32,476 bases of DNA, taken from positions 1 through 32,476 of the forward strand of contig CAJBLH010000118.1 in assembly GCA_903953895.1 (NCBI GenBank). Reading direction: 5' to 3'. This document shows positions 1-32,476 of the stretch, piece after piece (the first letter of the stretch is position 1; the number at the start of each line of letters is the position of its first letter). The notes under the pieces are model-generated. The model saw only the letters and a program-made list of their open reading frames with translations, was not told the DNA's origin and made no database searches. Source of the stretch: an uncultured Desulfobacteraceae bacterium. GTDB taxonomy: Bacteria > Desulfobacterota > Desulfobacteria > Desulfobacterales > Desulfatirhabdiaceae. The position numbers were made by a program, and so were the translations under genes.

Positions 1-264
1 GACAATCCTGCTTGTCTCTGGCCACCACCAGGCCACGGGTCTATTTTATGGGGGCCAGGATAGGGCCGGAACCGGGTTGACCAGGTTACTATCCGGGCAG
101 ATGATCATTAGCCAGGGCAGAAACATCGTGAATATTTTATTTTGTCTTGCATTTTAAGCACCCTACAGCCGAGACCGCTGGATAGGTGCTGGATAAATTC
201 ATGAAAGACCAAAAAGTATAATAAAAATGTGAACGTTTGTTCGGTGATAATTGCTTGTTTTTAT
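1..264. other. Left-edge region without a confident gene
   Basis: No gene is recognised. A plus-strand frame is open from base 2 to a TAA at 154-156 (51 codons, entering from outside the window). It could be the 3' end of a gene cut by the window edge, but the peptide is not recognisable. Directly after that TAA lies an imperfect hairpin: AGCACC (157-162) pairs with GGTGCT (185-190), and CAGC (166-169) with GCTG (177-180). There is no T-run after it, so it is only a weak terminator candidate. Confidence 0.25.
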
Positions 265-352
265 TGGTGCCTGGGACGAGAATCGAACTCGTACAGAGCT
301 AAGCTCCGAGGGATTTTAAGTCCCTTGCGTCTACCTGTTCCGCCACCCAGGC
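265..352 (-). tRNA. tRNA-Leu(TAA)
   Basis: Read on the minus strand, the 88-base sequence folds as a class II tRNA. The acceptor stem is GCCTGGG/CCCAGGC (346-352 with 269-275), the D arm contains TGGCGGAACAGGTAGACGC, and the T arm contains GTTCGATTC. The anticodon loop CTTAAAA gives anticodon TAA (316-318), and there is the long variable arm expected of leucine tRNAs. The discriminator is A, and the CCA tail is encoded in the DNA (265-267). It is a lone tRNA, divergent from cobO. Confidence 0.96.
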
Positions 353-439
353 TGTTGGGAATCAAAATGAAGGGTTGTTAATCTTTTTTGAGGTTTTATA
401 CATGATGAATTCTGTAAATGCAAGAATCAAAATCATTCT

Positions 440-490
440 GGTTAAAGGCTGGCAGCACTTCATTGACGCCTCGGTTAAAGGATCTGCCAG
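440..490. repeat. Paired direct and inverted repeat upstream of cobO
   Basis: The 9-mer GGTTAAAGG occurs at 440-448 and again at 473-481, 33 bases apart. Each copy is followed closely by one arm of a perfect 7-base inverted repeat: CTGGCAG at 449-455 and CTGCCAG at 484-490. The unit lies in the 289-base gap between tRNA-Leu and cobO. It could be an operator or an RNA hairpin in the cobO leader. Nothing else in 353-641 is recognisable; no B12-box (GCCACTG) was seen, so a cobalamin riboswitch is not supported. Confidence 0.35.
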
Positions 491-641
491 ATAAAAGCTT
501 GTAGTTTTTCAGCCAGACTGATATCAATTCAAATGTGCTGTTCTTCATAGAAAATAGCTGATAAAAATTTCAGCCACGATTACCATGTTCAACTGTTACT
601 GCAATCATTTGATCCATTTATTTCTTCAACAGGATGTCATC

Positions 642-1157
642 ATGAAAGGTTATATTCAGGTTTATACAGGAGACGGAAAAGGAAAGACAACAGCCGCCTT
701 GGGCCTTTCTCTTCGGGCTGCAGGCGCCGGCCTGAAGGTGTTCATCGCTCAGTTTATTAAAATGGGCGACTACAGCGAATTGAAAGCGCTGAACCGATTT
801 TCGGATTTGATTACCGTTGAGCAGTACGGCCTAGGCCAGTTCATCAAAGGAAAACCATCTATAGAAGACATCGATGCAGCTATAAAAGGTCTCAAAGAAA
901 TACAGGCAGTTCTGATGGAGGCTCGGCATGACGTGGTGATTTTGGAAGAAGCCAATGTCGCTGTAACGTGCGGGCTTTTTTCAGCCGATGATATCCTCCG
1001 GCTGATTGCCATCAAACCGGAGACTGTGGAACTTATCATTACCGGCCGGGGGGCTGATCCCCGAATTATCGAAAAGGCGGATCTGGTTACAGAGATGATG
1101 TGCATCAAGCACTACAATGATACTGGCGTCCAAGCCAGAATCGGCATTGAGAAGTAA
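642..1157 (+). CDS. cobO: Corrinoid adenosyltransferase (CobO/BtuR type)
   Basis: ATP:cob(I)alamin adenosyltransferase; it transfers the adenosyl group of ATP to the reduced cobalt of corrinoids in the cytoplasm. The 171-residue protein has the P-loop GDGKGKTT (residues 10-17) near the N-terminus, a Walker-B-like stretch ending in EEAN, and the C-terminal VTEM...IKHY...GVQAR signature of the CobA/CobO/BtuR family; the length fits. The open frame extends 19 codons further upstream (585), but ATG 642 is preferred: it has AGGA at 631-634 at good spacing, and family members begin with MKGYIQVYTG-like residues. The acsE-like gene starts 9 bases after its stop, so the two are probably co-transcribed. 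This links adenosylation to corrinoid-dependent methyl transfer. The family call is firm; the physiological corrinoid substrate is inferred. Confidence 0.93.
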   Translation: MKGYIQVYTGDGKGKTTAALGLSLRAAGAGLKVFIAQFIKMGDYSELKALNRFSDLITVEQYGLGQFIKGKPSIEDIDAAIKGLKEIQAVLMEARHDVVILEEANVAVTCGLFSADDILRLIAIKPETVELIITGRGADPRIIEKADLVTEMMCIKHYNDTGVQARIGIEK

Positions 1158-1166
1158 ATTGTAACC

Positions 1167-1958
1167 ATGCGAATAATTGCAGACAATCTAAGAATAACCC
1201 AAAAAGCTCTTGAAATTGCGGTAGCAAAAGAAGATGCCGCTCCGCTGCAGACAATGGCAAAACAGTGTGAAATGGCCGGTGCCGAGGGTATCGATATTAA
1301 CTCCGGCCCGCTGTACCATCATCCGGAATCCCGGATGACTTTCATGGTAGAGGCGGTTCAGGATGCAACCCACCTTCCCCTGATCCTCGATACATCAAAT
1401 CCGAAAGCCTTAAAAGCCGGGCTTATCGCCTGCAAAATCCCATCAACCCTTAACGGACTCTCTTTAGAGCCTGCCAAACTTGCACATATTCTGCCGCTTG
1501 CGGCAGAATACCGGACCGATCTTGTCTGTTATCTGCTTTATCCGAATGGCCATATTCCGCCGGACAGCATGGAACGCCTGAACGTGGCGCTCTTGATTTA
1601 CCAGAAATGCTTGGCAGCCGGAATTGAACCGGATCGCATAATCATCGATCCGGTTTTGGTTCCACTTTCCTGGCAGGATGGACTGTTCCAGGCCAGAGAA
1701 GTGCTGAACGTCATCAAAATCCTTCCGGAACTTCTGGGCTTTCCCGTGCGGACCATCGCCGGTCTGTCGAATCTTACGGCCGGTGCAAAAGATCCCGCCA
1801 AGAAACAACTTGCCGAGAAAGCCTATCTGCCTATGCTGGCGGCAGCCGGACTGAGCATGATTCTGATGAATGTGCTTAACGCTGAAACAATTCGTGTAGC
1901 CCGCACTTGCCGCCTGTTTTCCCGTGAATCGATATTCACCTGGGAGATGGTTGGCTGA
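1167..1958 (+). CDS. acsE: Methyltetrahydrofolate:corrinoid methyltransferase-like pterin-binding protein (AcsE type)
   Basis: A 263-residue TIM-barrel protein of the pterin-binding (DHPS/MeTr) superfamily. Visible motifs are IDINSGP (residues 42-48), an LILDTSNP strand around 72-79, the IIIDPVL strand near 157-163 and GLSNLTAGA near 196-204; these line the pterin pocket in this superfamily. The length matches AcsE methyltransferases (about 262 residues), which move the methyl group of methyl-tetrahydrofolate to the corrinoid iron-sulfur protein in the Wood-Ljungdahl pathway. It lacks the cobalamin-binding and other modules of MetH. Folate-synthesis DHPS (FolP) is the main alternative, but the NSGP motif and the adjacent cobO favour the methyltransferase. 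No CODH/ACS genes are in the window, so the pathway assignment is inferred. It ends 4 bases from the stop of the convergent His-rich gene. Confidence 0.8.
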   Translation: MRIIADNLRITQKALEIAVAKEDAAPLQTMAKQCEMAGAEGIDINSGPLYHHPESRMTFMVEAVQDATHLPLILDTSNPKALKAGLIACKIPSTLNGLSLEPAKLAHILPLAAEYRTDLVCYLLYPNGHIPPDSMERLNVALLIYQKCLAAGIEPDRIIIDPVLVPLSWQDGLFQAREVLNVIKILPELLGFPVRTIAGLSNLTAGAKDPAKKQLAEKAYLPMLAAAGLSMILMNVLNAETIRVARTCRLFSRESIFTWEMVG

Positions 1959-1962
1959 TAAG

Positions 1963-2271
1963 TCATGATGGCTTGGGAGGGGTCAATGCCGCCAAGGCGG
2001 CTTCAAACCGGGAATTGATGGCGATCGTCATTTGGGCCGCCTCGTTCAGCAAGTCTGCAGTGGCATCCAGGTGGTTGTCTCTGGCTTTCTCCGCCCAACC
2101 CCGATATGTTCCGGAATGATCATCATTGTGTCGGATCCAGTGATCCAGGAGCTTGACCATCTTTTCTTCGAAAGTCATCTCTGTTTGAATATCGTGATGG
2201 TGGTGATGATGATGGCTAACGTGTTCATGGTCGTGACAATGCTCGTGGTCATGATCGTGATGATGGGACAT
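1963..2271 (-). CDS. Small histidine-rich metal-binding protein
   Basis: A 102-residue protein. Its first 27 residues are a His/Asp/Glu/Cys tract (HHDHDHEH, then a run of seven His), which predicts binding of Ni, Co or Zn. The remainder (about 30-95) is a soluble helical domain with a conserved-looking WIRHNDDHSGTYRGWAEKA stretch and no signal peptide, so it is probably cytoplasmic. A near-perfect Shine-Dalgarno AGGAGG (2276-2281 on the opposite strand) lies 4 bases before the ATG. It is convergent with the cobO/acsE pair. CODH/ACS and corrinoids need Ni and Co, so a chaperone or storage role analogous to other His-rich nickel proteins (for example CooJ) is plausible. That role is inference from context; no function is demonstrated by homology. 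Confidence 0.8.
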   Translation of the reverse strand: MSHHHDHDHEHCHDHEHVSHHHHHHHDIQTEMTFEEKMVKLLDHWIRHNDDHSGTYRGWAEKARDNHLDATADLLNEAAQMTIAINSRFEAALAALTPPKPS

Positions 2272-2321
2272 AACGCCTCCTTCTTCATTGTTGAAAAACG
2301 CCCGGCATGTTAACCTTTACT

Positions 2322-2342
2322 CCCTCCCACAGCAGGGGAGGG
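2322..2342. repeat. GC-rich palindrome CCCTCCC/GGGAGGG
   Basis: A perfect 7-base inverted repeat (2322-2328 with 2336-2342) separated by a 7-base loop, upstream of the His-rich gene. The sequence supports a stable hairpin in RNA. It is not followed by a T-run on either strand, so it is not a typical intrinsic terminator. Confidence 0.5.
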
Positions 2343-2579
2343 GTTAGCGATATGGCCGAAACGGCGATCAAAGTCTAAAAAGTCGAAATGTGGACGGCTT
2401 CATAAAAAAGTTCGCAGGCAAAGCGCGAAAATCCTGAGGAAAGATGCATCACAACGCTGTATCCGAATTTTTTACAAAGCTGTAAGCCTTTATAACTCAG
2501 CTCTTGGCTGCATACAAGCAGGAATATTTTCGTAACGCATACCGCGCCTTCCATTCGGTGTTTTTTTTGAAAGCATAAT

Positions 2580-2608
2580 TTGACTTTTAATCGCGCAATC
2601 AGTATTGA
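2580..2608 (+). promoter_or_regulatory. Possible sigma-70-like promoter for the rubredoxin/membrane gene
   Basis: TTGACT (2580-2585) matches the -35 consensus at 5 of 6 positions. It is followed after 17 bases by TATTGA (2603-2608), a weak -10. Transcription would run through the palindrome at 2632-2665 before reaching the gene at 2723. Based on consensus matching only. Confidence 0.3.
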
Positions 2609-2631
2609 TAAGCCTCCTATGAAAACCGTGT

Positions 2632-2665
2632 TTTGCTCCCTAACCCGCCCCCGCTGGGGAGCAAA
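2632..2665. repeat. Palindromic intergenic repeat, copy 1
   Basis: TTTGCTCCC (2632-2640) is the perfect inverted complement of GGGAGCAAA (2657-2665), with a 16-base loop containing CCCGCCCCCGCTGG. The loop core and the flanking GGAAAGC recur at 14622-14660 with few changes, marking a dispersed REP-like family. Confidence 0.55.
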
Positions 2666-2722
2666 CGGAAAGCAGTAAGCAAAATACGCCGGTGATCATT
2701 CAACAATGAGGGAGAGGATATC

Positions 2723-3415
2723 ATGAGAAAATGGAAATGTTCGGTTTGTGGTTATGTACACACAGGAGAGGAGCCGCCTGAGAAATGTCCGGTTTGCGGA
2801 GCGGATTGCAGTAAATTTACTGAAATTGTTGAAGAAATTCCTCAACAGAATGAATCTGTCGAAGAAAAGTCCGCCGAGGCCACAGTGAAACAAGGTGTGC
2901 CGATTTACGATGCAGGTGACGATCATCCAGAAAATAGTGCCGCTAAGGCAGTACAGTCCGTTTTCCAGAAATTTTACACGGCTGTTACCGGATTGATGGT
3001 CAAATACCACGCCCATCCCATATCCGTTCATATTCCCAACGGCGTTCTGCCGGTGGCTGTACTCTTTCTGGTACTTTCCATGTTGTTTCAGACAGCCGGA
3101 CTTGAAACCGCTTCATTTTACAATATGATCTTCGTAGTTCTTGTTATGCCCAAAGTCCTGTTTACCGGATACAATGACTGGAAACACCGGCTTGGCGGTA
3201 ACTTAACCAATGTGATCCTGACCAAGATGATCTGCGGCGCTATCGTTTTTTTGATAGGGCTTTTTCTGGTTGTCTGGCGATGGACGGATCCGAATGTCTC
3301 CCTGGCCTATTCGCCATCCCGAATGATATATCTGATACTGCACCTGGTCATGCTGGGTGCTGCAATCGTTGCCGGGTATCTTGGTGGCAAGCTCATCCGG
3401 TTTCCGGGAGACTAG
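2723..3415 (+). CDS. Rubredoxin-domain integral membrane protein (DUF2231-like)
   Basis: A 230-residue two-part protein. Residues 1-30 form a small rubredoxin-like iron domain with Cys6-x2-Cys9 and Cys22-x2-Cys25 in the contexts CSVCGY and CPVCGA. An acidic linker (about 34-75) follows. The C-terminal half has four hydrophobic segments at about 104-122, 130-147, 163-185 and 201-221. It contains the His-rich motif [12 protein letters not shown] (96-107) plus His155 and His207 in or near the membrane; these could ligate haem b, as proposed for DUF2231-type proteins. A role moving electrons between the cytoplasm and a membrane haem or quinone is inference. The ATG has a GGGAGAGGA Shine-Dalgarno. 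The next gene begins 8 bases after the stop, suggesting co-transcription. Confidence 0.82.
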
Positions 3416-3423
3416 ACTGGCAA

Positions 3424-4206
3424 ATGAAATATATCGAACTGGATGACCCGCGATCCCTGCCCGATGGCGCCATCGCCGATGATGCGCTGTTTTCTTTCGA
3501 CTGCAATCCGGGGGTTTCCTGCTTTAACCGTTGCTGTCACAACCTGAATCTGTTTCTGTATCCATATGATGTTATCCGGTTGAAGCAGCACCTGGGATTG
3601 TCTTCCGATCAGTTTCTGGAAAGGCATGTGGATGTGGTGCTGCGGGACGGCTGCTTTTTCCCGGAAGTACTGCTGTCCATGTCGGAAACATCGGAAAAAC
3701 CCTGCCCGTTTCTATCACCTTCGGGCTGTTCCGTATATCCGCATCGACCGGAAGCCTGCCGCATGTTTCCAGTCGAGCAAGGGCTTGTTTATGACGCCAA
3801 AACACGTCAAAACCGAAAAATTCATTTCTTCAAACCACCTGAATTCTGCCAGGGAACAACCGACGGGAAGCAATGGACGCCATCTGCATGGATCAAGGAT
3901 CAGGGCGCTGAAGACTATAATCGTATGACGCAGCGGTGGTCGGAACTGATACGGCTTTTCCGCAGCGACCCCTGGGCCGGTGAGGGGCCAGGCGGAAAGC
4001 GGGGAAAAATGGCTTTTATGGCAGCATACAACATGGATGCATTTCGGGAGTTTGTATTCAAGAGCAGTTTTTTGAAACGCTATCGGATTGCATCCGCACA
4101 CCTCGATAAAGTTAGGGGCGATGATGTCGAGCTTCTTAAATTCGGACTGGCCTGGATCGCGCTGTTTATCTGGGGAAAGCCATCCCCCTTGCTGAAACCC
4201 AGATAA
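3424..4206 (+). CDS. YkgJ-family cysteine-cluster protein (first paralogue)
   Basis: A 260-residue cytoplasmic protein of the YkgJ / Fe-or-Zn-chelating cysteine-cluster family. The cluster motif reads CNPGVSCFNRCC (Cys27, 33, 37, 38), followed by CPFLSPSGCSVYPHRPEAC (Cys94, 102, 112). This arrangement is characteristic of the family, whose members bind metal; the biochemical role is not established. The frame is open back to 3280, but that would overlap the upstream gene extensively. ATG 3424 lies just after it and the peptide then matches the paralogue at 7834-8571 from near its start. Its stop is 6 bases from the end of the convergent SDR gene. Confidence 0.85.
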   Translation: MKYIELDDPRSLPDGAIADDALFSFDCNPGVSCFNRCCHNLNLFLYPYDVIRLKQHLGLSSDQFLERHVDVVLRDGCFFPEVLLSMSETSEKPCPFLSPSGCSVYPHRPEACRMFPVEQGLVYDAKTRQNRKIHFFKPPEFCQGTTDGKQWTPSAWIKDQGAEDYNRMTQRWSELIRLFRSDPWAGEGPGGKRGKMAFMAAYNMDAFREFVFKSSFLKRYRIASAHLDKVRGDDVELLKFGLAWIALFIWGKPSPLLKPR

Positions 4207-4212
4207 AGCTGA

Positions 4213-5028
4213 TTACAGCACCCCTTCGGGCATGGGCGCCACGGGCTCTCCGCCTAGAACATATCCGCCGTCCAGCCGAAGCACGCTTCCTGTCATAAAC
4301 GGCGCATCCCGAATCACAAAAAGCACCGCCCGGACGACATCTTCGGTCCTGCCCAAACGTCCGACCAGGGTATGATCCAAAATCGCCTGTTTCTGGGGGG
4401 CTGTCAGCAGAGTCCACCCCCGGGTTTGACTGCCGTGCCGGGTTTCAACCATTCCCAGCATAATTTCGTTTACCCGTATCCGGGGTGCTCCAATCCGTGC
4501 CCAGGTTTCCGTCAGAAGCGATACGCCTCGGTTGGCGGCCGCATATCCTTCGTTGAACACATAAGCGGCCGGACCGGATCTGCCCACCATTCCGGCAATC
4601 GATGACAGATTGATCACCACCCCGTCTTCGCCGGATTTCAAATACGGCAGGGCCGCGTTGAACACCCACATTTTGGCGCGAAGGGTGGTGGCCATTTCCA
4701 TATCCCACTGCTCTCGGGTATATGGGCCATGTACCACCGGCCAGCCGCCTCGTTCAATATTGTTGATCAGGATATCCAGTCGTCCGAATCGGTGGATGAT
4801 CTGCCCGATCAGCCCATCGATCTGCTCGGTATTCAGCATGTCGGTACGTGTGATCAGGACATCCGAACCAAAGGAGGATAGATCGGTTTTCAGCTCATCC
4901 AGACTTTCTTCCCAGTCAAAATAATTGAAGACAACCTTTGCACCCATACGGGCCAGCTCCAGGCCGATCCCCTTTCCAATACCTTTGATGGCGCCTAGCA
5001 CCAACGCAACCCGACCTTCAATTTCCAT
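4213..5028 (-). CDS. Short-chain dehydrogenase/reductase family protein with altered active site
   Basis: A 271-residue Rossmann-fold protein. The nucleotide-binding motif GAIKGIGKGIG (residues 12-22), the NN turn (89-90) and Ser142/143 in NLSSIAG place it in the classical SDR family. The usual catalytic YxxxK appears as Tyr156-V-F-N-Glu160, so the lysine is replaced by glutamate. The C-terminal part retains SDR features, including GRLGRTEDV and LRLDGGY. The start overlaps the end of the uup-like gene by 11 bases, and GGAGG (5035-5039) sits 6 bases upstream, so translation is probably coupled. The family is clear. The substrate is unknown, and activity is doubtful without the lysine unless another residue substitutes. 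Confidence 0.85.
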   Translation of the reverse strand: MEIEGRVALVLGAIKGIGKGIGLELARMGAKVVFNYFDWEESLDELKTDLSSFGSDVLITRTDMLNTEQIDGLIGQIIHRFGRLDILINNIERGGWPVVHGPYTREQWDMEMATTLRAKMWVFNAALPYLKSGEDGVVINLSSIAGMVGRSGPAAYVFNEGYAAANRGVSLLTETWARIGAPRIRVNEIMLGMVETRHGSQTRGWTLLTAPQKQAILDHTLVGRLGRTEDVVRAVLFVIRDAPFMTGSVLRLDGGYVLGGEPVAPMPEGVL

Positions 5029-6823
5029 TCAGCGCCTCCAGCTCCTCCCACCGCAGACAGGCAGCCTCGATCTCACGATCAATTCCCTCCAGCCGGGCCT
5101 GGGTTCTGGCGATTTCATCACCGGCCTGCTGCTGGTAAAACAACGGATCGGACATCACCTGATACAGGCGCTTCTGCTCGGACTCAAGCGCATCGATTTG
5201 CTGCGGCAGGGTTTCCAGTTCTCGTTGTTGCTTGAAGCTTAACCCCTGGCGGGGCTCATGTGCGGGCTTTGGTTTTCCGGCGCTGGTTTTTTCTTTTTTG
5301 GCCGGTGGCTCCGGAAGCTTTCGCTGACGTAGCCAGTCGTCATATCCGCCCACATACTCACCAACGCAGCCCCCGCCTTCCAGAACGAGTGTACTGGTCA
5401 CGACATTGTTCAGAAAAGCCCGGTCATGACTGACCAGCAGCAGGGTTCCCGGATAGTCGAAGAGAAGCTCCTCCAGAAGCTCCAGTGTATCGGTATCCAG
5501 ATCGTTGGTCGGTTCATCCATGACCAGCACATTGGACGGGCTGGTGAAGAGTTTTGCCAGCAGCAGACGATTGCGTTCTCCACCGGAAAGAATGCGAACC
5601 GGAGATCGGCTGCGTTCCGGAGAAAAAAGAAAATCCTGCAGATATCCGATGATGTGCCGGGATCTGCCGTTGAATTGGATCGTGTCGTTTCCTTCGCCGA
5701 CATTTTCGGCAACGGTTTTATTTTCATCAAGTTGAGCCCGAAGCTGATCGAAATAAGCTGTTTCAATCCGGACACCCTGCCGCACCACACCTTTCTGCGG
5801 CGGAAGCTGCCCCAAGAGCAGGCGAAGCAGCGTGGTTTTTCCAGCCCCGTTCGGGCCGATAATCCCCACTTTGTCCCCACGCTGAATAACCGTCGAAAAA
5901 TCCAGAATCACCGGCGCATCCGACTTGTAACCGCAACTGACATCGTCAACCTCCACCACGAGTTTTCCAGAACGCCCAGCCTCCTGGGCGCGAAGCCGAA
6001 CCGAACCGATACGCTCACGCCGGTCGCGCCTTTCCTCCCGCATCTTTTCGAGAAGGCGCACGCGACCCTCATTACGGGTACGTCTGGCCTTGACGCCCTG
6101 ACGAATCCAGGCCTCTTCCCGGCCCAGCTTTTTGTCGAACTCGGCCCAGTGCCCGGATTCCGCCGCAAGCGCCGCCTGCTTTCGTTCCAAAAACAGGTGA
6201 TAACCGCAGGACCAGTTTGTAAGACTGCCCCGGTCCATCTCGAGGATGCGGGTGGCCAATTTTTGCAGAAACATTCGATCATGGGTGACAAACAACAGAG
6301 TCCCCCCATAGCGCAGCAGAAATTCCTCGATCCAGCCGATGGCGTCGATATCCAGGTGATTGGTGGGTTCATCCAGGAGCAGAATATCCGGATCGCATGC
6401 CAGGGCTCTGGCAAGCATCACTCGGCGTTTGAGTCCGGCTGAAAGCGTTTCAAACAGGATTTGAGGTGATAGACTCATGCGGGAAAGAGTTTTTTCCACC
6501 TGATGATGCAAGCCGGCTTCTTCAGAAACAGGAAAGGATGGATCAGCGCCCATTCCCCCGGCGACAACATCCACGATTGGGCCGGTCAGATCCTGCGGCA
6601 CATCCTGGGAGAGCATGGCAATCCGCACCCCCTGCTGCCGGACAATCTCGCCGGCATCCGGGAAAATGTCTCCCTGAATCAGACGCAGCAGGGTGGATTT
6701 GCCGGTTCCGTTTCTGCCCAGCAAACAAACGCGTTCTCCACGCTCGATCTGAAAGCTGACGTGATCCAGCAAGGGATGTCCGCCGAACCCCATACTTATA
6801 TCCTTCAAGCCGATCAGCGCCAT
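5018..6823 (-). CDS. uup: ABC-F family ATPase, Uup-like
   Basis: A 601-residue soluble protein with two ABC ATPase domains and no membrane segments. Domain 1 has Walker A GRNGTGKST (36-44), signature LSAGLKRR (127-134) and Walker B LLLDEPTNHLD. A charged helical linker (about 215-285) leads to domain 2 with Walker A GPNGAGKTT (323-331), LSGGERNR and VMDEPTNDLD. A Pro/Lys-rich segment then leads to a C-terminal coiled coil (about 540-600), the hallmark of Uup within the ABC-F translation factors. These act at the ribosomal E site or on branched nucleic acid, and transport nothing. It overlaps a decayed arfB-like frame at its start and the SDR gene at its end. Other ABC-F subtypes are possible; the coiled coil favours Uup. 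Confidence 0.88.
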   Translation of the reverse strand: MALIGLKDISMGFGGHPLLDHVSFQIERGERVCLLGRNGTGKSTLLRLIQGDIFPDAGEIVRQQGVRIAMLSQDVPQDLTGPIVDVVAGGMGADPSFPVSEEAGLHHQVEKTLSRMSLSPQILFETLSAGLKRRVMLARALACDPDILLLDEPTNHLDIDAIGWIEEFLLRYGGTLLFVTHDRMFLQKLATRILEMDRGSLTNWSCGYHLFLERKQAALAAESGHWAEFDKKLGREEAWIRQGVKARRTRNEGRVRLLEKMREERRDRRERIGSVRLRAQEAGRSGKLVVEVDDVSCGYKSDAPVILDFSTVIQRGDKVGIIGPNGAGKTTLLRLLLGQLPPQKGVVRQGVRIETAYFDQLRAQLDENKTVAENVGEGNDTIQFNGRSRHIIGYLQDFLFSPERSRSPVRILSGGERNRLLLAKLFTSPSNVLVMDEPTNDLDTDTLELLEELLFDYPGTLLLVSHDRAFLNNVVTSTLVLEGGGCVGEYVGGYDDWLRQRKLPEPPAKKEKTSAGKPKPAHEPRQGLSFKQQRELETLPQQIDALESEQKRLYQVMSDPLFYQQQAGDEIARTQARLEGIDREIEAACLRWEELEALNGN

Positions 6824-7011
6824 CCGTGGAACTCTTCACATCGTAATTGCATCATTTGCGGTGCGTCCACTTTCATCGTTACGGGTTGTCTCACTGCATG
6901 TTTCAATGGAATAACATTGAATTGAGCATGGTTTTCACCGGCTCCTCCCTGTGCCCGAACGGCATCGATCTTGATCTCAGGAAGGGCTATGGTATCAGAG
7001 AGTTGAAGCAT
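6814..7011 (-). pseudogene. arfB: Decayed N-terminal fragment of ArfB (peptidyl-tRNA hydrolase)
   Basis: A 65-codon frame whose first third reads like the start of ArfB/YaeJ: MLQLSDTIALPE then IKIDAVRAQGGAGEN. Intact ArfB has an IRAQGAGGQ catalytic segment followed by NVNK and about 100 more residues (total about 140). Here the GGQ motif is scrambled to GGAGEN, the NVNK block is lost, and the frame ends after an unrelated tail within the first codons of uup. No Shine-Dalgarno sequence precedes the ATG. The best reading is a relic of a ribosome-rescue gene that once stood before uup. The alternative is a translated leader ORF coupled to uup, since its stop overlaps the uup start by 10 bases. 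Confidence 0.55.
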
Positions 7012-7032
7012 CGGAAGAAGAAAGCAGGAAAA

Positions 7033-7593
7033 TTAACTGACGAATGTTCTCTCGAAGAGATCCCGAATGGCTTTTTTGCCGTTTGCTTCCAGAAAGCGCG
7101 TTCCCGTACCGGCAAAATGGACGTGGCTGATGACCGGCTCATCCCCTTTTTTGCGCTCTACCCATTCGGTATGGTGCCAGTTGAACCAGGCATTGCGTTT
7201 CTGATCGAAAACATGCAGGGGCTTGTTACAAAGTTTACTGAACTCGGCCCCCCATCCGGTACCGCCCTTGACGGTTTTGTCATCGAGTATCTCACCGATC
7301 ACATAAACTTCCTGCCCGCTGTTGATCTGATACCAGATACTCTGTAGGATTTTACGAAACGTGGGATTGTCGGTGTAGCGGCGATTCATGAGCCGCGACA
7401 CATATTCCAGACTCACATCTCCATTTTTCAATTCCTCGCGATTCAGAACACGCAAGCCGCGCTGCCGGATCCGATTATGCCCCTCAAACGTGAAATTCAC
7501 TTCTTCAATACCCAAACGCTCGGCATTGAGACCAAATTCCGATTCAGCCCCGTTTGCACCGCCGCTGAAAAGAATTACATCTTCGGTCTTCAT
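7033..7593 (-). CDS. Putative SLOG/YpsA-like Rossmannoid protein
   Basis: A 186-residue soluble protein. It begins with a beta strand and a glycine-rich turn, VILFSGGANGAES (residues 6-18), which resembles the nucleotide-binding loop of SLOG-type proteins (YpsA, LOG, DprA-like). A later stretch, YVIGEILDDKTVKGGTGWGAEFSKLCNKPLHVFD, has the look of a second strand/loop that senses or binds a ligand. No signal peptide or membrane segment is visible. AGGAAC lies at good distance before ATG 7593. Family placement is tentative and based on the GG-x-x-G-x-E turn; the ligand is unknown. It sits between the orphan frame at 7606-7821 and the arfB relic in the minus-strand run. Confidence 0.6.
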   Translation of the reverse strand: MKTEDVILFSGGANGAESEFGLNAERLGIEEVNFTFEGHNRIRQRGLRVLNREELKNGDVSLEYVSRLMNRRYTDNPTFRKILQSIWYQINSGQEVYVIGEILDDKTVKGGTGWGAEFSKLCNKPLHVFDQKRNAWFNWHHTEWVERKKGDEPVISHVHFAGTGTRFLEANGKKAIRDLFERTFVS

Positions 7594-7605
7594 CTTTGTT
7601 CCTTT

Positions 7606-7821
7606 CTAAATCTCTTTTTTTTCTTCGGTGAATAAAATATCAATTTCGGTCATCGTTTTGACAACGCTGTGCGCAAAACGACGATCAAGAGTGTACATGA
7701 CAACGTCACCGTTGACAAGGGGAACAGCTTCTTGAACGATGAAATCATCGCGCAGTCTGACGGGCACACCGACAGCGTTCAACGGATGCTCGTTGCAAAA
7801 TGTTTTTAAAGCAAACTGGAA
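7606..7821 (-). pseudogene. Orphan open frame, possible gene fragment
   Basis: A 71-residue frame bounded by a TAA at 7822-7824 and ending at 7606-7608, just before the SLOG-like gene. The translation has protein-like character (for example VGVPVRLRDDFIVQEAV and VVMYTLDRRFAHSVV). It contains no ATG in its first half; the only early candidate starts are TTG 7782 and GTG 7767, neither with a Shine-Dalgarno sequence. It is not recognised. It may be the 3' remnant of a lost gene or a small gene with a rare start. The rest of the 7594-7833 gap holds nothing else visible. Confidence 0.3.
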
Positions 7822-7833
7822 TTAACGCATAGA

Positions 7834-8571
7834 TCAGCAAGGCGTCTTCGCGGCGAACAATGCCTGTTGCAGCCAGGTCAGACCGAATTTCAACAGCGCT
7901 TCGTCGTCTTCCTGAAGCAGTCGCCAGGATTCGTCATTCATATTGAGGCGTTGTTGCGAAAAATTCTCTGCCAGATATGTTCGAAATGCATCCAGGTCGT
8001 AACAGACCATTGAAAACAACTGCCGGGATTTGGTATCCAGCGGGCCCGGAAGCAACCGGTTTTTCATGCTGATGATATCCATCATCCTGTCGTTCATGGC
8101 GTCATAGGGTTCAATGCCCTGAGATGCAACCCATTCCCGGACAGTCTGCATGCCGTTCTGACGGTGCCCTTGACAATGCGGCTCTGCCAGTAAAGCATAG
8201 TGAATCGTAACCTGGCCGGTTTCTCGGGATCTGGAAAGCATTCGGGCCAGCGGGTAGGTCCGGCAGGAAGACGGCCGGCTGATATACACCCGGCACCCTT
8301 CCGGAGATACGAACGGACAGGTAAATCCGTCTGCCGGGTCGGTTTTCAGACATACCACCGGCAGTCCGGTTTCAGGGCCTATATGCTGAGCCGTAAACTT
8401 TTCCAGAAATTCCCCGGAAGAAATACCCAAATGGCGTTTCAACCGCAATACGTCATATGGGGTTAAGAATTGATTTACATCCTTGCAGCATTCATTGAAG
8501 CACGAAACGCCGGGATTGCAGGAAAATTTAAATGGTTCGTCCAACGATAGGGGGATTAGGTTAGGTTCCAT
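7834..8571 (-). CDS. YkgJ-family cysteine-cluster protein (second paralogue)
   Basis: A 245-residue protein with the same architecture as the gene at 3424-4206. It has CNPGVSCFNECC (Cys18, 24, 28, 29) and CPFVSPEGCRVYISRPSSC (Cys85, 93, 103), and closely similar N- and C-terminal segments (LTPYDVLRLKRHLG; LLKFGLTWL). The seven Cys predict a bound metal or cluster. Function is not established for the family. The ATG has no strong ribosome binding site. It is probably part of the minus-strand run behind trhP, with a 106-base gap containing a hairpin. Confidence 0.85.
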   Translation of the reverse strand: MEPNLIPLSLDEPFKFSCNPGVSCFNECCKDVNQFLTPYDVLRLKRHLGISSGEFLEKFTAQHIGPETGLPVVCLKTDPADGFTCPFVSPEGCRVYISRPSSCRTYPLARMLSRSRETGQVTIHYALLAEPHCQGHRQNGMQTVREWVASQGIEPYDAMNDRMMDIISMKNRLLPGPLDTKSRQLFSMVCYDLDAFRTYLAENFSQQRLNMNDESWRLLQEDDEALLKFGLTWLQQALFAAKTPC

Positions 8572-8645
8572 AAGGCATTTTAATTTAAATGGTTAAGGGT
8601 TAAGTAAAGAGAAAAGGGTTTGCAGTAGCAGGCAAATCAGTTTTT

Positions 8646-8670
8646 CCTGAATGCTGGATTAGAATTCAGG
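8646..8670 (-). terminator. Possible terminator hairpin after the trhP-like gene
   Basis: CCTGAAT (8646-8652) and ATTCAGG (8664-8670) form a perfect 7-base inverted repeat with an 11-base loop, 8 bases downstream of the trhP-like stop. There is no T-run on the transcribed strand, so it may be a processing or 3'-stabilising hairpin rather than a terminator. Confidence 0.3.
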
Positions 8671-8677
8671 GCAGATA

Positions 8678-9904
8678 TCAGGCGGCTTTCCGGATTAAAT
8701 CATGGACAGCGTACCGGCCGGTCAGCAATATACGAACATGCGTTCCGGTTTGGGTAAAATCGAGGCAGACGCCGTTCATGTCGAAAAGTTCATGGACGGT
8801 ATCGGCACGCGCTGGTCCTGAACGGGTCAGAATTTCTACGGCATCTCCTTTTTGGATCTTGTTCCGGATATGACAGACAGCGCTTCCGTCTTCCGATATC
8901 TCGATGATTTCCGCCAGAAAAACGTGTTCATAGAATGACTTGTAATTATCAAGATTGAGAGAAGTCTGGTCCGGGTCTCCGAAATAAAAACCCGTGCAAT
9001 ATCCCCTGTGGCTGATGCGCAGCAGCTCTTTCATCCATGTGGCATCGACTTTGAAATCTTCCGGATTCGCATACCAGGCATCGATGGCTTCCCGATAACC
9101 CTTGACAACGGTTGCCAGGTAATTGACACCCTTCATCCGACCTTCGATTTTCAGTGAATGTATGCCTGCACGGATCAGTTCCGGAAGATGTGCGATCATG
9201 CAAAGATCCCGGGAATTGAATATGTAAGTTCCCCGATCGTCTTCGAGAACCGGCATGAACAGGCCGGGCCGCTTTTCTTCGACAACCGCGTACTGCCACC
9301 GGCACGGATGGCTGCACATCCCCCGATTGCTGTCCCGCTGGGCCATGAAACTACTCAACAAACACCGCCCGGAATAGGAAATGCACATCGCCCCGTGAAC
9401 AAAGCACTCCACTTCAACTCCGGTTTTTTGAACGATTTCGGAAATCTCGGTAAGGGTGATTTCTCTGGCTGTATTGATCCTGGCAGCTCCGATATCTTTC
9501 CAGAATTCAGCGCCAGCAACATGGGTGACATTGGCCTGGGTGCTGATATGAATTGGAATTTCAGGAACAATGCGACGCACCATCTTGAATATCCCAGGGT
9601 CTGCCACGATGACAGCATCCGGCCCCATCCGCCCCATGTCGTTCAGATAGCCGGAAATGGCCTCCAGTTCATGATTTCTCGGGTAGATGTTGCAGGCAAC
9701 ATACGCTTTTTTACCACAATCATGGGTAAACCGAATCGCCGCATCCATCTCAGCAAGGGTGAAGTTGCCGGAAAAATTCCGCAAGCTGAAATCCTTTCCG
9801 GCCAGATATACGGCATCGGCCCCGTAATGAAGGGCGATTTTCAGCTTTTCAAAATTTCCTGCCGGAGCCAGCAGCTCAATTTTATTGGGTTTAACGGCTT
9901 TCAT
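8678..9904 (-). CDS. trhP: U32 family protein, probable tRNA uridine-34 hydroxylase TrhP
   Basis: A 408-residue protein of the peptidase U32 family. It opens with IELLAPAGNFEKLKIALHYGADAVY-like TIM-barrel residues (9-33) and has the diagnostic ECFVHGAMC...SGRC segment (166-181), with further Cys197, Cys201 and a Cys in SRDLC. In the TrhP/YegQ/RlhA branch these cysteines hold an iron-sulfur cluster, and the enzymes hydroxylate tRNA U34 (TrhP) or 23S rRNA (RlhA), using prephenate. The family is certain. The choice of TrhP over RlhA or a true protease rests on overall form only. ATG 9904 lies inside the end of rfbD (14-base overlap), so the two are translationally linked, although their functions look unrelated. 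Confidence 0.75.
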   Translation of the reverse strand: MKAVKPNKIELLAPAGNFEKLKIALHYGADAVYLAGKDFSLRNFSGNFTLAEMDAAIRFTHDCGKKAYVACNIYPRNHELEAISGYLNDMGRMGPDAVIVADPGIFKMVRRIVPEIPIHISTQANVTHVAGAEFWKDIGAARINTAREITLTEISEIVQKTGVEVECFVHGAMCISYSGRCLLSSFMAQRDSNRGMCSHPCRWQYAVVEEKRPGLFMPVLEDDRGTYIFNSRDLCMIAHLPELIRAGIHSLKIEGRMKGVNYLATVVKGYREAIDAWYANPEDFKVDATWMKELLRISHRGYCTGFYFGDPDQTSLNLDNYKSFYEHVFLAEIIEISEDGSAVCHIRNKIQKGDAVEILTRSGPARADTVHELFDMNGVCLDFTQTGTHVRILLTGRYAVHDLIRKAA

Positions 9905-10787
9905 TATTCGGTTTCAGCATCTGCAACAGTGTTTTTTCAAGGCTTTCCTGCCAGGGTTTGGGGTGAATTCCGAACGCTTTTTCGATCTTATCGCAGTTCA
10001 GGGCGGAATACGCAGGCCGTTTGGCCGGAGTCGGATATTGATCGGTCGTGATGGGAGTTACCTGGCTGGTTTTCAAGGGAACGTAGGATTTGGCGATATC
10101 CAGAATCGTCTGAGCGAATTCATGCCAGGATGTCACCCCTTTTCCGCAATAGTGATAAGTTCCCCAAGCGATCTCGCCTTTTGTCCGGATAGCTTCCACC
10201 ATCATCAATATGGCTTCCGCCAAATCCGCCGCACAAGTCGGACATCCCATCTGGTCTGAAACCACCCGGACGGTGTCTCTTTCGGCTCCCAGTCGGAGGA
10301 TGGTTCGGACAAAATTCTGACCCTGAAGGGCGTACAGCCAGGCAGTTCTTATTATGATATGGCGGTTTTGAATTTTTTCCACCACAGCATCTCCGACAGC
10401 CTTGCTTTTGCCGTAAACGCTTATCGGCGAAATCGGGTCGGTCTCCAGATAGGGCGATTGTTTGGCGCCGTTGAATACAAAGTCGGTTGAAATATGAATC
10501 AATGGAATCCCGGCTTCAGCGCAGATATGCGCCAGAACCGCCGGCCCTACACAATTGACATGATACGCCGGCATGTCCTGCGACTCGGCCTTATCCACCT
10601 GGGTATAGGCCGCACAATTGATGACCAGAGAAATTGCCCCATCCCGGATGGAATCGCGAACCTGATCGGGTCGGGTAATATCAAGTTCCGGCAGATCCAC
10701 GGGAATGGGTGAAAATCCTCTGTCCGGGCTCTGACGCATCAATTCCGTACCGAGTTGACCGTTGGCACCTGTGATTAAAATATTCAT
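9891..10787 (-). CDS. rfbD: dTDP-4-dehydrorhamnose reductase
   Basis: Last step of dTDP-L-rhamnose synthesis: NAD(P)H-dependent reduction of dTDP-4-keto-L-rhamnose. The 298-residue protein is an extended SDR with GANGQLG (residues 7-13), the STDFVFNG strand (100-107), and the catalytic YxxxK as Tyr125/Lys129 in SVYGKSK, all typical of RmlD. ATG 10787 is preferred over the in-frame ATG 10805 because GGAGGT stands just before it and homologues start at MNILITGANGQLG. It overlaps the rfbC stop by four bases (ATGA). dTDP-rhamnose feeds O-antigen or exopolysaccharide. The first two pathway genes, rfbA and rfbB, are not in the window. Confidence 0.93.
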   Translation of the reverse strand: MNILITGANGQLGTELMRQSPDRGFSPIPVDLPELDITRPDQVRDSIRDGAISLVINCAAYTQVDKAESQDMPAYHVNCVGPAVLAHICAEAGIPLIHISTDFVFNGAKQSPYLETDPISPISVYGKSKAVGDAVVEKIQNRHIIIRTAWLYALQGQNFVRTILRLGAERDTVRVVSDQMGCPTCAADLAEAILMMVEAIRTKGEIAWGTYHYCGKGVTSWHEFAQTILDIAKSYVPLKTSQVTPITTDQYPTPAKRPAYSALNCDKIEKAFGIHPKPWQESLEKTLLQMLKPNNESR

Positions 10788-11347
10788 GGGCAGACCTCCA
10801 GGCATGGCAACTGATGCGGTTGAAGAGCCGAAAGGCAGGAAAGCCGGCTGTCCTTATCGGAAACGATGGGTTCCGTTAGTGGCCATTCAATGCCGATGGC
10901 CGGATCGGACCATAATATGCCACCTTCATCTCCAGGTGCATATAAGTCGGAACATTTATACAGGAACAAGGCGGTTTCACTGAGTACGCAGAAACCGTGG
11001 GCAAAACCTTCGGGAATAAAGAGCTGTCGTTTGGTTTCACTGGAAAGATGGACGCCTGCCCATTTTCCAAATGTGGGGGAGTTTTTTCGGATATCCACGG
11101 CTACATCAAAAATCTCTCCGGATACAACCTGAACCAATTTGGCCTGGGGTTGGTTGATCTGGTAATGAAGCCCACGCAGGGTGCCTTTCACGGAAAAAGA
11201 CAGGTTGTCCTGAACAAAGGCCTGCGAAACGCCGGCTTTCCAGTATCGCTCCTGGTGATAAGTTTCCATGAAAAAACCGCGTTTATCCGCGAACACGTCG
11301 GGTTCGATGATCAGAACTTCTTTTAAGGATGTTGGAATGACTTTCAT
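10784..11347 (-). CDS. rfbC: dTDP-4-dehydrorhamnose 3,5-epimerase
   Basis: A cupin-fold epimerase converting dTDP-4-keto-6-deoxyglucose to the L-rhamno form. The 187-residue length is normal. Visible are DKRGFFMETY (21-30), TLRGLHYQ with the catalytic-base candidate His61 (residues 56-63), IPEGFAHGF (111-119), and KCSDLYAPGDEGGILWSD, which carries the conserved Tyr and the sugar-nucleotide contact region. AAGGAA precedes ATG 11347 at normal spacing. It is first of an rfbC-rfbD-trhP overlapping cluster. Confidence 0.95.
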   Translation of the reverse strand: MKVIPTSLKEVLIIEPDVFADKRGFFMETYHQERYWKAGVSQAFVQDNLSFSVKGTLRGLHYQINQPQAKLVQVVSGEIFDVAVDIRKNSPTFGKWAGVHLSSETKRQLFIPEGFAHGFCVLSETALFLYKCSDLYAPGDEGGILWSDPAIGIEWPLTEPIVSDKDSRLSCLSALQPHQLPCLEVCP

Positions 11348-11466
11348 AAACGTTCCTTCTTTGCAATGGATACATCGGACATCTTGACGTGTTATGTATC
11401 ACAATCACCGGCAGGCAAACAAGATGATTTGCGGAACCGACAGAAACGGCTCTTGATAGGGCCGGA

Positions 11467-11523
11467 TCAGCCGACTTGATGTGAATCATTTTCCGGAAAA
11501 CTGAGTTCGCTGATATCTTTCAT
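11467..11523 (-). CDS. Tiny 18-residue ORF with near-perfect Shine-Dalgarno sequence
   Basis: AAAGGAGGT (11529-11537) precedes two consecutive ATG codons (11526 and 11523). The second has the better spacing (5 bases) and starts the peptide MKDISELSFPENDSHQVG, followed by TGA. The N-terminal MKDISELxFPE resembles the first residues of glycine-cleavage H proteins, but the lipoyl domain is absent. It could be a small protein, a leader peptide for rfbC, or a relic whose 5' end with its ribosome binding site survived. The remaining sequence of 11348-11613 shows nothing else. Confidence 0.4.
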   Translation of the reverse strand: MKDISELSFPENDSHQVG

Positions 11524-11613
11524 CATTTACCTCCTTTCGACAATTATGGTCGTGGCATGGCTTTTAGCGCTGTTAAGTTCATAGATGCCCACTGATTAGG
11601 AATCACTAAACAA

Positions 11614-14586
11614 TCATATTCGATACAGTGCCAGTGGATTCTCCTGAAGCTTCAGATTGGCAGCTTTCAATTTTTCCTCGCCAGAGATGATAGCGACCCC
11701 TTTTCGAATTTGAAGGGGGTTCAGATAGTTCTGAGAAACCCGCATGACATCTTCGCGGGTCAACCCGAGAAGATCGTGTTTGAACCGGCGTCTCAATTCA
11801 TCGGACAACAATACGATTTTCCGATAAAACGCCTTTTTGGCAGCCGGTCCCGGCGGGTCCGGTCTGTCGATATCCGCACAGACCTGAAGAATTCCCTCTT
11901 TGATGTCTTCCATGCTGTAATTGCCGGATGCCATAAACGCCATTGATCCGGCAAAGGCATTCAGTGTGGAAACAATGTGCGGGTCGCGGTAGGAAGCAAA
12001 ACTGAACAACCCATCTTCAGGTGAATATACTGACATACCGCCGTACGCTCCGCCTTTTTCACGGATTTCACGGTGGAGATAAAGTGATCGGCTCATTTTA
12101 CTGATCAGCATCAGGGCCGGCGCATCGGGATGAGACATGCGAACCGTCTCAAAAGACATCGCCACAAAAGATACGGCTGAAGACGTGGACCAGCCTTCAT
12201 GGGGAAGCCCGTTTTCTTCGTCCGCCGGTGGCAGGCTGCCTGCGGCGGGTTTTCCTTCGGATAGGGATTGATAAAGTGTTTTCGGCCAGTCAGACGCATC
12301 TGAAAGGGGCTGAGTTTCACCAATCAAGGCCAGTTTCAGGTTGTTTTTGGAAAACAGCAGGCTGCCGATACCGGACAATTTCTCTCCCAGTTCTCCCAGC
12401 GCCTGATCGGAAAGGTCCTGGGTGAGGTGTTGAATGGTTTTGAGCTGGTGAATGCCGTGCCAGGCTTCGTTCAGCCTGCTGGATGGAGAAAATCGTCTGG
12501 ATGAAAGCGAAATCGCCAGACGGTGGCCGTTATGAACGATCATGGACTCCATGCCTGCCTGATATTCCTGGAGCAGCGTCTTCAACCGGGCCAGGTCGGA
12601 AAACCGGTGTTGGCACAAAATTTCCTGGATGATTTCAAACAGCCGGTCCACATTTCGCACCAGACATTTGCCGTTTAACGTTACCAGGGGAAGGCTGATG
12701 CCGGCCGCACCGAATTGCGTGCGGGCATGTGTTGAAAAACCGATGCCACCGGTATAGCGATCGATCAGGCGGGTCAGTTCCGTATAATCCCGAAGCGATG
12801 TTCCGATTTTAGGCAGGGCGTAAGAAAAAAAAGGAACCAGCGGCTGAATATCCGCAGGGAGTTGGCCGGCTTGACAGGCAGCAGACACATAAACGATTCC
12901 CGATGTGGGCTGATCATAATACAGCACCGGAGAATCCTTTTGCGCAGGCAGTTCGGTAATCACCCGGATATCTCTGGGAATATCGGCAATGGCCAGTGTG
13001 GGCAGGCAGGAAACATCTTCCTGGGTTTCCTGACGAACCTGAAGGGCTTCGGCATATTGCACCAGTTTATCCAAATCCGCATCCGAAAGCTTTGCAGCAA
13101 TCGATTCCAGCTCGGCGGCAACCCGCTGCTCTTCTTTTTCCGCGATCGCGGCATCGGGCTTGAGCATCAGCACAACACGGTGGGGATTGTCCAACAGATA
13201 GCTTTGAATACAATTTTCAAAAAAAGGCCCGGTGGCAACGGCGGCCTTCAGTTTGTTCATGAGGGTATCCAGTTCCAGGATTTCTTCCGGGTCGCCGCCG
13301 TGAAGCCAGGTTCCTGCAAAACCCATCAGGAGTTTCAGGCCATAGGGATACGGGGTGTTGGTCACTTCCTTGCGGTGAAATTCGATCTGGTGAATGGCGG
13401 ATTCGATCAGCTCCTTATCGATGCCGTTCTTGACTACATTGGTCAGGGTGTCGAAAATCAGGGTCTGAATCTGCTCCACACGCGATTCATTGACATCTTT
13501 CAGCCCGCAGGAAAAAAATGCATCCCGGCAATCCGCATCGAATCCGGTACCATCGCTGAGCGATGACCCCAGCCCCGAATCCATCAGCGCTTTTCGCAAG
13601 GGAGATGCCGAATTTCCCAGAAGAATTTCCCCAAGCAGCGTCAATACCAGGACTTCGTAAGAATGGGTGATATCGCAGGTCAGCCAAGTCACACAGGCCT
13701 GACATTTCCGGGAAGCATCCTGAGTTTTATCGAGCGGGTAATAATAGGTGACCTCGCGGGGCTGCCGCCATCTTGGCTGTGTTGGCACATCCGTGCCGGG
13801 ATCGATCCGCGTAAACCGGTTCAGGACTTTGTCCTGAATGAACTGAAGATGATCTTTGAGCGGCAGGTTGCCGTAGGTATAGAAATAGGCGTTGCTGGGA
13901 TGATAATGGCGGCTGTGAAAGCGCTTGAGATCCTCCCATGTCAGGCTGGGAATGACGACCGGATCACCGCCGGAATTGAACCGGTAAGTCGTATCCGTAA
14001 AGAGCGCGTTCAGAAGAGACCTGGACATCACCTGATCCGGAGACGACATGGCCCCTTTCATTTCGTTATAGACCACGCCCTTATACACCAGCTTGAGAGG
14101 ATTCCGGTCTTCGATTTCAATACGGTGGCCTTCCTGCATGAAACTGAGTTCATCCAGGTTCGGGAAAAACGCCGCATCCAGGTAGACTCCCATCAGGTTG
14201 TAAAAATCTTTCGGTGTCTGGGTGGAAAAAGGATACATGGTCCAGTCGGAGGCTGTAAAGGCATTCATGAATGTGCTGAGACTGCGTTTGAGCATGGAGA
14301 AAAACGGGTCCCGCACCGGATAATCGCCGGACCCGCAGAGCGCCGTGTGTTCCAGGATGTGGGCAACCCCTGTGGAATCCCGAGGAACGGTCTTGAAGGC
14401 CACACCGAAAGTGTTTTCCGCATCATCGTTGCGGATATGGATGTGGCGAGCGCCGGTTGCAACATGTTCAAGTTCAAAAAACATGCATCGCAATTCTTTC
14501 AGCGTCACGACGCGAAGAACATCGTATCCCAAAATCCTATCTCCGGCATGGAACACGTCTTCGACAGGGTCAGTCATACGTATCAT
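11614..14586 (-). CDS. M16C insulinase-family metallopeptidase, presequence-protease-like
   Basis: A 990-residue zinc protease with the inverted motif HxxEH as HILEH (residues 76-80) and the third zinc ligand at Glu175 in VVYNEMKGAM. The size and the sequence TGVAHILEHTALCGS...DPFFSMLKRSL match the PreP/Cym1 (M16C) subfamily, which has two enzyme halves forming a peptide-degrading chamber. No signal peptide is visible, so a cytoplasmic peptide-clearing role is likely. The C-terminal half contains KGGAYGG (roughly residues 850-856), the conserved binding site of the second half in M16 proteins. ATG 14586 has AAGGAAA 5 bases upstream; ATG 14577 is an alternative. Confidence 0.9.
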   Translation of the reverse strand: MIRMTDPVEDVFHAGDRILGYDVLRVVTLKELRCMFFELEHVATGARHIHIRNDDAENTFGVAFKTVPRDSTGVAHILEHTALCGSGDYPVRDPFFSMLKRSLSTFMNAFTASDWTMYPFSTQTPKDFYNLMGVYLDAAFFPNLDELSFMQEGHRIEIEDRNPLKLVYKGVVYNEMKGAMSSPDQVMSRSLLNALFTDTTYRFNSGGDPVVIPSLTWEDLKRFHSRHYHPSNAYFYTYGNLPLKDHLQFIQDKVLNRFTRIDPGTDVPTQPRWRQPREVTYYYPLDKTQDASRKCQACVTWLTCDITHSYEVLVLTLLGEILLGNSASPLRKALMDSGLGSSLSDGTGFDADCRDAFFSCGLKDVNESRVEQIQTLIFDTLTNVVKNGIDKELIESAIHQIEFHRKEVTNTPYPYGLKLLMGFAGTWLHGGDPEEILELDTLMNKLKAAVATGPFFENCIQSYLLDNPHRVVLMLKPDAAIAEKEEQRVAAELESIAAKLSDADLDKLVQYAEALQVRQETQEDVSCLPTLAIADIPRDIRVITELPAQKDSPVLYYDQPTSGIVYVSAACQAGQLPADIQPLVPFFSYALPKIGTSLRDYTELTRLIDRYTGGIGFSTHARTQFGAAGISLPLVTLNGKCLVRNVDRLFEIIQEILCQHRFSDLARLKTLLQEYQAGMESMIVHNGHRLAISLSSRRFSPSSRLNEAWHGIHQLKTIQHLTQDLSDQALGELGEKLSGIGSLLFSKNNLKLALIGETQPLSDASDWPKTLYQSLSEGKPAAGSLPPADEENGLPHEGWSTSSAVSFVAMSFETVRMSHPDAPALMLISKMSRSLYLHREIREKGGAYGGMSVYSPEDGLFSFASYRDPHIVSTLNAFAGSMAFMASGNYSMEDIKEGILQVCADIDRPDPPGPAAKKAFYRKIVLLSDELRRRFKHDLLGLTREDVMRVSQNYLNPLQIRKGVAIISGEEKLKAANLKLQENPLALYRI

Positions 14587-14621
14587 ATCTATTTCCTTTT
14601 CTATAATACCGTCAGAAAATC

Positions 14622-14648
14622 AGCCTCCCAGCCCGCCTCCGCTGGAGG
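14622..14648. repeat. Palindromic intergenic repeat, copy 2
   Basis: CCTCC (14636-14640), loop GCT, GGAGG (14644-14648) form a short hairpin. The surrounding CTCCCAGCCCGCCTCCGCTGG and downstream GGAAAGC closely match the palindrome at 2632-2665, in the same orientation. Intergenic, between the M16 gene and rng. Confidence 0.5.
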
Positions 14649-14701
14649 AAAGCGTAAATGGAAAGCGCAGATTGCAGGAATTGCACATATAGTGCCCCTT
14701 T

Positions 14702-14729
14702 TGGACAAAGTTTTCAATTGAAATATTAT
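14702..14729 (+). promoter_or_regulatory. Possible rng promoter
   Basis: TGGACA (14702-14707, 5 of 6 to the -35 consensus), a 16-base spacer, and TATTAT (14724-14729, 5 of 6 to the -10). It is about 130 bases upstream of rng in the divergent intergenic region. Consensus matching only. Confidence 0.35.
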
Positions 14730-14805
14730 ACACGCTTTCACAGAATGACATTGCATGAAAACGGAATAATGCGCTATAAACAGCAAATGAATTCCGACTG
14801 TTCAT

Positions 14806-14829
14806 CTTTTTCGAGTGTTTCGTGGTTAA
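14806..14829 (-). repeat. CACGAAA-type dispersed repeat, copy A
   Basis: The plus strand reads CTTTTTCG then AGTGTTTCGTGGTTAA. It shares CTTTTTCG and GTGTTTCGTGGTTAA with the reverse complement of 16437-16469, but lacks 9 bases in the middle. It lies just upstream of rng, in opposite orientation to the copy beyond its stop. Confidence 0.6.
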
Positions 14830-14857
14830 CTCATCATTTTAGCTATAAAATCCCAAC

Positions 14858-16399
14858 ATGCTGAAAAAACTTATCATCAACGATATGGGCCACGAAACAC
14901 GGGTGGCGCTGATCGAAAACGGCACCATTGCGGAGCTGTTTATCGAAAGACAGGATCACTCAGACATTGCCGGAAATATCTATAAAGGCAGGGTTCAGCG
15001 CGTGCTTCCCGGAATGCAGGCCGCTTTCGTGGATATCGGCCTGAGTCAGGCAGCTTTTATTTATGTGGACGATGTGCTGGGATATCAGGATACCGAGATC
15101 GAGCAGATCATGATCCGCAATCAGGACGAGGAGGACCTGTCCGGTGAAATCAATGCCGCATATATCAACCAACCTGCCCCGCACAAAGACCTGCATATCG
15201 AAGATATGATCACCGAAGGTCAGGAAATCCTGGTTCATGTGGCCAAGTCTCCCATGGGCACCAAGGGAGCACGCGTGACAACATACATTTCTTTGCCGGG
15301 CCGTTTCCTGGTGATGATGCCGTATTCGAATCATATTGGCGTATCCCGAAGGATACTGGATGAGGACGAACGAACACGGCTCAAGGAAATGGTGCTGTCC
15401 CTGCGGGATGATGCCGTTGGATACATTGTCCGGACAGCCAGTGAAGGCGTTCAGCGGGAAAAGCTGGCCCCTGAGATGGTGTTCTTGAAAAATTTATGGC
15501 AGGCGGTTCTGACCAAATACAAAACCGCATCCGCCCCGTCGCTGCTGCATAAAGAACTGAATGTCAGCCTGAGGGCCGTCCGGGATCTGTTGACCCACGA
15601 GGCGGATTCTCTGATCATCGATTCCCGTCCGGTGTATGAATCGGTTCTCTCTTTTCTGAATACCTTCATGCCGAGCCTGAAAGACTCTGTTGAACTGTAT
15701 GAAGGTCAGGAACCCATATTCGACGCCTACAACCTGGAAGGCGATATCTCCAGAGCCCTGAAACGCAAGGTCTGGCTGAAATCCGGCGGATACATCGTCA
15801 TCGAGCAGACCGAAGCATTGGTGGCCATCGACGTCAATACCGGCAGATATGTGGGTAAACACAATCTTGAAGAGACCATCCTCAAAACCAACCTGGACGC
15901 CGTCAAGGAAATTGCCTATCAGATCCGGCTGCGAGACATCGGCGGCATTATCATCATCGATTTTATCGATATGGAGAAAAAGCCCAACCAGGAAAAAGTG
16001 TACAACGCCCTGATCGAAGCACTGAAAAACGACCGCAGCAAAACCCATGTTCTTCCCATCTCGGAAATGGGATTGATTCAAATGACCCGCAAGCGGATAC
16101 GCAAGCCGTTGAACCGGCTTTTGTGCGAGCCCTGCTTTTACTGTGACGGCGAAGGGTATCTCATGTCCCGCAAGACCATCTGTCATAATATTGTCAGGGA
16201 AATCCTCAGCGAATACCGCATGCTGGACGGCATCAAGATCATGGTGCGAGTCAACCCGGAAATTGCTGAACTGCTTCACGGAGAAGAAAACAATCTGATT
16301 TTTCGTCTGGAAAAAATGACGAGCAAGCAGATCGTTGTTTACCCCAACCCGCAATTTCACCTGGAAGAATTCGACGTTCTGGCAGTTTACAAGGAATAG
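14858..16399 (+). CDS. rng: Ribonuclease G (RNase E/G family)
   Basis: An endoribonuclease that processes the 5' end of 16S rRNA and degrades mRNA. The 513-residue protein has the N-terminal S1 RNA-binding part starting at NIYKGRVQRVLPGMQAAFVDIG (residues 40-61), the DNase-I-like catalytic centre with AIDVNTGRY (Asp near 324) and IIIIDFIDM (Asp near 368), and the zinc-link region CEPCFYCDGEG (about 424-434). The length and absence of a long C-terminal scaffold indicate RNase G rather than RNase E. An acidic insertion (about 88-116, QDEEDLSGE...) interrupts the S1 part, as in many non-enterobacterial homologues. No strong ribosome binding site precedes ATG 14858. A pair of inverted repeats brackets the gene. 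Confidence 0.94.
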   Translation: MLKKLIINDMGHETRVALIENGTIAELFIERQDHSDIAGNIYKGRVQRVLPGMQAAFVDIGLSQAAFIYVDDVLGYQDTEIEQIMIRNQDEEDLSGEINAAYINQPAPHKDLHIEDMITEGQEILVHVAKSPMGTKGARVTTYISLPGRFLVMMPYSNHIGVSRRILDEDERTRLKEMVLSLRDDAVGYIVRTASEGVQREKLAPEMVFLKNLWQAVLTKYKTASAPSLLHKELNVSLRAVRDLLTHEADSLIIDSRPVYESVLSFLNTFMPSLKDSVELYEGQEPIFDAYNLEGDISRALKRKVWLKSGGYIVIEQTEALVAIDVNTGRYVGKHNLEETILKTNLDAVKEIAYQIRLRDIGGIIIIDFIDMEKKPNQEKVYNALIEALKNDRSKTHVLPISEMGLIQMTRKRIRKPLNRLLCEPCFYCDGEGYLMSRKTICHNIVREILSEYRMLDGIKIMVRVNPEIAELLHGEENNLIFRLEKMTSKQIVVYPNPQFHLEEFDVLAVYKE

Positions 16400-16436
16400 C
16401 GTCGATCTCCACTGTTTTAATGGTGAAAAAACGGTT

Positions 16437-16469
16437 TTAACCACGAAACACACGAACGACACGAAAAAG
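16437..16469 (+). repeat. CACGAAA-type dispersed repeat, copy B
   Basis: TTAACCACGAAACACACG followed by AACGACACGAAAAAG: a stuttering CACGAA motif with roughly 9-base period. The following TTTTCATATTTCGCGTG (to about 16493) is a degenerate reverse half, so the element is an imperfect palindrome. It lies 38 bases after the rng stop and is inverted relative to copy A. Confidence 0.6.
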
Positions 16470-16528
16470 AATGGCTTTTCATATTTCGCGTGAGAAGTCG
16501 GTTTCAGTCATGGGGGCGATCGGACGGA

Positions 16529-17182
16529 TCAGGGTTGGATCAAGTATGGTTTCATCACCGTTTCCAGATGATGCCGCCAGGCTTCCACATCCGTTTTTCC
16601 CTCTGAACCGTTCAGGTGTATCAGCTCCCCGAAAGATATCCGGATTCTGGCAAAGGGCTTGGGCAGCATGAACCGGTCCCAACTGTTGAAAAACCAGGCC
16701 CTGTCCGCTGAAAACCCAACAGGAACGATCGCGGCGCGGGCGGCCAGCGCCAGGGAAATGGCTCCAGGTTTTATGGTGCCGGCCGGCCCCCGGGGGCCAT
16801 CCACAATGTGCCCTGCAAACCGGGAGCGTCTGAACTCACGAATCATCTGCTTAAGCGCCTTCAGCCCGCCTTTTGAAGATGAGCCACGAACAGGGGTCCA
16901 GCCAATGCGCTGCACAATGCCGGCCCCGATATCGCCGTCGTTGCTCAGGCTGATCATCAGCGGCGGAGACAGTCCACGAAATTTCCGGATATACGCCAGT
17001 GTGGGGAAAACCTGCTGATGCCAGACGCAGAACAATAAGGAACCGCCTTTTTGCAGGTAATCCTGCCAAGAGTCTTCGTTTACGACGGTGACGCGAAAGG
17101 TTCGGCAATACGCCCGGATTACCCTGTAAAAAAAATTTAAAAAAACATCCGATTTAACAATTCTGCTGGTATTGATCGCCAA
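16529..17182 (-). CDS. DUF374 lysophospholipid acyltransferase-family protein
   Basis: A 217-residue protein matching the DUF374 branch of the PlsC/LpxL-like acyltransferase superfamily. It has CVWHQQVFPTL (residues 52-62, active-site His55), VRGSSSKGGLKAL (98-110) and HIVDGPRGPAG (125-135), the three blocks of the family. It probably transfers an acyl chain to a lipid or lipid A precursor at the inner membrane; the acceptor is unknown. The only suitable start is TTG 17182, with AGGAG 7 bases upstream. It is 48 bases downstream of the MltD-like gene on the same strand, suggesting an envelope operon. Confidence 0.85.
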   Translation of the reverse strand: MAINTSRIVKSDVFLNFFYRVIRAYCRTFRVTVVNEDSWQDYLQKGGSLLFCVWHQQVFPTLAYIRKFRGLSPPLMISLSNDGDIGAGIVQRIGWTPVRGSSSKGGLKALKQMIREFRRSRFAGHIVDGPRGPAGTIKPGAISLALAARAAIVPVGFSADRAWFFNSWDRFMLPKPFARIRISFGELIHLNGSEGKTDVEAWRHHLETVMKPYLIQP

Positions 17183-17230
17183 AGGACGCTCCTATTCAAG
17201 AAATCGACATGGATCACCGCTTCGGTCGGA

Positions 17231-18352
17231 TCACTGCGCGGGTTCCTGGGAAAGTTTGGGTTCATTTTCAGGATTCAGGATAAGCCGATCACCCGGGCGA
17301 ATCGCTTGATTCTGGCTCAGATTGTTCCAGATCATGAGGGACTGAACCGGTATCTTCAATCGCTCGGCGATTTCGGAAAGTGAGTCCCCTTTTTTCACCA
17401 CATAAACAGATTCGGAACCGGCAGAGGTCAGGGACGGCGCCTGACCGGCCAGCCTTTCCTGAAAGCCTGCCGCCGCCCCGCCGGGGATGCAAATCGTCAA
17501 CACTCCTTTGGGCAGATAATACCCCCTGATTTCCGGATTCAAATCCCGAATGACCTTGAAAGTGGTCCGGGCCGCCCTTGCAATCGTAAGAACCGGCGTT
17601 TTTTTCGACAACTCCAGTTGGACACGATCACACGCCACCGGCGGATACAGATCCTCGGGGGTCAGCCTGAAACCGTATTTTTCCGGATTGGACAGAATCA
17701 GTTTGGCCGCCAGAATCCGGAAGACATACCGCTGGGTTTCCTGATACAGGTACAGGTCATAAAAATTACTGGCATCTTGAAGAAACATCTCGTTTTTCAA
17801 CCCGGCCTCGCCCATGTTGTAGGCGGCTGCGGCCAGGGTCCAGGACCCGAAATCGCCATAGAGCTTTTTCAGATAGGCAAGCGCTGAACGGGTGGATGCT
17901 GCCATGTTCCGGCGCTCGTCCAGTTCTTCTGTGATGGTCAGCCCATAGCGCTCTCCGGTATCCTTGATGAACTGCCAGTAGCCCATCGCCCCCTTGGGGG
18001 AGCCGGCCAGGGCCCGCAGAGAGCTTTCGACAACGGGAATGTATTTAAGATCATCCGGAAGCCGCTGGTCTTTCAGGACTTTCTGAATATAGGGCATATA
18101 GCGATTGGCCCGCTTGAGCCACATGATGGTCTGATCCCGGTCCCAGAGCATCAACAGAAGCTCGCGCTCCAGACGCTCGCGGGCATCCGGGGTTTCCAGC
18201 GGCGTCGGTTCTCCGCAAAAATCCAGTGGGGGTTTGATGCGAATGCTGGATACCAGGGAGGGGATGCACTCCATTTCCAGCGTATCGGCGGCGTGTACGA
18301 CACTGCCGGCGCCGGTGCAGAAAACAAATAGTATAATCAATAATTGTATCAT
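17231..18352 (-). CDS. mltD: MltD-like membrane-bound lytic murein transglycosylase with LysM domain
   Basis: Cleaves peptidoglycan glycan strands, forming 1,6-anhydro-muramyl ends. The 373-residue protein begins with a signal peptide (hydrophobic 2-15, likely cut near VVHA-AD at 21-22). An SLT domain follows, with catalytic Glu109 in IPVVESSLRALAGSPKGAMG, then YWQFIKDTGERYGL (125-138) and AAAYNMGEAG. A single C-terminal LysM module (about 316-359, VVKKGDSLSEIAERL...RPGDRLIL) binds glycan. E. coli MltD has more LysM modules, so this is a shorter version. No lipobox is evident. It is divergent from ubiG across 85 bases and co-directional with the DUF374 gene. Confidence 0.9.
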   Translation of the reverse strand: MIQLLIILFVFCTGAGSVVHAADTLEMECIPSLVSSIRIKPPLDFCGEPTPLETPDARERLERELLLMLWDRDQTIMWLKRANRYMPYIQKVLKDQRLPDDLKYIPVVESSLRALAGSPKGAMGYWQFIKDTGERYGLTITEELDERRNMAASTRSALAYLKKLYGDFGSWTLAAAAYNMGEAGLKNEMFLQDASNFYDLYLYQETQRYVFRILAAKLILSNPEKYGFRLTPEDLYPPVACDRVQLELSKKTPVLTIARAARTTFKVIRDLNPEIRGYYLPKGVLTICIPGGAAAGFQERLAGQAPSLTSAGSESVYVVKKGDSLSEIAERLKIPVQSLMIWNNLSQNQAIRPGDRLILNPENEPKLSQEPAQ

Positions 18353-18437
18353 AATCTCGCTTCACATGATAAACATACGGCACCGGTATTGCTCCGGCAA
18401 CAGAAAAAAGACAAGGCGGCCCATAAAGATTTTCCCC

Positions 18438-19148
18438 ATGAAACAAAATGAAAATGTTGACACCTCTGAAATTTTTAAATTCGAATCCCAGTCGCACGAC
18501 TGGTGGAACAGAAAAGGCGATTTCAAGCCCCTCCATGATATCAATCCGGTTCGCGTTCGGTATATCGATGAACACGCCGGACTCTGCGGAAAATCGGTTC
18601 TGGATATCGGCTGCGGCGGCGGTATTCTATCGGAAGCCATGGCGGCGGTGGGTGCTGTCGTCACCGGAATCGACCGGGGAGAAGCCCCCCTGAATGCTGC
18701 CCGGCATCATCTGCTGGAAAGTAATCTTCAGATAAACTATCTGAAAGCCACGGCAGAATCCATGACGGCAACCCATGCATCACGCTTTGATGTCGTCACC
18801 TGCCTGGAAATGCTGGAGCATGTTCCCGATCCCCGATCCGTCGTCAACGCCTGTAAAGCCCTGGTCAAACCTGGAGGCGATGTGATTTTTGCAACCCTCA
18901 ACCGAAATCCCAAATCCTTTCTGCTGGCAATTGTCGGTGCTGAATATCTGATGCGGTTGATTCCCATAGGAACACACACGTATAGCCGATTTATCAAGCC
19001 CGCTGAAATATCGCTCTGGGTCCGGCAGGCGGGCATGATTGTTAAGGACATCAGTGGGATGCACTATAATCCCGTTTTCCGAACGTGTTCACTGGGCGGA
19101 AATCTGCACATCAATTATCTCGTTTACGCCAACCGGCCAAAAGGATAA
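18438..19148 (+). CDS. ubiG: UbiG-like SAM-dependent O-methyltransferase
   Basis: A 236-residue class I methyltransferase with SAM-binding VLDIGCGGG (residues 54-62) and the UbiG-type blocks WWNRKGDFKPLHDINPVR (22-39), LEMLEHVPDP and FATLNRNPKSFLLAIVGAEY. Length and motifs match UbiG, which methylates two hydroxyls in ubiquinone synthesis. The frame is open upstream to 18234, but ATG 18438 gives the family-like N-terminus and avoids overlap with the divergent gene. If the host is a strict anaerobe using menaquinone, the true substrate may differ. It ends 14 bases from the convergent HAD gene. Confidence 0.85.
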   Translation: MKQNENVDTSEIFKFESQSHDWWNRKGDFKPLHDINPVRVRYIDEHAGLCGKSVLDIGCGGGILSEAMAAVGAVVTGIDRGEAPLNAARHHLLESNLQINYLKATAESMTATHASRFDVVTCLEMLEHVPDPRSVVNACKALVKPGGDVIFATLNRNPKSFLLAIVGAEYLMRLIPIGTHTYSRFIKPAEISLWVRQAGMIVKDISGMHYNPVFRTCSLGGNLHINYLVYANRPKG

Positions 19149-19162
19149 AAAACAGGCATCGA

Positions 19163-19816
19163 TCACATCAGCCTCAGCAATTCTCCGGGATGATGGATAA
19201 GCGATTTGGCGCCATTTTCCAGAAGCTCTTCCCGGGTACGAAATCCCCATAACGCACCGACCGGAAACATCCCGGCAGACGCAGCCGTCTGCATATCGAT
19301 GGCCGTATCCCCGAGATAAATCATGCGGTCCGGTTCCGCTTCCAGCAACCCGGCTATTTCCAGGGCGCCGGCAGGGTCGGGTTTTCGCGGAACATCATCC
19401 CGCAAGCCGAACACCGCCTTGAATCGCCATTTCGATAGCAGATCCTGGACGCAATGCACCGTAAACGGATGAGACTTGTTGGATAAAATGGCCATATCAA
19501 TTTCACGCGCCGTCAGGGCGTCCAACATTTCCGGAATGCCGTCATACAGCCGGGTTTTGACTTTCCAGCTCCGGTCGTAATCCGCCATGAACGCCGCCAT
19601 ACACTCCCGGTGGACATCCGTGCCCCTGACAGCTTCCGGAAGCGCCCGATCTATGAGAACAGCCGATCCATCGCCGACAAAATAACGATAGGCATCCATC
19701 GGATGGGTCGGAAACCCCCGTTCCGCCAGCACCCGGTTTACCGCATCCCCCAGATCCGCCAATGTGTCAAGAAGCGTGCCATCCAGATCAAATACAACTG
19801 CCGAATATTTTAGCAA
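19163..19816 (-). CDS. HAD-family phosphatase, phosphoglycolate-phosphatase-like
   Basis: A 217-residue HAD hydrolase. Motif I is DLDGTLLDT (nucleophile Asp10, acid/base Asp12), motif II LSNKSHP, motif III RKPDP, and motif IV YLGDTAIDM. A helical cap lies between residues 18 and 85. This matches the Gph/PGP group, which dephosphorylates 2-phosphoglycolate; related members act on other small phosphates, so substrate is not certain. Confidence 0.85.
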   Translation of the reverse strand: MLKYSAVVFDLDGTLLDTLADLGDAVNRVLAERGFPTHPMDAYRYFVGDGSAVLIDRALPEAVRGTDVHRECMAAFMADYDRSWKVKTRLYDGIPEMLDALTAREIDMAILSNKSHPFTVHCVQDLLSKWRFKAVFGLRDDVPRKPDPAGALEIAGLLEAEPDRMIYLGDTAIDMQTAASAGMFPVGALWGFRTREELLENGAKSLIHHPGELLRLM

Positions 19817-19911
19817 AATAACCTGCCTCGCTATGATAATGTCGATTCCATCACAAAATCCACAAAAGGGTCCGGATCATCCTTATCGGCCAGATGATCA
19901 GCACTGAATTT

Positions 19912-19984
19912 ACTGCAAAGTCGCAAAACAACAGCCTGTTTTTTTATAGATTTCCTTTGCGATCTTTGCGTCTTTGCGGTGAAT
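19912..19984. repeat. CGCAAAG-type dispersed repeat, imperfect palindrome
   Basis: On the plus strand 19955-19984 contains CTTTGCGAT, CTTTGCGT, CTTTGCGGTGAA: three near-identical units in tandem. The left part (TACTGCAAAGTCGCAAAAC, 19911-19929) carries the complementary orientation, so the whole is an imperfect inverted repeat in the gap between the HAD and RlmL-like genes. Confidence 0.6.
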
Positions 19985-19995
19985 ATAACCGTTTG

Positions 19996-21180
19996 TCACC
20001 TTTCCAGTTTTCCGACCAGCAGCTCCAATTTCAAGCCGCCATGGTAGATGGTATGAAAACGCCAATGCGCAGAGATAACTCCGACATCCGAACGATCGGG
20101 AACCATCAGGGCGAATCTCCATCCCGGGTAATCGGCTCTCAGTTTCCGCATCACATCCTGAATCAGCAGGCGGCTTTCCCGCCGGGTTCCCATCCGCTTC
20201 CCATAGGGTGGATTGATGACAACCAAGCCGGGTTCAGCCGATAGGTCCTTCGGGCAGAGATCAAAAAAATCTTTTTCCAGAACCTGAATCTGATCCAATG
20301 CCGACAGAGACGACACAAGCCGGGTCAGCAGCTCACACGTTGAGGATGTCCTGTCGATTGCAAACACCGGCGGCAGGGGGCCGGTGACAATGTTTTTTTC
20401 CGCGGCGTTTCGCAGATGCCGCCACTGGGCCGGCTTGAACGCCGGCCATCCCATGAATGCAAAAGAGCGGTTCCAGCCCGGAGGGATGTTTCGGGCCATC
20501 ATCGCCCCCTCGATGGCGAAGGTTCCGGAGCCGCACATGGGGTTGATCAGCGTTTCACTTCCTGAATAGCCCGCCAGCATTAAAACGGCGGCAGCCAGGG
20601 TCTCGCGGACCGGAGCGTTTCCGGCAATCGTTTTGACGCCTCTCTTATAAAGCAAATCGCCGCTGCTGTCTATGGAAACACTGAACCGGTCATCGGTGCC
20701 ACGAATGAAAAGACCCGGCGCATTTGCCGGGTCACCTGGGGGCGGTGCATCATTGACAAACTGGGTCAGCCGATTGCGAACACTTGCCATAATAATCTCG
20801 GCAACCGCATCCTTGTGATACAGCCGGCAATGATGGGTGGATACACGGACCAGCGGCACAGCACCGGGATGCAGATAGAGTTCCCAGGGAATTTCCGCTG
20901 CTTTTTTGGAAAGTCGGGAAAAATGAGAAGCTGTTACGGTTTCGATACGCATCAAAATCCGGGAGGCTGTGCGCAGATGCAGATTGGCCAGATATCCGTC
21001 ATACAGTTTCCCGCGGAATGCGATGCCTCCGGAAACCTCGGCTATTTCACCACCAAAGGATGGAATCCGCATCAGCTCCATCCGGCACAGATGTTCCATT
21101 CCTGGAACTGTGATGACAAAAAAATCGTGGTTTCGCGCCAGGAGATTTCGTTTGATACGCTTTTCTAAAGAAGACGCCAA
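19996..21180 (-). CDS. RlmL-like THUMP-domain rRNA/RNA guanine-N2 methyltransferase
   Basis: A 394-residue protein with an N-terminal RNA-binding THUMP region (about 55-170) and a C-terminal class I methyltransferase domain: INPMCGSGTFAIEGA (SAM site, 212-226) and the N6/N2-methylase motif NPPYGKR (323-329). This is the arrangement of the RlmL N-terminal half and YpsC proteins, which form m2G in 23S rRNA. The RlmK half of the E. coli fusion is absent, so it is the single-function type. The target base is inferred from the family. It starts near the left end of the Gld-type operon, divergent to it. Confidence 0.87.
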   Translation of the reverse strand: MASSLEKRIKRNLLARNHDFFVITVPGMEHLCRMELMRIPSFGGEIAEVSGGIAFRGKLYDGYLANLHLRTASRILMRIETVTASHFSRLSKKAAEIPWELYLHPGAVPLVRVSTHHCRLYHKDAVAEIIMASVRNRLTQFVNDAPPPGDPANAPGLFIRGTDDRFSVSIDSSGDLLYKRGVKTIAGNAPVRETLAAAVLMLAGYSGSETLINPMCGSGTFAIEGAMMARNIPPGWNRSFAFMGWPAFKPAQWRHLRNAAEKNIVTGPLPPVFAIDRTSSTCELLTRLVSSLSALDQIQVLEKDFFDLCPKDLSAEPGLVVINPPYGKRMGTRRESRLLIQDVMRKLRADYPGWRFALMVPDRSDVGVISAHWRFHTIYHGGLKLELLVGKLER

Positions 21181-21359
21181 AATTGCAATTTATCCCATTG
21201 CCGGTATTGATTTTGCCAAAGACTTGATTATCTTTGACTGTTATATCAAAAAGGGAAAACGCTCCGGGCTACGTTTCCGCTCGGATGGTATTGGAGCATA
21301 AATGTGATCAATCATCAACATCAAATGGATTGGCATCGATCATCGTCAAGGAGAAAAGT

Positions 21360-22298
21360 ATGATTCATGTTGAAAACCTCACCCGGTATTATGATGATTT
21401 CTGTGCGGTCGACGGCATTCATCTGGACATTCAAAAAGGCGAGATCCTGGGATTGCTGGGGCCGAACGGCGCCGGAAAAACCACGACCCTGAGAATGCTC
21501 ACAGGATATCTTCAGCCGTCAGCGGGTCAGATCCGGGTCAAGGATTTTACCATCGGCGCAGATACAATCGCGATCAAAAAATGTATCGGATATCTTCCGG
21601 AATCCGCTCCCCTGTATCATGACATGATGGTTTATGACTATCTGAATTATGTCGCGGATATCCGGGAGCTGAAAGCCGATCGGAAACTGACCCGGATCAA
21701 TGAACTGGCCCAATTGTGCGGCCTGAATACGGTCATGCACAAGACCATCGGGGAATTGTCCAAAGGGTTCAAGCAGCGCGTCGGCCTGGCCCATACGCTG
21801 ATGAACGACCCGGAGATACTGATTCTCGATGAACCCACCTCCGGCCTGGATCCCAATCAGATCGTGGAAATCCGGGAAATCATCCGAAAGATCGGCCGGG
21901 AGAAGACCATTATCCTGTCCACCCATATTCTCAGCGAGGCCGAAGCCACCTGCGATCGGATCGCCATCATTCATCAGGGAAAAATAGTGGCTGACGGCAG
22001 CACCCAAGCCATCAAGCAATCGGCCGGCAGAGAGCGGACAATATATATCACTCTCGAAAGTGCAAACATTGAGACGGTTCGGGCGCATCTGAAACCGGTT
22101 GCCGGGATATCCCGAATCGACAAGCTGGATTCCTCGGATCCCGATCATCTTGCCATTAAAATTTTCGTTCAGTCCGATGTCGATATCCGAAAGGACATTT
22201 ACCGGATCATTCGGCAGGCCGACTGGATATTGCTTGAGTTCCGCCAGGAAACCCAGACCCTGGAACACATTTTCCGTGAACTTACCTTGGAGAATTGA
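21360..22298 (+). CDS. gldA: ABC transporter ATPase, GldA-like
   Basis: A 312-residue ATPase with Walker A GPNGAGKTT (34-42), signature LSKGFKQR (133-140) and Walker B ILILDEPTSGLD (153-164), followed by the switch His in LSTHILSEAE. The C-terminal 80 residues form the extra domain found in GldA/CcmA/NodI-type ATPases. ATG 21360 has AAGGAG at ideal spacing; the open frame reaches back to 21234 without such support. It is the first gene of a four-gene operon with permease, auxiliary protein and DUF4340 protein. In Bacteroidetes GldA belongs to the gliding machinery. In other phyla the substrate is unknown, so the symbol denotes similarity only. Confidence 0.9.
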   Translation: MIHVENLTRYYDDFCAVDGIHLDIQKGEILGLLGPNGAGKTTTLRMLTGYLQPSAGQIRVKDFTIGADTIAIKKCIGYLPESAPLYHDMMVYDYLNYVADIRELKADRKLTRINELAQLCGLNTVMHKTIGELSKGFKQRVGLAHTLMNDPEILILDEPTSGLDPNQIVEIREIIRKIGREKTIILSTHILSEAEATCDRIAIIHQGKIVADGSTQAIKQSAGRERTIYITLESANIETVRAHLKPVAGISRIDKLDSSDPDHLAIKIFVQSDVDIRKDIYRIIRQADWILLEFRQETQTLEHIFRELTLEN

Positions 22299-22299
22299 C

Positions 22300-23004
22300 A
22301 TGACCCCTGTTATCCACATTTTCAAAAGAGAATTCAGCGCCTATATGGTATCGCCGGTTGCCTACATTGTCATCTCGGTGTTTCTGATTATCACCGGCTG
22401 GTTTTTCTTTACCCCGTTTTTTCTGCAAAATCAGGCCAGTCTGCGTAATTTTTTCGCACTCCTTCCCCTGGTTTTCGCCTTTGTCGTGCCGGCGATCACC
22501 ATGCGTCTGTTGTCCGAGGAATTCAGTGTCGGCTCATATGAAACACTTCTGACCCTTCCGGTTACCTTCATTGATGTTGTTTTGGGAAAATTTCTGGCGG
22601 CAACCGGTTTTACGGCAGTCATGCTGGCCCCGACCCTTCTGTATCCAATTACGGTGTCGGTTCTGGGCAACCTGGACTGGGGCCCGGTTCTGGGCGGATA
22701 TATTGGCGCCTTGCTGCTGGGTGCTGCATTTTCGGCCATCGGTTTGTTGGCCTCGTCCCTGACCCGGAATCAGATCGTTGCCTTTATCGTGGGAACGGCC
22801 ATCTGTTTCAGTCTCTGCCTGATCGACAAGATGCTCTTTTTTCTGCCTCAGTCTCTGCTGGGTGTCTTTGAATACATAGGGGCGGATTTCCACTTCCAGA
22901 ACATCGCCAAGGGCATTCTGGATACACGGGACATCCTGTATTTTATCAGTGTCGGATTTATCGGACTTTACGGCGCCAATCTGGCCATGCAGGAAAAATG
23001 TTAA
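22300..23004 (+). CDS. gldF: ABC-2 type permease, GldF-like
   Basis: A 234-residue inner-membrane protein with about six hydrophobic helices (near 18-40, 50-68, 90-115, 126-150, 155-178, 208-228), typical of ABC-2 permeases. The ATG (22300) follows the gldA stop by one base, with GGAG upstream, so it is translated from the same message. The N-terminal IFKREFSAYMVSPVAYIVIS segment is characteristic of the GldF family. It forms the channel for the GldA-like ATPase. Confidence 0.88.
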   Translation: MTPVIHIFKREFSAYMVSPVAYIVISVFLIITGWFFFTPFFLQNQASLRNFFALLPLVFAFVVPAITMRLLSEEFSVGSYETLLTLPVTFIDVVLGKFLAATGFTAVMLAPTLLYPITVSVLGNLDWGPVLGGYIGALLLGAAFSAIGLLASSLTRNQIVAFIVGTAICFSLCLIDKMLFFLPQSLLGVFEYIGADFHFQNIAKGILDTRDILYFISVGFIGLYGANLAMQEKC

Positions 23005-23015
23005 GGAGCGGTATT

Positions 23016-25274
23016 ATGGAAAAACAGACAACCCAGACCCTGCGATCCGGAAAATACGTCAAATTCATTGCTTATGCGGCTTTGGTAATTCTACTGAACG
23101 TAGCCGGTCTAACACTTTTTGCGCGCATCGATCTAACCGGCAACCATATCTATTCGCTTTCAAAGGCTAGCCGGGAAGCGGTCAAAGTCCTATCTGAGCC
23201 CTTGACCCTTCATGTCTTTTTTACACGCAATCTTCCGGCCCCGCACAACAGCACTGAACGGTATCTCCATGATCTGCTGGCCGAATATGCGGTATTGGCC
23301 GGCAAGAATTTCAATTACCGTTTTTACGATGTCAGCCCGGAAGACGGTACACCACAGTCGGCCAAAATCGAGAATCAGAAGCTGGCGGAATCCTACGGCG
23401 TTCAACCGGTTCAGATTCAGGCGGTCGAAAGTGATGAAGTCAAATTTCAAAAAGCTTATATGGGGCTGGTGTTGATTCACGGGGATCTCGTGGAACGCAT
23501 TCCGGCCATTACCAGCACCGACGGGCTGGAATATCAGATCACCACCGCTATTCAGAAACTGACCAACAAGGTCAGCGTGCTGCTGGCATTGAAAGATCCC
23601 ATTCAAGTGAAACTCTACAAGTCTTCATCGATGGATGCGATTGCCCCTTACATGGGGCTGGACAGCCTTCCCAGTCTTAACTCAGAAGTCGAATCTGTTG
23701 TGAAAAAACTAAACAGCCAGTTGTACGGAAAGCTCTCGTATAGTTTTCTGGATCCATCCGCGGATCCGAAGCTGGAGTCCGACATTAAAACCCACCAGAT
23801 TATGAGTTTGAAATGGCCGGAGATTTCTAACGGTAAAATTCCGGCCGGCCAGGGCGCTATCGGCATGGTGATGCAATATGGCGCTAAATCCGTCAGCATT
23901 CCGCTGCTTCATGTCATCAAGATTCCCATCATCGGCACACAGTACCAGTTGGCGGAGATGACCGCTGTCGAAGAGGCCATGAACCACCAGGTTGAAACAC
24001 TGATTGGCATCAATGAAGCACTCGGCTATCTGGCGGATCACGGCACCCCCAATCTTTACGGATCTCCGATGGCTCGTGGCCAGCAGGGTGCGTCGGAAGA
24101 CGTGGACATGTTCCGCAATCTGGTCTCGAAAACCTATTCGTTCAAGGATGTTCAGCTCCAGGAACAGACGGTTCTGGATGGGTATAACTGCCTGGTGATT
24201 GCCGGCCCCACCCAGCCTTTCACCGATTATGATCTGTTTTTAATCGACCAGTACCTGATGAAGGGCAAAAACCTGGCTGTTTTTCTGGATGCTTTCAAAG
24301 AAGGCGGCGGCCAGCAGAACATGTTCACTCCCCAGGGGCCTCAGATGGTTCCGCTGAATACTGGCCTGGAAAAGCTTCTGGAACACTACGGGATCGGCAT
24401 CAAACCGGTGATGGTGATGGATGAGAACAGTTTCAAGCAGCAGGTTCCCCCGCAGTACGGCGGCGGAGAACGCCATATCTATTTTGCACCTTTGATCAAA
24501 AACGACCAGATCAATAAGGATTATCCCTTTATGGAGTCGATCAAGGGGCTGGTTGCATTTAAAATGTCGCCCCTTCTGGCAAACAGCGACAAACTGACTC
24601 AAAACGGGGTAAAGGCCAATCTGCTGTTCTCGTCTTCCCTGAAATCCTGGGAAATGAAAGCACCGCTGAATCTTAATCCTCTGTTCATTCAGCCGCCTGC
24701 GGCCAGCGATAAAATGGCCGCACAACCCCTGGCATACATTCTTGAAGGGGAATTCCCCAGTTATTTTGCGGGAAAACCCATTCCGGAAAAGCCGCAGCCA
24801 GAGAAATCCCCCACAGGCCAGGATGAAACCGAAGACCCTGAAGACTCCGAAAAAGCACCAAATCCTGAAGCACCTGCTTCAACCGCCGATGCGGCGAAAT
24901 CAGCCGACCTTTCAAAAATTGAAGGGGAAGGGAGTGTCATTTCCAAAGGACAACCCGGGAAAATATTTATAATGGCATCTTCTGAAATGCTCAAAGACAA
25001 CATTCTGGATGAAGCCGGACGAAGCCCCAATGCTGTCTTTATTCTGAATGTTCTGGATTATCTCAACAACCATCAGGACATTGCCACGATGCGCGCCAAG
25101 GAGCAGCGGTTCAATCCGCTGGTGGATATGTCGCCGTCGGCCAAAACTGCAGTCAAGTCGCTCAACATTGCCGGGCTACCGGTACTGGTCGTTCTGGCGG
25201 GTATTGTCGTATGGCTTCGCCGTAAATCCCGCAGACGGCAAATTCAACAGATGTTTCAGAAACAGGAAGGTTGA
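23016..25274 (+). CDS. gldG: GldG-like ABC auxiliary protein
   Basis: A 752-residue membrane-anchored protein. There is an N-terminal transmembrane helix (about 20-42) and a large periplasmic part containing the ABC_transp_aux domain (from SKASREAVKVLSEPLTLHVFFT onward). A Pro/Glu-rich, low-complexity stretch occupies about 587-641, and a C-terminal helix (about 710-728) is followed by a basic tail RRKSRRR. ATG 23016 is preferred because AAGGAG (23003-23008) precedes it; the in-frame upstream ATG at 22998 overlaps gldF. It is the usual third member beside GldA and GldF. It likely acts in the periplasm as substrate-handling or structural partner. Confidence 0.88.
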   Translation: MEKQTTQTLRSGKYVKFIAYAALVILLNVAGLTLFARIDLTGNHIYSLSKASREAVKVLSEPLTLHVFFTRNLPAPHNSTERYLHDLLAEYAVLAGKNFNYRFYDVSPEDGTPQSAKIENQKLAESYGVQPVQIQAVESDEVKFQKAYMGLVLIHGDLVERIPAITSTDGLEYQITTAIQKLTNKVSVLLALKDPIQVKLYKSSSMDAIAPYMGLDSLPSLNSEVESVVKKLNSQLYGKLSYSFLDPSADPKLESDIKTHQIMSLKWPEISNGKIPAGQGAIGMVMQYGAKSVSIPLLHVIKIPIIGTQYQLAEMTAVEEAMNHQVETLIGINEALGYLADHGTPNLYGSPMARGQQGASEDVDMFRNLVSKTYSFKDVQLQEQTVLDGYNCLVIAGPTQPFTDYDLFLIDQYLMKGKNLAVFLDAFKEGGGQQNMFTPQGPQMVPLNTGLEKLLEHYGIGIKPVMVMDENSFKQQVPPQYGGGERHIYFAPLIKNDQINKDYPFMESIKGLVAFKMSPLLANSDKLTQNGVKANLLFSSSLKSWEMKAPLNLNPLFIQPPAASDKMAAQPLAYILEGEFPSYFAGKPIPEKPQPEKSPTGQDETEDPEDSEKAPNPEAPASTADAAKSADLSKIEGEGSVISKGQPGKIFIMASSEMLKDNILDEAGRSPNAVFILNVLDYLNNHQDIATMRAKEQRFNPLVDMSPSAKTAVKSLNIAGLPVLVVLAGIVVWLRRKSRRRQIQQMFQKQEG

Positions 25275-26323
25275 TGATGAAACCTAAAATAGAACATTTA
25301 TTGATTGCCATTGCCATTGTTTTACTGGTCATCTATCTGTCGGTCCGCGAGACCGACCGCGCCGAATACCGGCTTCCGGCCATTGCCAAAATCACCGCAT
25401 CCGACATCACCCGGATCGAGATCGCCCGTCAGGAAGGAACGGTCGTTCTGGAAAAGAAGGAATCCACCTGGTTGATTCAGCCCCAAGCCTATAATGCCGA
25501 TTCCGGTAAGGTGAATACCGTACTGAGTGATCTGGAAAAACTGTCTCTGACAGCCCTGGTATCCGAATCCAAGTCCTATTCCCGCTACGATCTCGAACCC
25601 GATAAAGCCATCCGGATCAAGGCTTGGGCCGGAGAAGAGCTTAAGCGCGATATCCAGATCGGTAAACCCGCTTCCACGTTTCAGCACACCTTTGTTCGGA
25701 TGGGAGATGGTGCAGAAGTGTATCATGCCTGGCAGAATTTAAGAACCGCTTTTGATCAGACTGCGGACAAACTACGTGATAAGACCGTTCTGGCTTTCAG
25801 TCTGGATGAGGTCAAGGAAATCGCCGTTACCCGATACGGCAACCAGACAGTCATCCGCAAAAGTGAGACAGCTCCGGCCCCTGATGCCGCTGTTCCCGCT
25901 CCTACAGAGCAAGTGCCGCTAGCCGGTGCCGCGCCTTCTTCTGAGGAAGCACCGCCTGCAGATGCCGCCCCCAAGCCGGCCGAAGTCCACTGGCTGACAA
26001 ATGAGGGAAAGGCCGCCGATCTGTCCAAAATGAACAAATTGCTTTCCTCACTTTCCCGGCTGTCTTGTGAATCGTATCTGGACGGCAGAAGTGTCGCCGA
26101 TTTCGGAACACCGATCAGCAGTATCGTCGTGAAGGGCAAGAAAGACTACACCCTGGCCATTTATCCCAAAACCGATAAGGATGCCAAGGAATACCCGGCT
26201 TCATCTTCGGAATCCGCTTCCATATTTACCCTGGCAGACCGCCAGGTAGAGTTGCTTGTTGCGGATACCGAAACACTGTCCGGCAATACGGATAATCGGA
26301 ATCCCCCTCATTCACCGAAGTGA
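25274..26323 (+). CDS. DUF4340 protein of the Gld-type ABC operon
   Basis: A 349-residue protein: N-terminal membrane anchor (about 8-24), then a periplasmic beta-rich region with repeated DUF4340 units (ITRIEIARQEGTVVLEKKESTWLIQP; later SSIVVKGKKDYTLAIYPKTD). An Ala/Pro/Glu-rich linker (about 200-238) divides the two parts. The start overlaps the gldG stop by one base (TGATG); ATG 25277 is equally possible, with better spacing from AGGAAGG. DUF4340 proteins commonly accompany GldG-like genes; their function is not known. Confidence 0.86.
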   Translation: MMKPKIEHLLIAIAIVLLVIYLSVRETDRAEYRLPAIAKITASDITRIEIARQEGTVVLEKKESTWLIQPQAYNADSGKVNTVLSDLEKLSLTALVSESKSYSRYDLEPDKAIRIKAWAGEELKRDIQIGKPASTFQHTFVRMGDGAEVYHAWQNLRTAFDQTADKLRDKTVLAFSLDEVKEIAVTRYGNQTVIRKSETAPAPDAAVPAPTEQVPLAGAAPSSEEAPPADAAPKPAEVHWLTNEGKAADLSKMNKLLSSLSRLSCESYLDGRSVADFGTPISSIVVKGKKDYTLAIYPKTDKDAKEYPASSSESASIFTLADRQVELLVADTETLSGNTDNRNPPHSPK

Positions 26324-26381
26324 AGGCTTGATGAACTTGAAAAATTGGACGATATAAGCAATCTCTGAGAAAGCAGTATCA

Positions 26382-26606
26382 TTACGGCGCTGTCGTCGAA
26401 CCAAAATGTGTGACATACCCCATGATGGATAGCACGGTCGCTGCAACAAGAATGAGGAGGGCCAGACACATCGAAACCATACGGCGCGAAGGTTTTCTTT
26501 CGGATGAACGATCCAGAAAGGGCGGTGCAATCAGCAGCATCGTCAGACCGCCTGGGATAACAACAGTTCTGAACACCGTGAGCGGACCGCTGAATTTTTT
26601 ATCTGA
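26382..26606 (-). pseudogene. C-terminal remnant of a cytochrome b (b/b6) gene
   Basis: A 74-residue frame without an ATG start, bounded upstream by TAA (26607-26609). It reads FSGPLTVFRTVVIPGGL, then LLIAPPFLDRSSERKPSRR, then a hydrophobic helix LALLILVAATVLSIMGYV. This resembles the end of bc/b6f cytochrome b (subunit IV region), where a PG-L-L-PFLDR-ERP-RRP block precedes the last transmembrane helix. The haem-binding helices are entirely absent. It is probably the 3' scar of a deleted or rearranged gene between the Gld-type operon and the ABC transporter. A small functional membrane protein starting at GTG 26576 cannot be excluded. Confidence 0.5.
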
Positions 26607-26626
26607 TTAATTATTTATTCATAATA

Positions 26627-28579
26627 TTAGGATGATATGTCCATTTGTGCGCGATAATCCTGGGTGGTCAGCAGTCGCCAGTCAGCCCGTCCCAGCAGTT
26701 CCAGAACATAGTTGTGGTAATCCAAGATGCTGCTTCTGTGGCCGACACTGATGTAATGAATATTCAGCTCTTGTAGTTTCCGGTAGAGTTTTGCTTCGTT
26801 TTCACGGTCCAGTGCGCTCGTGGCCTCATCCAGTACGGCAAACCCGGGACGGTTGATAAAGAGGCGGGCAAATGCCAGCCGTTGCTGCTCGCCCAAAGAA
26901 AGAACATCCGCCCAAGCCAGTTCGGCGCCGAATCCGCCCGATCTCTCCGGCAGATCCGCAAGATTGACGATCTGTAGAACACGTCGGAGTTCATTGTCCG
27001 GTGTCTGCTGCAACGTCCGGGGATAAAGCAGTTGATCACGCAGTGAGCCCAGGAGCATATATGGCCGTTGGGGGAGAAAATAAATATCCTTCAGATCGGG
27101 GCGCAGTATCTGACCGGATCCCTGGGTCCACAGGCCGGCAATAGCGCGCAGCAATGAACTTTTTCCGACCCCGCTCTGGCCGACGACAAGCAGATTGTTC
27201 CGGTTGATCAAATCCACAGTAAGACCCTGAAGCAGGGTACGGCTTCGAGTGGGTGTCAGAAGGGTAACATCTGTCAGGGCGAATCGGTCGGCCTTATCGG
27301 TGGTGATGCCAGTGATCGGTCGCTGCGATGGGGTTACAGCATCGGCAAAGGTCGATAGACGTTCGACCCCGGCGGCGAAACCGGTGATCTGGTCCATCTG
27401 TGACACGATGAGGGAAAGGGCCGCATAAATCTGGGAGAAGGCGAAATTGGCCTGAACCATGTCTCCATATTCAATCTGGCCGCTGAAATATTGCGGAAAT
27501 AACACCAAAAACGGCAGAACGACCGGCAGGTAACTGTATGCCGTGGTAAACAGCGACAGGTTGCGCTGCCAGCCGATGAGCAGACTGAAATTGCCGAGTA
27601 CTTTCCGGAATCGATCGCCGATCTGTGCGATTTCCGGTTTTTCTCCTTGATAAAAGGCTATTGATTCGGCGTTATCCCGGACGTGTACCAATGAATAGCG
27701 AAAATCGGCCTCAAACCGCAATTGATTGAAGTTCAGGCCGACCAGACGCCGTCCGATCAAAACAGTCAATAACGTTCCAACCAGAGAATACCCCAACACG
27801 ACGCAGACCAACAGCACGGATTTTGACCAGAGAATGCCGGTAAAAGAAATCAGATCCATCACCGACCCCAGGAGGATCAGCAGAAACCCTAAAGATGTTC
27901 GGGTGAATGAACGAATATCTTCCATGATGCGCTGATCCGGGTTGTCGATGATCGCCTGGGTCTCGATTTCGTAATAGCTTCGGTTGTCGAAATACTGACT
28001 CAGGAATTCCCGAGTCAGCCACTCTCGCCAGCGCATTCCCAGATAGCTCTGAACATAGCCGTAGAAGGCGACAATAGGGATCCCGATCATAAAGCCGCAG
28101 AAATAAACGACAACAAAGAGATATGCCATATCCTGATTTTTTTGCACCAGCGCATTGGTGAAGTAATTGGCGATAAAGCTGAAGGCAACATTGATTCCCG
28201 TTACGGAAAGCGACAGGATCAGAACCGTGGCCAGCAGTGTCCATGCCTGCCTGCGGCTGCGGACGTAACGGCCGAACAGCAAGAATGTTCCGATTGGCAC
28301 TATCAGAAAGCCGGCCAGTATCATCCATCCTTTGGAATTGAAGATGTCAGTGATTGTTGATATCAGACCGGATGCGATTTTTGCGGTCAAATCGGGTGCG
28401 AAAATGTTTCCTGCCCAGGTCATTGCGCTGACAAATATAAAAAGAATCCCGAATAGAAAAACCAGCAGCATAAACAGCAACAGCAGCGTGGCCCAGCTTC
28501 CGCCGCGGATATCCGGAAAAAAATAAGGCTGAGCAATCGTGATAAATTTTCTCCAGAGAGACCGTTTGACCTGTTCCAT
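26627..28579 (-). CDS. Fused ABC permease/ATPase, ABCD/SbmA-YddA-like
   Basis: A 650-residue half-transporter with permease and ATPase in one chain. The N-terminal part has about six transmembrane helices (28-55, 90-108, 112-135, 150-170, 240-275, 355-380). The ATPase domain has Walker A GQSGVGKSS (about 467-475), signature LSLGEQQR (about 560-567) and Walker B FAVLDEATSALD, with His in SVGHRSS. Motifs such as GMRWREWLTREFL, YYEIETQAIIDNPDQRI and EADFRYSLVHVRDNAESIAFYQGE are diagnostic of the ABC_membrane_2 group (peroxisomal ABCD, YddA, BacA/SbmA relatives, importers or exporters of fatty acyl, B12 or peptides). It begins 30 bases after the glucan synthase gene on the same strand. An export or precursor role for that pathway is inference. 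Confidence 0.88.
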   Translation of the reverse strand: MEQVKRSLWRKFITIAQPYFFPDIRGGSWATLLLLFMLLVFLFGILFIFVSAMTWAGNIFAPDLTAKIASGLISTITDIFNSKGWMILAGFLIVPIGTFLLFGRYVRSRRQAWTLLATVLILSLSVTGINVAFSFIANYFTNALVQKNQDMAYLFVVVYFCGFMIGIPIVAFYGYVQSYLGMRWREWLTREFLSQYFDNRSYYEIETQAIIDNPDQRIMEDIRSFTRTSLGFLLILLGSVMDLISFTGILWSKSVLLVCVVLGYSLVGTLLTVLIGRRLVGLNFNQLRFEADFRYSLVHVRDNAESIAFYQGEKPEIAQIGDRFRKVLGNFSLLIGWQRNLSLFTTAYSYLPVVLPFLVLFPQYFSGQIEYGDMVQANFAFSQIYAALSLIVSQMDQITGFAAGVERLSTFADAVTPSQRPITGITTDKADRFALTDVTLLTPTRSRTLLQGLTVDLINRNNLLVVGQSGVGKSSLLRAIAGLWTQGSGQILRPDLKDIYFLPQRPYMLLGSLRDQLLYPRTLQQTPDNELRRVLQIVNLADLPERSGGFGAELAWADVLSLGEQQRLAFARLFINRPGFAVLDEATSALDRENEAKLYRKLQELNIHYISVGHRSSILDYHNYVLELLGRADWRLLTTQDYRAQMDISS

Positions 28580-28609
28580 AAAGATACATTACCTAACTCG
28601 AAAAAAAAA

Positions 28610-31276
28610 TCAGAGAACCGTTGAAGGATTGTCGGAAGCCTCGGCAGGCGTATCCGTGTGGGAAGCCACAACCGGAGGAGATGCCGTAATGCGACTGATC
28701 AGTTGCGCTGGAACCCTGGCAAAGCCGCTGACAATCGCCATGATTACCGTGGCCGTATAGGGAATCGACTGGACCAGAAGAACCATGAGCCACATGAAAA
28801 TATCCGGGGTATCCGAGCCATGCCGTGACGTAATGGTGAACATGGCGATCCAGAGAGACAGCGCCATAAGTCCTTCCTCGCGGGCCGAAAGCAAAGCATG
28901 AAACAGAGCATGAGTTTGCGCCAGTTTCGGGGTTCGGAAGAACGGGATGGTCTTGGTGAAAATCCCCAACAGAATGGCTTTGGAGATGGTATGTGATAGA
29001 GACAGCCCTGCCAGGGCAGATGCAAACGTCTGGGAGATGTTGGCGCCGACGCGGTTGCGATAAAGATAAATCATTTTTGCAATTTTGAAGATAAAGAGCG
29101 ACATCGGCATGACCGATAGAATCACCATGGGGGGGTCGAATTTCAAGGGCATTAGACACATAGCCACGGACCAGAGCAGTGCTGCGAACGTAAACAGCAG
29201 ATTGATGCTGTCCGCCATCCATGGCAGCCAGCCGGCGATAAAATGGTAACGCTGACCAAAGGTCAGATTGGAGCGGCCCGGAAGAAAAAGCATCGCGGCA
29301 TGGCGCCTGAGAATTTGCATGGCGCCGTAAGCCCAGCGGAACCGCTGTTTTTTGAAGTCAATGAAGGTGTCGGGCATGACTCCCCGCCCGTAGCTGGTGG
29401 CGGTGTAAGAAGCCTCATACCCTTTCTCGAAAATTTTCAGACCAAGTTCCGCATCTTCGGTGATGCACCATTCGGCCCAGCCACTGACCTCCTGCAAAGA
29501 CTTTTTCCGCACCATGGTCATGGTGCCATGCTGGATGATGGCATTTCGTTCATTACGGGTGACCATGCCGATAAAGAAAAACCCACGGTACTCGGCGTAA
29601 CACATGGCCTTGAACATGTTCTGGGTGTCATCTCGGTAATCCTGGGGGGCCTGGACGATGGAGATTGCCGGATCGACAAACTGACTGGCCAGGTTCCGCA
29701 GCCAGTAGGGTTCAACGACGTAATCGCTGTCGATGACCGCAATCACTTCGGCATTAGGATCGGTTCGGGCAAGCGCGAAATTGAGGGCGCCCGCCTTGAA
29801 GCCGGTCAGCGGGCTGACATGAAAAAAACGGAAACGCGACCCCAGCGAGGAGCAGTGAGTCTCGATCGGTCGCCACACCAGCGGGTCTTTAGTGTTATTG
29901 TCGATAACGAGGACTTCAAAATTGGGATAATCCAACTGCGCCAGGGCGTTAAGGGTTTCCATCAGCATTTCCGGCGGTTCGTTATAGGCCGGAACATGAA
30001 CTGAAACCATCGGCAGATCACTGTCAGAGAGTTGAACCGGCGTAAACGGTCTTCTACGGACGGCCCATGAGGCTTCGGCCCATTCATGGGCTTCGGTGAA
30101 AAGAACCACAAGCACACCGATCATGCCAATGACCATCAATACGCCGACCAATCCCGTTGTCACCGTAATATATTGCCGGGTGTAACTGTAAACGATCCAA
30201 ACCCCGGCGGTGGCGGCTGAAAATGCGATGAGCCCCAAAAAACTGCGGCCACGTTTTTGTAGAGTTCGGCTGTCGATTAGAAGCAGTGCAAAGGTGATGA
30301 TGGCGATTGCCACCGATATGCCGGCCAGGGTTCGCCATTCAGGAATTTCGACGATGGGAGAGGTCAGGGGAAATTTGGGCTGTCGCTTAATATCGAAGAC
30401 TCCCCAGTAGGCGCCGACGGCGCCTTCGGTAACAGACTTCCAAGGCTGATCGAAGGCCTCCATGACATAATAGATGTATTTTTCCTGCTCAGCCCGGGCG
30501 ATGAAACGTCTAAGAAAAGTGGCCTGGTTCGCTGTTGAGGCTACAGCCGATTTTCGGGTTCTGCCGTTGCTGGGCCAACCAACTTCGGTGATGACAACGG
30601 GTTTGTTCGGGAAGGTATCTTTCAACAGATTAACGTGATCGATGATGTAATCTACGGCTCGCTCCATCTGAACGCCCTCCCAGTAAGGGAGCATGTGCGT
30701 GGCGACAAAGTCCACATGTTCAATCAGTTCGGAATGTTTGATCCAGATGTGCCAGGGTTCCGCCGTACTGACCGGAACACGGCTGCCTGTCTCACGAAGG
30801 CCGATTCGCACCCGATCGATGTAATCGCAGAGTTGTTCGCTGGTGACTTCTTCCCGAAGCAGTGCCTCGTTACCGACCACGACCCGAACCACGTTCCGCC
30901 AGTTTTCGCGGGTTAACTGAATAACGGCAGATATTTCCGCCTCGTTGCGATCGAAATCTCCGCTGATCCAGGCGCCCAGAGTAACGTTCAATTTATGCTT
31001 TCTGGCCATTGCTGGTATTTTGGCCTGTACGCTCTGCACGGTGTAAGTTCGGATAGCATTGGTTTTGTCCGCGAGCAGAGCAAGGTCGGCATCGATTTCA
31101 GCCTCGGAAGGCAAAATTCCGTCAACGGCGCTTTGACCGAGCTGAAAGGGAGAAAAAGAAAATCCCTGAATCCGGGAAGGCCAAGGCGGCTCTTGTTCCG
31201 GCTGGTTCCATAGCGCCCAGAAACTGAAGCAAAGAACGGCAATGGCGGTACAAATCAAGAAATTGATTTTCGACAT
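28610..31276 (-). CDS. ndvB: GH17-GT2 beta-1,3-glucan synthase, NdvB-like
   Basis: An 888-residue inner-membrane enzyme. A signal/anchor helix (about 5-22) leads to a periplasmic GH17 domain (about 35-310) with acid/base Glu137 in VVVGNEALL and nucleophile Glu231 in VVITEVGWPSNG. Two transmembrane helices follow (about 318-335, 370-393), then a cytoplasmic GT2 domain with VSVHVPAYNEP, DSD (516-518), TED (606-608) and QRFRW (644-648), and several C-terminal helices. GT2 polymerises glucose from UDP-glucose; GH17 is thought to act as transglycosylase, branching or cyclising the chain, as in Bradyrhizobium and Pseudomonas NdvB. ATG 31276 is preferred, with GGAG 8 bases before it; TTG 31294 also lies in frame. 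All catalytic residues appear intact. It is probably co-transcribed with the ABC gene. Confidence 0.88.
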   Translation of the reverse strand: MSKINFLICTAIAVLCFSFWALWNQPEQEPPWPSRIQGFSFSPFQLGQSAVDGILPSEAEIDADLALLADKTNAIRTYTVQSVQAKIPAMARKHKLNVTLGAWISGDFDRNEAEISAVIQLTRENWRNVVRVVVGNEALLREEVTSEQLCDYIDRVRIGLRETGSRVPVSTAEPWHIWIKHSELIEHVDFVATHMLPYWEGVQMERAVDYIIDHVNLLKDTFPNKPVVITEVGWPSNGRTRKSAVASTANQATFLRRFIARAEQEKYIYYVMEAFDQPWKSVTEGAVGAYWGVFDIKRQPKFPLTSPIVEIPEWRTLAGISVAIAIITFALLLIDSRTLQKRGRSFLGLIAFSAATAGVWIVYSYTRQYITVTTGLVGVLMVIGMIGVLVVLFTEAHEWAEASWAVRRRPFTPVQLSDSDLPMVSVHVPAYNEPPEMLMETLNALAQLDYPNFEVLVIDNNTKDPLVWRPIETHCSSLGSRFRFFHVSPLTGFKAGALNFALARTDPNAEVIAVIDSDYVVEPYWLRNLASQFVDPAISIVQAPQDYRDDTQNMFKAMCYAEYRGFFFIGMVTRNERNAIIQHGTMTMVRKKSLQEVSGWAEWCITEDAELGLKIFEKGYEASYTATSYGRGVMPDTFIDFKKQRFRWAYGAMQILRRHAAMLFLPGRSNLTFGQRYHFIAGWLPWMADSINLLFTFAALLWSVAMCLMPLKFDPPMVILSVMPMSLFIFKIAKMIYLYRNRVGANISQTFASALAGLSLSHTISKAILLGIFTKTIPFFRTPKLAQTHALFHALLSAREEGLMALSLWIAMFTITSRHGSDTPDIFMWLMVLLVQSIPYTATVIMAIVSGFARVPAQLISRITASPPVVASHTDTPAEASDNPSTVL

Positions 31277-31625
31277 AGAATTACTCCGAATCAAGGCGAA
31301 AAACGCAGTCCATTTTTATTTAATGTAAAAAAGCAAAGAGAAAGTCATCTATGTTTTCAGGAAAATGCTAACCACTCACCCCAGACATGCAAAAAATCGA
31401 CACCATTCTTGGGGGAAGATGATCAAGGGGCTCTAAACAGTTAGAATGAACCAAGAACCAGAAACTGTCAAGTCGGTTAGTAATGAAGCGGACAACAGGA
31501 AAATAAAGGGTTGGAGCAAGACAAAAGAGAGAGCAAATTCAACACCTGAATTCAAATAAAAATAGAAAAAAATGTTGATTTCTTATTTTTGGAATGTTAA
31601 AAGGGAAAGATGTGATGAAAATAAA
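31277..31625. other. Intergenic region between the glucan synthase and the tRNA cluster
   Basis: AT-rich and without a supported gene in 349 bases. It separates divergent transcription units. The right end holds the likely promoter of the tRNA-tuf operon (31575-31603). No repeat of the families seen elsewhere in the window was found. Confidence 0.5.
31575..31603 (+). promoter_or_regulatory. Possible promoter of the tRNA-tuf operon
   Basis: TTGATT (31575-31580, 4 of 6 to consensus), a 17-base spacer, and TAAAAG (31598-31603, 4 of 6). It would start transcription about 15 bases before tRNA-Thr(TGT). Consensus matching only. Confidence 0.35.
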
Positions 31626-31701
31626 GCCAGCGTAGCTCAGTTGGTAGAGCTACTGATTTGTAATCAGTGGGTCGGGGGTTCGAGTCCCTTCGCTGGCTCC
31701 A
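31626..31701 (+). tRNA. tRNA-Thr(TGT)
   Basis: 76 bases. Acceptor stem GCCAGCG/CGCTGGC; anticodon stem ACTGA/TCAGT with loop TTTGTAA, anticodon TGT at 31659-31661; T-loop GTTCGAGTC. Discriminator T and encoded CCA (31699-31701). First of the tRNA-tuf cluster. Confidence 0.97.
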
Positions 31702-31725
31702 TCAGGCTGATGGCCTGAATAAAAT

Positions 31726-31811
31726 GGTGGGGTTCCCGAGTGGCCAAAGGGAACAGACTGTAAATCTGTCGGCGAACGCCTTCGGAGGTTCAAATCCTCC
31801 CCCCACCACCA
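31726..31811 (+). tRNA. tRNA-Tyr(GTA)
   Basis: 86 bases, class II form. Acceptor stem GGTGGGG/CCCCACC; anticodon stem CAGA/TCTG with loop CTGTAAA giving GTA; long variable arm; T-loop GTTCAAATC. Discriminator A and encoded CCA (31809-31811). Second gene of the cluster. Confidence 0.97.
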
Positions 31812-31972
31812 GCCTCAATAAATGTCGCATGTAGGAGATTTCGCAGATAAGATCAAGTGAAATCACTAATAAACTACGTAGCTTCATCTGCATTGTATCT
31901 TGAGGAAAAAGACTATCTCCGGATAAGTCATCAAAAGAGAGTCTTCAGGGTGTGAAGAAGAAATGGATGTCG

Positions 31973-32048
31973 GCGGGAGTAGCTCAGTTGGTAGAGCTCT
32001 AGCCTTCCAAGCTGGATGTCGCGAGTTCGAGTCTCGTCTCCCGCTCCA
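31973..32048 (+). tRNA. tRNA-Gly(TCC)
   Basis: 76 bases. Acceptor stem GCGGGAG/CTCCCGC; anticodon loop CTTCCAA giving TCC; T-loop GTTCGAGTC. Discriminator T and encoded CCA (32046-32048). Third gene, separated from tRNA-Tyr by a 161-base spacer with no visible gene. Confidence 0.97.
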
Positions 32049-32094
32049 TAATTTCAACAGATAGGCATTCACGCATCCCACAAATTGCCAGAAT

Positions 32095-32171
32095 GCCCAC
32101 GTAGCTCAGTCGGTAGAGCGCTTCCTTGGTAAGGAAGAGGTTCATCGGTTCGACTCCGATCGTGGGCTCCA
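32095..32171 (+). tRNA. tRNA-Thr(GGT)
   Basis: 77 bases. Acceptor stem GCCCACG/CGTGGGC; anticodon stem CTTCC/GGAAG with loop TTGGTAA giving GGT; T-loop GTTCGACTC. Discriminator T and encoded CCA (32169-32171). Last tRNA before tuf. Confidence 0.97.
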
Positions 32172-32293
32172 AATAGATCAAGTCTGATATAGATGATATA
32201 AATGGTCGTGCGGAACGGAAATTAATGTCAAAAAGACGAATGGTTAAGCCCAATCATCCGTTTTAATCAATATTTAGTTGGGAGGACTGTGAC

Positions 32294-32476
32294 ATGGCGA
32301 AGGAAAAGTTTGATCGGTCGAAACCGCATGTGAACGTGGGAACGATAGGACATATTGATCACGGGAAAACGACGCTGACGGCGGCGATAACCAAACACAA
32401 TGGTTTGAAGGGCATGGCCAAATATGTTCCATTCGACCAGATCGACAAGGCGCCTGAGGAAAAAGAACGCGGCATC
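32294..32476 (+). CDS. tuf: Elongation factor Tu, 5' part only
   Basis: Delivers aminoacyl-tRNA to the ribosome as a GTPase. Only the first 61 codons lie inside the window; the frame runs off the right edge. The P-loop GHIDHGKTT (residues 19-27) with the preceding HVNVGTI and the TLTAAI helix is the unmistakable N-terminus of EF-Tu, and the approach to switch I ends at EEKERGI. GGAGG (32281-32285) is 8 bases before the ATG. It stands 122 bases behind tRNA-Thr(GGT) in the conserved tRNA-tuf order and is probably co-transcribed with it. Confidence 0.97.

Follow-up and report, generated by a model that had tools for sequence, protein, structure and literature searches.

We report a pair of neighbouring genes on the minus strand of a 32,476-nucleotide window (the whole stretch of DNA analysed) from an uncultured Desulfobacteraceae bacterium, in which a GH17-GT2 beta-glucan synthase gene (28610-31276) is followed by an ABC permease-ATPase gene of the YddA/Rv1819c/ABCD type (26627-28579). 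The pairing is lineage-specific: the three genomes that show it (G000, the window's own, G001 and G002) all belong to a single genus, and the transporter occurs elsewhere without a linked synthase. A first-pass annotation of the window had suggested that the two genes may form a dedicated glucan system, a proposal that this distribution speaks against. The reading that we tentatively prefer is that an osmoadaptation-type ABC transporter has been placed, in this lineage, beside a standard glucan synthase.

Results

Identity of the glucan synthase

The synthase is encoded by an intact open reading frame running from an ATG at 31276 to a stop at 28610 (888 amino acids; an alternative in-frame TTG start lies at 31294), and Pfam places GH17 and several GT2 models on this one protein. 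The GH17 domain (residues 56-301; 30374..31111, minus strand) was delimited by phmmer against 4wtp/4wtr, the Rhizomucor GH17 transglycosidase, and its two catalytic glutamates, Glu137 within GNEA (codon 30866-30868) and Glu231 within TEVGWPS (codon 30584-30586), both match the motifs of that enzyme in the alignment. The GT2 domain (29324..30013; PF13641/PF00535) aligns with bacterial cellulose synthase and carries the DxD, TED and QxxRW motifs of a BcsA-like enzyme, all of them present as DSD (residue 516; 29723-29731), TED (606; 29453-29461) and QRFRW (644; 29333-29347). Between the two domains lie membrane helices, with hydropathy peaks at residues 316-334, 345-363 and 375-393, and the domain scan gave no PilZ match. 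The intact synthase and the motifs listed for it in the first-pass annotation are thus confirmed, as are the strand and the domain calls made there for both genes.

This architecture is that of the GH17-membrane-GT2 'Orphan' family, Pseudomonas NdvB included, as set out by Spiers et al. 2023 (PMC10237404). The window protein shares with the putative cyclic-beta-glucan synthases of Pseudomonas the order GH17 then GT2, the intervening helices, the lack of a PilZ match, the catalytic glutamate pair in its VGxE and ExGWP-like motifs, TED and QRFRW. It differs in its neighbour, an ABC gene where the Pseudomonas synthases adjoin dapE, and in its host, whose nearest named relatives are Deltaproteobacteria/Desulfobacteraceae. 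On its sequence it fits as a standard member of the 'Orphan'/NdvB-like family, to which it adds a further example, and a glucan product is predicted, cyclic beta-(1,3)-glucan being the one putatively ascribed to the family. The product of the family outside Pseudomonas was not found established in the literature excerpts consulted.

Two points from that study bear on the neighbouring gene: its authors propose that the glucan made by GT2 crosses the protein's own channel and so reaches GH17 for cyclisation, and cyclic glucans are tied to osmoregulation (PMC10237404). Since a built-in channel is proposed, a separate exporter is not required, and the earlier suggestion that the ABC protein exports the glucan is weakened.

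The window genome encodes two more GH17 membrane proteins (L125 7885-9921 on contig C313; L124 7853-10504 on contig C167). One, of 678 amino acids, is recognised as GH17 alone, just below the Pfam cut-off in the protein scan (27.4 vs 28.2 bits), and the other is a GH17-GT2 paralogue with 43% identity to the window synthase. Across the seven genomes of the genus, the GH17-only kind was matched in all seven and the paralogue kind in six.

Identity of the transporter

The ABC gene is likewise intact and encodes 650 amino acids. An elbow-like helix (residues 8-20, LWRKFITIAQPYF; 28520..28558), recognised by motif comparison and present as a helix in the AlphaFold model, is followed by two inserted membrane helices that fall in residues 28-101 (28277..28498), by the ABC_membrane_2 transmembrane domain (residues 110-365; 27485..28252; PF06472) and by the nucleotide-binding domain (residues 451-588; 26816..27229; PF00005), all on the minus strand. 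The ATPase motifs are intact: Walker A (residue 467; 27155-27181), the signature LSLGEQQR (560; 26879-26902), LDEAT (583; 26819-26833) and the H-loop GHR (613; 26735-26743).

In Pfam the protein matches ABC_membrane_2 (E 3.9e-49), SbmA_BacA (7.7e-20) and ABC_tran (1.3e-14); the MsbA-type ABC_membrane model, still above its cut-off, reaches 2e-8. Among the best 60 of 144 solved structures matched by sequence, Rv1819c and the ABCD proteins come first, with E values of 5e-107 to 6e-49, and the first ABCC and ABCB exporters rank lower (7e-23 and 4e-21). The AlphaFold model, built on 24 sequences (mean pLDDT 80.4, pTM 0.62), also best matches Rv1819c and ABCD structures. With YddA, Rv1819c (mycobacterial BacA) and ABCD the protein shares the union of ABC_membrane_2 and an ATPase in a single chain; unlike them it has a helix pair between the elbow-like helix and TM1.

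The cyclic-glucan exporters NdvA and ChvA belong to the MsbA-like ABC group. They have in common with the window protein an ABC exporter-like permease and ATPase, but the latter, by its own domain and structure matches, is of the ABC_membrane_2 class and nearest to ABCD/Rv1819c. The view that the transporter lies outside the MsbA-like group, already taken in the first-pass annotation, therefore stands. As to what its relatives carry, mycobacterial BacA is a two-way transporter of hydrophilic cobalamin (PMC10960864), and YddA-type transporters have been described as of unknown function (PMC13316013).

The inserted helix pair and the relation to SbmA

The inserted helix pair marks the clade to which the transporter belongs and is missing from its closest relatives outside that clade. 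Among the 28 non-SbmA rows compared, the leader ahead of the core measures 107-115 residues in the 15 rows of this clade and in no others, where it is 22-55 residues long. The elbow motif (LWxxFxxIAQPYF, residues 8-20) is also found in six of the 13 non-SbmA rows without the helix pair, where TM1 comes directly next. In a tree of the transmembrane domain (33 rows, midpoint-rooted and subject to a long-branch warning), the 15 insertion-bearing rows form one group with support 96/92, and the SbmA rows sit on a long separate branch.

SbmA has an extra helix pair of its own, TM0 (PMC13316013), so that SbmA/BacA (SLiPT) and the window protein each have an additional pair ahead of the six-helix core. 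Because of these two extra helices, we considered the ABC protein as an SbmA ancestor, or missing link. Superposed on SbmA, the AlphaFold model aligns at 351 of 391 residues across positions 16-414, with an rmsd of 4.2 and a Z of 24.3, and the NCBIfam SbmA model covers the inserted-helix region (37-417 to 16-399). The extra helices themselves, however, have no profile similarity to TM0: hhalign gave a probability of 0.4%, from sets of 12 and 5 sequences that differ little among themselves, and hence with low power. The glutamate ladder of SbmA is not kept, glutamate being retained at two of six positions, and SbmA/BacA (SLiPT) is without the nucleotide-binding domain that the window protein has. 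The dissimilar TM0 profiles, the few ladder glutamates and the separate position of SbmA in the tree led us to reject the ancestor reading. With no profile similarity seen, the ladder not kept and an ATPase present, we take the helix pair, with modest confidence, to be a probable independent gain, separate from TM0.

Distribution of the pairing

A neighbourhood survey of GH17-GT2 loci, as the first-pass annotation had recommended, did not bear out a general association. Among the best 80 of 354 confirmed synthase loci from named genomes, an ABC transmembrane domain of this kind lies beside the synthase in two (L009 and L010), which belong to G001 and G002, both of the same genus as the window. 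The remaining 78 have no such transporter in the available flank, which reaches at least 2.5 kb downstream in 60 of the 80 loci, upstream in 59 and on both sides in 46, so that a partner may have been missed where a contig stops; the set of 80 may also omit records close to the window's genome. Two weak blastp matches to the ABC membrane domain in the flanks (L064, E 0.013; L060, E 0.38) were absent from a tblastn search of the flanks at E <= 0.01.

The neighbours of the synthase are otherwise heterogeneous across the 80 loci, in which a conserved partner was sought. A transglycosylase-domain cluster (PF00912, one member scanned) is present at 13 of them (e.g. L021 3550-4332), as the next downstream gene in 12 and near the synthase in the thirteenth. 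A sulfatase-domain cluster (PF00884, again one member scanned) lies beside the synthase at L044, L047 and L059; the neighbour at L044 (3748-5883), a protein of 711 amino acids, recalls MdoB, which Spiers et al. give as a neighbour in Desulfofustis glycolicus (PMC10237404). In G124 the ABC gene, and in G006 the synthase, is flanked by an Nramp-like gene with a universal-stress-protein-like gene behind it (L142 2950-5172; L150 8148-10477); the domain scan covered the Nramp gene of each genome and, in G124, the stress gene.

At the level of the class, 41 of 291 genomes carry the synthase (E <= 1e-150) and 16 the ABC gene (E <= 1e-90), where the two samples of 291 are taken as the same genomes and scoring was limited to 4 and 3 first-look candidates for each genome, so that extra copies can be missed. 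Both genes are found in six (G000, G001, G004, G007, G124 and G232) and are adjacent in two of these. In G232, a single contig of 7.63 Mb, the two genes are at 7.33 and 1.25 Mb, about 1.5 Mb apart if the contig closes into a circle.

Within the family, all eight genomes match the synthase at E <= 1e-60 (the match in G005 ends at a contig end, and the synthase of G007 is of the 43% paralogue type), and a relative of the ABC protein with at least 68% identity is found in G000, G001, G002, G004 and G007. The two genes adjoin only in G000, G001 and G002. In G006 the synthase is present at 83%, and the search for the ABC gene gave nothing at E <= 1e-60; G001 has a second ABC copy, and the 19 kb read about it contain no synthase. 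The pairing is thus not confined to the one strain, the outcome that the first-pass annotation had named as fatal to its proposal, although confinement to a single genus is not far from it. Given this distribution, the pairing is most simply a single event in one genus. A general synthase-transporter module was rejected, as conservation across synthase-bearing genomes fails (two of 80 loci and two of six genomes with both genes). A limited literature search, which is weak evidence of absence, found no report of a synthase-ABC pairing or of an osmotic role for YddA.

Gene order and possible co-transcription

The gap between the two genes measures 30 bases (28580-28609, minus strand), correcting the 33 first given, and holds a run of nine T residues just past the synthase stop. 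No terminator-like hairpin was found in the gap by a minus-strand terminator scan, and the fold z-scores were -0.56 and +2.08; a terminator here was set aside, the T run having no supporting hairpin. Read-through is thereby permitted, not shown, and the two genes may be co-transcribed. The order of synthase then ABC gene recurs on the same strand in the two other genomes of the genus, which excludes an assembly artefact, with wider gaps, 206 bases in one and, according to the start codon chosen, 115 or 124 bases in the other.

On the upstream side the synthase is flanked by four divergent tRNA genes (Thr, Tyr, Gly, Thr; 31626-32171, plus strand). Convergent with the ABC gene is a plus-strand group (21234-26323) encoding an ABC ATPase, an ABC2-type permease, an ABC_transp_aux/DUF7088 protein and a DUF4340 protein.

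Other neighbours of the transporter

Elsewhere the transporter has other partners. In genus g64 the ABC gene was found in three of 13 genomes searched (the family has 30), and all three copies lie downstream of TrkH-TrkA potassium uptake genes on the same strand. The distance is 17 bases in G232 and 259 bases in G678; in G124 it is 1.1 kb, and a 129-amino-acid frame on the opposite strand separates the TrkA and ABC genes.

In genus g42, a GH13 sucrose-phosphorylase-like gene stands immediately upstream on the same strand in nine of the 10 ABC-bearing genomes of the class sample, with gaps of 12-28 bases (eight measured). For eight of these nine a wider stretch was read, and each shows the unit of GH13 gene, GpgS homologue and MPG-phosphatase-family gene. 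At L144, the sole g42 representative scanned, GpgS scores 360.8 bits against a curated cut-off of 700, the GH13 protein reaches 172 bits against sucrose phosphorylase, whose cut-off is 334.4, and the phosphatase, with a cut-off of 164.75, reaches 203.8 bits; glucosylglycerate is therefore a likely but not certain product of the unit. In the tenth g42 genome, G054, the ABC gene is present and GpgS gave no match, so the transporter has no strict link to glucosylglycerate; a GpgS match is likewise missing from the window genome.

Both the synthesis of glucosylglycerate and potassium uptake of the Ktr type are part of osmoadaptation (PMC2874817). Glucan synthase, TrkH-TrkA and the glucosylglycerate-type operon are all osmoadaptation systems, and the osmoadaptation function guessed for the pair in the first-pass annotation gains indirect support from these neighbours; the link was noticed after the fact, with a marker set drawn from the same loci. 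No osmotic neighbour was found at the same-clade ABC loci of G001 (C34), G004, G007, G579, G432 and G054. Nor were osmotic markers found among the displayed neighbours of 13 further ABC relatives (L177-L183, L185-L190), whose alignments begin no earlier than residue 102 and which thus appear to be without the helix insertion; L191 (no ABC frame) and L184 (truncated ABC frame) were left out of this set. L207 and L208 were not used, their upstream sequence being too short or unclear, and the upstream open frame of L207 is of doubtful reality. Near two of the distant relatives, L187 and L188 (33-35% identity), lie large proteins of 1029 and 1047 amino acids with similar-looking starts.

Discussion

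On our preferred reading, the cytoplasmic GT2 domain would build beta-glucan from UDP-glucose, the chain would leave by the synthase's own membrane channel, and GH17, on the periplasmic side, would trim, join or cyclise it. The ABC protein, which has the two additional membrane helices and presumably acts as a homodimer, would not be the glucan exporter and would most likely move a small hydrophilic solute in osmotic adaptation. Its gene would have come to lie behind the synthase in an ancestor of the three genomes of the genus.

That the two genes are chance neighbours, with a general YddA-type transporter (for peptide, cobalamin or similar) behind the synthase in one lineage and no functional link between them, is a real if somewhat doubtful possibility. 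It would account readily for a pairing that is most simply one event, for gaps varying between 30, 115-124 and 206 bases, for the second ABC copy of G001, with no synthase in the stretch read, and for the synthase of G006, with no ABC match at the threshold used; it accounts less well for the same-strand order preserved in three genomes and for three kinds of osmotic partner in three lineages. The adjacency and orientation in three genomes, and the capacity of an Rv1819c-group protein to carry large hydrophilic molecules (PMC10960864), also speak for a dedicated two-gene system, with the ABC protein exporting the glucan or furnishing a precursor for its decoration. We consider such a system improbable in view of the 78 of the 80 nearest synthase loci with no such partner in the available flank, the channel built into the family model (PMC10237404) and the other partners with which the transporter is found.

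Import of glucan fragments or glucosides freed by GH17, which would recycle the sugar in a hypothetical direction, is more improbable still, indeed very much so. The GH13 sucrose-phosphorylase-like gene that the ABC gene follows in g42, whose product would act on a cytoplasmic glucoside, points that way, but neither a binding protein nor a beta-glucosidase is suggested beside the ABC gene among the subset of window genes scanned.

Returning to the lineage-specific placement of an osmoadaptation-type transporter, its putative osmotic role is the most useful lead. A broader claim, which we advance as speculative and rather unlikely, is that the clade with the inserted helices might be an unrecognised osmoadaptation transporter, joined according to lineage to glucan synthase, to TrkH-TrkA or to glucosylglycerate synthesis. 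If one YddA-type clade does serve osmotic adaptation, its neighbourhoods would suggest substrates for the group, namely glucosylglycerate, potassium-linked solutes or glucan fragments.
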